Assembly: GCA_945890645.1 (NCBI GenBank)
Contig: CAMDCV010000021.1
Coordinates: 1-64,000 of the forward strand
Reading direction: 5' to 3'
Source of the DNA: Akkermansia muciniphila
Lineage (GTDB): Bacteria; Verrucomicrobiota; Verrucomicrobiia; Verrucomicrobiales; Akkermansiaceae
Length of the DNA: 64,000 nt
Position numbers and translations under genes: made by a program. The notes under the pieces are model-generated. The model searched no databases. It was not told where the DNA came from and saw only the letters and a list, made by a program, of their open reading frames with translations. Shown in pieces: positions 1-64,000 of the stretch; the first letter of the stretch is position 1; the number at the start of each line of letters is the position of its first letter.

Positions 1-147
1 CAGCTGGGCGATGCCACCCAGCGCCCAAGCAAAGAAAGAGTATGCACACGAATCATTTCCATCAACGTCACCCAGGCCGCAGAGCCAGAAAAATCTAAAT
101 TGCTCACTATGCTGAAATCGGTTTTAAACTTTTTCAGCAAGCCTTAA
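1..147 (+). CDS. Possible 3' end of a gene cut by the window edge
   Basis: Frame 1 is open from the first base to a TAA at 145-147 (48 codons) and ends in a basic, hydrophobic tail (LKSVLNFFSKP). No start is visible, so if real it begins outside the window. I recognise no family. A minus-strand frame over the same bases also reads without stops from about 126 to 1 (it contains GLGDVDGNDSCAYSFFAW), so strand assignment is uncertain. It would converge on the trmL-like remnant to its right. Confidence 0.28.
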   Translation, partial: QLGDATQRPSKERVCTRIISINVTQAAEPEKSKLLTMLKSVLNFFSKP

Positions 148-173
148 TTTGAAATCACAAAACCTGGTGCGCA

Positions 174-300
174 TCAGTATAGGCAAGGCGGCAAGATGCC
201 GCCGCCACGGTTAAAACCTACTTGCCTTACGACTTCGTATTGCACGATGGCCACAGCAGTGGAAAGATTCAAACTCTTGGAGCTGATACTATCGTTCCGT
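174..300 (-). pseudogene. Decayed 3' end of a TrmL/SpoU-family tRNA 2'-O-methyltransferase gene
   Basis: Read on the minus strand, this stretch encodes SLNLSTAVAIVQYEVVRQVG followed by F, the conserved C-terminal helix of TrmL-type (cytidine-34 2'-O) tRNA methyltransferases: the SLNLS/A knot segment, then the Y-E-x-x-R-Q helix. A stop codon precedes the match and everything N-terminal is missing, so only about 30 codons survive before a TGA at 174. The tail contains a 7-bp stem (187-203) that may once have been a terminator. A second, better preserved fragment of the same family lies at 58408-58605; the two are only about two-thirds identical at DNA level. Family assignment rests on the motif alone. 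Confidence 0.55.
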
Positions 301-379
301 CAACGACAATAAAAAATGCAAATTTTCTGACGGATTTGAGAATGCGGTGGGTGTATCATCATGAAAACGAAATACACTC

Positions 380-2071
380 ATGACGCAAACCGATCACCGC
401 AGCGATATCGATCTCCTCCGTGCTTACGAGCGTGAAGAAGACCAGGCGGCGTTCGAGGCACTCGCGGCCCGCCATGTGGATATGATTTTTGCAGTGAGCC
501 TGCGCCGCTCGGGAAACCGGCAACTCGCTGAGGAAGCCACTCAAAACGTGCTGATCGCCCTGTCAAGCAAGTCACGGAAGTTCTCCGCGCAGGACAGCAA
601 CCTCACCGCATGGCTCCATACCAGCACCAAGTTCGAGATCGCGAAGCTGCAACGTCGTGAAATACGAATCAAAAAGCGCGAACAAGTCTATGCCACCGAA
701 AACATGAATACCTCCACCCAAGACGATGACGAGACGTTCCGGCGTCTGATCCCTATGCTCGACCAAGCGATCGACCAACTCCGCGCTCCTGACCGCGAGG
801 TCATCGTCCGCAGGTACCTAGAAGGCCAAGATTTTCGCAACATCGGCGTAGCCCTCGGCATCAGCGAAGACGCCGCCCAGAAGCGCACCAGTCGCGCTTT
901 CGATGTGCTAAACCAGTATTTCAAACGCAAAGTGGGCGTGTCTGTTTCCGCCACAGCAATGGCCGCAGGTATCAGCCAACACTGCGCCAAAGCCGCGCCC
1001 GCCGCCTGCCTCCAATTTACTGCAACAACCGCCTCCACCGGACTCATATCCATTCTCACCACCATCACCACCATGGGCATCGCAAAAGTCTCCGCAATCG
1101 CGGCTAGTGTCGTAGTCATCGGAGGGGCCATCACACTCCTCAATAACAATGACAAGGACCAGATGGAAACCGTCTCCTCGTCCCCTCTCACAAGTGCGAT
1201 TTCTGGCACGGCATCTGCACCGACGTCACCTAACAAAACAGTGTCCACAACTACTACGGGCACAGCCATTCCTGAGGATACAGAAAAAGCTTACTCCCCC
1301 AACGAGGAACTTGCGAAATTAGAGGCCATGAGTCCCCACCCCAGCCAGGACGAAATGGCGCGCCGTCTCGCAGTCAAACACGAGCAATTGCTCAAGGACT
1401 TGACCACCGAGCTCGGTCTCAGTGATGCACAAGTCGCATCCCTCAAAGCCATTCTCGATACCCGCGTAAAAACCTTCCGCGCTTGTCTCGATCAAAATGC
1501 CGGACCCGATGCCGAAAAGGAAATGATCACAAGAGCCGGCAGCCTCATCCGTGAAACAGGTCTGCGCGACGAACTGGCCGCCATCCTTACAGAAAAACAA
1601 CTCACAGGCTTCGACGAGCGGGAGAAAAAAGCCCTGCAATCCCAAGTCGAATCTCTCACCTATATCGAACTCTCCAAGCTCACTCCCGTTCTCAAACTAT
1701 CCGAAGAACAAAAAGACAAGGTCTACGAACTTCTCCTAACATCTGCCGCAGAAAATCTCAAAGAAAGCGCCGATGCCCGTGCCTTCATGGCATTGATGCA
1801 AAATAAAACAAGCACCCAAGTGGACTTCACCAGCATGGCCGATGCGGATTTTTTCTACGAAATCATGGACGGACCCAACGCCTTGCCGCCTGACTCGCCC
1901 GAGTTCAACAAGCGAATCATCGAATTTGAAACCACACAGGCCAGCAAAAAAGTCGAACGACTCGCCCCCGCTCTCGACCCAGCGCAAAAACAACGCTACT
2001 ATGATCACCTCATCAGCAAAGGCATGTTGCCCATGTTCGGTATCGAACTTCCCGCCCCTTCGGAAAAATGA
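380..2071 (+). CDS. ECF sigma factor with fused membrane span and extracytoplasmic domain
   Basis: RNA polymerase sigma factor of the extracytoplasmic-function group. Region 2 covers about residues 20-95 (helix with EEATQNVLIALSSK, then a W-L-H-T core) and region 4 about 125-180, with a helix-turn-helix around FRNIGVALGISEDAAQKR. Unlike classical ECF factors it continues: a transmembrane helix at about 234-254 is followed by some 300 residues predicted outside the cytoplasm. The protein therefore seems to carry its own membrane tether or sensor in place of a separate anti-sigma factor (inference; such fusions are known in Verrucomicrobia and Planctomycetes). The outer domain is homologous to the anchored protein at 3347-4252. 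Its stop overlaps the start of the next gene (ATGA), so the two are translationally coupled. Confidence 0.88.
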   Translation: MTQTDHRSDIDLLRAYEREEDQAAFEALAARHVDMIFAVSLRRSGNRQLAEEATQNVLIALSSKSRKFSAQDSNLTAWLHTSTKFEIAKLQRREIRIKKREQVYATENMNTSTQDDDETFRRLIPMLDQAIDQLRAPDREVIVRRYLEGQDFRNIGVALGISEDAAQKRTSRAFDVLNQYFKRKVGVSVSATAMAAGISQHCAKAAPAACLQFTATTASTGLISILTTITTMGIAKVSAIAASVVVIGGAITLLNNNDKDQMETVSSSPLTSAISGTASAPTSPNKTVSTTTTGTAIPEDTEKAYSPNEELAKLEAMSPHPSQDEMARRLAVKHEQLLKDLTTELGLSDAQVASLKAILDTRVKTFRACLDQNAGPDAEKEMITRAGSLIRETGLRDELAAILTEKQLTGFDEREKKALQSQVESLTYIELSKLTPVLKLSEEQKDKVYELLLTSAAENLKESADARAFMALMQNKTSTQVDFTSMADADFFYEIMDGPNALPPDSPEFNKRIIEFETTQASKKVERLAPALDPAQKQRYYDHLISKGMLPMFGIELPAPSEK

Positions 2072-3330
2072 ATCACACCCTTTTTGAAAAAAACCATGGA
2101 GCGCGGACTTCAGTCCGCCCGTGTCATCGCTCTGCCAAATCAAGCGGACTAAAGTCCGCGCTCATAACGCTGCATCTCTGCGTTCTACTATTTTCCCTCT
2201 TCCTCCCCGCTTGCCAAAAAAAGGAAACAGTCAGCACCGCTGCCACGCCCCCTCTCCCCACCGACACCGATCTCGGCCACGGCTATGTCCGTCGCGACGG
2301 CGCCATTCACTTCATCGGCGGCGGCATCACTGGCACGGGTGCCAACGCCACCCGCATAGACATGCCTTCGCCGGAGTTACTCGAAAAGCTCGCGCAAAAT
2401 CAATTCGGCCACCTCAAAACCTCCGAAGGTCTGGACGCCACCACCTTCGAGGTGCTGTCCGAGGAATATACCCGCGATAAAAACCGAGTATACTACAAAT
2501 TCGACTTTGATGATACCTTCTTCGTCTCCCCATTGGCTGAGGCGGACCCGTCCTCCTTCCAACTTTATCGCGACGGTCTCGTGCGTGACAAAAACCATGT
2601 CTGGTATGACGGCAGCCTTCTTTCAGGAGTCGATCCCGCCACCGTCGAAGTCATCAACTCGGATTTCACCGTCATCAAGGACATGAGCTCCGTTTACTAC
2701 CGATACGATAAAATCCCAGAAGCCGATCCCGCCACCTTCAAGCATATCGGCTCCGGCTACTATGCGGATCGTAACAGAGCCTACTGGAGCGGCGTTCCCA
2801 TCCCCGATGCCGATGCCGCCACTTTCGCAGTGCTCGGAAATTCCTTCGTCGCGAAAGACAAAAACCGCGCCTACCGCAGCGGAGAAATCCTCGAAGGCTT
2901 TGATGTAGCATCACTCGAACTCATCCTGCACAATGAAGCGGGATTCCAGATCATTTCCGATAAAAACGGCTTCCATGTGAACCACATGACCTTCCCTCGC
3001 TCCAAGGTCGGCAAAGCCGAAATCATCGACAACCGCACCGTGAAAGTCGGCAACCTCATCCTACTCGTGGAACACTCCCGTAACACACCCTCCACCCTCT
3101 TCAAGGAAAACGACAAACTCATGACGGAAACCCCCGCTTATGAGCCCATGAGTCGCAAAGTGAACGGCATCATCACCGCCGAAGTAACACCGGAGGGATT
3201 GAAAAACATCCGCATCAGCCCCCTGCCCGGCAGCACTGTGACCCCAACGGTTCCAGATTGGCAAATGGAAGTCTTCATCCACATCCACCCCGTCGAGCGT
3301 TTGATCGAGCTGGGCAAAAAAATCAAATGA
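2068..3330 (+). CDS. DKNYY-family lipoprotein
   Basis: Exported protein of 420 aa. A hydrophobic stretch ends in a lipobox (LPACQ, Cys at about 50), so it is probably a lipoprotein. The mature part has repeated units of 35-40 residues with D-K-N-x-x-Y/W followed by an ADPATF-like motif, the hallmark of the DKNYY family, whose function is unknown; units occur at about 135-290. The start overlaps the stop of the sigma gene in an ATGA junction. The segment before the signal peptide is unusually long because codons in 2094-2163 come from a palindromic repeat element. A shorter start is possible, but no in-frame ATG lies between 2068 and the hydrophobic core. Confidence 0.75.
   Translation: MNHTLFEKNHGARTSVRPCHRSAKSSGLKSALITLHLCVLLFSLFLPACQKKETVSTAATPPLPTDTDLGHGYVRRDGAIHFIGGGITGTGANATRIDMPSPELLEKLAQNQFGHLKTSEGLDATTFEVLSEEYTRDKNRVYYKFDFDDTFFVSPLAEADPSSFQLYRDGLVRDKNHVWYDGSLLSGVDPATVEVINSDFTVIKDMSSVYYRYDKIPEADPATFKHIGSGYYADRNRAYWSGVPIPDADAATFAVLGNSFVAKDKNRAYRSGEILEGFDVASLELILHNEAGFQIISDKNGFHVNHMTFPRSKVGKAEIIDNRTVKVGNLILLVEHSRNTPSTLFKENDKLMTETPAYEPMSRKVNGIITAEVTPEGLKNIRISPLPGSTVTPTVPDWQMEVFIHIHPVERLIELGKKIK
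2094..2163. repeat. REP-like palindromic element inside coding sequence
   Basis: Two 20-base arms (2099-2118 and 2144-2163) are inverted copies of each other with one mismatch, each containing the core GCGGACT..AGTCCGC. They are separated by 25 bases. The left arm with its flanking CCATG (25 bases, 2094-2118) is found without mismatch on the opposite strand at 40112-40136. Here the element supplies about 23 codons to the N-terminus of the DKNYY lipoprotein. It resembles the REP/BIME class of small mobile palindromes; no RAYT transposase gene is seen in this window. Confidence 0.7.
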
Positions 3331-3346
3331 CCAGAACCGCAGCCCC

Positions 3347-4252
3347 ATGAAACGAAAAACATCCATCATCGCGCTGTCCATCGTGGCCATCGCAGCCGTT
3401 TTGTTTCTCATCAATCAGGCACAAGACGATCATTCCCCTGCGGAAAAAAGCACTCAAACATCCCCCACCCGCTCCTCCCAACGGCAAGAAGCCAGCCAAG
3501 CGTCACACTCTCAAGATGAGCGCAAAGACAGAGAAGAAATCGCGCGCATTGAGCAGAACAAGCTCACCACATTCTGGATGAAAAATGCCTCGGCTGGATT
3601 CGCTATAGCGAAGAAACACCTCATCGCCGATCTGAATCTCAACGCCGCGGACACAGCAGAAGTCGAAAAAATCTTCGTCCGCCGCGAAGCACAACTTGCC
3701 GAGCTACTCACCGCCGAATCTACCGACGACAGAGAAGTCCTGAAAAACATCTGCGCTCTGCTCCGCAACAAAGGTCTCCGCGAAGAACTGGCTTCGATTC
3801 TTTCCTCGGAAAAACTCGTCGCCTTCGATGCCAACGAAGCAACTCGTGAGCGCGAAACCATCGAGGCCCGCGCCTACCGCGACATGGCCGACCTAAACGC
3901 GATCGTCACGCTCACCGATGCCCAGAAGCAACAAACCCTTGCCGCCCTGATCAAAAACGCACCGGCAAAAGTGGAACAAGAAGCGGATGCCCGCGCTTTC
4001 ATGACCCTCAACTACGGCCAAATGCTCACCGACGTTGACTCCTCCAGTATCCGCGGCCTCTCTAACATGGTCAGCGCCAGCCTGAAAAATGAAATGCCCG
4101 ATGCCGCCATCGAGAGTTCTCATTACGAGCTTTGGATCCAGACCAACAAATCCGAGAGAATCAAGAACGAGCTCTCCACCCTGCAAAATATCCTCGATGA
4201 AAAACAACTCACCCGCTACCGCGAACACCTCGAAAAAGAGCCTGCTTGGTAA
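3347..4252 (+). CDS. Membrane-anchored paralogue of the sigma factor outer domain
   Basis: Protein of 301 aa with one N-terminal membrane helix (about 7-24) and a long charged, helical ectodomain. The ectodomain aligns with the region after the membrane span of the sigma factor at 380-2071: GLREELASILSSEKLVAFD here against GLRDELAAILTEKQLTGFD there, then a shared ADARAFM segment and a similar C-terminal helix ending in an R-Y-x-x-H-L type motif. The start lies 16 bp after the lipoprotein stop, so the three genes look like one operon. Role unknown. A plausible inference is that it interacts or competes with the outer domain of the sigma factor. Confidence 0.72.
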   Translation: MKRKTSIIALSIVAIAAVLFLINQAQDDHSPAEKSTQTSPTRSSQRQEASQASHSQDERKDREEIARIEQNKLTTFWMKNASAGFAIAKKHLIADLNLNAADTAEVEKIFVRREAQLAELLTAESTDDREVLKNICALLRNKGLREELASILSSEKLVAFDANEATRERETIEARAYRDMADLNAIVTLTDAQKQQTLAALIKNAPAKVEQEADARAFMTLNYGQMLTDVDSSSIRGLSNMVSASLKNEMPDAAIESSHYELWIQTNKSERIKNELSTLQNILDEKQLTRYREHLEKEPAW

Positions 4253-4332
4253 AATACAAAAGCAGCATGATCACATCAACATTCTTCCTTAATTAGCACT
4301 AACAGAATCCTATACAACAATCCACAACATCT

Positions 4333-5046
4333 ATGAAAAAAGTATTTACTGCATCCATCTGCCTAGTCCTCGCGCTTGTCGCGCATTCACACGCCGCCGA
4401 GAAATCGGATCATAAACTCTCTGACTGGAAGCTCGGCAAGGTCTTGTTCGGCGAAAAAGTCGCTAAGGATGACATGAAAGGAAAAGTCGTCGTCATCGAG
4501 CATTGGGGCGTAAAGTGTCCTCCCTGCATCGCGCTGCTCCCCCACCTTGCTAAACTCGACAAACGTCATCGCGAAGATGGTCTGCTCATCATCGGCGCGG
4601 AGAGCCAGGGCCACTCCGAAGACCAAATCGAACCCCTTCTCAAAAAGAACAAGATCGAGTACACCATCACCTCCGGCGCCAACGGCCCAATCAATTTCTC
4701 AGGCATCCCACACGCGTTCGTTTTCGATGTCGAAGGAAAACTCATCTTCAACGGTAGTCCGGGTGACGATGATTTTGAACGCGCCATCAAGAATGCTCTA
4801 AAAGACGTTGCGAAAGAAAAGAACGAAGCAGTGGCGGAAAAGAAAAATCTTTTCGAAACTCAAACGTGGACGAATGACCAAGGAATCGAAATGAAAGCCG
4901 CTGTTAAGTCGGCATCCGCAGAATCCGTAACATTCTTGATGCCTGGTGGAAAGGTGGTAGAATATCCTATGACAAAACTCTCGGAAGCGTCACAAAAACG
5001 CATAACAGAGGCCGTGACTGCACAAGAAAAATCGAAGGAACCGTAA
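4333..5046 (+). CDS. Exported TlpA-like thioredoxin with C-terminal SHD1-like domain
   Basis: A signal peptide (about 1-21) is followed by a thioredoxin fold with the active-site pair in KCPPC (Cys62, Cys65) and a cis-Pro loop at SGIPHAF (Pro126), as in TlpA/ResA-type periplasmic thiol-disulfide oxidoreductases. The W before the active site is separated from it by G-V-K (HWGVKCPPC). After a lysine-rich linker, residues 170-232 form an SHD1-like domain (TWTNDQGIEMKAAVKSAS, then a K-L-S segment), a small beta domain common in Verrucomicrobia. It lies 80 bp after the anchored protein and just before a small lipoprotein gene. The substrate is unknown. Confidence 0.82.
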   Translation: MKKVFTASICLVLALVAHSHAAEKSDHKLSDWKLGKVLFGEKVAKDDMKGKVVVIEHWGVKCPPCIALLPHLAKLDKRHREDGLLIIGAESQGHSEDQIEPLLKKNKIEYTITSGANGPINFSGIPHAFVFDVEGKLIFNGSPGDDDFERAIKNALKDVAKEKNEAVAEKKNLFETQTWTNDQGIEMKAAVKSASAESVTFLMPGGKVVEYPMTKLSEASQKRITEAVTAQEKSKEP

Positions 5047-5055
5047 CACCACAAT

Positions 5056-5628
5056 ATGAAAACAATATATGCATTCCCACTCATCCTGCTCGCCACAGCC
5101 TTGGTTTTGCCCTCGTGCAATGCCAAATACGACATGGTAACGTTCACGGCCGCTGGCACTATGCCTGCTACCAAAACACCCGTTCCCAGTGTTGGAATCG
5201 ATACCAACGTTTCTGCGGGAATGATGGGCGGCGACATCAAAAGCAAAAAACCTTATGACATTCACGCCTTCTACACCGATTCTACATTAACCATCGCCTC
5301 CGCAGAGTTCACGAAAGTGACAGTGACCTATGCCGATGGCACGGTAGATCCCGGAATCACCGCGCTCAAACTTCCCATGCGCGTCCAACACAAATATAGT
5401 GAAGAAACCCAATTTGTCACTGGCGGCACCTCAGTCATCAACAAGTCGCGGAGAATCCAAGCGGAGTTTCCCAAAACGATCACCCGCGACGAGGCGTTCA
5501 CCCTCCAGATCGAAGGGAAATTCACCAAAGATGATGGCACCATCATTCCCTTCAAGATCAAGGAAAACTACACTATTTCCCATGATAAAAGAACAGAATC
5601 CTGGGCTGATTTTGTGAGTGGTTGCTGA
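5056..5628 (+). CDS. Putative lipoprotein of unknown function
   Basis: 190 aa. A short signal peptide ends in a lipobox (LPSCN, Cys at about 21). The rest is a soluble domain with alternating beta-like segments; I do not recognise a family. It starts 9 bp after the stop of the thioredoxin-like gene, so the two are probably co-transcribed, which suggests an envelope role and perhaps a client relation to the thioredoxin. The mature part has only one other cysteine, at the C-terminal end (VSGC). Confidence 0.65.
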   Translation: MKTIYAFPLILLATALVLPSCNAKYDMVTFTAAGTMPATKTPVPSVGIDTNVSAGMMGGDIKSKKPYDIHAFYTDSTLTIASAEFTKVTVTYADGTVDPGITALKLPMRVQHKYSEETQFVTGGTSVINKSRRIQAEFPKTITRDEAFTLQIEGKFTKDDGTIIPFKIKENYTISHDKRTESWADFVSGC

Positions 5629-5823
5629 TAGGTCATATCCACCATTTTGCTAGCTCGGAAATAAAGGGTGCATAAAGAATTATGACGGAAATTACATGGT
5701 GAAATCAGAACCAGTTAGCGCGGAAGAAAAATTAACTCAGTCAAGTCAAGATGTGCGTTTATTCTAATATTACCTTAAAACGTGATGGCCCCTACGACCG
5801 TCTACTCCTGCTACACATTACCG

Positions 5824-7110
5824 ATGAAAACCATCCACTTCGTCCCGCCCATCATCGCGCTCGCGATCGTTGCGACATGGCTCACCTACCTTCGTAGCTC
5901 AGCCATTGCCTTGAGCGAAGACAACAACTTGCTCCGCGATACAATCACCAACTCCCGCGATGTTTCCTTTGCTCAAAAGGAACGCGTCAGCAGCAAGAAG
6001 CCCCAAAAACCAACTGAGACGGAGAGCAAGTCCGTAGCAGATTGGGTGGCGACCTCTCGCGATTGGAAAAAACTCGCACTCTTTGCCAAAGATGCCGCAA
6101 CACCAGAGGAACGTTCCGCGGCCCTGTCACGGCTGAAAAATCTCCTATCAGAAATGAGCGGAGAGGAACTTGCGACCGCTTATCCTGCGATCGCCACGTT
6201 AGGGCTTAAGACGTCGTATCGCGATGCTCTCGAAGACTTCATGCTGAAAGAGCTTGCCACGAAAAATCCCGAGTTTGCGTTTAGCCAATACATCTCAAAA
6301 TTCGAGCGCAATGGTGCTGTACCTAACACCCACGATTTCACACCATTTGAAGATTGGGTCACACGCGATCCCGCAGCCGCTACTGCATGGTATGAAAAAG
6401 AAATCGCCGCAGGCACCTTTGATAAGTCGCTCGACGGAAAATCGCCCTTTCGCGCCCCTTTCGAGGCAGCATTCATCAAAGCCTTGCTCATCTCTGACTC
6501 AGCCGCTGCGGAGAAGCGCTTGACGGAAACACCACTAGACCAACGAAAAGAGATCATTTCATCCATCATCAACGTGGCGGAAAAAGATCAAAAGGCTTTT
6601 GCTGACATGGTGCGCCGAACGCTTTCCCAGGAGGATGCGAGCAAAATGATCCTGAGGAAAACCATGGATCATGGCTACCTAGACGAACCGCAAAAAATCA
6701 AAGAAAACTTCGAGCGCATCGCGGCCACTCCGGAAGAACGCGCCACCTTTCTGGAGTTGCAAGCCGATGATATCATCGTGAATCTATTTGCCTTGAGAAG
6801 ACCGTCACTCGAAACACTCGACGAATTTCACACATGGGCGAAAGCCGTCGATCCTACTTCTGCTGACCGGGCCGCAGGAATCGGCATGGCCGAATACCTC
6901 GAAAGCATTACTGATCCGAAAGCCCCGGAGAGTATCGAAAAACTCGCCATCGATTTTCTCAGCTCAGGTGTCAGTGATGAATTCTTGATTCCGTTAATCG
7001 AGGGTAGCGGCAGAGGGCGAAACCCCCTATCGAAAGAAAAAGCGCGCGAGCTGGCAATGAGGATCACTGATGAAAACCGCCGTGAAGAACTGCTGCAAAA
7101 TCTGAATTAA
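5824..7110 (+). CDS. Anchored helical-repeat protein, copy 1 of a duplicated pair (first gene)
   Basis: About 428 aa. I chose ATG 5824 (MKTIHFVPP) over an upstream in-frame ATG at 5782 because its N-terminus aligns with the paralogue starting at 15428: both have a membrane helix followed by ATWLTYLR/AVWLTYLR and an acidic, Asn-rich stretch. The ectodomain is built of about 40-residue helical units containing a W-x-x-x-D-P-A-A-A-x-x-W pattern (WVTRDPAAATAWYEKEIA), reminiscent of TPR or Sel1 superhelices. It is 3 bp upstream of 7114, so translation is probably coupled. The same two-gene order recurs at 15428-17983. No enzymatic motif; probably a protein-binding scaffold. Confidence 0.7.
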   Translation: MKTIHFVPPIIALAIVATWLTYLRSSAIALSEDNNLLRDTITNSRDVSFAQKERVSSKKPQKPTETESKSVADWVATSRDWKKLALFAKDAATPEERSAALSRLKNLLSEMSGEELATAYPAIATLGLKTSYRDALEDFMLKELATKNPEFAFSQYISKFERNGAVPNTHDFTPFEDWVTRDPAAATAWYEKEIAAGTFDKSLDGKSPFRAPFEAAFIKALLISDSAAAEKRLTETPLDQRKEIISSIINVAEKDQKAFADMVRRTLSQEDASKMILRKTMDHGYLDEPQKIKENFERIAATPEERATFLELQADDIIVNLFALRRPSLETLDEFHTWAKAVDPTSADRAAGIGMAEYLESITDPKAPESIEKLAIDFLSSGVSDEFLIPLIEGSGRGRNPLSKEKARELAMRITDENRREELLQNLN

Positions 7111-7113
7111 CCC

Positions 7114-8292
7114 ATGAAACGTTCCCTCATCATCAGCGCCATCATCCTCGTCCTTGGCGCCATCATTGGTTGGCCGGAACTGCGTCGTCTTTCCCGCGAA
7201 CAAGACTCTCATGAAAAGCTGCGATCAGAAGCCGCAAAACCCGGTAACACAGACGCAGACGGCAATGCGAAAGAACAAATGAGCCGTTCTCGGCAACGCG
7301 AACGTTCTGAGATAGGAGAAGAAGGAAAAGCACTCGCTCAGGAATTGATTGCCTATTATCGCAACCCGAAAAGCTCCAACTCCAATTACCGAGAATTATA
7401 CACTCGCGTCCAAAAACTTAGCCTTTCCCAGTTCAAAGGTTTCGTCGCCGAATTCTGCGATATTGCCAACCGCGATGGAGCAGAACTAGAAAATCTCGAA
7501 GATATGATTGAGTCATATTCGGAAAAATACCCGATTGAGATGGCACAAATGCTCAGCAAATCGCCCGAAATCATGAATCACGACACGGCAGTCATTAGCA
7601 GCGCATTTTTTTCGCTGATCTACAACTGGGCAGTTGATAAGAATAATCCTGCTGCAGCATTTCAGTTTCTCGCAGCAGCTGAGCCGTCATTCCAATCGGA
7701 TTTCATCGATGTCATTGTGAGAGCCGCGCTAAGCTCTGAAAGACGAACCGAAACGCTCGCCGCCATGAGAGCCTTTGCCACGACCCAGGAGCAACGAGAA
7801 CTTGCGTATGGTCAGATGAACGTTCTCACCTTCGGCGAGGGCCACGTAAAACTCGGATACGATGAAGTCACCGCTTGGATCTCATCGGCGAATCTATCGA
7901 GTGAAGAACTTGCAGGTGCCACCAAGGGCATGCAAAAACAAGTGCGCGTCGGTGAAACGGCCCAATGGCTCGACTGGCTCGCAAAAAGTGAAGTTTTTGA
8001 CGAAATCGCAAAAGAACGCGCCTTCGAACTCGCCACCCAGTGGACAGAGAAAGACTACCAAGCCGTCGGCACCTGGCTCAACAGTGCCCCCGACAGTCCC
8101 GAAAAAGCGGCCGTCGCAGGAGCCTACGCCGCCAAAGCCTATCCCTACGATCCACAAAACGCCATGCAATGGATCCGAACCATCCCCCAAGGCCCTGACC
8201 GCACCAAAGCCCTGGAAACCATCTATCAAAGCATGCCGAAAGACAGCGATACCGCCAAAGCCTTCGCAAATGAAAATGGGCTTAATCGATGA
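7114..8292 (+). CDS. Anchored helical-repeat protein, copy 1 of a duplicated pair (second gene)
   Basis: 392 aa with an N-terminal membrane helix (about 4-20), a charged linker, and helical repeats of the W-x-x-x-D/N-P-x-A-A type. The last 130 residues are the best conserved part of the family: TAQWLDWLAKSEV, WTEKDYQAVGTWLNSAPDS, AYPYDPQNAMQWIRTIPQG and a final ALETIYQSMPKDS. The same C-terminus is present in 16772-17983 and, decayed, in 24330-24581. It starts 3 bp after the preceding stop. Function unknown; the adjacent downstream gene is an ECF sigma factor. Confidence 0.7.
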   Translation: MKRSLIISAIILVLGAIIGWPELRRLSREQDSHEKLRSEAAKPGNTDADGNAKEQMSRSRQRERSEIGEEGKALAQELIAYYRNPKSSNSNYRELYTRVQKLSLSQFKGFVAEFCDIANRDGAELENLEDMIESYSEKYPIEMAQMLSKSPEIMNHDTAVISSAFFSLIYNWAVDKNNPAAAFQFLAAAEPSFQSDFIDVIVRAALSSERRTETLAAMRAFATTQEQRELAYGQMNVLTFGEGHVKLGYDEVTAWISSANLSSEELAGATKGMQKQVRVGETAQWLDWLAKSEVFDEIAKERAFELATQWTEKDYQAVGTWLNSAPDSPEKAAVAGAYAAKAYPYDPQNAMQWIRTIPQGPDRTKALETIYQSMPKDSDTAKAFANENGLNR

Positions 8293-8322
8293 TCTCTGAA
8301 GTGAAATAGCCTATGTATCCCA

Positions 8323-8435
8323 TTTTGCTTAAGCGTGAGACACGTGTTGGCACTCCCCCATTGGACTCGACGGTGGAAATATCTCACGCGAAATATTCTC
8401 AGATAATTCGAAACAAGCGAAACGTTTTGCTTAAG
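8323..8435 (+). promoter_or_regulatory. Direct repeat TTTTGCTTAAG upstream of the ECF/kinase operon
   Basis: The 11-mer TTTTGCTTAAG occurs at 8323-8333 and again at 8425-8435, the second copy ending 10 bp before the sigma start at 8446. Between them is an 8-bp inverted repeat (GCGTGAGA at 8333-8340, TCTCACGC at 8382-8389). Position and repetition suggest a promoter element or binding site controlling the operon. Which protein reads it cannot be told from sequence. Confidence 0.4.
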
Positions 8436-8445
8436 TACTTTCGTA

Positions 8446-9183
8446 ATGTCGCTTGATTCGTCTAACAACACACGCTTCGCTAAGTTCCATAGCACCCGCT
8501 GGTCGGTGGTGGCGCGTGCGCAAAGCCCTACCTCAGGGGCAACGGAGGGATCGCTCGAATCGCTGTGCCAGCAGTATTGGACTCCGCTCTACGCCTACGT
8601 GCGCAGGTGCGGCCACTCGCGCCACGATGCACAGGATCTCACGCAGGAGTTTTTCGCGCGTTTGTTGGAAAAAAACTGGCTGGCCGCAGCGGATCGCTCT
8701 CAGGGAAAACTCCGCTCGTTTTTGCTCACAGCGATGAAACGTTTCCTCACCAATACATGGGATCGCTCGCAGGCGGCAAAGCGCGGCGGCCTGCACGTCA
8801 TCAGCAGCATGAATACGGAAGAAGGCGAGAAGCTCCTAGCCTCTGCCGCTTCGATGGGGGAAGAATCGGCGTTTGATCGTGGCTGGGCGCTCACCGTATT
8901 GAAATCGACGCTTCACCGCCTCCGTGCCGAATACGAGCCCGCCGGAAAGCTCCGCGAATACGAGCGCATCAAACCCGCCCTGACGTCTTTGCGCGGGGAG
9001 ATCGACTACGATGCGATAGCCACCGACTTGAAGGTCTTGCCCGCCTCGGCGCGCAGCATGGTGCACCGCCTGCGCAAGCGTTTCCGTGAGCTTTTCCGCG
9101 AGGAAGTCGCCGGCACCGTCGCTACAACGGATGAGATCGATGAAGAAATGCGGGCACTGATCGCGGCACTGGGTCATGTATGA
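8446..9183 (+). CDS. ECF sigma factor, kinase-linked type
   Basis: 245 aa RNA polymerase sigma factor of the ECF type usually found next to Ser/Thr kinases in Verrucomicrobia and Planctomycetes. It opens with F-H-S-T-R-W-S-V-V; region 2 contains YWTPLYAYVRRCGHSRHDAQ and the LTQEFFARLLEKNWL helix; region 4 covers about 165-215, with helix-turn-helix near YDAIATDLKVLPASARSM. No transmembrane segment. Its stop overlaps the kinase start (ATGA at 9180-9183), so the pair is translationally coupled. Presumably it directs transcription in response to a signal passed by the kinase. Confidence 0.9.
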   Translation: MSLDSSNNTRFAKFHSTRWSVVARAQSPTSGATEGSLESLCQQYWTPLYAYVRRCGHSRHDAQDLTQEFFARLLEKNWLAAADRSQGKLRSFLLTAMKRFLTNTWDRSQAAKRGGLHVISSMNTEEGEKLLASAASMGEESAFDRGWALTVLKSTLHRLRAEYEPAGKLREYERIKPALTSLRGEIDYDAIATDLKVLPASARSMVHRLRKRFRELFREEVAGTVATTDEIDEEMRALIAALGHV

Positions 9184-10556
9184 AGGAAAAACCCGCCAGC
9201 TCAGTTTGCCCGCGTTGCGAAATGCCGCTCGCGAGTGACGACGTCGATGGTTTGTGCGCCCGTTGTCTCGGCAGCCTCAACTTTGACGCCTTCACCACCG
9301 ACCACGGCACGGGAAATCACCCGGTTTCCCCGCCTTCTTCCGTGGAGGAACTCGCGCCATTTTTCCCCCAGTTCGAGATCCATTCCTGCCTCGGCCAGGG
9401 CGGCATGGGCGTGGTGTACAAAGCACGCCAGAAATCGCTCAATCGCTGGGTCGCTCTCAAGCTGCTTTCTCCCGAACGCGCCGCCGATCCCGCCTTCGCC
9501 CAGCGCTTTGCCAGCGAAGCCCGCACCCTCGCCGCACTCAGCCATCCGCACATCGTTGGCATCTACGATTTCGGCGAGGCGGGCGGGATGTTCTATCTGC
9601 TCATGGAATACGTGGAAGGCGAAAACCTGCGCCAAGTCCTCAAGTCGAAACGCCTCACACCGGCGGAGGCGCTCGCCATCGTCATCCCGGTGTGCGATGC
9701 GCTGCAATGCGCTCACGATCTCGGCATCGTCCACCGCGACATCAAGCCGGAAAACCTGCTGATTCATCGCTCCGGCACCGTCAAGATCGCCGACTTCGGC
9801 ATCGCCCGCATGATGGATCAGGAAAGCGCCGCCGGGGAAACATCGGGCACCCAACGATCCGGCTCGGCAGTATTCACCATGGCCACCGGCTCACCCGACT
9901 ACGCCGCACCGGAGCAACTCGCCATGGCTCTCATCGACCGCCGCGCCGACATCTACTCGCTCGGCGTCGTGCTCTACGAAATGCTCACGGGCGAGCGACC
10001 CGGCACCAACAGCGTGTCCGCGCCCTCCCGTCGGGCGAAAGTCGATCCCCATATCGATGAGATCGTACTGAAGGCACTCGCGAAAGAACCGGAACGGCGA
10101 TTCGACAGCGTCGTGGAATTTCGCAGCCGCATCCAACGTGCGCAGTCGGCTCTCGCATGCAAGCACCGCTGGCCGCGCCCCGCTTTGCTATGGACTTCCG
10201 CCACTTTGGTCATCGCCGCTCTTTTATTGATAGCATGGGCGGGCTGGGAAGGCCTATCGGGTAAGCACCAGAATATCTCTACGCCTGCCTCCGTTCCATT
10301 CACAGATCCGGACGTAGGAAAAAGCCTCGCTCAGAGATGGGAGGGAAATTTCAACGCTCTGATGGAAGCCCGCAAACAAGCTCTTATGCAAACACCCAAC
10401 GGCGGTTCAGTCCCCGAACACCTCGCCGCTGAAGTCGCCCGACTCGAAGCCCGCGATCAAATGCTGCGCGAACTCATTCTCAGCACCGATATACCGCCCA
10501 ATCAAATTTTTCCCGAAATGTTCGAATCTCCGCCACAAACTTCCGACGATCCTTAA
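9180..10556 (+). CDS. Membrane Ser/Thr protein kinase with N-terminal zinc ribbon
   Basis: 458 aa. The N-terminus has a four-Cys zinc-ribbon (CPRCEMPL then CARC). The Hanks-type kinase domain spans about 65-320: glycine loop GQGGMGVVYKAR (about 72-83), lysine in VALKLL (about 93), catalytic HRDIKPEN (about 184-191), DFGIA (about 203) and an A-P-E in the activation segment. A membrane helix follows at about 335-357, and a short outer domain of about 100 residues ends the protein. All catalytic residues are present, so activity is expected. It overlaps the sigma gene by 4 bp, and an exported protein gene follows 70 bp downstream. The likely role is phospho-signalling to or through that sigma factor. 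Confidence 0.92.
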   Translation: MKEKPASSVCPRCEMPLASDDVDGLCARCLGSLNFDAFTTDHGTGNHPVSPPSSVEELAPFFPQFEIHSCLGQGGMGVVYKARQKSLNRWVALKLLSPERAADPAFAQRFASEARTLAALSHPHIVGIYDFGEAGGMFYLLMEYVEGENLRQVLKSKRLTPAEALAIVIPVCDALQCAHDLGIVHRDIKPENLLIHRSGTVKIADFGIARMMDQESAAGETSGTQRSGSAVFTMATGSPDYAAPEQLAMALIDRRADIYSLGVVLYEMLTGERPGTNSVSAPSRRAKVDPHIDEIVLKALAKEPERRFDSVVEFRSRIQRAQSALACKHRWPRPALLWTSATLVIAALLLIAWAGWEGLSGKHQNISTPASVPFTDPDVGKSLAQRWEGNFNALMEARKQALMQTPNGGSVPEHLAAEVARLEARDQMLRELILSTDIPPNQIFPEMFESPPQTSDDP

Positions 10557-10626
10557 GTAATGCATGAGGACGAGGTCGCCGGATCACCCGCAGGCCACGA
10601 TCCGAATCAAATCATTCAGAAACATC

Positions 10627-12051
10627 ATGAAAACACATCAACGCATCACATTAGTCGCCTCCGTGCTTGCCACGGTCGCCATCCCATCCTCACTGCGTGC
10701 TCAGGCATCGGCAGCCGTAGCAAAAGACACACCAGCATCCGAGCGCCAACTCGAACTCAATAACGCAGAACGCCAAGCTTTACGGAAGGTTTACCAAACT
10801 GCCGTCGAGGAGATGCACAAGGTCAAGGATGAAATGAGAACCAACCCTGAAAAAAGAAACGATGTTGAAACATACATTCGCGCCATGCAGTGGGTTGTGC
10901 AAGTCGAGACCAAACTAAGAAAATTCCAGCCGAGTGACGCCACCAAAGTTGCCGCACTGACGAAACGACTCGATGAAATCATCTTGGATTATGCAAGCGT
11001 AGGAAATATTGTTTTTCAATGTGAGATGCTCGCTTCGCAGGGCAAGGGCATTCCTTTTGACAATGGCATCAACATCGTCCTGATGCACAAGGGAAAAACG
11101 AAAGAGACCTGGCGCAAATTGGATGGTGAGCTAATCCTGCATGACTACCTGAAAGCCTTGGCAAAAGAAGCGGGTCTGGTCGTCCACATCGGGGAAGATG
11201 TCGTCTCTCTTCGCCTCCCGGAAGACCTTGCGTTGGCAGAGGCGGCGACTGAAAAGCCGCAGGTAGATGAGCAAGACGCGGAATTGGCCTTCTATGAAAA
11301 GACCTATGGCAAGAAAATTTTCGGTGTGCGTCCATTGAGCCAGTATCCTCATAGCCGCGAATACTACGCGGCGATCTTGGAGCAATTGGGCCTTCGCGAT
11401 ATCATCTTCAAGGCCGCCGATGCAAAGTTCGGCACGGGAGATGAAAACGGCCCAGAAGCGAGGACGCTATCCCATGTCGGCCCCTCGCCAATAGCCCACA
11501 AGCCAGGTTGGTACATCATGATGATGTGCCGACCCGCCCAATCGGAGCAAGAGAAAGCGGCCTCGCAAAGGAGGCTATTCATCCGAAAGCTGCACCTCGA
11601 CTATGAGGGAAAGGTTGCGTTCTTGGAAGAAATAGCAGCATGGGAGCAGGCGCCTGCAAAACAGAAAGAAGAGAAGAAAAACGAGGAATTGGACTTCTAT
11701 GAAAAGACCTATGGCAAGAAAATCTCCCACTTGGTGAATCCGAAGAGCAAGTATGAAAATCCCGACGAATACTACGCGAATATCGCAGATCGATTGGGCC
11801 TTCGCGATATCATCTCCAAGGCCGCCGATGCGAAGTTCGGTTCGCCAGAGGTCAACGGCGTAGAACTTAGGACACTGGCTAGAGTCCGTCCCTCGGCAAA
11901 TGCCACCAAGCCAGGCTGGGACATCGAGATGACGTGCTACACCCCCAAGCCGAAGCACGAGAATGTGGACTCGGCAAAGAAGGTAATGGTCCAACTATTG
12001 CATCTCGACTATCAGGGAAACGTCACGTTTTTGGATAGAATGCCTAAGTGA
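10627..12051 (+). CDS. Exported protein with an internal tandem duplication
   Basis: About 474 aa from ATG 10627 (MKTHQRITLVASV), chosen over an in-frame ATG at 10564 because it starts directly at a typical signal peptide ending near LRAQA. The C-terminal 280 residues are two copies of one domain of about 135 aa: each begins FYEKTYGKKI, continues with REYYAAI or DEYYANI, LGLRDIIF/ISKAADAKFG, a K-P-G-W segment, and ends L-H-L-D-Y-x-G-x-V-x-F-L. The copies are joined by a lysine/glutamate-rich linker. The N-terminal region is helical. I recognise no family. It follows the sigma/kinase pair and ends at a strong hairpin, so it may be the operon's third member. Confidence 0.68.
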   Translation: MKTHQRITLVASVLATVAIPSSLRAQASAAVAKDTPASERQLELNNAERQALRKVYQTAVEEMHKVKDEMRTNPEKRNDVETYIRAMQWVVQVETKLRKFQPSDATKVAALTKRLDEIILDYASVGNIVFQCEMLASQGKGIPFDNGINIVLMHKGKTKETWRKLDGELILHDYLKALAKEAGLVVHIGEDVVSLRLPEDLALAEAATEKPQVDEQDAELAFYEKTYGKKIFGVRPLSQYPHSREYYAAILEQLGLRDIIFKAADAKFGTGDENGPEARTLSHVGPSPIAHKPGWYIMMMCRPAQSEQEKAASQRRLFIRKLHLDYEGKVAFLEEIAAWEQAPAKQKEEKKNEELDFYEKTYGKKISHLVNPKSKYENPDEYYANIADRLGLRDIISKAADAKFGSPEVNGVELRTLARVRPSANATKPGWDIEMTCYTPKPKHENVDSAKKVMVQLLHLDYQGNVTFLDRMPK

Positions 12052-12120
12052 GATTCCTATTGGATTACCTGAAAATGGATGGCCAATAACGATTGCGCCA
12101 GCAAGGCAAATTCACCGTTG

Positions 12121-12153
12121 CGGCCTGCAAGTCTCAGACTTGCAGGCCGTTTT
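12121..12153 (+). terminator. Strong hairpin, probable intrinsic terminator
   Basis: Perfect inverted repeat with 14-base arms (CGGCCTGCAAGTCT and its complement) around a single central base, followed by TTTT. It lies 70 bp after the stop of the exported protein gene at 10627-12051. The T run is short, so a dispersed palindrome with another role is the alternative. Confidence 0.6.
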
Positions 12154-12183
12154 ACTCGCAGCGAATATGGACTAACGAAATGA
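12151..12183 (+). pseudogene. Scrap of the helical-repeat family C-terminus
   Basis: Ten codons, FTRSEYGLTK, then TGA. This matches the last residues of the helical-repeat family: FASEYGLTK in the decayed copy at 24581 and FASEYGLGK in 17983. It has no upstream reading frame. The match is short, so chance is possible, but wording, frame and stop position all agree. Confidence 0.35.
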
Positions 12184-12501
12184 TCGAGTCTTTTCAGGCA
12201 GTAGTCCGTGATTCCGCTGATGAACAGACGATGATCTTCGCCAGAAACTAGGAGAAGAGCCGAAAGAAAAATTGGCGTTCTGGTAAAAAAATGTCAACTA
12301 TGTGCATGTTCTAGCAATAGAAGTCTGAAGATTCATGACTGACCCTTTTGCAATCCTTGCTGCGGAGCATCGCCTTACTTCAATCTGATCTGCGACCGTG
12401 AGAGTGGCGCAGTCCTCTTTCTCGGTCGCATGCCCAATCCATCCAGCCTGAAACACAAAATTCTCCCAGCAAAAAACGAAACAAAAAAACCACATCAAAC
12501 T
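12184..12501. other. Intergenic stretch without a recognisable gene
   Basis: About 320 bp between the hairpin/remnant and the next signal-peptide start. Stops occur in all frames and I see no conserved motif. An ATG at 12430, in frame with the next gene, would add 24 polar residues before the signal peptide and is unlikely to be used. Confidence 0.5.
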
Positions 12502-12942
12502 ATGAAAACCATCGCACGAATTGTAGCTCCACTCCTACTCCTCGCCTCCAGCTTCAGTCTTGCCGCCAAGATTCCTCAGACGGACGAGAAACTCGTAGCT
12601 CAGGCCAGCCATATCGTCAGGGGCAAAGTCCTCGAAGTGACCACCAAGGTCGAGAAATCAAAAATCGAAACCAGCCCCGGTGTCCACAAGGACACGATTT
12701 ATACCATCACAGTTGAGGTGGACGAGGTTTCCAAAGGTGATGTGGCGAAGAAGGGAGGGAAGATCACCGTCCTTGCTTGGCAGCCGCACACCCGCGAGCC
12801 GAACCATCCCAGCTCGCAGGGCCACGAGTTCATCCCTAAGAAAGGAGATACCGCGACGTTTTATCTAACCGGTGGCGGCAAGGAGCCTTTCGAACCGATC
12901 ACGCCTAACGGAATGGAGATCTACTCCGTGGTGGTCGATTAA
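12502..12942 (+). CDS. Small secreted protein of unknown function
   Basis: 146 aa from ATG 12502 (MKTIARIVAPLLLLASS), where a signal peptide begins at once and ends near SLAAK. The mature part is beta-rich: a segment on residues like IVRGKVLEVTTKVEKSK, a V-E-V-D-E-V strand, and a C-terminal GDTATFYLTGG. The order of strands resembles small periplasmic domains seen in Verrucomicrobia, but I cannot name the family. The stop is followed within 60 bp by an ECF-type promoter-like sequence. Confidence 0.62.
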   Translation: MKTIARIVAPLLLLASSFSLAAKIPQTDEKLVAQASHIVRGKVLEVTTKVEKSKIETSPGVHKDTIYTITVEVDEVSKGDVAKKGGKITVLAWQPHTREPNHPSSQGHEFIPKKGDTATFYLTGGGKEPFEPITPNGMEIYSVVVD

Positions 12943-12997
12943 GGAGGGCCATGCCTTGCTTCGCGAGAAAGTCGCCAACACCCGCCATTCCTGCCCT

Positions 12998-13052
12998 CTC
13001 GAATTTTTTCCTGAAATTTTTGGGACATTTCCTGCTGCGGCTCCGTGGTATC
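12998..13052 (+). promoter_or_regulatory. ECF-type promoter-like element, copy A
   Basis: Near-identical to 13550-13603. The -35-like part is CCTGAAATTTTTGGGACATT and the -10-like part CCGTGGTAT, with a G/C-rich spacer. It precedes the small secreted protein gene at 13165 by about 110 bp. Because the second copy sits at the start of a sigma factor gene, both are best read as promoters recognised by that sigma factor. Confidence 0.5.
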
Positions 13053-13164
13053 TGATGAAGTGCATCAACTGCCCGTGGGACTCTCGGTTCTGACCAATCG
13101 AATTCCCATGGCAACGGAGCCTCCACTTTGTTATTAGAAAAAAGCAAACAACACCAATACAACT

Positions 13165-13539
13165 ATGAAACACGTAATGAAAATCATTCTATTGATCTCA
13201 GCCTTCACGATCTCGGGATACTCTGACGAGAAGTCGCGCGACTTTTTTGCCGCTAGCGGAATCACGATCGGCGCCCCTGCGACAACCCAGCCTGGCTCCT
13301 ACAAGATTCCGATGGAGTTTGAAACGAAGATCATGCACTCGGGTCAGTGGATTGACACCGTAAGCGCGAAGGTTTCCGGATCAGACATTCTCGTGACCGC
13401 TACCTTTACGAGTGAAAACCGCAAAAGCAGGTATCCCGGCTATGTCGAAATGAAGGGGATTCCTGCAGGAACTTACACCCTCAAATACCAGGATCCAGAC
13501 GGCAAGACTCATCCCATGGGTTCGGTGGTGCTGCCCTGA
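13165..13539 (+). CDS. Small secreted beta-sandwich-like protein
   Basis: 124 aa. A signal peptide (MKIILLISAFTISGYS) is followed by about 100 residues of short beta strands. The last part, IPAGTYTLKYQDPDGK then G-S-V-V-L-P, resembles the edge of an Ig-like or transthyretin-like fold. ATG 13177 would also give a full signal peptide. It lies between the two copies of the ECF-like promoter element and just upstream of a sigma factor gene, so it is probably a target or partner of that regulator. Confidence 0.62.
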   Translation: MKHVMKIILLISAFTISGYSDEKSRDFFAASGITIGAPATTQPGSYKIPMEFETKIMHSGQWIDTVSAKVSGSDILVTATFTSENRKSRYPGYVEMKGIPAGTYTLKYQDPDGKTHPMGSVVLP

Positions 13540-13549
13540 ATCGTGCGCA

Positions 13550-13603
13550 CTCGAATTTTTTCCTGAAATTTTTGAGACATTTGCCGCCGCAGTTCCGTGA
13601 TAT
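13550..13603 (+). promoter_or_regulatory. ECF-type promoter-like element, copy B
   Basis: The sequence matches copy A over the -35-like part (CCTGAAATTTTTGAGACATT) and the -10-like part (CCGTGATAT). It ends only a few bases before the first possible starts of the sigma gene (GTG at 13606 or 13612). If it is the promoter, the mRNA would be leaderless or nearly so and the sigma factor would control itself. Confidence 0.52.
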
Positions 13604-13605
13604 GG

Positions 13606-15165
13606 GTGAAAGTGCAAGATACAAACCTACAGACCGACGCCGATTTGCTGAAGGAATTCTCCGGCAGCGGGAGCCAGGCCGCATTCGCCACCCTGGTGGA
13701 ACGCCATGGGCCCATGGTCCACTCGGTCGCGATGCGGACACTCTCCAACCATCACGACGCGGAGGACGTCACCCAGGCCGCCTTCCTCGTTCTGGCGAGG
13801 GAGGCGGAGGCACTCAGCCGGAAACCATCGGTGGCTGGCTGGCTGCACACGGTGTCGCGGCGCTTGGCGCTGGATGCCCATCGGTCGAGGGAAAGCCGCC
13901 AGCGCCGCGAGGCCACCGCCATGAACGAACCTGTCAACCTCACCCGCGATGCCATCAGCACCGGATTCCGCCGAGAACTGGATGCCGCCCTTGATGGCCT
14001 GCCGGAGCGCTACCGTCATCCGTTGGTGCTCTTTCATCTGGAGGGCGCTTCGCTCGACGAAGTCGCCCACCGTCTTGATCTCCAGCCCTCCACCCTGCGC
14101 ACCCGGCTCTCCCGGGCACGTGAGATGCTGCGAAACATCCTCGTCCGTCGCGGCGTCGAGGTGGCATCCGTCGCGGCGCTCAGCAGCTTCCTCACAGTCG
14201 AGGCCAAGGCCGCGGCGTTCACGCCTGGTCTTCTGTCCTCCGTGGTCTCGACCGCCACTGGCAGCGGTGCCGGCGTTTCCACCAACATCCTGCAACTCGC
14301 CGCAAAAGCGGCCACCGGCACCAAGGCCATCTCCATCACCAGTCTTGTCATCCTCATGAAAACCAAAGCCACCCTTGTCATGGGTATTCTGATCGCCCTC
14401 GCGGCCGTTGGAACCACAGCGTATATCGTCAATGCCGGCAATGACAGCATAGCCGGAAGCCCAGAGGTGAAACAGGGAGCCGATCAACGCAATCTTGCCG
14501 GACAGCCCGAGGCAAACGAACGGCAAGCTCGCGAAGGAAAAGCTCGCGAATCGAAAACCCGCGAACGCACACCCCCATTCCAGAGCATCGAGGAAGCGGC
14601 GCAGGCCTTGATCGACTTCGACCTTACGCCGCTCTTCGGGGAAGACCGCGAGGAAGCCAAGCGTTGCTCGTATCGCCTACGGAGTTTGTCGGCAAAGATC
14701 CCGAGCGGCTACTACAGCGAACTTACCGCCCGTTTTCGCAGCGGTTCGGAAAAAAACCTCAAAGACTACTTCCGGCAAATGGCCCTCTACATGGAATGGG
14801 GTCGTCTGGATCTGGAAGCCGCGTTGGCCGATCTTCCCCGGATTAACGATGCCAAGATGCATTCCACGGCCTTGGAGAACGTGTTTCGCGGCAGCGCGGA
14901 GCAGGATGCCGTGGTCGCCATGAAAAAGGCCGAGATCCTAGTCATCGAGGCTCCGCGCGAACTCAGTGATACCCAGCGCATCTCCCTCATGGATGCCATC
15001 TTCGACACCTGGATTGAGTCCGATCCTTTCAGTGCCATCGAGTGGGCCAAGCAGGCAGAGGTGCCAGCCAAGAGCCGCGACCAGTGGATCAACGATGGTC
15101 TCCGCACCTGGAGCGAAAAAGATCCCGATGCCGCCGAGATGTGGCGCAAGCAGCAGAACCGCTAA
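13606..15165 (+). CDS. ECF sigma factor with membrane span and helical-repeat outer domain
   Basis: About 520 aa. I start at GTG 13606, because the upstream GTG at 13597 falls inside the promoter-like element; GTG 13612 is also possible. Region 2 covers about 15-100 (HHDAEDVTQAAFLVLAREA, then the WLHTVSRRLALDAHR helix); region 4 about 125-180 (ERYRHPLVLFHLEGASLDEV, helix-turn-helix on LDLQPSTLRTRLSRA). A membrane helix at about 255-275 is followed by a charged linker and helical repeats with W-x-x-x-D-P-x-x-A-x-x-W (WIESDPFSAIEWAKQAE, WSEKDPDAAEMWRKQQ). These repeats resemble the anchored proteins encoded just downstream. GC is higher than in its neighbours. Confidence 0.86.
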   Translation: MKVQDTNLQTDADLLKEFSGSGSQAAFATLVERHGPMVHSVAMRTLSNHHDAEDVTQAAFLVLAREAEALSRKPSVAGWLHTVSRRLALDAHRSRESRQRREATAMNEPVNLTRDAISTGFRRELDAALDGLPERYRHPLVLFHLEGASLDEVAHRLDLQPSTLRTRLSRAREMLRNILVRRGVEVASVAALSSFLTVEAKAAAFTPGLLSSVVSTATGSGAGVSTNILQLAAKAATGTKAISITSLVILMKTKATLVMGILIALAAVGTTAYIVNAGNDSIAGSPEVKQGADQRNLAGQPEANERQAREGKARESKTRERTPPFQSIEEAAQALIDFDLTPLFGEDREEAKRCSYRLRSLSAKIPSGYYSELTARFRSGSEKNLKDYFRQMALYMEWGRLDLEAALADLPRINDAKMHSTALENVFRGSAEQDAVVAMKKAEILVIEAPRELSDTQRISLMDAIFDTWIESDPFSAIEWAKQAEVPAKSRDQWINDGLRTWSEKDPDAAEMWRKQQNR

Positions 15166-15427
15166 GGGATAGACCGCTGACGGTTCATCCACTTCCAACA
15201 GATCCAAATTTCACGATCACACACTGGCTCGCTCGCTGGGCACATCCGACCCGCCTCTTCACCAACATAACGCAAGCCGTGGGATCAGAGCAGACAGTGG
15301 CATCTGGCGATCCGTTTTCTCCATTCCAAGCTTGCCCTCCCCTGTTGAATAAATATTTTTGCATCCAAGACAAAAATTTTAGCGAACTTTCCACTGACGC
15401 CGATACTCCCATGAATTTCACAGAATC

Positions 15428-16768
15428 ATGAAAAGAAAACACTACGTCCTGCCACTCGCGGCAATGATCATCGCTGCGGTATGGCTCACCTACCTGCGTG
15501 GCTCCAATAACGCTCTGGAACAGGACAATCTTTCTCTTGAGAAAAAGATCGAGAATTACCGCAATGCCACTGTTCTCCAGAATGAACGCGCCAGCACCGA
15601 GGCGATGCGCTCCGGTGCGATGCGCACGAAGATAAAGCGCGAAATGAGATCAGCGGAAACGGAAAACAAGCCCTCCGGCGATTGGGTGGGCACCTCCAAG
15701 GATTGGAACGCTATCGTTTTATTTAACAACAACGAGGGGGTGAGATTCAATCTCACACCGGCCTGCAGAAGGCTCGAAACGCTGGCTTCCGAAATGAGTG
15801 GTGACGAACTCGCACGAGCCTACACGCAAATGGCCTCACTCCCTGTTGATGCACCATTTCGCAATTACCTTGAATGGTTGATGCTGAAAGAACTCGAAAA
15901 GAAAAATCCCGAGTTTGCGTTTAGCCAACTCATTGCCAAATGCCAGAATGAAGATACGGGCCCGATCAAGATGGGCAATTTCGATAAATGGCTCGCGAGA
16001 GATCCCGCCGCCGCCACTACCTGGTATGAGAGCCAACTCGCCTCGAATGTATTCGATAAGACCCTTGACGGGAAAACTCCCAACATGGTGCCTTTTGAAG
16101 CTGCTTTTATGATGTCTTTGCTTGCATCCGATCCGGCTGCCGCTGAGCAACGCATGAACAATATTCCACCAGATCTGCGCGGCAGTTTGGTTGATTACGT
16201 GTGGAAAGTTCCCAAAGAAAATAGTAAGGCTTTCGTTGACCTGCTTCGCAAATCAATGCCGATGGAAGACTATATAGCCATACTGAAAAACAATAGTTTG
16301 ACTGAGAAAAATTTCAGCGGTGACAGCGATAACGATCCCAAAAATGCCCGGAAGAATCTCGATAATCTCGGTTTCACCCCTGAAGAGCGCGCCACTCTTT
16401 TGTCGCAGGACTTCACCGACTTTGCGCAGTATCGCGCCATGAGAGACAAATACGGCATGCCGTCTCGTGAAAAATTCGACGAACAACGCAAATGGATTCA
16501 AGCGGTCGACCCGAGCTCCGCGGATCGGGCGACGGGAGTGGCACTGCAACGTTACCTCAAAGAATCAAACACGACCAGCGCTCAGGCTTTTGTCGAGAAG
16601 GTCGCTTTGGATTACCATGGTTCTGGTGCAGGAGACGAGATATTGGTTCCCTTGATTGAGGGCAGTGCGAACGGGAGTATCCCTTTTCCCAAAGACAGAG
16701 CGCAAGTGCTGGCAACGAAGATCACGGATGAGAGGCTGCGTGAAGAAATGTTGCAAAAACTCAAGTGA
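15428..16768 (+). CDS. Anchored helical-repeat protein, copy 2 of the pair (first gene)
   Basis: 446 aa. The membrane helix is followed by AVWLTYLRGS, then a Gln/Asn-rich stretch and helical repeats, colinear with 5824-7110 (shared LMLKELEKKNPEFAFSQ and a D-P-A-A-A-T-x-W-Y motif). The last residues (REEMLQKLK) also match. It is 3 bp upstream of 16772, the same spacing as in copy 1. The sigma factor at 13606 has the same type of repeats outside the membrane, so this protein may contact it. Function unknown. Confidence 0.7.
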   Translation: MKRKHYVLPLAAMIIAAVWLTYLRGSNNALEQDNLSLEKKIENYRNATVLQNERASTEAMRSGAMRTKIKREMRSAETENKPSGDWVGTSKDWNAIVLFNNNEGVRFNLTPACRRLETLASEMSGDELARAYTQMASLPVDAPFRNYLEWLMLKELEKKNPEFAFSQLIAKCQNEDTGPIKMGNFDKWLARDPAAATTWYESQLASNVFDKTLDGKTPNMVPFEAAFMMSLLASDPAAAEQRMNNIPPDLRGSLVDYVWKVPKENSKAFVDLLRKSMPMEDYIAILKNNSLTEKNFSGDSDNDPKNARKNLDNLGFTPEERATLLSQDFTDFAQYRAMRDKYGMPSREKFDEQRKWIQAVDPSSADRATGVALQRYLKESNTTSAQAFVEKVALDYHGSGAGDEILVPLIEGSANGSIPFPKDRAQVLATKITDERLREEMLQKLK

Positions 16769-16771
16769 AGT

Positions 16772-17983
16772 ATGAAGCGATCCCTTATCATTTGTGCCGT
16801 GATCTGCATCGTCGTCGCTCTTCTGGGCTGGCGGGAAAGCAAGCAACTTTCCCGCAAAAAGGAGGCCAATGCCAAACTCGTGAGAGAAGCCGCGGCCATT
16901 CCCAACGATGATGCCTCCTTGTCAAGAGCCGCTTCCCTTCGCATAGCACAGAGCAAGGAAGGCCTCGCCATGAAGGAGAAAGTGAAAGCCCTCACAAGCG
17001 ATTATGTTGCTCTCTTGCGCAATGAGAACGGGGCATCTGCGGAAGAACTCGCCATACTGCGCGAGAACATCAAAAGTCGCTTGGAGGAACTCGACCCCTC
17101 AGCGATCAGAGAATTCATGGGCGAATTCAACAGCCTTCCCGACGTGAACTCAGGGATGAAGAGTGATGTGAACGAGTATGTCATGAATGTTTTTATCAAG
17201 AAATACCCGGTGGAGATGGCCGGAATGATGAGCAAGACTCCCGAGCTCTTTAGCATCAGCAATCAAACCATGCCCGAGAGAGTGATTTACGATCCGTTCA
17301 AGTTTCTCATGTACTATTGTTGCCAGCAAAAAGATCTCCCGCTTGCGTTCCAGTGCCTTTCGGAAGCATCGCCAGAATTTCAATCCAAATACATCGGTGA
17401 AACGTTACGATACTATGGAAATACCCCTCTAGGTCGAGCCGAGTTGTTCGAAGAGATGAGAGCCTTCGCCTCGACCCCGGAACAACTGGAGCTTGTGCAA
17501 GGTAAGATGAGCGATCTCCTCTTCGACCGTCCCGACGCAAAGGTTACGTTCATTGAAGTGTCCGATTTACTCCAATCCGCGAATTTATCCAGTGAGGAAA
17601 TTGTCGCTGCCACCAAGGACATGGAGAAGAAAGTGCGAGTCGGCGAAACCGGACAATGGCTCGACTGGCTAACGAAAAATGACATCCCCGATGAAGTCTC
17701 GAAAGAACGAGCTTTCGATCTCGCCACTCGGTGGACAGAGAAAGACTACCAAGCCGTTGGCCAATGGCTCATCAATTCCCCCAACAGTCCCGAGAAATCC
17801 GCGGTCGCAGGAGCCTACGCCGCCAAGGCCTATCCCTACGATCCAGAAGGCGCCATGAATTGGATTCAAACCATCCCGCAAGGCCCCGACCGCACCAAGG
17901 CTCTGGAAACGATTTATCAAAGCATGCCACAAGATAGCGGTGCCGCGAAAGCCTTCGCCAGCGAATATGGTCTGGGGAAGTGA
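16772..17983 (+). CDS. Anchored helical-repeat protein, copy 2 of the pair (second gene)
   Basis: 403 aa paralogue of 7114-8292. The first 16 residues are nearly the same (MKRSLIICAVICIVVALLGW against MKRSLIISAIILVLGAIIGW), and the last 130 are close to identical (TGQWLDWLTKND, WTEKDYQAVGQWLINSPNS, AYPYDPEGAMNWIQTIPQG). The middle is much more divergent, so either the C-terminal repeats are under stronger constraint or the copies have exchanged sequence. No catalytic motif. Confidence 0.7.
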   Translation: MKRSLIICAVICIVVALLGWRESKQLSRKKEANAKLVREAAAIPNDDASLSRAASLRIAQSKEGLAMKEKVKALTSDYVALLRNENGASAEELAILRENIKSRLEELDPSAIREFMGEFNSLPDVNSGMKSDVNEYVMNVFIKKYPVEMAGMMSKTPELFSISNQTMPERVIYDPFKFLMYYCCQQKDLPLAFQCLSEASPEFQSKYIGETLRYYGNTPLGRAELFEEMRAFASTPEQLELVQGKMSDLLFDRPDAKVTFIEVSDLLQSANLSSEEIVAATKDMEKKVRVGETGQWLDWLTKNDIPDEVSKERAFDLATRWTEKDYQAVGQWLINSPNSPEKSAVAGAYAAKAYPYDPEGAMNWIQTIPQGPDRTKALETIYQSMPQDSGAAKAFASEYGLGK

Positions 17984-18036
17984 CTTTACCTTCGTTCCCA
18001 TGTTAAGGATTTCCGCGAGTGAGAAGTCAGACGATG

Positions 18037-18951
18037 TCATTTCGTTCGTGTGATCCTATTCCCTATGAAGCGGCCTAGAAATACTCCGGTTAACCCCAGT
18101 ATGGGAAAAAGATATAAGACGTAATGATTTCTCAACGTGATGTATAAGGCGATGCTTGCCATGACACCAACCAGAAATCCTACCACTATACCTATCATAG
18201 TGCCGAAGAATTGATGCGGTTTGTATGTATTCGCAAGGCGTATCGATGGCATTGGCGGTTCCGTCGCTCCTTGCGCGAGTGCATCAAGGAAATCGTTGGC
18301 AACTTCCATGAGGCGTTCGCGTTCGCTTCCTTCGAGAAGGATTTCTGCATAATCGGGGGTGATGATTCGTCCATCTGTGGCTCGTATGGCTATGAATCCG
18401 TCCTGCACTTCGATGAATCCGGTAGTGGCGGTGGCGAGGAAACGCAAGATGCTTGGTTTAAAAAATTTCGTCATTTCCGCTAGGCTGGGGACCAGATGCG
18501 GAGCGGATTTCATCGATGCCTGTATGGTTTCAAAGGCTCCTCCCGCAAAGAGCATGTAGTTTTTATTCAATGAATCAATCATCTGCCGTTCGTCCCATGC
18601 GGCTGTGGGAGCAAGCGTCAGATCAAGTCCCTTGACTCCGAGCGTTTCCATGGACTTTGTCTCGCGGCGTGGAAAGAGATCAAAGTTGGGAATGTCGAGT
18701 CCCGAACTGGGAATGATGATGACGGTACACCAGTACGTTTCATGCATGTATTTCCCGAATTGCTTCTCACAATCGAAAATCTCGAACGGCCTGTTTCGAT
18801 AAGTGCCGCAAACATGGTGGCGGAAACCAAGGGCACGCCTGAACATGTAAAGGTTTCCGGCTCCTTGAGAAAATGGACCCTCAGATTTCGCATGATAGGA
18901 ATACCCCTTCATGCGTGCCCAATGGAAATTCTTATTGTCGTGATCTTCCAT
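18037..18951 (-). CDS. Membrane protein with two C-terminal helices
   Basis: 304 aa with a soluble N-terminal domain of about 240 residues and two membrane helices near the C-terminus (about 245-268 and 274-295, the second ending in a basic R-I-T-R-T-K tail). The soluble part has several aromatic and Cys residues (HHVCGTYRNRPFEIFDCEK) and a strand-rich core (FIEVQDGFIAIRATDGRI). I do not recognise a family. It is the last gene of the minus-strand run that starts at 24201 and follows the kinase gene by 47 bp. Confidence 0.62.
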   Translation of the reverse strand: MEDHDNKNFHWARMKGYSYHAKSEGPFSQGAGNLYMFRRALGFRHHVCGTYRNRPFEIFDCEKQFGKYMHETYWCTVIIIPSSGLDIPNFDLFPRRETKSMETLGVKGLDLTLAPTAAWDERQMIDSLNKNYMLFAGGAFETIQASMKSAPHLVPSLAEMTKFFKPSILRFLATATTGFIEVQDGFIAIRATDGRIITPDYAEILLEGSERERLMEVANDFLDALAQGATEPPMPSIRLANTYKPHQFFGTMIGIVVGFLVGVMASIALYITLRNHYVLYLFPILGLTGVFLGRFIGNRITRTK

Positions 18952-18998
18952 GCCTTGGTTTCAGTTCTATGGTTTCTAGGTTTAGCGATGCGCAAATG

Positions 18999-21182
<2,184 letters not shown>

Positions 21183-21197
21183 TGGATCGATAAAATT

Positions 21198-21758
21198 TCA
21201 GGAGTTCTCATTGTTAGGATTCAGCTCGCGATAGAGCCAAAGTTTGGCGAGTTTCCAGTGGCGTTCCACCGTGCGCTCGCTGATTTCCAGTAGTGTGGCA
21301 ATTTCTTCATTTCCCAGGCCAGAGAAGAAGCGCAGCTTGACGATCTGGGCGTCCATCGGAAACTCGGCTTCGAGTCGATCGAGGGCTTCGTGCACCTTGA
21401 GCAAGTGGTCATCTTCCATCGGTACGGCGACGGGTAAATCATCGTCCAGAGTGACATTTTCTTCGCCTCCACCGCGCTTGGCTGCCAGCCTGCGCCGCGC
21501 GGCATCGACGAGAATGCGGCGCATCGTCTCGGCGGCAGCGGCGTAGAATTGCTTGCGATCGCGCCACTGCTCAGGTGCGGATTTTTCCAGCCTTAGCCAT
21601 GCCTCGTGGAGTAGACCGCAAGTATCCAGAGTGCCGCCTTTGCGTTCCATTGCCATCTTTGATTTCGCGATCCGGCGCAGTTCTGCATACAATTCGGCAA
21701 ACACCTGATTGTCGCGGGTTTGGTCGGCATTGTTCAGCCAGCGAGTGTATTCAGGCAT
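21198..21758 (-). CDS. ECF sigma factor of the TIGR02999 type
   Basis: 186 aa, the usual length for this small ECF class. Diagnostic segments are LYAELRRIAKSKM near the start, LLHEAWLRLEKS, the RRILVDAARRRLAAKRGG helix of region 2, and LRFFSGLGNEEIATLLEIS in the region-4 helix-turn-helix, followed by R-T-V-E-R-H-W. In this class the gene is commonly followed by a Hanks-type kinase, as here (15 bp gap). It starts 4 bp after the stop of the DUF3592 gene, so the operon continues from upstream. Confidence 0.92.
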   Translation of the reverse strand: MPEYTRWLNNADQTRDNQVFAELYAELRRIAKSKMAMERKGGTLDTCGLLHEAWLRLEKSAPEQWRDRKQFYAAAAETMRRILVDAARRRLAAKRGGGEENVTLDDDLPVAVPMEDDHLLKVHEALDRLEAEFPMDAQIVKLRFFSGLGNEEIATLLEISERTVERHWKLAKLWLYRELNPNNENS

Positions 21759-21762
21759 AATG

Positions 21763-22290
21763 TTATTTGATTTGTGCGGTCTTTGCTCTGACCATGTGAA
21801 ACATCACCACCAAGCCTATCACGAGTGCCATCAAGCCTAATGCCAGAGCCAACCAAGACAACCCAATTCCCTTGATCAATACGCTCTGATGAGGAGTCGT
21901 CGGATCATAATATACCTGCACTTCCTTTCCCGGAAGGAAGAGTAATTGCTCATCCTTGGCCGATGCCCAAGATCTATAGGACTTATTGCCATATCGCAGC
22001 CTGTCACCCTCAAACTTCTGACCATTCATTTCGTAGGAGTAGCGGACATTGATTGTGTATTTCCTGTCGAAACTATGAGTTCTACGACGCGCGGAAGAAC
22101 CAGAGACGTTCTCTTCGACGATTTTCGATTCGATGATTCTTCCCGCTGTTACTGGCCAGTCATTCGTTTTCAGTCCCTGCCGGAGTTGGAATGCCCCGAT
22201 GACCAAAAAAAGGAGACCAATCAAGGTGAAGCCGCCGCCAAAGATCCATCCGACTACTGACTGCTGTTTTTCTGCCATAGGTTGATTCAT
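21763..22290 (-). CDS. DUF3592 membrane protein
   Basis: 175 aa with two membrane helices (about 12-35 and 145-170) flanking an outer beta domain. The pattern W-P-V-x-x-G-x-I, a Tyr-rich strand (INVRYSYEMNGQKFEGDRL), then Y-D-P-x-x-P and a final helix identifies the DUF3592 family, whose function is unknown. The start could also be Met5. It sits between a secreted sensor-domain protein and the sigma/kinase pair. Confidence 0.82.
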   Translation of the reverse strand: MNQPMAEKQQSVVGWIFGGGFTLIGLLFLVIGAFQLRQGLKTNDWPVTAGRIIESKIVEENVSGSSARRRTHSFDRKYTINVRYSYEMNGQKFEGDRLRYGNKSYRSWASAKDEQLLFLPGKEVQVYYDPTTPHQSVLIKGIGLSWLALALGLMALVIGLVVMFHMVRAKTAQIK

Positions 22291-22310
22291 GTGGTTCTTG
22301 ATAGAATAGG

Positions 22311-23222
22311 TTATTTGATCTCCGCTTCAAAGGTGCCGATGACAAAACTTCTTTCCTCGTCTGGCAGGCGCAGGTGGATCTTGCCGGGGATTTTCCCATC
22401 CTTAGCGGTGCCGAATTCCAGTTTCATACTGTATCCATTGGAGTAAGTTGTAGGAACAGCAAAATCTTCGCCCTCTTTCCTGTAACGCAAGACAGCCGAT
22501 AGGCCAGTCACATCTTGACCTGGCTTCATCGAGAATGTTTTGCCATCTACCTTATCCTTGAATCCAAAGATCGAGAATTTCCGATCATCTTTGTTAGGCT
22601 CAGCACCACTCTGCCATAAAATCAATTCACCGTCACTGAAAGTGGCTTTCTCCACAATGAAATCTTCGCCATTGATTTTCCCCGCAGCAGGCTTGTCGGG
22701 AATAGCTTCCTTGGAGAGATCTTCGAGCTTGCCTGCAGCCGGAGCCTTTTCGCCGCCCTCTGGTTCGGGCGTTACTTTACCACTCGAAGCTTCCGCAGCT
22801 TTGGCAAATTTCGCAAAGTCCTCCTTGCTCATGGGATTGTAGACCATCCATCCGTCATCGGGGTCGTTGTGTGCCATCTTGCCCTTATCGAGCCTGATTT
22901 TCATCTCGATTTCACCGCCCAAATCCAGAGTGAGCGATTTCGTCTTTTCGTCCACGGCTTTGACGGTGTAGGGCATGGCGGGTACCTTATCTGGCGAGGC
23001 TACATGGATGATCATCTGGTCTTTCTGGAACTCATAGACCATTTTTTTCTCCATAAACATCAGCTTCAAGCCATCGATTTCGCGATTCGCCTTTTCAGCA
23101 ACTTTTTTGGTTTGGGCGGCATCAAGCGTCCAGTAGCCCTGCAATTGGGTTGCAAGATCGGTGGCTTGTGCGTGAATGACCGCTGCGGCGGCAACGACGA
23201 GTGTAATGATATATTTTTTCAT
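22311..23222 (-). CDS. Secreted protein homologous to the kinase sensor domain (A)
   Basis: 303 aa: a signal peptide (MKKYIITLVVAAAAVIHAQA) and one domain matching the outer part of the kinase at 18999-21182. Shared landmarks are LQGYWTLDA, YEFQKDQMIIH, IPDKPAAGKINGEDFIVEK, LILWQSG, and MKLEFGTAKDGKIPGKIHL with a final GTFEAEIK. A long acidic/Pro/Gly linker splits the domain into two halves. It lies directly upstream of the DUF3592 gene. It may compete with, or present a ligand to, the kinase (inference). Confidence 0.75.
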   Translation of the reverse strand: MKKYIITLVVAAAAVIHAQATDLATQLQGYWTLDAAQTKKVAEKANREIDGLKLMFMEKKMVYEFQKDQMIIHVASPDKVPAMPYTVKAVDEKTKSLTLDLGGEIEMKIRLDKGKMAHNDPDDGWMVYNPMSKEDFAKFAKAAEASSGKVTPEPEGGEKAPAAGKLEDLSKEAIPDKPAAGKINGEDFIVEKATFSDGELILWQSGAEPNKDDRKFSIFGFKDKVDGKTFSMKPGQDVTGLSAVLRYRKEGEDFAVPTTYSNGYSMKLEFGTAKDGKIPGKIHLRLPDEERSFVIGTFEAEIK

Positions 23223-23283
23223 GATGATTTGATAGATGTGTTAAATGATTGATAAAAACGAAACTGTATTGAAATTTGATGTA

Positions 23284-24201
23284 TTATTTGACTTCCGCTA
23301 CAAAGCTGCCGACGACGAAACTTTTTTTCGTATCTGGCACGCGAAGGTGAATTTTCCCTGGTATCTTTCCATCCTTTTGGGCGCCGAACTCGAGTCTCAT
23401 ACTGAAGCCGCGGAGGAATGTTCGAGTTTTGATGGTAAAATCTCCATGAACTTTATAGGCCAACGTGACGTCAATGTCTGTATCTTCGCTTGGCACCACC
23501 GTGAATGTTTTACCAGAAAAGTCTTCGACCGTAAATGGTTTCCCTACAAAGTCTTTGATTTTCTGACGGGGGAATTCAATTACAAATTCCTCTAAATTAG
23601 TCAAAAATCCATCGCCCTGACCGATTGTTAAAGAACCATCTTCTAAATCTAAGGTAGCTTCCTCGACTTTGAGTTTTCTGCCGTGAACCAATCCCGTTGC
23701 AGGCTGATCAGGGATCGGTTTCGTTGAAATCTCTTCGATTGGTTCAGCATTCACAGATTCCTCTTCCGTTTCCTCTTCATCCGCATAAAGACTCGAAAAT
23801 TCCTCCTTGGTGATAGGGTGATAGATCGTCCAGCCGTCCTCCGTGCCTTCCTTTAATTCTAAGTTGCCGTTGGTAAACTTGGCTTTGATTTCTTTTTCCT
23901 CCGACTTCAAGACAAGCGATTTCGCGTTTTCGTCCGTGGCTTTGATTGTATAGGAAACGTATTCATGGTTTGGCTTTTGAGATCCGTGGAATGTCATTTT
24001 GTCTTTTTGGAATTCAAAAACCAAGCTGTCTAATACAGTGACCTGTAACGCATCCAGTTCACGATTTTCCTTCTGGGCGGCAATGAGGGTATTTTCAGAA
24101 TCTGCCTTCCAGTAGCCTAGCAATTGGCTTGCGAGATCAGCAGCTCGTGTATGGATGATCGTCGTGGCGGCAACGACGAGTGTGATAAGATAAATTTTCA
24201 T
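23284..24201 (-). CDS. Secreted protein homologous to the kinase sensor domain (B)
   Basis: 305 aa from ATG 24201 (MKIYLITLVVAATTIIHTRA), which begins directly at a signal peptide like that of its neighbour; an in-frame ATG at 24255 would add 18 residues and is less likely. The mature part is colinear with protein A and with the kinase outer domain: LLGYWKADSENTL, FEFQKDKMTFHG, IPDQPATGLVHGRKLKVEE, DGFLTNLEEF, KDGKIPGKIHLRVPD. Several segments (YWKAD, DGFL, LEEF) are closer to the kinase than protein A is. First gene of the minus-strand operon. Confidence 0.75.
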   Translation of the reverse strand: MKIYLITLVVAATTIIHTRAADLASQLLGYWKADSENTLIAAQKENRELDALQVTVLDSLVFEFQKDKMTFHGSQKPNHEYVSYTIKATDENAKSLVLKSEEKEIKAKFTNGNLELKEGTEDGWTIYHPITKEEFSSLYADEEETEEESVNAEPIEEISTKPIPDQPATGLVHGRKLKVEEATLDLEDGSLTIGQGDGFLTNLEEFVIEFPRQKIKDFVGKPFTVEDFSGKTFTVVPSEDTDIDVTLAYKVHGDFTIKTRTFLRGFSMRLEFGAQKDGKIPGKIHLRVPDTKKSFVVGSFVAEVK

Positions 24202-24329
24202 GACAGCTATACACGCGCAAATTAGCCGAAAAAACCGACATATAAAAATCATCATTTTGTAACCTCTCTCTGAAATTAATGCTCTTACTGGTGTGAACGG
24301 CGAATTGGAATAGTGAAATCAGTTGCTAT

Positions 24330-24581
24330 GTCAGCTCGCCGCCCGTTTTACGGAGAGCGACTACCAAGCCGTCGGCCAATGGCTCAACAGTTCCCCCGAT
24401 AGTCCCGAGAAAGCGGCCGTCGCCAGCGCCTACGCCGACAAAACCTATCCCTACAATCCCGAAAACGCCATGAAATGGATCCAGACCCTGCCCCAAGGCC
24501 CTGGAAACGATTTATCAAGGCATGCCGAAAGACAGCGATGCCGCCAATGTCTTCGCCAGCGAATATGGTCTAACAAAGTAA
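24330..24581 (+). pseudogene. Decayed C-terminus of the helical-repeat family, with a frameshift
   Basis: The stretch reads LAARFTESDYQAVGQWLNSS then SPDSPEKAAV and AMKWIQTLPQGPG, matching the C-termini of 7114-8292 and 16772-17983. At about 24498-24503 the frame breaks: compared with the intact copies, 17 bases between two GCCCTG repeats are missing. The last part (ETIYQGMPKDS to FASEYGLTK) continues in another frame and ends in TAA at 24579-24581. The N-terminal two-thirds and any start are absent. Confidence 0.75.
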
Positions 24582-24679
24582 TGCATTCCTAAATCAGCAA
24601 TCTGCCAGAAGGATTTGAGACAATTTAGAATAGCTACGACGGTTTCTCTTGCGACTGCATTGTACAACTCTCTATTGCC

Positions 24680-26920
24680 ATGAAACGTTTCATTCTCCGC
24701 CAAATCGCCTTGCCAGCCATCATGGCACTGGCTTCCTCGACCTTGCTTTCCGCCCAGAAAACAGATTACAATGAAGTCGGCAAACAAGTTTCTGTTTTGC
24801 TTCAAAACAACCATTTTTCCGACGTTAAATGGAACAAGGACTTGAGTGACAAGTTTCTTGATACCTATCTTCGCGAACTCGATCCACGTCGCATGTACTT
24901 TCTCCAATCTGACATTGATCGTTTCAAAACAGACTATGCCCCTAGGCTTCATGACATGTTGCTGCGAAAAACCAGTATCACTGCCGCCGAGGATATTTAT
25001 CAAACCTACATCTCCCGCGCCAAAGAAAGCATGGAGTTGGTCAATGCCACACTTGATGAGCCCTTTGAATTCACCAAGAATGAAACCATCGAACTCAGTC
25101 GCAAAGACGCCCCCTGGCCCAAGGATGAAGCTTCATGGAAACAGCTCTGGCACCTCAACGTCAAGGACGCTGTCCTAAGCGAAACACTGCGTCGCGAACA
25201 GTTCGCCCGTCTTGCCATAGAGCAAGGAAAAGCCGATCCGCTCGCCACGGAAAAACCACCCTTGGAAATAGTTCGCCTCCGCTACCAGCGCAAACTCCGC
25301 AGCATCACAGATGCCGACGCCGATGCCATCGCCACACGCTTCCTCGCTGCGGTTAGCTCTACACTCGACCCCCATTCTTTCTACATGAACGACCGCCAAA
25401 ACGCCCAGTTCGATAGCCAAATGAAAAATCAGTTCGTCGGCATTGGGGTTGAGATCCGCACGGAGGATGACGGTGCTACCGTGATCAAAGGCATCAGCGT
25501 GGGTGGCCCGGCTGAAAAGCAAGGTGAACTAAAACTGAACGACCGCATCGTCGGTGTGGACCCGCAGAACACGGGCCATTTTACCGACATCCACTTCATG
25601 AGCATCGATCAAGTCTCCGATCTGATCCGTGGCGAAGAAAATACCCCGGTCCGCCTCAAAGTGGAACCCTCCGGCGGCGCTCCCGGCATCACCAAGATGA
25701 TCACGATCACCCGCGGCCAAGTCGAAACCAAAAACGAACAAGCTTCCGCCGAAATCATCGAGAAAAAAGACGAAAAAGGCATCGCACGCAAGCTCGGATG
25801 GATCACACTGCCCTCTTTCTACGGTCATTCAGAAAATCGGGAATCCGGTTCCGCCAGCCATGTTGAAAAACTCCTAAGACGGCTTATGGAAGAGAAAATC
25901 GATGGCCTGGTCATCGATCTGCGCGGCAATGGCGGCGGTTCATTACCAGAAGTCTGCCGCATGGCGGGCCTTTTCATCAAGCGTGGTCCCGTGGTTCAAA
26001 TCAAAAAACAACTCGCTCCCATTGAGGTGATCGATTCCCAGTTGCGTGCCCCGGTGTATCAAGGTCCGCTCATCATTCTGATCGATAAAACCAGTGCTTC
26101 TGCCAGTGAGATTCTTGCAGGCGCCCTCCAGGATCACAATCGCGCCATCATCGTGGGCGATTCCTCATCCTACGGCAAAGGAACCGTGCAGGAAATCAAG
26201 TACGTCGCACCCATGATGCCCTTTTTTGCCTATTCTGAAAAAGCCGGCACGGTGAAAGTCACCATCAAAAAATTCTACCGACCATCCGGGGAATCGACCC
26301 AGATCCAAGGCGTCCGGTCAGACATCGTGCTACCCAGCATTTACGATTCACCCGAGATCGGCGAAGGCCATTGGGACAATTGCCTTAGCTTCGACACGAT
26401 CCGAAAAGCTCCCGACTTAGCGCCTCTTGATCGAAATCACCTGTTCCTGCCACGCCTTCAAGAGCTCAGCGCTGGACGCAACCAGCACAATATCGAACTC
26501 ATTTACACCCGCGAAGACATCGCAGAAATGAAGAAACTCATGCAGGATAACAAATCTAGTCTCAACAAAGCTGTGCGTGAACAGGAATACTCTCTCGCTC
26601 GTGATAAGAGTGTGACCCGGAACAAGGAACGCATAGCACGCTTCGATCAAATGGCTCAGGAAGACCGAAGGAGCCTCGCATTCTACAAAGTCACCCTGGA
26701 CGATGTTGCCGCTAAAAAACCTCTCATCCCGTATGACCCCACCCAGGAAGACCAAGCCTACATGCGCAGAGCCAAAGATAAAACAGCCGCACTTGATGAT
26801 GCACCCAAGTGGCCCAGCGGCATGGATTACGTCAAACGCGAGAGCCTTAACATCGTCGTTGATCTCGCCCAGATCACCGAAAGCGCTCACATGGCCGGAA
26901 TCTTGAAAAAAAATGGCTAA
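24680..26920 (+). CDS. prc: Tail-specific (C-terminal processing) periplasmic protease
   Basis: 746 aa with a signal peptide (about 1-24). An N-terminal helical region (YLRELDPRRMYFLQSDIDRF is typical of Prc) is followed by a PDZ domain at about 240-330 and an S41 peptidase core at about 365-560. Catalytic residues are Ser474 in DKTSASASE and Lys499 in SSYGKGTVQ, 25 residues apart as in E. coli Prc. The long C-terminal helical domain is also Prc-like. The protein degrades or trims envelope proteins from their C-terminus. No obvious operon partner; the gene begins just after a pseudogene. Confidence 0.93.
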   Translation: MKRFILRQIALPAIMALASSTLLSAQKTDYNEVGKQVSVLLQNNHFSDVKWNKDLSDKFLDTYLRELDPRRMYFLQSDIDRFKTDYAPRLHDMLLRKTSITAAEDIYQTYISRAKESMELVNATLDEPFEFTKNETIELSRKDAPWPKDEASWKQLWHLNVKDAVLSETLRREQFARLAIEQGKADPLATEKPPLEIVRLRYQRKLRSITDADADAIATRFLAAVSSTLDPHSFYMNDRQNAQFDSQMKNQFVGIGVEIRTEDDGATVIKGISVGGPAEKQGELKLNDRIVGVDPQNTGHFTDIHFMSIDQVSDLIRGEENTPVRLKVEPSGGAPGITKMITITRGQVETKNEQASAEIIEKKDEKGIARKLGWITLPSFYGHSENRESGSASHVEKLLRRLMEEKIDGLVIDLRGNGGGSLPEVCRMAGLFIKRGPVVQIKKQLAPIEVIDSQLRAPVYQGPLIILIDKTSASASEILAGALQDHNRAIIVGDSSSYGKGTVQEIKYVAPMMPFFAYSEKAGTVKVTIKKFYRPSGESTQIQGVRSDIVLPSIYDSPEIGEGHWDNCLSFDTIRKAPDLAPLDRNHLFLPRLQELSAGRNQHNIELIYTREDIAEMKKLMQDNKSSLNKAVREQEYSLARDKSVTRNKERIARFDQMAQEDRRSLAFYKVTLDDVAAKKPLIPYDPTQEDQAYMRRAKDKTAALDDAPKWPSGMDYVKRESLNIVVDLAQITESAHMAGILKKNG

Positions 26921-27113
26921 GCGCTACAGCATGTCCCTCACGTTTTCAATGAACTCGAGAGCTATACACTTGTAATCGACACGAGAATCGAGTCATTCGA
27001 GGTCATCTGTGTAATTTGAACCAATAGTATTTTCCATCCCATGAAGTTGATATCTGCTCGGCAAGCAAAGTCAGTCATGGCATGTTGTTGCGTCGACTAA
27101 CCAGGAAACTCCA

Positions 27114-28061
27114 ATGAATCCCATACAACACATCCTCAAACAATTCCCGCTGATGATTTTAGACGGTGCCTTCGCCACGGAGCTGGAGAAACGAGGATGC
27201 GATCTGAACCACAGCCTTTGGTCAGCCAAGGTGCTAATGGAATCACCCGAGATGATAGCCGAAGTCCATAGCGACTACTTTCACGCCGGGGCCGACTGCG
27301 TGATCACGGCAAGCTATCAGGCAACCGTGGAAGGCTTCGTGCGCCACGGACTCAGCGAAACCGAGGCACTGGCATTGATCGGTAAAGCCGTTGCCATCGC
27401 CGTCCATGCGCGGGATCGCTTCTGGGCATCCTGCACGCAGCAAACTCTCCGGCCCAAGCCCCTTGTCGCCGCCTCCTTCGGTCCTTACGGTGCCTTCCTC
27501 GCCGATGGTTCGGAATACCGGGGGGATTATCAAATCTCGGAAGACGACTTGGTCGCCTTCCACTACCCCCGCATGAAAGCGCTAATCGATGCCGGTGCCG
27601 ATATCCTCGCCTGCGAGACCATCCCCTGCATGAAGGAAGCCCGTGCGATCACCCGCCTGCTCCAGACAGAATTCCCCAACCATTTCGCCTGGATGAGCTT
27701 CAGCGCGAAAGACGGCAAACACATCAGCAACGGCGAGTTGATCGCCGACTGTGCCAAAGAACTAGAATCCTGTGAACAGATTGCCGCCATCGGCATCAAC
27801 TGCACGGCTCCACAGCACATCACGTCCCTGATCCACGAGATCAAAGGGACGTCCACGAAACCCATCATCGTTTACCCCAACAGCGGCGAGTCCTACGAGG
27901 CCGACACCAAAACCTGGGGCGGATCGCATCACGATGCATCTTTCAGCAACAGCGCCCAACACTGGTGCAAGGAAGGAGCCCAGATCATCGGAGGATGCTG
28001 TCGAACCTCCCCCGAAGATATCCGCGCGATTGTCCGCTGGGCCAGACCTGGCGTCATTTGA
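27114..28061 (+). CDS. mmuM: Homocysteine S-methyltransferase
   Basis: 315 aa, full length for the family. It transfers a methyl group from S-methylmethionine or SAM to homocysteine, forming methionine in the cytoplasm. Visible signatures are LDGAFATELEKRGCDL at the N-terminus and the zinc-binding cysteines in GINCTAP (about Cys230) and GGCCRTSP (about Cys295-296). The LWSAKVL and ITASYQAT segments are also characteristic of MmuM. It stands alone, with about 190 bp on each side. I saw no SAM-riboswitch-like structure in the upstream gap. Confidence 0.92.
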   Translation: MNPIQHILKQFPLMILDGAFATELEKRGCDLNHSLWSAKVLMESPEMIAEVHSDYFHAGADCVITASYQATVEGFVRHGLSETEALALIGKAVAIAVHARDRFWASCTQQTLRPKPLVAASFGPYGAFLADGSEYRGDYQISEDDLVAFHYPRMKALIDAGADILACETIPCMKEARAITRLLQTEFPNHFAWMSFSAKDGKHISNGELIADCAKELESCEQIAAIGINCTAPQHITSLIHEIKGTSTKPIIVYPNSGESYEADTKTWGGSHHDASFSNSAQHWCKEGAQIIGGCCRTSPEDIRAIVRWARPGVI

Positions 28062-28256
28062 TGGGCACGCTCATCGAATCATGTCGGCTATTTTTCAATA
28101 ACTCTATGACGACGCGCCAGATGAGTATTTCCGAGCGAAATCAGGTTGAGGACATATTTCGGTTTAAGCGATTGGGTCCTCGTTGTGAAAATCTTTCATC
28201 ATCATAAATGCTTGGTAATGTAAGAGAATTGGTAAAGAATCGTTACACTACTACGA

Positions 28257-30869
28257 ATGAGTTGCAGCGAACATGCCATATCTAGGGTATTCTCGGTGAC
28301 CTTCGCGGCTTTGCTTGTTTTTTCTCCTATCGCCGCGATGGCGGATGCGATCCCGGAGGCAAACGTGGACGACTATCAAAAAATCATCGCGCCACTTTTC
28401 GCCAAGTCCTGTATGGACTGCCATGGCCCAAAGAAGTCCAAGGCGGGAATCCGCATCGACCAGCTAGACCCGAATTTACTCACAGGTGCCGATACCGAGC
28501 GCTGGGTCGAGATTTACGATGTCCTTAGCCAAAACGAGATGCCGCCCGATGACGAACCAGACTACCATCTCAAGGGCGAAGATCGCGCGCGCATCGTCGA
28601 ATGGCTGAGCCATGAAATGCAAAAGGCGAGCAAGGTAAGGAAAAATTCCGGAGGTCACAGTTCCTTCCGCCGAATGGCGAATTATGAATACAACCACGCC
28701 CTGCAAGATTTGCTCAACCTGAACCTGCAGTTCACCGAGGCACTCCCACCGGAAAACTCCTCCGAAGACGGATTCAAAAATAGCTCGAAATTTCTCCAGA
28801 TGTCCGCCGCGCAGCTCGAGACCTATCGCGAGATTGCCCTCAAGGCACTGCAAAAAGCCACCGTCGCAGGTGACCGCCCCGCGGTGGTAACATGGCAGAT
28901 CCCCATGCAAGAGGCCATGGACAAAGCCGCCGCACTGAAACAAAAACCCATCCGTTTTAAAAATCCAGATGACGCCAGAAATACGAACCACACACACGTG
29001 TTCAACAAAGACAATGGCGAAGGCTACTCCTACCGTTGGGCCTATTACGAAGCTCTGGATGATGGCACCCATTACGGGATATGGAACCTAAAGCCAGACA
29101 AGACCACCTCCCCCGCACCGCCCGTTTCCAGAGTCGTCGCCGTCATTCCGCCATCCCAACAATTCCACCTCGATCTCGGCAACTCCGTTCCCGATGAAGG
29201 CCTCCTGCGCGTTCGCATCCGTGTCGGCACCAGTGAACGGAAACCCGGCCAGACGGCGAACCTCCGCCTCTCCTTCGGCTTTCAAACCAGCAACGAGGGG
29301 AGAGGGTCCGCCAGACTCAGTGAACGGGACATCGAAGTCACTGCCTCCGCCGAGGATCCACAGTTTCTCACCTTTGATGTTCCGCTCGAACTGTTGCCTC
29401 GCAATCCCTTCCGCAAAACGCACAAGGTCGGCGACCAGCCGAATTGCACGGAATACCTGGAAATCCAAAATATTTCCGCCACCGGCAGAGGAAATGGCCG
29501 GCCCGTCCATCTGGAAATCGACTACGTGGAAGTCGAAGCCGGACTCTACGAAACATGGCCGCCCCCATCCCACACCACCATCTTCTTCGAAAGCCCGAAT
29601 CAGCAGGATGAAGACGCGTATTGTCGGGAAATCCTCAAGCGCTTCATGACGCGAGCATGGCGACGTCCCATTGCCGAAGAAGACATCGCCGCCTACCACG
29701 AACTCTTCAAAAAATACCGCCCCGGCTTCCCCAGCTTTCGCGAAACCATCATCGAAGTCCTCGCCACCGTCCTAGCCTCACCCGAGTTCCTCTATCTTGT
29801 CCAAACCGAACCCGACACACCATCTCCCACCATCAGCGATCTCGAATTGGCCAATCGCCTCTCCTTCTTCCTCTGGTCCAGCATCCCAGACGCCCCACTC
29901 CTCGACCTCGCCTTCGCTGGCAAACTAACATCTCCCGACATACTCAATGCCCAAATCCAGCGCATGGTAGCGGATCCTAAGTCCCAGCGATTCAACCAAC
30001 ACTTCGTCCGCCAGTGGCTGGGTCTGGAAGCCATGGACAATCTCGTCGTCGATCCCTTCAAATTCGGCGGATACGATGAAGCCTTCCAAGAAACCCTCAT
30101 CGCAGAACCTCACGCCTTCTTCAACCACATCCTGCGCAACAACGGCAGCATCATGGATTTTCTCCAGTCCGACTACCTTGTCATCAACGAACCCCTCGCA
30201 CGGCACTACGACATCCCAGGCGTGAGCGGACAAGAGTTTCGCAAAGTCCCCATCAGTCCCGGCGTGAAGCGTGGCGGCCTCCTCACCACCGCCGCCGTGC
30301 TCACCATGACCTCCACCGGCGTCGATTCCAATCCCCTCAAACGCGGCCTCTGGCTGCTGGAAAAAATGCTCCACGACCCGCCACCACCAGCCCCTCCCGA
30401 CGTTCCTGCGGTGGACCTCACCGATCCCCGCATTCTCAAGATGACTCCCAAGGAACGCATGGCCGATCATCGCAACCAACCCGCCTGTCACTCTTGCCAT
30501 GCCAAGATCGACCCATGGGGCATTTCGCTGGAAAATTTCGATGCCATCGGCCGCTACCGCACCACCATCAATGACCAGCCCGTCGATGCCACCGCCGTCC
30601 TCTACAACCACAAAGAATTGCAAGGAGTCGAAGGCTTGAAAAACTACCTCATGGCCGACCGCCAAGATCAGTTCGCCAAAGCCATGGTTCACAAAATGAG
30701 CACCTACGCCCTGGGCCGCCCGATGACCTTTGCCGACCGTGGTGAAATCGAAAAAATGGCCACCGAACTCAAAAAACGCGGCAACGGCCTGCAAGACCTC
30801 GTTTCCCTCGTCATTCACAGCCCTTTATTTCAGCAAAAAATCAAGCAAGATTCTGAAAATGACCGATAA
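28257..30869 (+). CDS. Secreted DUF1592-family cytochrome-c-like protein
   Basis: 870 aa. A signal peptide ends near AAMADA. An N-terminal cytochrome-c-like domain has the heme motif CMDCH (52-56). DUF1587 follows (FRRMANYEYNHALQDLLNL), then a carbohydrate-binding-like beta domain, DUF1595 (FMTRAWRRPIAEEDIAAY), DUF1592 (ATVLASPEFLYLVQ, LANRLSFFLWSSIPD), DUF1588 with a second C-x-x-C-H (about 744-748) and DUF1585 at the C-terminus. This order is typical of Verrucomicrobia and Planctomycetes, where the gene is nearly always followed by DUF1552, as here (11 bp). A role in extracellular redox steps of carbohydrate breakdown has been proposed but is not established. Confidence 0.9.
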   Translation: MSCSEHAISRVFSVTFAALLVFSPIAAMADAIPEANVDDYQKIIAPLFAKSCMDCHGPKKSKAGIRIDQLDPNLLTGADTERWVEIYDVLSQNEMPPDDEPDYHLKGEDRARIVEWLSHEMQKASKVRKNSGGHSSFRRMANYEYNHALQDLLNLNLQFTEALPPENSSEDGFKNSSKFLQMSAAQLETYREIALKALQKATVAGDRPAVVTWQIPMQEAMDKAAALKQKPIRFKNPDDARNTNHTHVFNKDNGEGYSYRWAYYEALDDGTHYGIWNLKPDKTTSPAPPVSRVVAVIPPSQQFHLDLGNSVPDEGLLRVRIRVGTSERKPGQTANLRLSFGFQTSNEGRGSARLSERDIEVTASAEDPQFLTFDVPLELLPRNPFRKTHKVGDQPNCTEYLEIQNISATGRGNGRPVHLEIDYVEVEAGLYETWPPPSHTTIFFESPNQQDEDAYCREILKRFMTRAWRRPIAEEDIAAYHELFKKYRPGFPSFRETIIEVLATVLASPEFLYLVQTEPDTPSPTISDLELANRLSFFLWSSIPDAPLLDLAFAGKLTSPDILNAQIQRMVADPKSQRFNQHFVRQWLGLEAMDNLVVDPFKFGGYDEAFQETLIAEPHAFFNHILRNNGSIMDFLQSDYLVINEPLARHYDIPGVSGQEFRKVPISPGVKRGGLLTTAAVLTMTSTGVDSNPLKRGLWLLEKMLHDPPPPAPPDVPAVDLTDPRILKMTPKERMADHRNQPACHSCHAKIDPWGISLENFDAIGRYRTTINDQPVDATAVLYNHKELQGVEGLKNYLMADRQDQFAKAMVHKMSTYALGRPMTFADRGEIEKMATELKKRGNGLQDLVSLVIHSPLFQQKIKQDSENDR

Positions 30870-30879
30870 TAGCCCCATC

Positions 30880-32253
30880 ATGAAGCGCCGCAGATTCCTC
30901 CAATACGCCGGCATAGGCCTCGCCCTGCCATGGATGGAAACCTTCGCCGCCAAGACAGAGCCACGGCAAAAAATGGCCCGCTTCATCAGCATCTACCATC
31001 CCGATGGCGTCGGCCTACCCCGCCAGGACGATCCCGCATGGAAAGACTGGAGCTGGTTCCCCCAAGGCGGCGAGCGCGATTTCCGCCTTACCAAAGTCCT
31101 CGATGTCCTCGAACCACTCCGCAGCGAGATCACCATCTACTCCGGCCTCTCTCACCCCGCCGCCCGCAAGGTCCACGGCCACTCCAATGCCGACCAATAC
31201 CTCACCGGTGCCGCCACCGGTAGCGATGGCCCCTACAAAAACACCATCTCGCTCGATCAAATCATCGCCGCACAGCTAGGCCGCCACACCCGCCACTCCT
31301 CCCTCGTCCTCTCCACCAATGCCGGCACCGGCGCACCCCGCGCCACCCACACCTCTTCCTTCGACCCACAAGGCCGCCCCATCCCCTCCATCAACCGTCC
31401 CTAGGAAATTTTCGACCTGCTCTTCGTCACCCAGGGCAAAGAAACCCGCGACAAACTCGCCCGCAGCAAAAGCGCGCTCGATCTCCTCATCGCCAACGTA
31501 AACACGCTCAACCGCAAGCTCTCCCGCCACGACCGCGAAACACTCCAGCAATACCTCGATGCCGTCCGCGATACCGAGGTCAAGCTGCTCAAGGCCGAAG
31601 AATGGATCGATACCGCCCTGCCCGAAGTCGATGCCCACCACTTGAATCTTGAAGTCACCGTCCGCGACAGCCGCGCTTACGTCCAGACCATCTACGAACT
31701 CATCTTCCTCGCCTTCCTCAGCGATTCCTCGCGCGTCGCCACCTACATGATGGGCCGGGAAAATACCGGTGGCCCTCAAGATTTACTCGCCCGTGCTGTC
31801 GGTCTCAACAACGCCCACGCCCTGACCCACGACGTCAAAAAACCCAAGGGCTGGCAAAACCTCGGCATCTACAACCGCTTCCAAGCCGAAGAATTTGGCC
31901 GCTTCCTCCAGAAACTCAAAGACACCCCCGAGCCTGATGGCAACGGCACCCTGCTCGACAACACCTTCGCCATGCACGGCTCCGCCTCCAGCAGTTTCCA
32001 CCTCTCGCGGAACTACCCCATCATCTCCGCGGGAGGGAAAAACCTCGGCTTCCAAAATGGCCGCTACCTCAAGTTCGCCAAAGGAGATCAAAACAACCAA
32101 GCCTACGCCGGCATCGATGACGACACCGGCTGGCAGAGCGATATCGGCCACCACGAAATTCCGCTAGGCCACCTCTTCGTCACCATCCTTCAGCGCATGG
32201 GTCTAGAAACCAACGAATTCGCTGGCATCAAAGGCGGCCTCAACCGAGTCTAA
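30880..32253 (+). pseudogene. DUF1552 protein interrupted by an in-frame amber codon
   Basis: Starting at ATG 30880 (MKRRRFLQYAGIGLALPW), a Tat-type N-terminus usual for DUF1552 leads into YHPDGVGLPRQD and the GLSHPAARKVHGH core. A TAG at 31402-31404 stops translation after 174 codons, but the same frame continues unbroken (EIFDLLFVTQGKETRDKL) to TAA/V at 32253 with the full C-terminal half (MHGSASSSFHLSRNYPIISA, then IGHHE). No bases are missing, so one substitution (for example CAG to TAG) explains it. The gene may be newly inactivated, read through, or affected by a sequencing error. It is the partner of the DUF1592 gene 11 bp upstream. Confidence 0.85.
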
Positions 32254-32257
32254 TCGA

Positions 32258-32455
32258 CTCAAAACCATCGCCTTCACCGATGCACGAAATCAACTCGCTG
32301 GATTGATGGAGACAGCATCCCGTGACCGCGAATCCATTACCATCACCCGCAATGGAGCAGGAAAAGTGGTGCTTCTCGCCATCGAAGAATACGAGGCAAT
32401 GGAAACGATGCAACTACAGTCTACGGTCATCAGGCTTTCCGTCGCTAAAATATAA
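32258..32455 (+). pseudogene. Start-less Phd/YefM-type antitoxin remnant
   Basis: The frame reads KTIAFTDARNQLAGLMETAS, then ESITITRNG and VVLLAIEEYEAMETMQ, which matches the whole conserved N-terminal half of Phd/YefM antitoxins (start-region, D/S-A-R-x-x-L, I-T-R-x-G, V-x-L-x-S/A-x-E-E-Y). The codon where Met is expected is CTC (32258-32260) and no other good start precedes it. It ends at TAA 32453-32455 with an atypical tail. No RelE/Txe toxin gene follows. It begins 4 bp after the DUF1552 stop, so its own promoter and start seem to have been lost in a rearrangement. Confidence 0.7.
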
Positions 32456-32466
32456 AACAATTTTGT

Positions 32467-32494
32467 TTGACAACGATCTTGCTTGTATTATTTT
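32467..32494 (+). promoter_or_regulatory. Consensus-like sigma-70 promoter for the ATPase operon
   Basis: TTGACA at 32467-32472 matches the -35 consensus; TATTTT at 32489-32494 follows after 16 bp. The region is strongly AT-rich compared with the rest of the window. It lies 47 bp upstream of the start at 32542, and the palindrome at 32511-32532 sits between promoter and gene. Confidence 0.5.
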
Positions 32495-32510
32495 TGTGTG
32501 GCAAATCTGT

Positions 32511-32532
32511 TTTAAAACAAATTTGTTTTAAA
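32511..32532. promoter_or_regulatory. Perfect 22-bp palindrome, probable operator
   Basis: A perfect inverted repeat built on AAAACAAATTTGTTTT flanked by TTT/AAA (32511-32532). A related imperfect half-palindrome (AAAACAATTTTGTTT) lies at 32455-32468, overlapping the -35 element. Two similar sites around a promoter and 9 bp before the start codon is a classic layout for repression. The binding protein is unknown; neither downstream ATPase has an obvious DNA-binding domain at its N-terminus. Confidence 0.55.
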
Positions 32533-32541
32533 GATTCGACT

Positions 32542-33771
32542 ATGAAAAATTTACCTGATTTTTACACTGGCGCACCGCTTGACCCTGATGATTTGGCATT
32601 TCGCGATGAATTTGTCGCTGAACTCTGGGATGAATTACGCACTCAGCACGTAGTGTTGTCCGCACCAAGAAGAACGGGAAAAACCAGTGTAATGGATCAC
32701 TTGGCGGCTTACCCTAAGAATGATTTTGTGCCCATTTCTGTCTTCGTGCAGGACATTGGTCATCCGGCTGATTTTATACTTTTGATGCTAGACCTCTTCC
32801 ACGAAAAACACCCGAAAATCTTTCGTGATCTCTTTCGCTCGGGAGGTAAATTCATCGGTTCAGTTTTAGGAACAATAAAAGAAATCGATTTCAGTGGCAT
32901 CAAAGTCGGACTACGTGAGAAAGACCCGAATTGGCAAAATAACTGGAAATCTTATGGTGACGAATTTTTTTCCGAAGTCCGTAAGAGCGAGCATAAAATC
33001 CTGCTTCTTGTGGACGAATTTCCGGACATGATCGTGAATATGAACAAACATCACCCAGAACTTGTGCGACCATTTCTCGCATGGTTTCGCGGCCATCGTC
33101 TTAGTCCACATCCCAAGAAAGATTCCGTTCGTTGGCTCATTTGTGGCTCAGTCAATTTATCGAGCACTCTTGATGTGCTTGGCTGTCTTGACGAAATCAA
33201 CGACCTCCACGACATTGCTCTTCCCGTTCTCACCAATGAACAGGTGAAGCAGTTTGTTGAGAATATGCTTGCAGGGCGAGGCGTAGAGTTTTCAGAAAAA
33301 GTTCCTACGAGAGTCGCAGCGACACTTGGTCGTCCAGTGCCGCTTTTTCTTCAGATGGTTACTGTAAATCTCCACCGATCATGGAAACGCGATGGTCAGA
33401 AACTCACTGTGCGAGATGTAGATGCCGCCTTCGATGAGCTTATCGTCAGCAGTGGTGCCCGCGATAAACTCCAGCACTTCTACTCACGGATCGAACAATA
33501 TTACCAATCTCCTAAAAAAGAAGCTGCCTACGCACTTCTAGCAAATCTATGCCTTAGTCCAGATGGTCTGACACGCGATGCCCTACTCGCGGACTTCACG
33601 CGCATTCTTCATGAGCATAATCATCCATCCACTAGCGATGTTCGTAAGAGTCTGTTTAACCAGCTCATGCGAGATTTAGAAAACGACTTTTACGTGGCTG
33701 AAATCAAAGCCAACCACTTCGACTTCGCCAGCGGACTCATCAAACAATGGTGGAAAAAATACTACGCCTAA
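32542..33771 (+). CDS. P-loop ATPase of the archaeal-ATPase/STAND-like group, first gene of a pair
   Basis: 409 aa from ATG 32542 (MKNLPDFYTG), placed 9 bp after the palindrome; a longer frame from 32467 runs through the promoter and is not credible. Walker A is APRRTGKTS (41-49), Walker B LLLVDEFPDM (153-162), with a later arginine-containing sensor region (WLICGSVNLSS). The C-terminal 150 residues are helical and look like a winged-helix lid. This is the ATPase_2-like architecture used by many signal-transducing ATPases. The next gene starts 8 bp downstream and encodes a larger ATPase with a very similar P-loop, so the two probably act together. Function unknown. Confidence 0.78.
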   Translation: MKNLPDFYTGAPLDPDDLAFRDEFVAELWDELRTQHVVLSAPRRTGKTSVMDHLAAYPKNDFVPISVFVQDIGHPADFILLMLDLFHEKHPKIFRDLFRSGGKFIGSVLGTIKEIDFSGIKVGLREKDPNWQNNWKSYGDEFFSEVRKSEHKILLLVDEFPDMIVNMNKHHPELVRPFLAWFRGHRLSPHPKKDSVRWLICGSVNLSSTLDVLGCLDEINDLHDIALPVLTNEQVKQFVENMLAGRGVEFSEKVPTRVAATLGRPVPLFLQMVTVNLHRSWKRDGQKLTVRDVDAAFDELIVSSGARDKLQHFYSRIEQYYQSPKKEAAYALLANLCLSPDGLTRDALLADFTRILHEHNHPSTSDVRKSLFNQLMRDLENDFYVAEIKANHFDFASGLIKQWWKKYYA

Positions 33772-33778
33772 TCCCAAC

Positions 33779-36562
33779 ATGATCACTTTATCAGACACAC
33801 CTACCATGCAAAGCCATAACCGTTCCCAAGTGGGCCTCTATCGTTCCTGGCTCACGAGTCCCGCTCACCGCGCCCACATCACGGTGGGGCGTGCGCCGTT
33901 GTTGCAAGACACTGTAGACACACTACGTGCTAACCTAGGGAAAAAACCCAAACGCCACCAGCTCTTCATCGCACCACGCGGTAGTGGCAAGACGCACTTT
34001 TTGTCACTCATCGAAGATGCCATCGATAGCGATTCTTCACTCTCCACAGGCTACGTGGTGGTTCGCTTCCCAGAGGAAGTCCATCGCGTCTGCTCCTTTG
34101 CAGATTTTCTCTTAGCCATCTGTGAAATTCTACGCAATCAAGGCGCACCATGGGATGATCTCTATGCGCGACTTGCCGCAGAAGAAGATGACGAGAAAAT
34201 CTCCGACATCCTCACCAAGGCCATACGCACTCATTTCCGTGAAACGGGAAAAATCCTGCTACTCATGGTGGAAAACCTCAATCAAATCCTTGAGCAGCAA
34301 ATGAAAAAACCAAGCTCGATTCAATCGTTGCGCGGCTTTTTCATGGGCGATAATGGCTGCTTGCTCATCGCGACCTCTCCCGTTCACTTTGGTGCTCACA
34401 CCAAGCCGAATGCGCCCTTTTACGACTTCTTCGATACGCAAGTGCTAGACGCGCTCAGTGCAGAAGACACCATCGCTCTGATTCGCCGCAACCTCGAATG
34501 GGATAAACGGAAAGATTTGTTAGATCGTTTTTCGGAGCTACGTCCGCGGCTGCTTGCCATTCACGCCATGACGGGCGGTAGCCCACGTCTGACAATGATG
34601 CTTTACGAACTCATCAGCAACGAATCCATCACCGCCGTGCGTGATCAATTTCTCATGCTGCAAGACCGCATCACACCATTCTATCAAGATCGCATGAAAG
34701 ATCTTTCGCCGCAAGAACGAGCGGTCATGGAAACCATCGCCACCATGCGTGATGTTCCAGGGAGCCCAGCACCGCGTAAAACTCCTGCCAACATCGCTCG
34801 CCTGATGCGTATGAGCCAGTCCAAGCTTGCCTCGCATCTTTCTCGTCTCACCAAATCACTCTACCTCACCGCAAGTGATAATCCCGATGACAAACGCTCC
34901 ACCATCTACACCATCCGCGAAGGGTTTTTTGATTTATGGTTAGCGATGAACCTCAGCCGGGCCTCGGCAAGACGCATCCCATTGATCGGAGATTTTTTTG
35001 CATGCTACTATGAGCAAGAAGAAGCCCGCCGCCTCAAACGTGAGGAATACTGGCAACGCCTCGATGCAGGTGAATTTACTCCAGATACCACGGAAAATCT
35101 CAGCTACCTATCCAACCTAGGAAAACCTCATGAACAAGCTGAGGAAAAAATCAAACTCATCAGCGCAGTAACGAAATCAGGAGATACGGAGTGCGCTTCA
35201 TTACTGAAAGAAGAACTGCGGCAACTGCCACTTGATGCCACAGGAAAATGGATCACCGCCCATGCGGATGATCTTGACGATAACCCTCTCGACGAAATCG
35301 CCGCGCTTATTGCTACTTGGCAAACTCACCGCGAAGGAAATCTGGAAGCCTTCGCCACCAAGCTAAAAGAAATGGGCCAGAGTTTAGACTACAAAGGCTG
35401 GTCGAAACTAAAAATTGAATTCCTAACAGATCACATTGATGCCGTTCCGCTTTCTGCAGAACGAGTAGAAGCACGACTACATTTGGCTAAAGTACTTAGT
35501 AGATACGCCAAGTGGCAAGAAGCGGAACCGCACACACGCACCGCATTACTGGAAGCGGAACAACTGAAAAACGAGCATCTTATTTCATGGGCATTGAATG
35601 ACCATGCCCAGTTGCTACAAGAGACAAATCGCCTAGTGGAAGCCGAGCCATTGATGCGGCGAGCCTTAGCGATCGATGAAGCCAGCTACGGAAAAGATCA
35701 TCCCGAGGTGGCGACAGACCTCGGCAATCTGGCCCAGTTGCTATATCACACGAATCGCATGACGGAAGCCGAACCATTGATGTGGCGAGCCTTAGCGATT
35801 TATGAAGCCAGCTACGGAAAAGATCATTCCAATGTATCGATACGCCTCAACAATCTCGCAGGGTTGCTACAAGCCACAAATCGCCTGGCGGAAGCCGAGC
35901 CATTGATGCGACGAGCCTTGGCGATTGATGAAGCCAGCTTCGGAAAAGATCATCCCAAGGTGGCGATACGCCTCAACAATCTCGCGCAGTTGCTACAAGA
36001 GACAAATCGCCTGGTGGAAGCCGAGCCATTGATGCGGCGAGCCTTGGCGATTGATGAAGCCAGCTACGGAAAAGATCATCCCAGTGTAGCGATACGCCTC
36101 AACAATCTCGCATCATTGCTGAAGGACACGAATCGCATGGTAGAAGCCGAGCCATTGATGCGGCAAGCCTTAGCGATTGATGAAGCCAGCTACGGAAAAG
36201 ATCATCCCAGTGTAGCGATACACCTCAACAATTTCGCAGGGTTGCTACAAGACACGAATCGCATGGCAGAAGCCGAGCCATTGATGAGGAAGGCCTTAGC
36301 GATTGATGAAGCCAGCTACGGAAAAGATCATCCCCATGTAGCGAGAGACCTCAACAATCTCGCATCATTGCTGAAGGACACGAATCGCATGGCGGAAGCT
36401 CAGCCGTTGATGCGGCGTGCGCTTGGCATTTTCAGAAAAAGTCTCGGTCATGAACATCCTAGGACCATAACGATTGGCAATAATTACCATTACCTTCTCG
36501 CCGATATGGGGCGCAGTGAGAAGGAAATCGAAAGGGAATTTTCTTCACTTACTCTGGAATAA
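33779..36562 (+). CDS. P-loop ATPase with C-terminal TPR array, second gene of a pair
   Basis: 927 aa. Walker A is APRGSGKTH (65-73), close to APRRTGKTS of the upstream protein; Walker B-like strand ILLLMVENLNQI (about 158-169) has Glu but no Asp. A helical lid and a winged-helix-like region follow (about 300-400), then a linker and seven nearly identical 42-residue TPR units (606-899) of the kinesin-light-chain type with core EAEPLMRRALAIDEASYGKD. An alternative start is Met10 at 33806. ATPase plus TPR array is the layout of STAND-type sensors, in which the repeat end senses a ligand and the NTPase switches state. No effector domain (nuclease, protease, TIR) is recognisable. Confidence 0.8.
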   Translation: MITLSDTPTMQSHNRSQVGLYRSWLTSPAHRAHITVGRAPLLQDTVDTLRANLGKKPKRHQLFIAPRGSGKTHFLSLIEDAIDSDSSLSTGYVVVRFPEEVHRVCSFADFLLAICEILRNQGAPWDDLYARLAAEEDDEKISDILTKAIRTHFRETGKILLLMVENLNQILEQQMKKPSSIQSLRGFFMGDNGCLLIATSPVHFGAHTKPNAPFYDFFDTQVLDALSAEDTIALIRRNLEWDKRKDLLDRFSELRPRLLAIHAMTGGSPRLTMMLYELISNESITAVRDQFLMLQDRITPFYQDRMKDLSPQERAVMETIATMRDVPGSPAPRKTPANIARLMRMSQSKLASHLSRLTKSLYLTASDNPDDKRSTIYTIREGFFDLWLAMNLSRASARRIPLIGDFFACYYEQEEARRLKREEYWQRLDAGEFTPDTTENLSYLSNLGKPHEQAEEKIKLISAVTKSGDTECASLLKEELRQLPLDATGKWITAHADDLDDNPLDEIAALIATWQTHREGNLEAFATKLKEMGQSLDYKGWSKLKIEFLTDHIDAVPLSAERVEARLHLAKVLSRYAKWQEAEPHTRTALLEAEQLKNEHLISWALNDHAQLLQETNRLVEAEPLMRRALAIDEASYGKDHPEVATDLGNLAQLLYHTNRMTEAEPLMWRALAIYEASYGKDHSNVSIRLNNLAGLLQATNRLAEAEPLMRRALAIDEASFGKDHPKVAIRLNNLAQLLQETNRLVEAEPLMRRALAIDEASYGKDHPSVAIRLNNLASLLKDTNRMVEAEPLMRQALAIDEASYGKDHPSVAIHLNNFAGLLQDTNRMAEAEPLMRKALAIDEASYGKDHPHVARDLNNLASLLKDTNRMAEAQPLMRRALGIFRKSLGHEHPRTITIGNNYHYLLADMGRSEKEIEREFSSLTLE
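35594..36475 (+). repeat. Seven tandem 126-bp units encoding TPRs
   Basis: Units begin at 35594, 35720, 35846, 35972, 36098, 36224 and 36350, each of exactly 126 bp with no gaps; a degenerate eighth starts at 36476. The DNA is much more similar between units than TPR function requires (for example GAAGCCAGCTACGGAAAAGA recurs in most). This indicates recent expansion or gene conversion. Differences cluster at a few codons such as GNLAQLL/NNLASLL and the residue after GKDHP. Confidence 0.85.
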
Positions 36563-36592
36563 CTTCGCGCATGGAAACATTTTTATTTCCCA

Positions 36593-38443
36593 TTACCCCA
36601 CCTCAAACAACCTCGCCTCCCGTTCTTGCCGGAACTGGTGGGTGTAGAGGGCCTGGTAGTGGCCTTTTTGCGCGAGGAGTTCTTGGTGGGTGCCGCTTTC
36701 GAGGATGCGGCCTTTTTCGATGACTAGGATGCGGTCGGCGGTGCGGATGGTGGAGAGCCTATGCGCGATGACGAAGCTGATGCGGCCGTGGAAGATCGCT
36801 TTTAAGCCTTGCTGGATCAGTTGTTCGGTCTCGGTGTCGATGGAGGAGGTTGCCTCGTCCATGATGAAAATCCGTGGGTTCGCGAGTAGCGCGCGGGCGA
36901 AGGAGACGAGTTGCTTTTGGCCGGTGGAGAGGCGGTTACCACCCTCGCCGACATCGGTATCGTAGCCGTTTTCTAGGGCTCGGATGAAGCCATCGGCATT
37001 GACGCTGCGGGCGGCAATTTCGATTTCCTCATCGGTGGCATCGAGCCTGCCGTAGCGGATGTTTTCTCTCACCGATCCACTGAAGAGGTGCGGACCTTGC
37101 AGGACGATGCCGAGGTTAGCCTGATACCAGGCCAGTCCACGTTCGCGCAGGTCAATGCCGTTGACGAGGATGCTGCCGCCGGTGGGTTCGTAGAAGCGGG
37201 CGGCGAGGTTGACAATGGTGCTCTTGCCGCCGCCACTGGCGCCGACGAGGGCGATGGTTTGGCCGGCTTGCACGGTGAGATTGAAATCCTTGAGCACGGG
37301 TTCGCCATCGGTGTAGGCGAAATCGACGTGGCGGAATTCGAGAGTCGCTATACCGGCGGGATGACCATCGGGGGCGAGGTCGGTGGAGCGGTCGGGCTTG
37401 TCCCATTGTTGCAATTTTGCTACTACTTCCTCGCTGTCGCTGATGCCGGGCACGGTGGCGAGCAGACTGAGCACGCGTTCCCCCGCTGCCTGCGCGCCTT
37501 GCATTTGCACGAGAACCTGGGCGATCTGATTGATCGGATTGAAGAACTGGCCAGCGTAGAAAATGAACGCCACTAGCGTGCCGAGCGAAAGGCTGCCATC
37601 GATCACACCCGCGCCACCGCGCCACAGGGCGATGCCTGCGGCCAGGCTGCCGAGGGTGAGCACGATGGGAATATACACCGCGGATTGCAGGGCATTCTGG
37701 ATCGAGACGCCATACATCTGTGAGGATATTCCTTGGAACTCGCTCAGGTTGTCTCGCTCACGTACTAGAGTTTTAGTAGTTCGCAGTCCTTGCAGTGCTT
37801 CGGCGAAGGATGCGGTGATCATCGAATTGAACTTGCGGGTGTCACGCGAGCTGAGCAGCAGCTTTTTCTGAAAAATCGCACTGATCCAAATGAGCGGCGG
37901 CACCACGGATAGCACCAGCAACCCGAGCAGCGGATGCAGTACGATCAGAATGATGGCGATCATGATCACGAGGCACACCGCCCACACCAGATCGAGACTG
38001 CCCCACGCGATGATGCGCGCGAGCTTGTCGCAATCCGATGTCAGTCGCGAAATCAACCAGCCTGTCGGGCGGTGATCGAAGTAGGCGAACTCCAGCTCCT
38101 GGATGCGCTTGAAACATTCTTCGCGAATGTCATGGCTCATGTTGTTCGAAAGTCCGCCTGCGGAGTTGATGAAAACCCACACGCTGATGACCAGCGAGAT
38201 GATGAGAACTCCGTACACCGCGATGTGCGGCAAAAGACTTACCGCGTTTCCGGCTTTCACCACATCGTCCACCGCCCAGCGGGTGACGAGCGCGAAGCTG
38301 GCATCCGCGATCGCGATGAGCACCGCGGAAATCGCGAGGCGTATGACGAGGTGCTTGTAGGGCAGCGTGTGCCGAAACACGCGCGCCCACAAACTCAGAT
38401 CGAGCTTGTCGCTGAAAACATCTTCTTGTGGTTCATCTTTCAT
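36593..38443 (-). CDS. ABC exporter half-transporter, canonical Walker B subunit
   Basis: 616 aa: six-helix membrane domain (about 30-330) plus nucleotide-binding domain. Walker A is GASGGGKST (about 403-411), signature LSTGQKQLVSFARAL (about 503), Walker B IFIMDEATSSID (about 524) with the catalytic Glu, and H-loop FVIAHRLST. The signature has T where LSGGQ has G. The start overlaps the end of the upstream ABC gene (ATGA, 38440-38443), so both subunits are made from one mRNA and almost certainly form a heterodimer. Such exporters move lipids, drugs or peptides outward; the substrate cannot be told here. Confidence 0.92.
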   Translation of the reverse strand: MKDEPQEDVFSDKLDLSLWARVFRHTLPYKHLVIRLAISAVLIAIADASFALVTRWAVDDVVKAGNAVSLLPHIAVYGVLIISLVISVWVFINSAGGLSNNMSHDIREECFKRIQELEFAYFDHRPTGWLISRLTSDCDKLARIIAWGSLDLVWAVCLVIMIAIILIVLHPLLGLLVLSVVPPLIWISAIFQKKLLLSSRDTRKFNSMITASFAEALQGLRTTKTLVRERDNLSEFQGISSQMYGVSIQNALQSAVYIPIVLTLGSLAAGIALWRGGAGVIDGSLSLGTLVAFIFYAGQFFNPINQIAQVLVQMQGAQAAGERVLSLLATVPGISDSEEVVAKLQQWDKPDRSTDLAPDGHPAGIATLEFRHVDFAYTDGEPVLKDFNLTVQAGQTIALVGASGGGKSTIVNLAARFYEPTGGSILVNGIDLRERGLAWYQANLGIVLQGPHLFSGSVRENIRYGRLDATDEEIEIAARSVNADGFIRALENGYDTDVGEGGNRLSTGQKQLVSFARALLANPRIFIMDEATSSIDTETEQLIQQGLKAIFHGRISFVIAHRLSTIRTADRILVIEKGRILESGTHQELLAQKGHYQALYTHQFRQEREARLFEVG

Positions 38444-40317
38444 GGGGCGGCTTCGGCTAACAGTTCATTCTCCAGCGCGTTCTGGATCGTCCATAGGCGG
38501 CGGTAGAGGCCGTCTTGTGCGGAAAGTTCGGCGTGGGTGCCGTGTTGGATGATGCGGCCCTTTTCGAGCACGATCACTTTATCGGCATGAGCCAAGGTGG
38601 ATAGGCGGTGGGCGATGACCAGCGTGGTGCGTCGGCCATGGCGACGGCGCAGGGCTTCGAGGATGGTCGATTCTGTTTCCGCATCGACCGCGCTTAGGGC
38701 ATCGTCGAGCAGCAGCACCGGCGTATCCTGCAGCAATGCTCTAGCTAGGGCCACGCGCTGACGCTGACCACCGGAAAGTGTCACGCCGCGCTCGCCGACG
38801 AGAGTGGAGTATCCGGCGGGGAAGCCGTTGATGGTGTCGTGAATGTCGGCGAGGTGCGCGGCTTCGCGGAGTTCCTCGTTCGCAGCGGCACTGCGTCCGA
38901 GGCGGATGTTTTCGCCGATGGTTTTCGAGAACAGGAACGGCTCCTGCATGACGACGCTGAATTGCGAGCGCACCCATTGCCGATCCAGATCACTCAGTTC
39001 ATGGCCATCGAATTTGATCGAGCCTCCTGAGTAATCGTAAAGCCGCAGCAACAAGTGCATCATCGTGGATTTCCCAGCACCGGAGGGCCCGAGGATCGCG
39101 AGTGTCTCGCCCGGTTCGACTGTGAAGGAAATGCCATTGAGCGCGGCGTTCTCCTCGGTGTATCCGAAAACAAGATCGCTGACCTCGATTTTTCCCTGGG
39201 CGGGAGAGGGAGGCGTGGCAGGGTGTAGCGGCGCACTATCCTCGGGCTCGGATAAAATTTCGCCCATGCGGTTCAGGGCGACCACGGATTTTCCGAGATC
39301 GGTGAGCGTGCGGCCCATCTGCCTGACCGGCCACAGCAGCATGTTTAGGAACATGAGGAAGGCAAACAGGGTGCCGAGAGTGAGAGTGCCTTGGGAAATG
39401 AAATACGCGCCGGTGAAAAGCACGATGGCTTGCTGCATGAGCACGATGAGATCCGAGGTGGACCAATACCATGACATCAGGCGCAATAGCTTCAGGCTGC
39501 GGTCGCGGTAGAGCTTGTTCGGTGCGGCGAATTTCGCGATTTCGAAATCCTGCCTCGCAAACGCGCGGACCACACGCAGACCCGTTAGATTTTCCTGAAC
39601 CACCCGCGTGACTTGGCCTTCCGACTCCGCGACTTCGGCAAAGAGGTGCTTCACCTTGCCGATGTAAACATAGCCAAAGACGATGATGGGGCCCACCAAA
39701 GCGAAGGAAACGAGAGTCATCCGGCCATCTAACAGAATCATGATTGGCAGAGCGGTGAGCACCAGCAACACGGCATTGCTGACATCCACGACCTGCGCGG
39801 CGAGGGCGAGACGCAGCGTTTCCACATCGGAGGTGCAGCGTTGGATCAGGTCGCCAGTTTCCGCGCGGTCGTGGTAGCGGGCGGGCAGGCGTTGCAAATG
39901 ATCATAGAGCCGATCTTTGAGCCTTCGTGCGATTCCATCCGATGCCTCGGCGGCGAAGCGACCTTTCAAATAGCTGAATCCACCCGCGACGACCGTGAGA
40001 GAAAGCATCAACAGCGCCGGAAACCACAAGCGCTCTTTGACGAAATCCGCGCCGCCCATCAGGGCTATGATGTGTGTGGTGATGGGGCTATCATTTGGCG
40101 GCTGCGAAGAAGCGGACTGAAGTCCGCGCTCCATGGACTTTTGCGAGAGCGCGAAATCAATCGTCGCGCTGGCGATGAGCGGCGTCAGGTAATTGATCGC
40201 AGTGAAAACAAACAACGCCGCGATGGCCCACGCGTACTTGCCGCGGAAGCCACGCATCTGCTGCCAGAGCAGCGCGAGTGGTGCTATTTTTGTTTCAGTT
40301 GTTTGGCGTGTGGCCAT
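38440..40317 (-). CDS. ABC exporter half-transporter, subunit with degenerate Walker B
   Basis: 625 aa, first gene of the exporter operon. Membrane domain (about 25-330), then Walker A GPSGAGKST (about 409-417), a perfect signature LSGGQRQRVALARAL (about 512) and Walker B VLLLDDALSAVD (about 532-543), where Asp replaces the catalytic Glu. This is the usual mark of the degenerate site in heterodimeric exporters (BmrC or TM287 type), and the partner's altered LSTGQ completes the same site. The first outer loop contains SMERGLQSASSQP, encoded by a copy of the REP-like element (40112-40136), an insertion in frame. Confidence 0.92.
   Translation of the reverse strand: MATRQTTETKIAPLALLWQQMRGFRGKYAWAIAALFVFTAINYLTPLIASATIDFALSQKSMERGLQSASSQPPNDSPITTHIIALMGGADFVKERLWFPALLMLSLTVVAGGFSYLKGRFAAEASDGIARRLKDRLYDHLQRLPARYHDRAETGDLIQRCTSDVETLRLALAAQVVDVSNAVLLVLTALPIMILLDGRMTLVSFALVGPIIVFGYVYIGKVKHLFAEVAESEGQVTRVVQENLTGLRVVRAFARQDFEIAKFAAPNKLYRDRSLKLLRLMSWYWSTSDLIVLMQQAIVLFTGAYFISQGTLTLGTLFAFLMFLNMLLWPVRQMGRTLTDLGKSVVALNRMGEILSEPEDSAPLHPATPPSPAQGKIEVSDLVFGYTEENAALNGISFTVEPGETLAILGPSGAGKSTMMHLLLRLYDYSGGSIKFDGHELSDLDRQWVRSQFSVVMQEPFLFSKTIGENIRLGRSAAANEELREAAHLADIHDTINGFPAGYSTLVGERGVTLSGGQRQRVALARALLQDTPVLLLDDALSAVDAETESTILEALRRRHGRRTTLVIAHRLSTLAHADKVIVLEKGRIIQHGTHAELSAQDGLYRRLWTIQNALENELLAEAAP
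40112..40136 (-). repeat. REP-like element, single arm inside the ABC gene
   Basis: These 25 bases match 2094-2118 exactly on the opposite strand (core GCGGACTGAAGTCCGC). They are read in frame in the first extracytoplasmic loop of the ABC subunit. No second arm is seen nearby. The host gene is uninterrupted, so the element behaves as a tolerated in-frame insertion. Confidence 0.65.
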
Positions 40318-40781
40318 GGAAGTGATTCGGTTGAGTAGGAAAAAGAAGAAGCCCGCGGCGGTGGCGGGCGGCTACTTCAACTCGTATCGAATCAGCAGCC
40401 CGCGTTTCGTTTGGGGGCTGGCTGAGTGTGGTTCAAACCATCAGACAGCTCCCTCCCCTGGAATCCAGGAGACACGGTAGAAGTTGAGTGGCATTGCTTT
40501 CATGATGTTAGAGCGGGTGGTGACGCAGGAGGAGTTACCTTCCCGACTTAAATCAGGCAAGAAAATTTCTGTGAATTTTTGGGAACCACACGGAATGGGA
40601 CACTGATCCATTGTAGAGTCAGGGTCATCACGCTAGGAATTGGCTCCCGATGGTTCGGGGCGATGCAGGTGATTTGTGGCCAGTTTTTGACAGAATTTCA
40701 GAATTTTCAGAATTTCAGAAATGGCTGATGTTGATGTGATGTGAACTTGGATCTATGGGGGAAGATGTTTCTCTGCCATAG
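40318..40781. other. Leader of the ABC operon and neighbouring intergenic DNA
   Basis: 464 bp without a convincing gene. On the minus strand, before the ABC start, there is a 20-codon frame (MKAMPLNFYRVSWIPGEGAV, from 40503) followed by the G/C-rich hairpin at 40351-40369. On the plus strand, 40567-40586 (TTCTGTGAATTTTTGGGAAC) resembles the ECF promoter element at 13.0/13.6 kb but no plus-strand gene follows within 1 kb. At about 40688-40720 the unit TTTCAGAA is repeated four times with slight variation. None of these is strong enough to call alone. Confidence 0.4.
40351..40369 (-). terminator. G/C-rich hairpin with T-rich tail in the ABC leader
   Basis: Read on the minus strand: GCCCGC, a 7-base loop, GCGGGC, then TTCTTCTTTTT, only about 35 bp before the ABC start at 40317. 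A second GCGGGC copy (40398-40403) lies upstream and could pair with the first arm instead, giving two exclusive structures as in attenuators. This is a structural reading by eye. Confidence 0.4.
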
Positions 40782-41489
40782 TTAGCGCGCGAGTTTGCAG
40801 GTATCGCTCTTGGGATCGTGGATGCCGATGACGCGGAACATTTCCGCCGCCATGTGGGCGTGGCCAAGGCCGTTCGGGTGGATCGCGTCGCTGAACCAGG
40901 TGCGGTTTTCGGCACCTTGTTTTTGCTCTGAAAACATTTTGTAGTGATCGACCAGCATCACATCGTGCTCGGTGGCGAGTTGTCGGACAGCCTCAATGAA
41001 GGGTGGGAGTTTTTTCGCGTGGCCGTGCTCGGTGAAGACGGTGTTGGTGGCATGAAGAATGACGATGGCTCCGGACTGCTTGGCCTTGGTGATCATTTCG
41101 GCCATTTCCTTCTTGTGTTGCTCCAAAGGAACGCGGGCGCAGTCGTTCATGCCGAGGTTGAGGGAAACCACATCGGGCTTGAAACGCAGCACGCGCCAAT
41201 CGTAGTCGGCCAGCAGCCCCGTGCTGATCTCGCCCGAGACACCCGTGTTGATGATGATGTCACGAAAGCGCAACATCTCCCCCCGCACTCGCTCGGCAAG
41301 GTGCTCGGGATACGAGCGGGCGCCCATGGTGAACCAAGCACCATGGGTGATGGAGTCGCCTGTGATCACCCAGGTCAGGGCGGATTCCTTGTTCTGGATT
41401 TTCGCCAGCAGGGCTTCCTTGTCTTTGGCACCGGTTTGTCCGAAAAGCAGAGTGGGGATCAGCAGCAGTAGAGTCAGTAGTTTCAACAT
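40782..41489 (-). CDS. Secreted SGNH/GDSL hydrolase
   Basis: 235 aa with a signal peptide (MLKLLTLLLLIPTLLFGQ). Block I is VITGDSITHG (Ser46 as nucleophile), block II an N-T-G-V-S-G segment, block III LGMNDCA (Asn oxyanion residue), and block V DAIHPNGLGH (Asp and His of the triad, about 204-207). This is a full catalytic set for an SGNH esterase, probably acting on acetylated carbohydrates or lipids outside the cytoplasm. It stands alone between the ABC operon and the toxin-antitoxin pair. Confidence 0.9.
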   Translation of the reverse strand: MLKLLTLLLLIPTLLFGQTGAKDKEALLAKIQNKESALTWVITGDSITHGAWFTMGARSYPEHLAERVRGEMLRFRDIIINTGVSGEISTGLLADYDWRVLRFKPDVVSLNLGMNDCARVPLEQHKKEMAEMITKAKQSGAIVILHATNTVFTEHGHAKKLPPFIEAVRQLATEHDVMLVDHYKMFSEQKQGAENRTWFSDAIHPNGLGHAHMAAEMFRVIGIHDPKSDTCKLAR

Positions 41490-41636
41490 GCTCTGATGTT
41501 AAAAAATGCAAGGCATTGGTCAAGCATTAGGAGAAAATGAACTCTTAACCACACGGCAATTTTCAAAGCAAGCTCCAGCAGAATATGCACGGGCATGTAT
41601 CGCCTGAGTTGCTTGAATTTACCTTGACTTAAATGG

Positions 41637-41649
41637 GATACATTGTATC
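41637..41649. promoter_or_regulatory. Palindromic operator-like site before the toxin-antitoxin pair
   Basis: GATACATTGTATC is a palindrome apart from its central base and ends 8 bp before the toxin start (41658). TTGAAT (41613) or TTGACT (41624) upstream could be a -35 element. Autoregulation through such a site by the HigA-type antitoxin is usual for this family. Confidence 0.45.
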
Positions 41650-41657
41650 TCTTTTTT

Positions 41658-41999
41658 GTGACGTTGACTTTTATCGAAACTCCTGTGTTTTCTCGTCAAC
41701 TCGCTGAATTTGTGGACGATGAAGAATTTCGTGCATTTCAAAACGAATTGCTGCATCACCCAGAACTAGGCGATTTGATTGTTGGATGCAGAGGACTTCG
41801 CAAAGCACGCATGGCGCTCGCCAGTCGGGGGAAAAGTGGCGGAGCGCGCGTCATTTATCTTTACCTTCCCGAACATCGCGTCGTTTACCTTTTCCTGCTC
41901 TTTCGAAAATCAGACACTGCCAATCTAACCAAAGCACAACAAAACCAACTCGGCTTTCTTGCCGAGCAAATCAAGTCGTATTATGCGCAAAAAAAATAA
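41658..41999 (+). CDS. RelE/HigB-type toxin
   Basis: 113 aa. GTG 41658 gives MTLTFIETPVFSRQ, the usual N-terminus of HigB2-like toxins; an in-frame TTG at 41643 lies inside the operator-like palindrome. Diagnostic parts are F-x-E/D-T-P-x-F, DLIVGCRGLRKARMA, the GGARVIYLYLP strand pair and a final helix LGFLAEQIKSYY. These toxins cleave mRNA at the ribosome. The antitoxin start overlaps the toxin 3' end by 17 bp, toxin first, as in HigBA systems. GC is lower than in the surroundings. Confidence 0.87.
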   Translation: MTLTFIETPVFSRQLAEFVDDEEFRAFQNELLHHPELGDLIVGCRGLRKARMALASRGKSGGARVIYLYLPEHRVVYLFLLFRKSDTANLTKAQQNQLGFLAEQIKSYYAQKK

Positions 42000-42312
42000 A
42001 ATTCCTGAGTTCCATTTTGACGAGCTCCTCACCAGCATGCAGCAAGGTGTCGATCACGCAGCGGGCAAAATAACGGCTCGCACGCACCAGATGAGTGCAC
42101 ACATAGCGGTTTTTTCTAGCAGTGAAATCGCAGCGATTCGCAAGCGCATGAATGTCAGTCAAGCAGTCTTTGCAGACTTGTTGAACGTGCCGAAAGCTAC
42201 GGCAGTGTCCTGGGAGCGCGGATTACGTTCGCCATCGGGTGCCGCAGTTCGGTTATTGCAAATCGCCAAAAATCGACCGAATGCTTTACTGGAAACAGTC
42301 GCGCAGGTTTGA
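41983..42312 (+). CDS. HigA-type XRE antitoxin
   Basis: 109 aa from ATG 41983 (MRKKNKIPEFHFDELL), which overlaps the toxin's last codons. The N-terminal half binds the toxin (DELLTSMQQGVDHAAGK is typical), and the C-terminal half is a Cro/C1 helix-turn-helix (IRKRMNVSQAVFADLLNVPK then A-V-S-W-E-R-G). It should neutralise the upstream toxin and repress the operon through the palindrome at 41637-41649. Confidence 0.88.
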   Translation: MRKKNKIPEFHFDELLTSMQQGVDHAAGKITARTHQMSAHIAVFSSSEIAAIRKRMNVSQAVFADLLNVPKATAVSWERGLRSPSGAAVRLLQIAKNRPNALLETVAQV

Positions 42313-42398
42313 TTGCGTTTCTCTCCAGATAAGCATAATAGTTCCGCGAGAGAATAGCGTCTATTTTACATCAAACAATCACTGAACCAATCACCACC

Positions 42399-43160
42399 AT
42401 GGTCATGCCTGAGGAAATCGCTGCCAACGATGTCGGAATGAATCGTGGTCTCGTCGTCTCGGATCTGCATTTGTTTTCCCGCCGGTCCGATGGTGCAGAG
42501 CTGTGGGAGCGGATCGACGACGTGCGTGGCGATGCGGAGATCTTGGTGTTAAACGGGGATACCTTCGATTTTCGCTGGAGCCATTTTGCCGATGAATCGA
42601 AGGCCACGGCGGCGGCATTGGAATGGGTGGAGCAATTGATCCATGACGGACGCTGGAAGCAGGTCCACTACATTTTAGGCAATCATGATTGTCTGAGCGA
42701 ATTCGTCAAAGAATTGCGCGTGCTTGCCTCGGAGCGGGAGACCTTGGTTTGTCACGAGCTCCATCTGCAATTGGGCAGGTGTCTGTTTCTTCACGGCGAC
42801 TGCGTGAACCGTAGAATGAGTCTGGAGGAGCTGAAACGTTATCGTGCCCAGTGGAGCAAGGACAGTCCACGCGGTAATTTCAGCAAGGCTTTGTATGACG
42901 GCGTTGATGCATTGGGAGTTTCGAAGATGTTCCATCAACTCTATTTCCCGAAAGAGCGTACTATCGCGCGGTTGGCGCATCATCTGAGTTTGGTGTTACC
43001 GGATTGGCGCGAGATTTTGGATCATTGCTATTTCGGCCACACGCATCAGCCCTTTTCCGGACACGAGCACGGTGGAGTGGCGTTTCACAATACCGGCTCG
43101 GGAATCCGCGGCATGGGATTCCAACCTCTTTCATTCCAAGCGAACCTTGATCCGTCATGA
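42399..43160 (+). CDS. Calcineurin-like metallophosphoesterase (LpxH-like fold)
   Basis: 253 aa. Metal-binding motifs of the family are complete: VVSDLHL (D-x-H), LNGDTFDF (G-D), LGNHD (G-N-H-D), LHGD, and CYFGHTHQP (G-H-x-H). The order and length are close to UDP-2,3-diacylglucosamine hydrolase LpxH and its relatives, but substrate assignment needs more than motifs. A second start at 42438 (MNRGLVVSDLHL) is at least as plausible. It overlaps the next gene, a CDP-alcohol phosphatidyltransferase, by 4 bp (ATGA), so both may act on phospholipid or lipid-linked head groups. Confidence 0.85.
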   Translation: MVMPEEIAANDVGMNRGLVVSDLHLFSRRSDGAELWERIDDVRGDAEILVLNGDTFDFRWSHFADESKATAAALEWVEQLIHDGRWKQVHYILGNHDCLSEFVKELRVLASERETLVCHELHLQLGRCLFLHGDCVNRRMSLEELKRYRAQWSKDSPRGNFSKALYDGVDALGVSKMFHQLYFPKERTIARLAHHLSLVLPDWREILDHCYFGHTHQPFSGHEHGGVAFHNTGSGIRGMGFQPLSFQANLDPS

Positions 43161-43792
43161 ACGAAGAATCCCCTGCTCCGGTGGACTCCGGAAAACGCCA
43201 CATCAACTGCTACTCGGGCGGTGAAGGTGGCTTCATGGATTGGAATCAAAACTTGCGCGGGCGCATGCTCGAGCCGCTTCTCATTAAGATGGCGGGTGTT
43301 GGCATGAGAGGTAGTCACGTGACCTTTCTCTCGATGCTTGCGGGGCTGCTCTATTGTCCGTTTTTTTTGATGGATCAAAAAGTGGCGGCATTTGTTATGT
43401 TACTGCTTCATGTATTGCTCGATGGCTTGGACGGGCCACTTGCGAGATTCCGCGGCCAGGCATCGGATCGAGGGTCGTTCACCGATACGATGGCGGACCA
43501 GGTGGTGGTCACCGCGACCGCTCTCACCATGATGCATACGGGTGCCGCCTCCGCATGGGCCGGTGGGAGCTATGTGTTTCTTTACGCGATCGTCGTCGCA
43601 TTCGCATTCGCGAGGAACGCGATGGCGGCGCCTTATTTGTGGCTGTTCCGTCCACGATTTATTGTATTTATCTGGTTCGCGGTCGATGCCTATATTTACC
43701 CTGGGAGTCTTGATGTGGTGTTATGGATTTCCAGCGGTTTGCTTGGTCTGAAATGTTTGACTGGCTTCGTGAAAATTAGAAACCGGATTTGA
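43157..43792 (+). CDS. CDP-alcohol phosphatidyltransferase
   Basis: 211 aa integral membrane enzyme with about five helices. The family signature D-G-x2-A-R-x8-G-x3-D-x3-D is complete (D92 G93, A96 R97, G106, D110, D114), within LDGPLARFRGQASDR. It joins a CDP-activated lipid head to an alcohol (for example glycerol phosphate or inositol phosphate); the alcohol cannot be told from sequence. The 20-residue soluble N-terminus is longer than usual. Coupled by a 4-bp overlap to the phosphoesterase upstream. Confidence 0.9.
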   Translation: MNEESPAPVDSGKRHINCYSGGEGGFMDWNQNLRGRMLEPLLIKMAGVGMRGSHVTFLSMLAGLLYCPFFLMDQKVAAFVMLLLHVLLDGLDGPLARFRGQASDRGSFTDTMADQVVVTATALTMMHTGAASAWAGGSYVFLYAIVVAFAFARNAMAAPYLWLFRPRFIVFIWFAVDAYIYPGSLDVVLWISSGLLGLKCLTGFVKIRNRI

Positions 43793-43845
43793 AACGAAGC
43801 AGCTTTTCCTTAGCTCCAATGCGCTCGCTTTGATTCGTCAGATTT

Positions 43846-45861
43846 TCAAAGACCCGTGTCGCGTTGTACGGAGTAAAAAGCGCGGGTGGCATCAGGGCTT
43901 GGGTCGGTGAGATAGAGGTAGCCGTTCGATTCGGTGGCAATGGCATCGGTGACTTTGACCCAGGAATTGGGAGCGAGAGTGCTCGATCTCCAAAGAATAA
44001 AATTGTTGCCGGGTTGGGCAGGAATTGCTAGAGAAAATTGACCGTCCCTGTGTTGGGAGCCATCCACTCGCAACAGTGCCGGATCATAAGCGTTGAGTGT
44101 TTGGGCAAGATCAATGACGTAGGTGGTGATCGAGTTCTTCGAAATTGTTTGGTTGTTGGCGAGATTCACCGTGCCCATATCACGATACGGAAAGCCAGCG
44201 ATGTCGAACTGTCTCGTCCGAAAAGCCTTAGCAGTGGAGACAGCGAGCCCGCGGAAGCGGAGTGAGATTGTATCATCCGTGCCACCGGTATTGAGGACGA
44301 TCAAGGTGACTTGGTTCCCTGCAGGATGGATATAGCCAGAAACGCGGATGCTTGCGTTCGTGCCAGCGGCCTTGGTTACCTCAAAGCGCTGGTGGCCGGA
44401 CGAAATCTCTTTTGCGAAGTGCTTCATGACATAAAACGAATTCTGGACCTGGTAGTGTTTATTTTCCACACCGATCATAGCCCAGACCTGACCCGTATTA
44501 TTGCCATGCACCATTCTCCAAGCAAGGTAGGCCGAGGCATCTGCCTCAACCAGCGATTGGTGAATATTTGTCGCGAGAATCATCCAGCTCTCCTTAATCC
44601 CAATTGGGTCCGCAGTTGAGGCATCTTTCCCCCATTCAGTCATCCATCCTCTCTTGCCATTATAGTCTGCTTTAACAACGGCAAAGTCATTTGTGCCGTA
44701 GTTGTGGAATCCGAGGTGGTTTACATATGAGAGCGCCGAAACCGTCGGGGCGGTTGTAGTAAAAGCTGAGTGGGTTTCAGCGTCCACCGCGATAAATTGC
44801 GGTTTTTTCGATTCATTCCTGATTCTGTTATAAACGGCCTGCAAGGCTAACCTGTAGCTGGCAGACCCGCTCGTTGTCGCGGGAACGGTCTCGTTAGCGA
44901 ACAAGCGGCAGGTCTCTTTGTCGCCGGGATCGTAACTCGGCTCGTTTTGGATCGAGATGAAGTCGTGGGTCCAGTTGGATGCGCTGAGCCTTGCATACCA
45001 CCAATCCGCGAATCCGGCGTAGTCGTACTTACCTGAAACGATCTTAAGAGTACCGCTAGTGATACTGTTATTGCTTTTGAGAGATGCCGGCGGAGACCAG
45101 CAAGTCAAAAGGGTTTTGGCACCATTCCTCTGGGCCCTCAGTGCCAACTCGTTGTTCAATGCATCAGAGTTGCCTGTCCTGAGGCGGACAATATCGATGC
45201 CGCAATCGACGTAAAGCAGGTTTTCGATCTCGTTTTTTTGCGTGGCGCTCAAGGCTTCATAGTCTGGCAAATTAAACGCTATCGAGCCACCGATACCGTC
45301 CATGATCTGATGACGGATCGATGGATCAAGGGTAACGAGGATGCCGCTGGCGGGAGTGGTGTGGGCTTCGACAGAAATTTCATCCAGCCAGACAGTTCCC
45401 ACATCGGGATACTGGATGCGTAGCCGTGGGCTGGCTTCAACGGTGTTGTGATTCCAGATGAAATACGTCCATGAAGTGGACAGAGTGTAATCCCGCCACT
45501 GATAGGAATTGGTTTGCATCACTATGCGCACACGTGTGCCGGGCGTGGTAGCACGGGCGCGGAAGGTGATAGTTGTCGGAGTGCCACTGGGAAGAGTCGT
45601 GAAAGTAGGCCCAAGCGACTGCACTCGCCAAACGTCGGCCACGACGCTGGTGATGACATTCTTCAAAGCTCTACCTCCGGCGTATGGCTGAGCGGTCTCC
45701 TGCGTGTAGGTAGCACTAGCCCCTCCACTCGCACTGTGATTCCATCCACTGGTCAATCCGCTCTCGAACCCACCGTTCGGCACGAGGTTTTGCGCATGGA
45801 CCAGCCCCGACCCCGCGATGAGAAACGAGGCGATCAAACGATGAATCCATGAGAAAGACAT
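43846..45861 (-). CDS. Secreted GH30 glycoside hydrolase with N-terminal carbohydrate-binding-like domain
   Basis: 671 aa from ATG 45861 (MSFSWIHRLIASFLIAGSG); an upstream ATG at 45894 is possible but delays the signal peptide. Residues 25-170 form a jelly-roll domain starting NGGFESGLTSGW. The catalytic part follows: MDGIGGSIAF at its start, IVRLRTGNSD, acid/base Glu in SIQNEPSYDPG (about 306) and nucleophile Glu in GWMTEWGKD (about 408), then the linked beta-sandwich of GH30. Family members hydrolyse beta-xylans, beta-1,6-glucans or galactans; a xylan substrate would fit the divergent GH10 gene. C-terminal about 100 residues form another beta module. Confidence 0.88.
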   Translation of the reverse strand: MSFSWIHRLIASFLIAGSGLVHAQNLVPNGGFESGLTSGWNHSASGGASATYTQETAQPYAGGRALKNVITSVVADVWRVQSLGPTFTTLPSGTPTTITFRARATTPGTRVRIVMQTNSYQWRDYTLSTSWTYFIWNHNTVEASPRLRIQYPDVGTVWLDEISVEAHTTPASGILVTLDPSIRHQIMDGIGGSIAFNLPDYEALSATQKNEIENLLYVDCGIDIVRLRTGNSDALNNELALRAQRNGAKTLLTCWSPPASLKSNNSITSGTLKIVSGKYDYAGFADWWYARLSASNWTHDFISIQNEPSYDPGDKETCRLFANETVPATTSGSASYRLALQAVYNRIRNESKKPQFIAVDAETHSAFTTTAPTVSALSYVNHLGFHNYGTNDFAVVKADYNGKRGWMTEWGKDASTADPIGIKESWMILATNIHQSLVEADASAYLAWRMVHGNNTGQVWAMIGVENKHYQVQNSFYVMKHFAKEISSGHQRFEVTKAAGTNASIRVSGYIHPAGNQVTLIVLNTGGTDDTISLRFRGLAVSTAKAFRTRQFDIAGFPYRDMGTVNLANNQTISKNSITTYVIDLAQTLNAYDPALLRVDGSQHRDGQFSLAIPAQPGNNFILWRSSTLAPNSWVKVTDAIATESNGYLYLTDPSPDATRAFYSVQRDTGL

Positions 45862-46156
45862 GAGCGGGCGGGAAAGATAAAACTTCAATTCCAAAAACTG
45901 GCAAGTAATATGCCAACTTAGGTCTAAATCAACTGAAGTGCTATCCCTGCAATTCGCTTGAGATGAGGCTTGTCATGTCCGCAATCCCTTGATGATCGAT
46001 GGTTTATGCCGCTATCTGCTTTAAAATTCACCCCAAAACTTGGTGGTATGAGGACCAGTTTGAAGTGAAGAAATTCTTGTAAATAGATGAATTATTTTGA
46101 TGCTCGCTCGTAATTTTGCAGCAGACACCCTACCTCGCAACCGCTAAACACATGTC

Positions 46157-47314
46157 ATGAAACCTGATCAACTTTCATCGGCACACCCGAACACCCGCAG
46201 ACAATTCTTGCGTGGCATTTCCGCCAGTGCCCTGCTGCTTTCTTCCCAGCGCGCCATGGCACAGGATAGCGCCGTCACTTCGTTGCGGAAACTCGCGAAT
46301 GGAAATCCACTCATCGGAACTTCCGTGCAAACGCAATTCGACACGCTTTACACGCCTGCGGAAATGGAAATCCTCACCACCCACTTCGATAGCGTCACGC
46401 CAGAGAACTGCATGAAGTGGCAATACCTTTGCCCGAAAGAAGGCACCTATCGCTTCGAACCCATCGACCGTCTCATCGCGCTCGCCACGAAGCACAACCA
46501 AAAAGTCGTCGGCCACACACTCCTATTCAATCGCGATGGCAACTACCCCAATTGGCTTTTCCGCGATGGCGAAAAAGAAGCCGATGCCAAACTGGTGTGG
46601 AAACGCATCGAAGACCACGCCGCGAAACTCATGTCCCGCTACGCCGGTAAAATCGATTCCTGGGACGTGCTCAATGAATTCATCGAAGTCCCCTCCCCCG
46701 GCTACCGCGTCACCGATCTCACCCGCGTGCTCGGTGCCGATTACCCGGAGCGACTTTTCAAAATCGCCGCCGAGATCGATCCCAAAGCAAAACTCACCTA
46801 CAACGATTTCCTCGTCGAGAAACCCGACCGCCTCAAGGCCATCCTCGCCTTCGTGCGCAAGCTACGCGACAAGGGCTGCAAGATTGATATTGTAGGCAGC
46901 CAATGCCACCTCGAAATCGGTGAAAAAACAGGTATTAACCTCGCGAACATGATCCAACAATTCGCCGCCGAGGGCTTCCGCTGCGCTCTAACAGAACTGG
47001 ATGTCGATGTCATCCCGCGGGCACTCCATTGGAATCCCAAAACCCGCGACGATGCGAGCAAGATCAACCCCTACGTCAACGGCTGCCCGCCGGAAATCCT
47101 CGAAAAACAATCAGGCGTCTATCGCGAGGTCATGGAGGCCGTCATGGCAAACATCCAACACGTCGATCGCGTTTCCGTCTGGGGCCTCAACGACCGCCAC
47201 AGTTGGCTCAACAAATGGCCATGGCAGCGGGTGAACCACGGCCTCCTCTTCGACCGCGAATCCAAGACCAAGCCAGCCTTTCACGCCATGGCAGAGGCGC
47301 TAAAACCAAAATAA
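46157..47314 (+). CDS. GH10 endo-beta-1,4-xylanase
   Basis: 385 aa with a Tat-type signal (RRQFLRGISASALLLSS). The (beta/alpha)8 xylanase core starts at about 50. Substrate-binding and catalytic landmarks are ENCMKWQ, GHTLLFN, acid/base Glu174 in WDVLNEFIE, the YNDFLVE segment and nucleophile Glu280 in ALTELDVD; GLNDRHSW closes the fold. It cleaves internal xylan bonds outside the cytoplasm. Divergently transcribed from the GH30 gene across 295 bp, so the two may share control. Confidence 0.93.
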   Translation: MKPDQLSSAHPNTRRQFLRGISASALLLSSQRAMAQDSAVTSLRKLANGNPLIGTSVQTQFDTLYTPAEMEILTTHFDSVTPENCMKWQYLCPKEGTYRFEPIDRLIALATKHNQKVVGHTLLFNRDGNYPNWLFRDGEKEADAKLVWKRIEDHAAKLMSRYAGKIDSWDVLNEFIEVPSPGYRVTDLTRVLGADYPERLFKIAAEIDPKAKLTYNDFLVEKPDRLKAILAFVRKLRDKGCKIDIVGSQCHLEIGEKTGINLANMIQQFAAEGFRCALTELDVDVIPRALHWNPKTRDDASKINPYVNGCPPEILEKQSGVYREVMEAVMANIQHVDRVSVWGLNDRHSWLNKWPWQRVNHGLLFDRESKTKPAFHAMAEALKPK

Positions 47315-47369
47315 TTCTGTACATCAGGCACTGAAATTTTGTAAAATCCCTGACATCAAAAAATTGTAT

Positions 47370-48800
47370 ATGCACCCTTCCCTCTTATCACTCAATGGTT
47401 CAAAATCGGCCTTATCCCACGTGAGTGAGCGCCAGACATCGCCCCTGCGACGGATCGCCTCAACTTTGGTTGCCTGCATTCTGCCCAGCCTATCATGGGC
47501 GCAGACTCAGGTGCCAGCCGAGCTGCTCGGTCATGCGATACTCCCTGCCAACACGATGCTACAGCCACCAGCCGATGTGCCGCGCGATGCCATGGTTTCC
47601 GGAAAATTCACCGGCCCGGGTAACCTGCGCGTGGATAGCCCCGGCACCATCATGGGCCGCACCGGCCCGGAACCTCAAGGGCGTGAGACCGGTCTGTCAC
47701 TGCCCTTCAACGGCCAGCCATTACAGGGCTTTTCCTCCATGAAGAACGCCGGTAACGGGGACTGGTGGCTGCTCACCGACAACGGCTTCGGCAATCAAAA
47801 AAACAGCCCCGATGCTTTGCTAATGTGGCATCGTGCTCGGCCTGATTTCACCACCGGCAAAGTCGCGATCAAAACCACCACTTTCCTGCGCGATCCGGAC
47901 GGCAAAATCCCCTTCCGTATCACCTACCAAGGCACTGGCGAGCGCTACCTGACCGGTGCCGATCTCGATGTGGAGAGCCTCGTCGTGATCGGTGAAACAG
48001 TCTGGCTCGGCGATGAGTTCGGCCCTTATCTCATCCGCGCCGACTTGTCCGGTCGCGTCACAGGCTTTTTCGAAACTGATCTCGCCGGTCGCCGCTTGCG
48101 TGCTCCCGAGCACCACAGCCTGCAAATGCCCGCCACGCCGGCCGTGGTGGCATTCGAGGTGCCGCGCAGTGGCGGATTCGAGGGCATGTCCGCCACGCCC
48201 GACGGTTCACGCATCTGGGCCATGCTGGAAAAGCCGCTACTGGACGCGAACGGAAAACCCGAAGGCCGCTTCCTGCACGTTCTCGCATTCGACCCCGCCG
48301 CTGCACGCTGGACTGGCGAGAGTGTGAAATACGCCTTGGAAAAAGAAGCCACCGCCATCGGCGACCTCAACATGATCGACGCGACACGCGCCCTCGTGAT
48401 CGAGCGCGACGACGGCCAAGGCGACCCCGCCCGCGCCTGTGCCCCGGGCAACAACCCACCCAACTGCTTCGAGAATCCCGCTCGCTACAAGCGCGTGTAT
48501 GTCGTCGATTTCTCCCAAGTCGATGCCAAGGGCTTTGCAAAAAAGCTGTCCTACATCGACCTCATGAACATCCAGGATCCCAAAAGCCTAGCCCGTCAGA
48601 CCGGAGATCGCGGCGAGGGTCAAGAAGGGCGATTCACCTTTCCGTTCTTCACCATCGAGACGGTGGCCATGGTCGATGCCAGCACCATCATGGTCGGCAA
48701 CGACAACAATTTACCATTCAGCGCCGGACGATTTTTACATCGCCCCGACGACAGCGAGTTCATTCTGCTGCGCGTGCCGGAATTGCTATCCGCGCCATAA
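47370..48800 (+). CDS. Exported phytase-like esterase-domain protein
   Basis: 476 aa from ATG 47370; a TTG at 47364 is the first codon of the open frame but the ATG is better. An N-terminal extension precedes a signal-like helix (STLVACILPSLSWAQ). The core matches the 'esterase-like activity of phytase' beta-propeller family: LDVESLVVIGETVWLGDEFG, GRVTGFFETD, SGGFEGMSATPDGSRIW, ALVIERDDGQGD and GNDNNLPFSAGR are typical. The family has been linked to phosphoesterase activity; the substrate is unknown. GC is higher than its neighbours. It follows the xylanase by 55 bp and may be co-transcribed. Confidence 0.82.
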   Translation: MHPSLLSLNGSKSALSHVSERQTSPLRRIASTLVACILPSLSWAQTQVPAELLGHAILPANTMLQPPADVPRDAMVSGKFTGPGNLRVDSPGTIMGRTGPEPQGRETGLSLPFNGQPLQGFSSMKNAGNGDWWLLTDNGFGNQKNSPDALLMWHRARPDFTTGKVAIKTTTFLRDPDGKIPFRITYQGTGERYLTGADLDVESLVVIGETVWLGDEFGPYLIRADLSGRVTGFFETDLAGRRLRAPEHHSLQMPATPAVVAFEVPRSGGFEGMSATPDGSRIWAMLEKPLLDANGKPEGRFLHVLAFDPAAARWTGESVKYALEKEATAIGDLNMIDATRALVIERDDGQGDPARACAPGNNPPNCFENPARYKRVYVVDFSQVDAKGFAKKLSYIDLMNIQDPKSLARQTGDRGEGQEGRFTFPFFTIETVAMVDASTIMVGNDNNLPFSAGRFLHRPDDSEFILLRVPELLSAP

Positions 48801-48929
48801 AGAATACAGCCAGATGATGCAGACAGAAACGGGTAGCCCCTCATGGGAAAAACATGGGCAAATCAGGATTCGTTGGTGATCACAAATTATTATTCGACGA
48901 TTGTTGATGACAACTGATAAAACGACGCC

Positions 48930-49394
48930 ATGACGAATGAAATGATTAGCATCAGACCTGCGAACTCGGCAGATATCGAGTCAATTGCCGATTTCAACAT
49001 CGCCCTGTGCCAAGAAACCGAAGGAAGGGAACTGGATCGCGCGACGGTATTAGAGGGAGTGCGACGTTTCGTTGCCGAACCATCACGGGGAAGATATTTT
49101 GTAGCGACCATAGACGGCGAGGTGGTAGGACAGACGGCGCATACCTTCGAGTGGAGCGATTGGAGAAACGGCGAGATCTGGTGGATTCAGAGTGTCTATG
49201 TGCATCCGCATTTCCGCAGTAAAGGTGTGTTCCGCGCGCTATTCAACCACATCAAAGAACTCGCAGAAGCCGATGCGGATTGCTGCGGCATCCGCCTCTA
49301 CATGGAACGGGATAATGACAGCGCTCGAAGCAGTTACCAACGTCTTGGCTTCAGCGAGACAGGCTATGAAGTTTTCGAATTACTTTTCCGATAA
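48930..49394 (+). CDS. GNAT-family N-acetyltransferase
   Basis: 154 aa, a complete single GNAT domain. The N-terminus ISIRPANSADIESI is typical; the acetyl-CoA site lies in SVYVHPHFRSKGVFRAL (V-x-x-x-x-R/Q-x-x-G-x-x/A) at about 88-104, and the C-terminus has the N-x-x-A-x-x-x-Y/L pattern in NDSARSSYQRLGF. The acceptor (protein, small amine, antibiotic) cannot be inferred. Alone, with about 130 bp upstream; it faces the minus-strand DUF6288 locus. Confidence 0.88.
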   Translation: MTNEMISIRPANSADIESIADFNIALCQETEGRELDRATVLEGVRRFVAEPSRGRYFVATIDGEVVGQTAHTFEWSDWRNGEIWWIQSVYVHPHFRSKGVFRALFNHIKELAEADADCCGIRLYMERDNDSARSSYQRLGFSETGYEVFELLFR

Positions 49395-49417
49395 GGAATG
49401 GGAACGAAATTGCAGGT

Positions 49418-50932
49418 TCACTTGATGGATTTACCAGTGATCAAGAGGTTCCGCTTGGGCATGGTGTAGATGAATGCGACTACGCTGGATGCTGACATCC
49501 GCGCGGAGGAATCGTAACCGGAGCTGTCGCGGTTCGGTTGGTAGTAGAATGTTCCATCGCCACATTGTGCCATGGTGAACCACCAACGGTTGGCATCCAA
49601 AAGTTTGCGGAAGTTTCCGGAGTCGGTTGCGGCGGCGAGTGCCTCGTAGCCCATGCCCATGGTGGGTGAGGCGTGGGTGTCGGGGAAACTTTGCGGATGC
49701 TTGCCGATGACATCGGAGTATTTTCGTGCTTGTCGACTATCGCCGTACGGGTGGACAAGGAAGGCGATGCCCGTTGCCCCGGTGCGACCCATGTCCGCCC
49801 AGTCGTCTGGATCGCTGGCAGAATCGCCATAATTCACGTACCCATTTTGGGCGGTTCCACGCTTGAGGAAAGCATACGCTGCGTCAAGGCGCTTGCGATC
49901 AATCTCAATGCCGCAGTGATGCATGAGCGAGTAACAAAGCGCTCCTTGGGCGGTGATCATGGCGATGGGGCCGTAGCCCTCGAAGCCAGGATTATGTCCC
50001 CAGCCGCCATGAGCTTGTTTGGGCCCTGTGGGATAGGAATCCGGGTGTGATTCTTTCACCTTGGGATTGATTTGGGACATATCGAGATACTGCCCCTCAT
50101 AAAGTAGATCACGAATTTTCTCCAACTCTGGCAGCACCCATTTTTCCTTGGTGATCAAATAGTATTCACAAAGTACAATGGCCGTGCCCATGTACGTCCA
50201 ATTCATCAAGCCGTAATTTCTGGTTTCTTCGTCAGACGCTTTGATCGAATCACAGAGATGGCGCAGGTTGCGTTTCACATCGGGAAGGTATTTTTTTTCG
50301 CCAGAGTTGAGCAGGGCTAGGGCCGAAAAGGTGTTGTGCACAGGGTCGCCGAAAGAGCCATTTTCCTCTTGTTGTTTGGCAATGTAGTCAAGTAATTCGC
50401 CAAGGATTTTATCCGATTTGGGGCAATTGATGGGATAGGTCGCTGCATAGCTGCCGTAGTCTTTGCCGATGTCTAATTCCACGTCGATGGATTCCTCGCC
50501 TCGTTTCACCATGAGCGTAAGCTTGCCGGTGGCGGATTTCGCCTGGCATGCTTCGAGGGCTTCGGCGAGTTCTTCGATCGGGCCTTGCGCGCCAAACACC
50601 TCTTTGCCGTAGCCGTTGAGATGGGGTTTGCGAAATTTTTTGCCATTCACGCCGATGACGAGATCATCGATCTTGATCACTTTCTGTGCTGGAGTTTTGG
50701 GTAGCACGTATTTTACCAGCAGGGCTTTGGGTTGATCTGCGACCAGTTCAGCACGGATGCCGGTGAGGCCGAGATTATAATACCAGCCGGGGACTTGTGC
50801 ATCGGGGCCGCTGTCGGCGCGCTGGCTCCATGGTTGATCTCCTCGGTAGTCCACTTGGGCGATGGTCGGGCTGGCCAATGCGAGAAACCATGCATTGAAG
50901 AAGAGAGATGATGCTATCGAGGTTTTTTTCAT
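49418..50932 (-). CDS. Secreted DUF6288 protein with PDZ domain (short form)
   Basis: 504 aa with a signal peptide (about 1-25). A PDZ-like domain spans about 60-150 (LVKYVLPKTPAQKVIKIDDL, VIGVNGKKF), followed by NCPKSDKILGELLDYI, which also begins the second domain of the two larger relatives. The rest is an alpha/alpha-toroid-like domain of helical hairpins with Gly- and His-rich turns (AHGGWGHNPGFEGYGPIAM, YSLMHHCGIEIDRKRLDAA, DMGRTGATGIAF). This is the DUF6288 layout, common in Verrucomicrobia, with no proven activity. Last gene of the minus-strand locus; lacks the C-terminal HEAT and beta domains of 53364 and 60072. Confidence 0.8.
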   Translation of the reverse strand: MKKTSIASSLFFNAWFLALASPTIAQVDYRGDQPWSQRADSGPDAQVPGWYYNLGLTGIRAELVADQPKALLVKYVLPKTPAQKVIKIDDLVIGVNGKKFRKPHLNGYGKEVFGAQGPIEELAEALEACQAKSATGKLTLMVKRGEESIDVELDIGKDYGSYAATYPINCPKSDKILGELLDYIAKQQEENGSFGDPVHNTFSALALLNSGEKKYLPDVKRNLRHLCDSIKASDEETRNYGLMNWTYMGTAIVLCEYYLITKEKWVLPELEKIRDLLYEGQYLDMSQINPKVKESHPDSYPTGPKQAHGGWGHNPGFEGYGPIAMITAQGALCYSLMHHCGIEIDRKRLDAAYAFLKRGTAQNGYVNYGDSASDPDDWADMGRTGATGIAFLVHPYGDSRQARKYSDVIGKHPQSFPDTHASPTMGMGYEALAAATDSGNFRKLLDANRWWFTMAQCGDGTFYYQPNRDSSGYDSSARMSASSVVAFIYTMPKRNLLITGKSIK

Positions 50933-50962
50933 AGATGTCTTTTGGGTCTGGGGTGAAGAAGT

Positions 50963-53305
50963 TTACTTGGCAGGGGTGAGGATGAATTCCTTCATGGTGA
51001 CTCCTCGTCCGCCCTCTGCGATTGCGAATTCAAGTGAATTGATTCCGCTTTTGAGTGTGACAGGAATGGCTTGAGTGCTTTGCCAGAGGCCGATGGTGTA
51101 CGGTGCAGGTTGTTCCGCAAGCGACGTACCGTTCATGGTGAAAAGAAATTTCTGGCCGGTCTGAGCCGTAGCGACCTTGACGGTGAGAAGGTAGTTGCCT
51201 GCTCGGGGTGCGTTGATGCGATACTCCGCCTTGAAGCCGCCGAAGGCGTGGATTTGCATGCCACTGGAGAATGAGCGCATCGTGGCCGACTTCCCGGAGG
51301 TTTCTTTGTGGGCAACTGCGGGGATGGTGAGCGCGCCGTCCTTTTCCGTAATTTCCAGATCTGCTTTGCTCGCGGCCTCGGACTGGAGTTGTTGCTCCTT
51401 CTCATTGGCCTCGGCGAGTTCCTGTCCGAGCGCGCCAAGGTCGGTGGCGTTTGCGGCGAGAACTCGGGATTGCTGGATGGCGAAATTGCTCCATGATCCG
51501 CCCGGCTCGTTACTGCGTTCGTTATAGGCTTTTTCGCCGAGAATGCGGCTGACCATTTCCGCACGTACGATTTTGATGTAGGCGTCTTTGTGAGCGCGGG
51601 CTTGGGTTTCGAGGAGAAATTGGTTGCCGGTGAGTTTGACATCGTCTTTGTCCCACCAACTGTGTTGAAAGCCAGCGCCGAGGTTGACGACCCAGCCTTT
51701 GGGTGTCCAATGGCTAAGAGCAGCGTGGGCTTTTTGCGTGACACCCCAGGTGGGAATGCCGAAGGAGCGAAGGATGAAGCGTCCGAAAAACGCACGTCTG
51801 CCGCAGACCCCGCCGTTGAGCATGATGTTCTGATGCTGGTGATTCGAGGGAATGTCATACTGAACGTTCTGAGATCCGTAGGGGACTTCGCTGCGGACGC
51901 TGTTGACGTAGCGCCAGCCATAATCGGGGTTGTAAATGTGGTCAGGGCGGTAGGTGCGGAGCATTTCACGACCCCAGGCAAGGATTTCGTCGGGCTCTTC
52001 GCTGTTCACGACGAAGCGCATTTCCCATGCGTTCAGTATTTTAAAGGCGGGGTCGAGTTCACCCGCCAGAAAGGCATTTTCGAAATGCAAGTAGCGCTTT
52101 ACGGGGTGGATGTGAGTGGATTGATCTTTGACGTTGGGACTGTTATTTTGAGCGATAGGATTCGCGTGTTCGAGGCTGGTGGCCAATGCGAGGCGGCGAA
52201 AGACTCCCTCTTTTGCTTTGGGGCTGACTTTTTGGATGGTGGAGAAAATTTTCATGGCCTCACCAAATTTTCCGAATCGAGCGCCGCCAGCCATCATCAT
52301 CTCCATCATCAGGGATTCATCGGCAAGGAGTTGCTGTACCACTTCAACGTTTTCAGTGCTTTTCTCGGCGAAGTCGGCGAGTGCATCAGGGGTGGCGGCG
52401 GTGAGGATGAAAGCTTTGGCAAGTTTCCCGTCGAGCGATGAGCTGGCAAGGAAAGAATCGAGTGATCCGAGTAGGCTTTTCGCGGCATCGGCTTCGTGCG
52501 CTTTGGCTTTTGCCAGCTCGGCCTGGGCCTCTTCGTGGTTGCGGCTCAGTGTTTTTTCGTCGGCCTTGGCTTTCTCATAAGCCGCTGTGCGTTCCTTGAG
52601 AGCCGCCTCACCCTCAGCGAGGCCTTTTTGCGCGGCGGCGAGCTGGCTTTCTGCGGCTTTGCGTTCGTCCGCGGTTTTTGCATTTTTAAGCGCGGCCTCA
52701 GCGGCGGCGATTTCTTTTTTTGCGCCGCCGATCCACTTGCCATTGGCGTGATCGATCAATCCCTTGGCGGCGGCGATTTGGCCGAGGTCTTTCTGTGCTG
52801 CATCCGCCTTGGCTGCGGCAGCGGCAGTGGCCTTGACCGCATTTTCAAGATTGGTGAAGCCGTTGCTGCCGACCTTGGGTAAAGCGCGGGAGATTTCCTC
52901 TTGGAGCGATTGTAAATCCGATGTGAAGCCGGACTTCAGCCTTTTCCCGCTGTAGGGTTTCTCGCCTGCGGGAGGCCATGCATTTGGCACGTTAGCAAGT
53001 TTTGCCGGGGATGATGACTGAGTCGCCTTGCTGCGGCTTTCCTTGTAGTATTCTTTGAGAAACGCTGCATCCGCGGCAGAAAGTTTATTCTGCTCTAAAT
53101 GCACGGTGCTGCCATTGGACAGGATCACGGTGACCACGGCGATACTAGGGTCGTAGGACTTGATCTCTCCTTCAAAAGTCTTGGAACCATCGGCACTGGT
53201 CCATGTCCGGGCGTAAGCTCCGGTGATTAGGAGACTTGAAATGGTGGCCAACAGTAGGCTGTTGCAGATGGGGCTGTTGCAGAGGCGTTGCTGAAGTGGT
53301 TTCAT
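50963..53305 (-). CDS. SHD1 / coiled-coil / transglutaminase-like secreted protein
   Basis: 780 aa. A signal peptide leads into an SHD1-like domain (RTWTSADGSKTFEGEIKSYD). Residues about 130-270 are an Ala/Lys/Glu-rich coiled coil. The middle contains a transglutaminase-like core: Cys in NGGVCGRRAFFGRFILRSFG (about 498), IPTWGV, His in KAHAALSHWT (about 525) and Asp in WWDKDD (about 548). The last 110 residues form a beta-sandwich of the CBM6/35 kind (FKAEYRINAPRAGNYLLTVK). It could crosslink or cleave an isopeptide/peptide bond on a glycan-associated target. It lies between two DUF6288 genes on the same strand. Confidence 0.75.
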   Translation of the reverse strand: MKPLQQRLCNSPICNSLLLATISSLLITGAYARTWTSADGSKTFEGEIKSYDPSIAVVTVILSNGSTVHLEQNKLSAADAAFLKEYYKESRSKATQSSSPAKLANVPNAWPPAGEKPYSGKRLKSGFTSDLQSLQEEISRALPKVGSNGFTNLENAVKATAAAAAKADAAQKDLGQIAAAKGLIDHANGKWIGGAKKEIAAAEAALKNAKTADERKAAESQLAAAQKGLAEGEAALKERTAAYEKAKADEKTLSRNHEEAQAELAKAKAHEADAAKSLLGSLDSFLASSSLDGKLAKAFILTAATPDALADFAEKSTENVEVVQQLLADESLMMEMMMAGGARFGKFGEAMKIFSTIQKVSPKAKEGVFRRLALATSLEHANPIAQNNSPNVKDQSTHIHPVKRYLHFENAFLAGELDPAFKILNAWEMRFVVNSEEPDEILAWGREMLRTYRPDHIYNPDYGWRYVNSVRSEVPYGSQNVQYDIPSNHQHQNIMLNGGVCGRRAFFGRFILRSFGIPTWGVTQKAHAALSHWTPKGWVVNLGAGFQHSWWDKDDVKLTGNQFLLETQARAHKDAYIKIVRAEMVSRILGEKAYNERSNEPGGSWSNFAIQQSRVLAANATDLGALGQELAEANEKEQQLQSEAASKADLEITEKDGALTIPAVAHKETSGKSATMRSFSSGMQIHAFGGFKAEYRINAPRAGNYLLTVKVATAQTGQKFLFTMNGTSLAEQPAPYTIGLWQSTQAIPVTLKSGINSLEFAIAEGGRGVTMKEFILTPAK

Positions 53306-53363
53306 AATTGATGCGGCGAGGATGGTGGTTTTTTGTGTTGATCGTTTCTGGGTGCGGGGTTGT

Positions 53364-56300
53364 TTACTCCAAGTCCGAGAGCTTCAAGCCTTCGATCAGG
53401 CAGTCCATTTGGCCGTAGGGTGCTTTTGTGGCTTCATCGTAGGCGACGTTGCTGTAGACTGCGATGACGTTGGTGCCGGTTTTCAAACGATCCTGAGAGA
53501 CGGAATCCCAGGGCGCGTAGTGTGGTTTGTCTTGCCACCAACCGTAGCGAGCAATTTCGTGGCCGTTGAGATACACCTGGAATCCCTGGGGGCAGAGGAT
53601 GCTGAGGCGGTAGGAGTCGTAATCAAGGGCATCGATTTCAAAGGTCGTGCGCATGACGATGAATTCGCCCTTGCCCCAGTCAGATTGATGGGGAAAAGTG
53701 GCATCGTGCTGTTTGTAGATACCGGTGCCGACAGGGGCTCGTCCCGCTGTCCATTTGCTGTCATCAAACTCGGGCTTGAACCAGTCTTTCAATTCACCAG
53801 GCAATTCGATTTCGCGGAAACGTCTTCTCTCGCGAGTGGGGAGTTGGTCTTTTTCGGCGGTGGCATCGAAGGATTTGAATTTCCAAGTGCGTTCGGAAGG
53901 CGGCACCTTGCCGATCGGCTTCCAACCGGCTTTGGGATTTTCGAGTTTTGTGAGGTCGATGATGGAGTTGAGCAGTTCTGGTTTGGCATCCTTCTCGGCG
54001 CGAAGTCGTTTGAGGAGCTCGGGGCGGTAGGTTTGCAACAGTACTTTCTGGAGTTCTCCGCGCTGTTTTGGCTCAAGTTTTTCCAACATCGTATAGAGGC
54101 CGAAGGGGTCACCACTAGGATGGGAAGCCGGAGCTCCCACGAGTCCGATGAGATCGGAAGTGCTGAAGTCGCCGAAACGAGGCTGCACGGCCATGGCGAG
54201 TGGTGCTGCGAGAGTGGGATCGCTACGCAAGCATAGTTTCACGGTTTCCATGACGTTGTAGGCTCCTTCGCCGGAACGGACACCGCTTTTAATCTCGGTT
54301 GCCGAAACGGCTTTCTTCATTCCTGCGATGATGAGTTTGCCGGCTTCGCTTTCCGGTTTCTTGGCACGAAGGGCTGATGCAAAGTGATCCTTCATCCGTT
54401 CGCGGGGCTGGGTGTTGTTTTCACTGGTCACCATTGCAAGAAGCGTGGGAAGAATTTTGATGTAACGAGCGTCATCTTTTTGCAGTCCTGTGAGTGCCGT
54501 GAAGGCGGCCTCGCGCAGCCACCAATCCGAATGCTTGATCCATGGTTGGATGAGTGTGTAGTTTTTCTGGATATCCTCTGCGGGAGCATACTTGAGTGCC
54601 ATAAGCGCGCCATCGATGACATACCATGATTCCTTGGGATCGGAGAGGATCTTTACGATCGCTTTCAACATTCCGGGGGTGAACTGTTCATTAGTGATGG
54701 GTTCGTCGCCGGCGGCGAACCAGTAATTCCAATCAATCAAGCCATCGAGTGCCGCACGCCGTAAGCGAGGATCGGGGTCGCTGAGGAATTTCTCAAGTTC
54801 GTCCAATGCGCCGACCTTGCGTAAGGCTTTGGCCGCCTGGGTGCGGATGATGTAGCTCCGGTGATGGATGTATTTCAGCAGGATTTCCCGAGGGAGGCTG
54901 TTGAGATCTTTTTCTGGTTTTTGATAGGCATCGCCCAATGCCAGGAACGGAAGATGGGCAGGCTCCTCCGGGCCGAAATCGAAGAATTTCGGATGGTGGT
55001 CAATGGAGAAAAATGCCAAGTCCGCCTTGGTGCCCCATAGGTTCTCGGGCAGGGTGTATTTTTGAGAAAACTGGGTAGGGGCAGCGCCGGTGATGCGAAG
55101 GGTTTGCAAGGGTGCGGTGTAGGAGAGCCCGATGCCGGGGCCTGAGGAACCTACCGCGCTACCGTCGAAATCCAATGTCGCGATGCCGATGCTACCACCG
55201 TGCTCGCGGCTGAGGTCGTGCCACCAAGTAAGACCGTCCATGGCCTCGCGGTAGAGAGTGGGTTTATCCTTGATCAGATAGGAGTTGAGGATACTCCGCC
55301 AGATGCCGTCACCGCGGCCTTCATCGCCATGACCTGTCGTTAGAGATGCGTAACCGTCCATCATCGACATGGCTTGGCACTTGGAGGCCATTTTGTAGAT
55401 CGTCGTATCCCCTTGTGCGCCGGAGGCGATGTGCAAAGCAGCGGCGACCATGCCGTCTTTGCCATTCGAGCCAAAGCCGCCTTCCGCACGGTGATTGCCG
55501 TAGGCGACGCCTCCATGACCGGCGAATCGGTAGAAGTAGCGAAGGGCTCCAAGCAAGGTTTCGTCATCGACGTTCATGCCGCATTCCTTTGCCAGTAAGA
55601 GTGTGGTGAGAACTTGAGCGCCAGCGGGGTTCATCAAAGCACCGGAGACATAGCCGGGATTGATTTCGTTGCTCCAATGCGTCCATCCGACGCCGAATTT
55701 TTGACGGGCTTTGGCGTCGTCGCAGTAATATTGCAGGATGGGCAATACTGATTTGTCGCCGGTGCGCAGGTAGTATTCACCGCAGGCGATGCCGTTGTAG
55801 CCGTTGTTCCAAGTATGGTCGCCGATGGCTTTGACATCCTTAGGAAAGGCATCAAAATAGGCTTTCACCTGCGGCAGGTATTTTTCATCGCCAGTGGAAA
55901 GCAGGAAAAGGCAAACGAGGGCTCCGGGAATGCCGTCTTTTTTGAACTTCTCTGGATCCGAGTAAAACGCTGCGGCCTCATTGATGATGCGTTTCGACTT
56001 TGGACAATCCAGCGGCCACGTCTTGCTGTAGGCGCCGAGCACCGGGATGGTGACAGTTTCCTTGCGCTGGGTTTTGCCATCGGCAGAGCTTACATCAAAA
56101 ACCATTTTCCCATCGGTGGCCTCGGCCTTGGTGAGGGCGTTGCCCATCGCGACGAAGGGATTGATTCCTTTGAGCACGGTGCCATTGATTCCGGTGATAA
56201 TTTCACCTTTCGTGAACTTGCCCTCAGCTGGCGAGCCGGGCACCATTTCCTCCACGGTGAGAACCACGCCGGGATAAATGCGCGGCTTCAGGCCGGTGGT

Positions 56301-56477
56301 GCCGATGACTCCGAAAAATTTCTCACGAGTGGGATCCGGGCGGGACTGATAGAGGGGGCGTTCTGTGTAATAGCCCGCATCCGCTCCGCCACCGGAGCCG
56401 GCAATCGCCATATGCGGCACTAACCCCGCGACCCCCAGAATGATAAACGATATTTTTTTCATCATGATGTTGTTCAT
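53364..56477 (-). CDS. Large secreted DUF6288 protein with PDZ, HEAT and C-terminal beta domain
   Basis: 1037 aa. Signal peptide (Met5 or Met6 are possible starts), PDZ-like domain (VEEMVPGSPAEGKFTKGEII), then LGAYSKTWPLDCPKSKRII and a helical toroid (to about 520; GHGGVAYGNHRAEGGFG). HEAT-like repeats follow at about 530-720 (YIIRTQAAKALRKVGALDEL, PDPRLRRAALDGLID). The last 190 residues are a beta domain (FDDSKWTAGRAPVG, WGKGEFIVMRTTFEID, GFQVYLNGHEI) that is homologous to the domain inserted in the esterase encoded 3 bp upstream. The reuse of that domain suggests a common glycan-binding or surface-anchoring role. Confidence 0.8.
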   Translation of the reverse strand: MNNIMMKKISFIILGVAGLVPHMAIAGSGGGADAGYYTERPLYQSRPDPTREKFFGVIGTTGLKPRIYPGVVLTVEEMVPGSPAEGKFTKGEIITGINGTVLKGINPFVAMGNALTKAEATDGKMVFDVSSADGKTQRKETVTIPVLGAYSKTWPLDCPKSKRIINEAAAFYSDPEKFKKDGIPGALVCLFLLSTGDEKYLPQVKAYFDAFPKDVKAIGDHTWNNGYNGIACGEYYLRTGDKSVLPILQYYCDDAKARQKFGVGWTHWSNEINPGYVSGALMNPAGAQVLTTLLLAKECGMNVDDETLLGALRYFYRFAGHGGVAYGNHRAEGGFGSNGKDGMVAAALHIASGAQGDTTIYKMASKCQAMSMMDGYASLTTGHGDEGRGDGIWRSILNSYLIKDKPTLYREAMDGLTWWHDLSREHGGSIGIATLDFDGSAVGSSGPGIGLSYTAPLQTLRITGAAPTQFSQKYTLPENLWGTKADLAFFSIDHHPKFFDFGPEEPAHLPFLALGDAYQKPEKDLNSLPREILLKYIHHRSYIIRTQAAKALRKVGALDELEKFLSDPDPRLRRAALDGLIDWNYWFAAGDEPITNEQFTPGMLKAIVKILSDPKESWYVIDGALMALKYAPAEDIQKNYTLIQPWIKHSDWWLREAAFTALTGLQKDDARYIKILPTLLAMVTSENNTQPRERMKDHFASALRAKKPESEAGKLIIAGMKKAVSATEIKSGVRSGEGAYNVMETVKLCLRSDPTLAAPLAMAVQPRFGDFSTSDLIGLVGAPASHPSGDPFGLYTMLEKLEPKQRGELQKVLLQTYRPELLKRLRAEKDAKPELLNSIIDLTKLENPKAGWKPIGKVPPSERTWKFKSFDATAEKDQLPTRERRRFREIELPGELKDWFKPEFDDSKWTAGRAPVGTGIYKQHDATFPHQSDWGKGEFIVMRTTFEIDALDYDSYRLSILCPQGFQVYLNGHEIARYGWWQDKPHYAPWDSVSQDRLKTGTNVIAVYSNVAYDEATKAPYGQMDCLIEGLKLSDLE

Positions 56478-56480
56478 TTT

Positions 56481-58259
56481 CTATTTCTGAAGTGGCAGCA
56501 AGGCGTCTGCAAATGCCTTGCCCATTTGTGCGAAAATCTTGGAACTGCCAAAATAGTGGTAACCGCCGTTGGACGCGCCTTTCAGTGCCTCCCTGTCTTT
56601 GGGGGAAAGGATTTCTTCCAAAGCGAGGTCGAGCTTCTTCTGGTCTGCCTTGGTGATGCCCTGAATCCGCGCATCGATCGCAGCATAGCGTTCGGGGTTG
56701 TTCGGGTCATATTGGTCATTGGCATAGACCGCCAATACGTTCTTCCCTTTTTTCAAAAATTGCATCTGGTCTTTATCGAGGACCATGGATCCGTAACGTG
56801 GAGAATCCTGCCACCAGATATAAGTATGAATTTTATGTCCGTTCAAGTAAACATGGTATCCTTGACGCGCCAAAACCGCGAGGCGATAGGAATCATAGTT
56901 GAGATTATCCACTTCAAATGTCGTGCGCATGAGCAGGAATTCGCCTTTCCCCCATGTTGAGGGAAATTGCTCCAAGCTGATCCCGTTGTGTTTCCATACT
57001 CCCTTGCCGATGGGGGCTCTGCCTTCCGTCCATTTGCTGTCATCAAAGTCGGGCATATACCAATTCTCCATTCCCGCTGGCAGGGTGATGTCACGGAATC
57101 GTCTGTCCGTGAATTCTTCCAACTTATCTTTTTTTTCGGTAGCATCAACCGTGACAAAGCGCCAATTCCGTTCCTCTGGCAGTGGTTTGCCGATGGGCTT
57201 CCAGTAATTCTCCCATTTCCACTCGGTGTCGAGCGTGCCATCTGGTTTCAATGTGTGAGCGGTGCCAACGATATTGTCATACTCGCCCTGCTTGGGTTGT
57301 GCAGCTTCGATGACAGGATCCCAAAACGGCGCGGTATCGACAGCGACGACGTTGCCTTTGAACTCGGGCATTTGTGCGGGTGCGGCCATGGCTTTGCGGA
57401 AGTTCACATTCTTCTCACCATCGACTCCCAGCACACCAATCACGAATGGCATCTTCGGGGCGGAAAGATCTTTGCGTACATCGCGAATGAAGTGTGCCAA
57501 CAAGCGTGAGTATTCCTCATAATTCTCGTTGGGATAAGTCGTCCCATCGACTAGGTCGTTGAAACCCTGAAGCCAGACAAATCCTGCCACTTCGTATCCC
57601 TGCTTGGGATCGTAAGCGGGGCAAACCCGCTTGGGATCTGCGAGCACTTTTTTGACATGCTCGATCATCATCCGGTAAAAAACCCCCGAGGCGGCATCTT
57701 TTTCGTCCTGCCATTTTTTCCGTTCCTCGAGTTTAGGAACTCCGTGAGCGCCTTGGGGATGTTGATCCCACACATCCTGAATCGCTTTGGGCAGCTTGTA
57801 TGGCCCCGCGCTTGGAGGGCGGAATTCCGTGTTGAGCGATCTGCCACCCCAGGCGGTCTTGATGATTAGAATGGGCTCTTTCAGTTCTTTCTCCATGAAG
57901 ATTCCGAAGGTGAACTCTGGGCCGATTTTGCTGCTGAGTTGAGTCGGGTTGTCTCCTCGTTCACCAAAGCCCGCGGTCAATTTGCCTAGTCCCTCGCCAT
58001 TGGCACTGCCATCATACGGGCCAGTCAAATAGGACATCCAGACCTTGTCGCATACCCGTGGCGTTCCATCGGGATTGAGCATCTCCTTGAGCAAAGGAGC
58101 AGTTGCTGGATCTTTGCCGATATAGTCAAAAGTGCTGATTTCAGCATGCCCCTCCATGTTGGACTGGCCGGCGAGGATGAAGACCTTGAGCGGCTTAGCG
58201 AAGGCGGAGGACGAGAGGGCGCTTATGATAGCTGTCGCTAGGATGATTGTTATTTTCAT
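56481..58259 (-). CDS. Secreted SASA-family carbohydrate acetylesterase with an inserted beta domain
   Basis: 592 aa with a signal peptide. The SASA/CE6-like SGNH fold has Ser33 in LAGQSNMEGH, an oxyanion Gly-Gly (AWGGRSL), and WLQGFNDLVDG (about 256), the motif expected before the catalytic Asp/His. The closing helix with the likely catalytic His (GGYHYFGSSKIFAQMGKAF, His568) is separated from the core by about 170 residues that form a complete extra domain homologous to the C-terminus of 53364 (FDDSKWTEGRAPIG, WGKGEFLLMRTTFEVD, GYHVYLNGHKI). Activity on acetylated sugars, for example sialate or uronate esters, is likely. The locus is in one direction with the two DUF6288 genes around it. 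Confidence 0.87.
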   Translation of the reverse strand: MKITIILATAIISALSSSAFAKPLKVFILAGQSNMEGHAEISTFDYIGKDPATAPLLKEMLNPDGTPRVCDKVWMSYLTGPYDGSANGEGLGKLTAGFGERGDNPTQLSSKIGPEFTFGIFMEKELKEPILIIKTAWGGRSLNTEFRPPSAGPYKLPKAIQDVWDQHPQGAHGVPKLEERKKWQDEKDAASGVFYRMMIEHVKKVLADPKRVCPAYDPKQGYEVAGFVWLQGFNDLVDGTTYPNENYEEYSRLLAHFIRDVRKDLSAPKMPFVIGVLGVDGEKNVNFRKAMAAPAQMPEFKGNVVAVDTAPFWDPVIEAAQPKQGEYDNIVGTAHTLKPDGTLDTEWKWENYWKPIGKPLPEERNWRFVTVDATEKKDKLEEFTDRRFRDITLPAGMENWYMPDFDDSKWTEGRAPIGKGVWKHNGISLEQFPSTWGKGEFLLMRTTFEVDNLNYDSYRLAVLARQGYHVYLNGHKIHTYIWWQDSPRYGSMVLDKDQMQFLKKGKNVLAVYANDQYDPNNPERYAAIDARIQGITKADQKKLDLALEEILSPKDREALKGASNGGYHYFGSSKIFAQMGKAFADALLPLQK

Positions 58260-58315
58260 GAAAGTTGCTGAATTTCAAGGTAAACGTCTCCTCGCAACGG
58301 TTTCTTGCTTTATGA

Positions 58316-58450
58316 ATTGAAATCAGAGAAGAAAACGTTCGATTCACTGCCATCCCCGAGCCCTCCGCCGCCCTACTCGGCGGTATCGGCCTGCTTGCGT
58401 TGCTCTGCCGCTGCCACGGTAAAAAACCCACTTGTCGCACGGCTTCGTAG
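58316..58450 (+). pseudogene. 3' end of a PEP-CTERM protein gene
   Basis: The plus-strand frame reads FTAIPEPSAALLGGIGLLAL then LCRCHGKK before TAG at 58448-58450. This is the PEP-CTERM sorting signal of the Verrucomicrobia: P-E-P, a hydrophobic stretch with G-G, and a basic end (here R-C-H-G-K-K in place of R-R-R). The frame is closed by TGA at 58313-58315 upstream, so only the tail survives. It overlaps the trmL-like fragment on the other strand, an old tail-to-tail arrangement. PEP-CTERM proteins need exosortase, which is not in this window. Confidence 0.65.
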
Positions 58451-58605
58451 AGCACAATGGCTACGGCGGTGGCGAGGTTGAGACTGCGGGTGCTGCCGTC
58501 TTTCATCGGTATTTTTAATGCTTGATCCCCCACCCTTTCGATCAGCGACTCGGGTAAACCACGACCTTCACAGCCAAACACAAGGTAATCCACATCGCGC
58601 GATCT
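58408..58605 (-). pseudogene. C-terminal fragment of a TrmL-type tRNA 2'-O-methyltransferase
   Basis: The minus frame from a TAA at 58606-58608 reads DVDYLVFGCEGRGLPESLIE, then a K-I-P-M segment, SLNLATAVAIVLYEAVRQVG and F. These are the FG-x-E-x-x-G-L-P SAM-binding loop, the I-P-M segment and the knot helix of TrmL. About 90 N-terminal residues are absent; the PL6 lyase gene ends directly beside the fragment (stop at 58609-58611). The frame then runs out past 58259 into non-homologous sequence. A more decayed copy lies at 174-300. Confidence 0.75.
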
Positions 58606-58608
58606 TTA

Positions 58609-60057
58609 TTATTTTCTTTCCATTCCGGCAGAGAGGCCGACATCCCCTGCTCCGAGTGGCATAGCTCTGTTGGGCCTTACGCGATAGTGAAATGCTCCAA
58701 CAGTTCCCATTTCTGGGCGCGCTTGGCCGGTCAGATCGACGGCCAATTCGTCTCGTTTGCTTCCTGCGCGTCCGGCTGTCGGCGTCTGGCCAGTTGGCAG
58801 CAAGAGTTGCTCGGCACCTGACTTCAAAAATGCGGAGCTATTCTTAAGTCCATCGCGTGGTGTGATGCCAAGAACGCCTTGATAGATATTGCCCTGCCAT
58901 ATCCACTCCTCAGGCTCTTGATCTTTCACATAGGTGATGAGCCGAGTTTCAACATCCTTTTCTTGATAGAAGATATTGTTAGAAATGTTGCAGGCGAGCG
59001 GTGCAGTACCATCAGGATAACTGGAATGATTGAGACCTATCGTGAAAGTAAATCTACAGTTTACGAAAGTGTTGTGCGCCACAAGAGCTCGCTCGACGCG
59101 CATGTAGAATCCATCTGCTGTTCCATCCATCATCGCAAGTCCCGCCCCAGTGATTCGATCGAAGTAGTTATTGATCACAACCTGGTCTTGCCCCTGCAGT
59201 CGCACACCGCCGCTGCCATCAAGAAACCAGTTTCCGTTCACGACGTTGCGATGGCCATGTCTCAGGACCAGTTCGCCTCGACAATGGGAGAATGTATTGC
59301 CACGGAGAAGATTGCCGTTTGATTTTACCGAGATGATTTCTGATTCGCCATCGCAGCGTTCGAACAAGTTGGATTCGATCACGTTCCCAGTGTCGCCGAT
59401 CTTAGGATCCTTAGGGTTGCCAACGGTAATCAGTTGAATCGTTTCATAGCCATTACCGCTCTTGCCCTTGGGAATGTCTCGGAAATGGTTGTGGTGAATG
59501 TGATGGGCTTCATGGGTGTTGGTTTGATCGACACGCAACAACTGGCAACCTTTCTCCAGTTCGCGATTATTCTCTTTCTTTTCAAACAAGCAGTGATCGA
59601 TCTCCACATTTCGAGAACGCGCGTCCACCTTCAACCATTGGCTTGCTTGCAGATTGTTCATGTAGCAGCGGCTAATCCTGCAACCGACGCCATTCTTCAC
59701 GGCAATGCTTCCTTTTCCGGAAAATCGAAATCCGATCAGAGAAAGATACTCGCCCTCCATCGTGATCTGGTTGTGCAACTCGACTTTCCCCATGGTCTCG
59801 GCACGAATCACAATGGGCCGTTCTTTGGAACCTTTTCCTTTCAGGACACAAGGTTCATGGTATTGCCCATTTTTGAGTAAAATCGTGGTGCCAGCCGCCG
59901 CCTCGGACACCGCCCCTTGCAACTCCTTGATCGAGGTCACCATTGCATCCTTTCCCTTCTCAGTGACCTGTATTGGCACCACCTCGTTTCCCTGCAAGCG
60001 CATGATGGCAAGCAGTGATAGAAGGAGAAAAAGAAACCGAGGTGATTGTTTTCTCAT
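58609..60057 (-). CDS. Secreted PL6 polysaccharide lyase (chondroitinase-B/alginate lyase type)
   Basis: 482 aa from ATG 60057 (MRKQSPRFLFLLL); GTG 60072 would add five residues and touch the preceding stop. Signal peptide, then a right-handed parallel beta-helix with many N/H/G turns (HHIHHNHFRDIP, RGNTFSHCRGELVLRHGHR). Counted from GTG 60072, the proposed base and acid of chondroitinase B correspond to Lys250 (EIISVKS) and Arg271 (LRHGHR), 21 residues apart as in that enzyme, and Glu243/Glu245 are calcium-ligand candidates. It should cleave uronate-containing glycans by beta-elimination; chondroitin/dermatan or alginate cannot be told apart by motif. Adjacent genes supply an esterase and DUF6288 proteins. 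Confidence 0.87.
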   Translation of the reverse strand: MRKQSPRFLFLLLSLLAIMRLQGNEVVPIQVTEKGKDAMVTSIKELQGAVSEAAAGTTILLKNGQYHEPCVLKGKGSKERPIVIRAETMGKVELHNQITMEGEYLSLIGFRFSGKGSIAVKNGVGCRISRCYMNNLQASQWLKVDARSRNVEIDHCLFEKKENNRELEKGCQLLRVDQTNTHEAHHIHHNHFRDIPKGKSGNGYETIQLITVGNPKDPKIGDTGNVIESNLFERCDGESEIISVKSNGNLLRGNTFSHCRGELVLRHGHRNVVNGNWFLDGSGGVRLQGQDQVVINNYFDRITGAGLAMMDGTADGFYMRVERALVAHNTFVNCRFTFTIGLNHSSYPDGTAPLACNISNNIFYQEKDVETRLITYVKDQEPEEWIWQGNIYQGVLGITPRDGLKNSSAFLKSGAEQLLLPTGQTPTAGRAGSKRDELAVDLTGQARPEMGTVGAFHYRVRPNRAMPLGAGDVGLSAGMERK

Positions 60058-60071
60058 GCGATTTCGGTTCA

Positions 60072-63041
60072 CTACTTCTTCCTCATATAGATATGGTAGC
60101 CACAGTGGAAGTCGGGAGTGATGACCGTGGCTTCGGCTTCGCCTTCCTTGGGGATGACCGGGGCAAAACCGCCGGCCTCAATGATGAGAAATTCATGGCC
60201 CTCGTAGGTGCGGATCTCCATTTGATAGGCTTCGCCTTTGCTAACACTAAAGATGGTGTTATCCGACCAGAAGGCATTTCCTGGTCTGCTCTTATGGCCG
60301 TAGTAACTCTGCGATAGCGCATTGCCGTCCGCTTTGAGTTCAAGAGTGTCCTTGGAGTTTTTGGCATCCACTACTCCCTTCGACTTTTTCAGCCACTCTT
60401 GGATGCGGGCGTCAATCTCATCGGGTTTTTTCGCTGGGGGCCATACCGCCCATAGCCAAGTGCCGACATATTTCTTGTCGTTTTTGAATGTGCCGCTGAA
60501 CCGGTACATATCGGACTCCTTGCCACTGATGTAGGATTTCAGTGTGGTTTTGGGGAGGACCTTCATGACTTGCCTCCCTTCTTCGGAAAAGCCGAGCGAG
60601 ATGCTGAGAGCCGTGCGTTTGGCTGAGGCTCCATCGGGAATGACATAGATGCCGGTTTCTCTGCTGACGAGAGCAGGAGGTTGTGTCGCAGAGACCGCTT
60701 GGAGCTGTTTCAATCCGTACGCCTGGATTTCCGGACTGGCTGTCTCCATGGCTTTGCTGATTTTGGAGGATGTGGACATGGAGACAGGGAAGGAAGTCGC
60801 AGTGGAAATGGCCTTCATCATCGGAGGGAAAATGATCTTGTAACTTTCCGGATCGGTGAGAAAGGGTGTGCTGGCGTGGATCGCAGACACTTGAGCTTGG
60901 TCTGTACCCTTTTCGATCAATTCCACGAGCAGGTCTCGAAAGGTGCGCAAGCGTGGGAGATCGGCGTGCTGCAGCAGCCCGACCGCCCAGCCTCTATTGA
61001 AACCGGATTCTTCGGGGTTGCGGATGATCTTATCGACTTCGGCCATCATCTCGGGGGTGATGCGGCTTTTTGTCTCTTCGTTGCTTGGTCGCCATGTTCC
61101 CCAAAGTTCATGCATCGCCATGATGCCGACGTGGCGCAATCTCGCGTCCTTTGACCGGAGAAGATCAAGGAGGATTTTGTCCTTCTTGTATTTGAGCATC
61201 GCGCCCATGGCATCGAAGCGATACGTGATCTCCGGATGATGGAGATAGGTCAGTAAAGTTTCGTCGGTGACTTTGTCGTTGTTGACCAGACCTGGAACAT
61301 ACCAGCCACCGTGCTTCATTAGGGATTCCTTCAAAAGATCATCGTCAGCCAAGGGGCCGCCGGGCACGGGAAAGGGCGAGTTGAAATCGTCATCGGCGGG
61401 AACGGAGTCTTTGGGGCGAACGGGTAGCTGATAGGATTTCGCGAATTTGCTGAGAGGTGCGCCGTAGAGGTGGAGGTGCTTGCGGGGTGCGGTGTAATTC
61501 AGGGCATTGAAGGTGCCCCAGGCGATTGGTTTTTCCCCAGAAGCTTGGTCGTAATTGCCTTCCTCACCGCCCGCGATGCCCATGGCGCCAGTGTACCTGC
61601 GGGAAAGTTCGAGCGACCAGCGTCTTACGTCCAAGTATTCGCGGTGCTGTTTGGGGCGCTTTTCGGCCACGAGTTGTACGCCGGCGGATTTCCAGATTTC
61701 ACCTATGCCACCGCCGGTGTGGCCGACGTTATAATCGTGAGTTCCATAGTAGGCTTTCATGGCGCTGGTCTGGGCAGCTTTTGCGTAGATGAATTTTTCG
61801 CCTTCGGGGGTGAGACGGGCGGCGACAGTCATGGCCATGGCGAGGCCGCCAGTCTTGCCGTTGCAGTCACGGAATCCGGGTTTGGGGACGTAATCGCCGT
61901 AGGGGACGCTACCTTTGCCCGAGTAATCGAAGAAATGAGACAGGCTGCTCTGGAGGGTTTTCTCATCGACATTCACGCCGCATGTTTTGGCGAGCATGAG
62001 GAAAGTGAGGCAGTGGACGCCGGCGGCATTGAGGTGGCCACCGGATTGGTAATTGAACGAGGCGCCCCTGCCGGACCATCCTCCGTTGTAAATCCTGTCA
62101 CGCAGGTGATCCGCGCCTTTCTGAATCATGGGAAGCACCGAGGCATCGCCGGTTCTGAGGTAATATTCACAGATGCCTATGCCCTCGATACCTACGGACC
62201 AGTTGATGGTGCCAATTTCCTTCCGCTCCTTCATCCAGCCGCGGACGACTTCGAGGTCTTTTTCCTCGCCGGTGGAGAGCAGGAACAGCACGGAACCCCA
62301 TTCGGTTTTGCCTTGTTTGGCGATGAGATCGGCGAGGTTGCGCACGATCTTGTCGGATTTGGGGCAGTTGAGTGGCCATGTGTCGCTGTAGCGGCCGAGG
62401 ACGGGGATATCCACGGTGACGGAGCCTTTGTCTTTGATTTGGAGATTGATTTTGCCATTGCTAGCTTCGGCCTCGGTGATGATGTCGCCGAGAACGATGC
62501 GTGGATCGCGCTTGGTTTCGGAAAGCTTGATGCCGTTGATGATCTCGATGATGTCGCCTTGCTTGAGCGTGCCGGTTTTCTCGGCGGGTGAGCCTGGCTC
62601 AACGTTGTTGATTTTCATCACAGGGCCTTTTTCGAGCATAATTCCGATGCCGACGGGGCCGAAGTTCCGGATCAGCCATGAGTTGCGTTTCTCGAAAGGA
62701 GCGGGTTTGAAGGTGTAGTCGGGTTTGTCAGCGGGGGCGGTGGCGGCGGTGCTACTAACCGGGGTGGTGGCGGGGGGCGTCGCGGGGGTGGGTGGCGCTG
62801 GCGTGGGAGAGGGCGCGGCTTTCCAATTTTTCAGAAACTCAATGTCACTGGCGGAAAGCATCTGCTGTTTGAAGGTGATTCGTTTTCCAGCGCGATCCAC
62901 AGTCACCTCGCCTGTTCCGGCATTGTAAGCGATCAATTCCCCTTCGAAGGTGCTTTTGCCATCAGCACTTTTCCATGTGCGGGCGTGGATGCCGAGAGTT
63001 GTAAGCGAGATGATGTACAGGATATGGAAAATAGTTTTCAT
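60072..63041 (-). CDS. Large secreted SHD1/PDZ/DUF6288 protein with HEAT-like repeats
   Basis: About 989 aa from ATG 63041 (MKTIFHILYIISLTTLG), where the signal peptide starts; an upstream in-frame ATG at 63095 would add 18 polar residues. An SHD1-like domain (RTWKSADGKSTFEGELIAYN) is followed by a Pro/Thr/Ala-rich linker, PDZ (VEPGSPAEKTGTLKQGDIIE), the common LGRYSDTWPLNCPKSDKIV motif, a helical toroid (SGGHLNAAGVHCLTFLMLAK) and HEAT-like repeats (HPEITYRFDAMGAMLKYKKD). The C-terminal 200 residues are different from 53364. It combines the SHD1 domain of the transglutaminase-like protein with the DUF6288 core, again pointing to one functional set. Confidence 0.78.
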   Translation of the reverse strand: MKTIFHILYIISLTTLGIHARTWKSADGKSTFEGELIAYNAGTGEVTVDRAGKRITFKQQMLSASDIEFLKNWKAAPSPTPAPPTPATPPATTPVSSTAATAPADKPDYTFKPAPFEKRNSWLIRNFGPVGIGIMLEKGPVMKINNVEPGSPAEKTGTLKQGDIIEIINGIKLSETKRDPRIVLGDIITEAEASNGKINLQIKDKGSVTVDIPVLGRYSDTWPLNCPKSDKIVRNLADLIAKQGKTEWGSVLFLLSTGEEKDLEVVRGWMKERKEIGTINWSVGIEGIGICEYYLRTGDASVLPMIQKGADHLRDRIYNGGWSGRGASFNYQSGGHLNAAGVHCLTFLMLAKTCGVNVDEKTLQSSLSHFFDYSGKGSVPYGDYVPKPGFRDCNGKTGGLAMAMTVAARLTPEGEKFIYAKAAQTSAMKAYYGTHDYNVGHTGGGIGEIWKSAGVQLVAEKRPKQHREYLDVRRWSLELSRRYTGAMGIAGGEEGNYDQASGEKPIAWGTFNALNYTAPRKHLHLYGAPLSKFAKSYQLPVRPKDSVPADDDFNSPFPVPGGPLADDDLLKESLMKHGGWYVPGLVNNDKVTDETLLTYLHHPEITYRFDAMGAMLKYKKDKILLDLLRSKDARLRHVGIMAMHELWGTWRPSNEETKSRITPEMMAEVDKIIRNPEESGFNRGWAVGLLQHADLPRLRTFRDLLVELIEKGTDQAQVSAIHASTPFLTDPESYKIIFPPMMKAISTATSFPVSMSTSSKISKAMETASPEIQAYGLKQLQAVSATQPPALVSRETGIYVIPDGASAKRTALSISLGFSEEGRQVMKVLPKTTLKSYISGKESDMYRFSGTFKNDKKYVGTWLWAVWPPAKKPDEIDARIQEWLKKSKGVVDAKNSKDTLELKADGNALSQSYYGHKSRPGNAFWSDNTIFSVSKGEAYQMEIRTYEGHEFLIIEAGGFAPVIPKEGEAEATVITPDFHCGYHIYMRKK

Positions 63042-63099
63042 GGGGTGAATTCGATCTTTCATCATGGGCGGACTTTTCGATGGCATGCAGGGCATGAAA

Positions 63100-64000
63100 T
63101 CAGGCGAGGAAGCGGCTTATTGCACCGGTTTGTTCGAGGCGGTTGCGCTGCATGACTTGGTCGAGATCGCCGTAGTGCTTGATGGGGTTGCCGTAGGCGT
63201 TGAGGAGGGTGGTGTACCAGTTGCTCAGGGTCTTGTGGCCTTCGGTGCCGTGGAAAGGCAGGCGGATGTAGCGGCCGGCGAGGTCGAGTTTCGATTTTTT
63301 CCCGGACAAGACGATCATGGGCGCCTCGGTGTCCGGGGCGTGGTGGCCTGCGCCGGTCTCGGGCATGTAGATGATGGTGGTGTTGTCAAACAGGGTGCCA
63401 CTGCCTTCGGGGATGGCCTTGAGTTTGGTGACCATGGTCTCGATCTGTTTCATGTGGTGGGCCTGCATGTGGGCGCGCATGGCGAGCGCACCATCATCGG
63501 CGGCGTGACCGATGGCATGGATGCTGGTCTTGGCTTCGTTTTCGGGGAGGGTGGCGATGTCGGTGCCGAGGTCGTCGATGGTGTAGGTGACAACGTTGGT
63601 GAGGCCGGAGGCGAGGGCGGCGATGATGATGTCGGTGAAGGCGGCTTGTTTCTGAAGGAGCGTGGCGTCGAGGCCGCCGTTTTCGTGAATGGAATCGAGC
63701 TTGGGAAGGTGCTTTTTGATGGTGTCGCCGAAAGTGGCGACTTTTTGGTTGCGCTCGCGGATGGCTTCGAGGGCGCGGACTTGGTTGTCGATCTTGATGC
63801 GCTCTTCGCCGTCGAGGTTCTTGAGGCTGAGGGATTCCTCGTCGCGGAGGTAGTCGAGTAGGGAATTGTCGGACTCGACGGCGTTTTGGTTGGTGACGGA
63901 TTTGAAGAGTTCGTTGTACGCTGTCATCGGATCGGCGTAGCAGTAGTTGCGCTGCTGTGCGCCGGGGGCGGAGTATCCGGAGACGATGCCGGTGCGGAAC
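63100..64000 (-). CDS. DUF1552 family protein, C-terminal part (continues past window)
   Basis: The frame is open to the window end (reading YSAPGAQQRNYCYADPM upstream of an internal Met at 63927), so the gene starts outside. Typical DUF1552 features are NSLLDYLRDEE, a long helical segment (LDGEERIKIDNQVRALEAIR), SGTLFDNTTIIYMPETGAGH and the end HKTLSNWYTTLLNAYG. The first half, usually with a Tat signal, is not visible. This gene is intact here, unlike the interrupted copy at 30880. A DUF1592 partner is expected just upstream, outside the window. Four bp separate its stop from an in-frame ATG of the next gene at 63095. Confidence 0.85.
   Translation of the reverse strand, partial: FRTGIVSGYSAPGAQQRNYCYADPMTAYNELFKSVTNQNAVESDNSLLDYLRDEESLSLKNLDGEERIKIDNQVRALEAIRERNQKVATFGDTIKKHLPKLDSIHENGGLDATLLQKQAAFTDIIIAALASGLTNVVTYTIDDLGTDIATLPENEAKTSIHAIGHAADDGALAMRAHMQAHHMKQIETMVTKLKAIPEGSGTLFDNTTIIYMPETGAGHHAPDTEAPMIVLSGKKSKLDLAGRYIRLPFHGTEGHKTLSNWYTTLLNAYGNPIKHYGDLDQVMQRNRLEQTGAISRFLA

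What the first reader, a model, noticed from the sequence alone, without database searches (positions are those of the whole stretch)
18037..24201. Kinase sensor domain reused in two secreted proteins of the same operon
The outer ~270 residues of the kinase and nearly all of the two secreted proteins share G-x-W, F-E-F-Q-x-x-K/Q-M, IP-x-KPAAG and KDGKIPGKIHLR in order. The operon is secreted B, secreted A, DUF3592, sigma, kinase, membrane protein. A kinase and free-standing copies of its own sensor made together suggests ligand buffering, hetero-oligomer sensing, or decoys.
Basis: partly seen in the sequence, partly recalled or inferred. Interest (0 to 1): 0.66.

Follow-up and report, generated by a model that had tools for sequence, protein, structure and literature searches.

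The report
Kinase with free copies of its sensor
In a lake bacterium of the Akkermansia family, one gene cluster makes a membrane signalling kinase and also one to several secreted copies of that kinase's own outer sensor, and the copies swap parts like a recognition system, but what they bind is unknown.

Summary
The outer ~270 residues of the kinase and nearly all of two secreted proteins are homologous (37-42% identity, E 6e-41 and 1e-58). The module is a lipocalin-like barrel (model) plus a beta domain. The operon pairs an ECF sigma factor with a Hanks-type kinase.

Both halves occur as secreted proteins elsewhere, and among 83 surveyed kinases only three orthologues carry the module, so the kinase most likely captured a secreted domain. 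In the ten-genome genus, all three kinase-bearing species have free copies; four others keep pieces of the operon, three of them with clear relics of kinase loss.

New findings:
(1) The secreted paralogues are mosaic: constant N-half (93-98%), replaced middle of the C-half (34-53%; synonymous sites near saturation), conserved last 40 residues.
(2) The operon is 89-98% identical (secreted genes, sigma, kinase) between species whose other genes share about 45-75%, and is flanked by direct repeats, so it probably moves laterally.
(3) A second sigma-kinase module in the same genome also has a free secreted copy of its unrelated ectodomain. No other convincing case appeared among the 83 kinases.

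Best mechanism (inferred): a self-regulated loop in which the kinase reads the ligand or assembly of the proteins it induces.

The parts
24213..24240 (-). promoter-like element TGTCGGTTTT-N11-TGCGCGT, ending 11 bases before the SecB start codon
   Evidence: exact core in 7 genus genomes and 2 mismatches at the same spacing in G050 of another family; only exact match in the window and in the genome
23284..24201 (-). SecB: secreted protein (signal peptide + N barrel + C beta domain)
22311..23222 (-). SecA: secreted paralogue
   Evidence: structure model
22434..22700 (-). variable middle of the SecA C domain (residues ~175-263), replaced in paralogues
   Evidence: 34-53% protein identity between SecA paralogues against 93-98% in the N half; dS 0.5 to saturation against 0.13-0.54
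22314..22433 (-). conserved last 40 residues of SecA (SMKLEFGTAKDGKIPGKIHLR...)
21763..22290 (-). DUF3592 membrane protein
   Evidence: PF12158 E 1.3e-14
21198..21758 (-). ECF sigma factor, TIGR02999; region 2.2 DAED replaced by DTCG
18999..21182 (-). transmembrane Ser/Thr kinase with the shared ectodomain
   Evidence: PF00069 residues 86-364, E 2.8e-43; HRDLKPSN, DFG and VALK present
19449..19805 (-). kinase ectodomain, N half (residues ~460-578), lipocalin/FABP-like barrel in the model
19002..19403 (-). kinase ectodomain, C half (residues ~594-727), beta domain
18037..18951 (-). membrane protein downstream of the kinase, no Pfam family; same position in all seven genus genomes that hold it, about 47-54% identical
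17729..17973 (+). flanking direct repeat, left copy (3' end of gene 16772-17983)
24335..24571 (+). flanking direct repeat, right copy (degenerate fragment, 78% identical, 17-base gap)
   Evidence: a similar fragment lies just upstream of the first secreted gene in G008, G004 and G002

Best explanation
A sigma-kinase signalling operon has captured the domain of its own secreted product as sensor. Shown: kinase and secreted proteins share one two-domain module; the operon is led by a conserved promoter-like element; the secreted genes vary in number (one to at least four) and exchange the middle of their C domain; the cluster looks laterally spread and is often deleted. Inferred: a ligand or partner met by the barrel and the C domain in the periplasm or at the surface changes the kinase, which activates the neighbouring sigma factor, which raises transcription of the operon. 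More free module copies are then made; they bind the same ligand or assemble with each other and with the kinase, and so set how much signal is left. The logic resembles BlaR1, whose sensor is a relative of a free enzyme class. Confidence is for the whole chain; the homology and capture part alone is about 0.85.
For: Module homology. The barrel half is predicted alike in SecA (VIA Z 7.0, 4qrl) and kinase (Z about 8, FABPs; HP1028 lipocalin 7.8). Kinase motifs intact; sigma is TIGR02999 and lacks DAED while another ECF in the window keeps it, as in kinase-regulated ECFs (PMC8103513, PMC8999054, PMC13147305). All three kinase-bearing genus members carry free copies. Juxtamembrane stretch shared with kinases that have other ectodomains, globular part shared only with two orthologues. 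Independent second case G000:C36. Promoter-like element in front of the first secreted gene in 7 genomes.
Against: No expression, binding or phosphorylation data. The promoter-like element is intact in G002, G006 and G003, which have lost this sigma gene, and is unique in the genome, so the sigma may not be what reads it. The sigma has Cys, not Thr, at the usual phosphorylation position (DTCG against QATA/QPTA). Secreted copies can persist without the kinase (G003, G004, G050). Free copies of kinase ectodomains are rare among the surveyed kinases, so there is no general rule behind the arrangement. Fold matches are middling.
Confidence: 0.38

Rival explanations
1. By-product of gene duplication: a tandem array of secreted genes next to a kinase gene gave an in-frame fusion; kinase and secreted proteins now do unrelated work and linkage is historical.
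For: Array number varies and genes recombine; the kinase is lost repeatedly while parts of the rest stay; ectodomain swapping is common in this kinase family (many architectures in PMC11032199).
Against: All three kinase-bearing species keep full or nearly full free copies; kinase N and C domains are conserved (91-97% protein identity, dN 0.01-0.04) across species; a second unrelated case in the same genome.
Confidence: 0.3
2. Free copies are decoys or ligand buffers that damp the kinase (negative feedback), with the variable C domain widening what they can bind.
For: Same module on both sides; free copies carry different C-domain middles while the kinase version is nearly constant in three species.
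Against: No ligand known; divergence of SecA and kinase (30-34% in both domains within the window's genome) may mean different binding.
Confidence: 0.15
3. Free copies and kinase ectodomain assemble into one oligomer or surface layer; the kinase is a gauge subunit that reports assembly.
For: The C-terminal beta strands are the most conserved part across kinase and secreted proteins, as expected of a shared contact or core.
Against: Conservation there is as well explained by fold constraint or gene conversion; no co-folding could be run.
Confidence: 0.12
4. The mosaic pattern is an artefact of metagenome assembly and binning; paralogues were stitched together.
For: All named genus genomes seen are MAGs and contigs break inside this family (G004 C27/C37, G005 C145/C25).
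Against: The same pattern appears between genomes from unrelated assemblies (window genome against the G008 pond MAG: N dS 0.16, middle 0.86), and the middles of G005 SecA2 and SecA3 match no other copy closely. The kinase/free-copy finding lies within one contig of the window.
Confidence: 0.05

Closest known systems
Kinase-regulated ECF sigma systems (ECF43-type: EcfP-PknT of Vibrio parahaemolyticus, EcfK-PknS of Xanthomonas citri)
   Same: ECF sigma gene next to a transmembrane Hanks-type kinase with a C-terminal ectodomain; sigma region 2.2 lacks DAED (PMC8103513, PMC8999054, PMC13147305)
   Different: PknS has periplasmic TPR repeats; no free copy of the ectodomain is mentioned in the passages read; the usual phospho-Thr position is Cys here
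BlaR1/MecR1 beta-lactam sensors
   Same: Outer sensor domain is a relative of a free protein class (class D beta-lactamases; PMC5957439), linked to control of a response gene (own knowledge)
   Different: Protease/repressor output, not kinase/sigma; single enzyme product; ligand known
SRK/SLG of the Brassica S locus
   Same: Receptor kinase and a second gene with the same S domain at one locus, with hypervariable regions in the S domains while the kinase domain varies least (PMC10316313); that SLG is secreted is own knowledge
   Different: Plant, other folds; there SRK's own ectodomain is hypervariable, here the kinase copy is nearly constant in three species and only the free copies vary; no ligand gene identified
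Verrucomicrobial/planctomycetal single-pass Ser/Thr kinases with swapped ectodomains
   Same: Kinase, TM, juxtamembrane stretch and variable C-terminal ectodomain (PMC11032199)
   Different: Free neighbouring copies of the ectodomain were found in only 4 convincing loci (2 kinds) of 83 kinases

Membership tests
Kinase-regulated ECF sigma factor (ECF43-like) | sigma gene next to a transmembrane Ser/Thr kinase gene | tested here: met
   15 bases apart, 21198-21758 and 18999-21182; adjacent also in G005 and G008
Kinase-regulated ECF sigma factor (ECF43-like) | negatively charged DAED of region 2.2 replaced by uncharged residues | tested here: inconclusive
   DTCG: three of four positions uncharged, first Asp kept; another ECF in the window keeps DAED
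Kinase-regulated ECF sigma factor (ECF43-like) | phosphorylatable Thr at the third position of the motif (88% of ECF43, PMC13147305) | tested here: not met
   Cys there, Thr at the second position; the paralogue at G000:C36 has it (QATA)
Kinase-regulated ECF sigma factor (ECF43-like) | phosphorylation of the sigma by the kinase activates it | not testable with these tools
   needs biochemistry
Hanks-type receptor kinase | catalytic motifs, one TM, C-terminal ectodomain | tested here: met
   PF00069 E 2.8e-43; VALK, HRDLKPSN, DFG; one hydrophobic stretch ~403-420
Lipocalin/calycin barrel (N half) | eight-stranded calycin barrel | tested here: inconclusive
   models pLDDT about 80; VIA Z 7.0 (SecA) and about 8 (kinase) to lipocalin-like and FABP chains, on the middling level for beta models
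TIGR03067 domain | score above the curated cut-off of 40.15 bits | tested here: not met
   14.6 bits, E 0.03, one member only
SRK/SLG-like receptor and free ectodomain pair | same-locus secreted copy of a kinase ectodomain | tested here: met
SRK/SLG-like receptor and free ectodomain pair | hypervariable segment in the kinase ectodomain as well as in the free copy | tested here: not met
   kinase C-domain middle is 91-96% identical in three species; only free copies vary
SRK/SLG-like receptor and free ectodomain pair | self/non-self ligand encoded at the locus | not tested
   no candidate ligand recognised; DUF3592 and the membrane protein are unassigned

The most novel reading that the evidence does not exclude
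A bacterial recognition locus: a receptor kinase with a fixed outer sensor plus a changeable set of secreted versions of that sensor, whose C-domain middles are swapped between copies and species by recombination and whose whole operon passes laterally, serving to tell strains, prey, phage or polymers apart.
Probability: 0.12. Interest if true: 0.8.

Novelty: new variant of a known kind. Interest (0 to 1): 0.56.

Why it matters
What ligands bacterial Ser/Thr kinase ectodomains sense is mostly unknown in the Planctomycetes-Verrucomicrobia group, which has many such kinases. A kinase whose outer domain exists as free, soluble, easily made relatives in the same operon gives a direct handle on the ligand. 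Two unrelated cases in one genome suggest that a free ectodomain copy can be a working part of sigma-kinase signalling. The mosaic secreted genes make recognition and diversification testable.

Tried and rejected
Pfam and NCBIfam for the shared region: nothing above cut-off; TIGR03067 at E 0.03 is not membership. Profile search of solved-structure sequences: no match. Foldseek on whole models: no usable whole-chain match; TbpB lobes appear for the C half at Z about 5, too weak to use. Viral contigs and plasmids: no relative. A regulon of the promoter-like element: 1 exact hit in the genome, 23 hits with up to 3 mismatches against 15 for the reversed control, so no regulon shown; a hit before a sigma-linked kinase in L129 has 2 mismatches and may be chance. 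Survey case L148: the free copy has no evident signal peptide and looks like the C-terminal half of a duplicated TPR-type kinase, so it is not counted. The idea that the arrangement is general in this kinase family is rejected for the loci sampled.

Full report
OBSERVATION. Residues 460-727 of the kinase (727 aa) match SecA at 37% (E 6e-41) and SecB at 42% (E 1e-58); SecA and SecB match each other at 41% from the signal peptide on. The shared region has no Pfam or NCBIfam family. SecA and SecB begin with ordinary-looking signal peptides; the kinase has one hydrophobic stretch near 403-420 and catalytic motifs VALK, HRDLKPSN and DFG. The homology is real.

WHAT THE MODULE IS. It has two halves. 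AlphaFold models of SecA (mean pLDDT 80.8, pTM 0.51) and of the kinase ectodomain (78.6, pTM 0.52) give an N-terminal barrel and a C-terminal beta domain joined by a floppy linker. The barrel aligns with lipocalin-like and fatty-acid-binding proteins in both models (SecA Z 7.0 to 4qrl; kinase Z about 8 to FABPs and 7.8 to the H. pylori lipocalin HP1028). This Z range is only middling, but two independent models agree and the order of elements fits. The C domain has no clear match. Linker and domain order are the same in kinase and free proteins.

DISTRIBUTION. In the window's genome the module occurs only in these three genes. Ten genomes of the genus were searched. Three have the kinase with the module (G000 = window, G005, G008) and each has at least one free copy: two in G000, at least four in G005 (two contigs), one in G008. 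Four more keep parts. G006 and G002 keep the first secreted gene as signal peptide plus the last 47 residues, then DUF3592 and the membrane protein, with about 75 bases of the sigma gene left behind DUF3592. G004 has the sigma gene fused in frame at codon 133 to the last 45 codons of the ectodomain; window bases 19138-21360 are missing at the join. G003 has one secreted gene directly before the membrane protein, with a Sec-type promoter and N half and a C half nearest the kinase (66-70% in the middle), as if DUF3592, sigma and kinase had been looped out between the homologous copies; that reading is an inference. So kinase loss is repeated and secondary in at least three of these four. G009 and another locus of G004 (contig C34) have C-half-only secreted proteins; G001 and G007 have none. 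Outside the genus the full module occurs once, alone, in G050 of another family. The C half occurs in 4 other genomes of a 337-genome phylum sample and in a Gemmataceae MAG, as a small secreted protein, behind a trypsin-like domain, or in a zinc-ribbon/TM protein. The N half occurs as a 145-aa secreted protein in G358.

ORIGIN. The kinase's juxtamembrane stretch resembles that of several kinases with other ectodomains, while its globular part is found only in the two orthologues among 83 membrane kinases of the genus and order. Capture of a secreted domain by a kinase is therefore likelier than release of a sensor. This is an inference from distribution.

SECOND CASE. At G000:C36 (locus L098) a paralogous sigma gene (42% identical), an SGNH-like hydrolase gene and a kinase (about 51% over the catalytic and TM part) are followed by a multi-TM gene and a 235-aa secreted protein that is 52% identical over 228 residues to that kinase's ectodomain (E 1e-72 against the fetched ORFs). 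This ectodomain is unrelated to the window's. Relatives of this second kinase in G003, G008 and G009 have no free copy nearby; in G005 the contig ends. A small tree places the free copy among the kinase ectodomains without firm support, so here the free copy may have come from the kinase, the reverse direction. Of 83 surveyed kinases, five loci had a neighbouring free relative: three window-type orthologues, C36, and one TPR-type fragment without evident signal peptide that is not counted.

MOSAIC SECRETED GENES. Among SecA-type genes of G000, G005, G008 and G004 the N half is 93-98% identical in protein and 90-96% in DNA, the middle of the C domain only 34-53% between SecA, SecA2, SecA3 and the G008 copy (46-71% in DNA), and the last 40 residues 80-100%. 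Identity drops sharply near residue 145-185 and recovers near 265. Synonymous divergence follows the same steps (G005 SecA against SecA3: N 0.13, middle 1.82, tail 0.12; SecA against SecA2: 0.30, saturated, 0.75), so selection on protein alone cannot explain it; segments were replaced by recombination. Orthologous pairs do not show the step (SecB of G000 and G005: 0.03, 0.06, 0.17), and the kinase middle is 91-96% identical in three species. Trees of the parts disagree. Assembly artefacts are a caution because contigs break inside the family, but unrelated assemblies show the same pattern.

MOVEMENT. SecB, SecA, sigma and kinase are 89-98% identical between G000 and G005 (DUF3592 78%), while the adjoining membrane protein, the next two genes and most other compared orthologues are 45-75%; a second block at 8.4-12 kb is also 90-94%. 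High DNA identity to G005 and G008 stops at the kinase's end (window 19000). The operon lies between same-direction copies of the 3' end of gene 16772-17983: 17729-17973 and a degenerate copy at 24335-24571, 78% identical. A similar fragment lies before the first secreted gene in G008, G004 and G002. Lateral spread within the genus is the simplest reading; core-gene divergence was not measured.

CONTROL. The sigma factor belongs to TIGR02999. In region 2.2 it has DTCG where canonical factors, including another ECF in this window, have DAED; the C36 sigma has QATA. Loss of DAED marks kinase-activated ECFs, where a phosphorylated Thr restores the charge (PMC8103513, PMC8999054, PMC13147305). The usual Thr position is Cys here, so the phosphosite would have to be another residue. 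In front of the first secreted gene a two-part element, TGTCGGTTTT-N11-TGCGCGT, is exact in seven genus genomes and has two mismatches in G050, always at nearly the same distance from the start codon. It is the only exact copy in the genome. Because it also persists in genomes that lost this sigma gene, self-regulation is plausible but not shown.

MECHANISM. The best reading is a loop in which the kinase samples the same ligand or partner as the secreted proteins that the operon makes. Shown steps: homology, linkage, intact kinase motifs, sigma pairing, conserved upstream element. Inferred steps: ligand binding by the barrel, phosphorylation of the sigma, self-activation, effect of free copies on kinase output. 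Rival readings are given with refuting results.

VERDICT. The arrangement is a new variant of ECF-kinase signalling. It resembles BlaR1 (sensor related to a free protein class, PMC5957439) and the SRK/SLG locus of Brassica (PMC10316313), but differs in output and in which copy varies.

Noticed in passing
window 8446-10556: A second sigma-like plus kinase gene pair (245 and 458 aa, overlapping by 4 bases) that, with gene 10564-12051, is 90-94% identical to G005, where it lies directly beside SecB; in the window it is about 11 kb away.
   Followed up: partly
window 10564-12051: Secreted protein with an internal repeat (FYEKTYGKKI); G005 carries two tandem relatives (67% and 90%).
   Followed up: no
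window 5782-8292 and 15428-17983: A duplicated pair of genes for a two-protein family (same-order neighbours; 42% and 48% identical between copies) on both sides of the region; the 3' end of the second gene recurs as a fragment at 24335-24571.
   Followed up: partly
L033 6404-6940 (G004:C27): In-frame fusion of a truncated sigma factor (133 residues) with the last 45 residues of the kinase ectodomain, probably a deletion relic.
   Followed up: yes
L037 3340-3555 and L038 3932-4147: 71-aa remnants of the secreted gene keep signal peptide and last 47 residues in frame in two genomes, perhaps to keep translation of the next gene going.
   Followed up: partly
window 18037-18951: Membrane protein kept in the same position in seven genus genomes, also where sigma and kinase are lost, but only about 47-54% identical and without a Pfam family.
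   Followed up: partly
L024, L026, L027 (records titled Akkermansia muciniphila ME-21oct19): These records sit in the window's genus with lake MAGs; the species name in the record title looks wrong.
   Followed up: no
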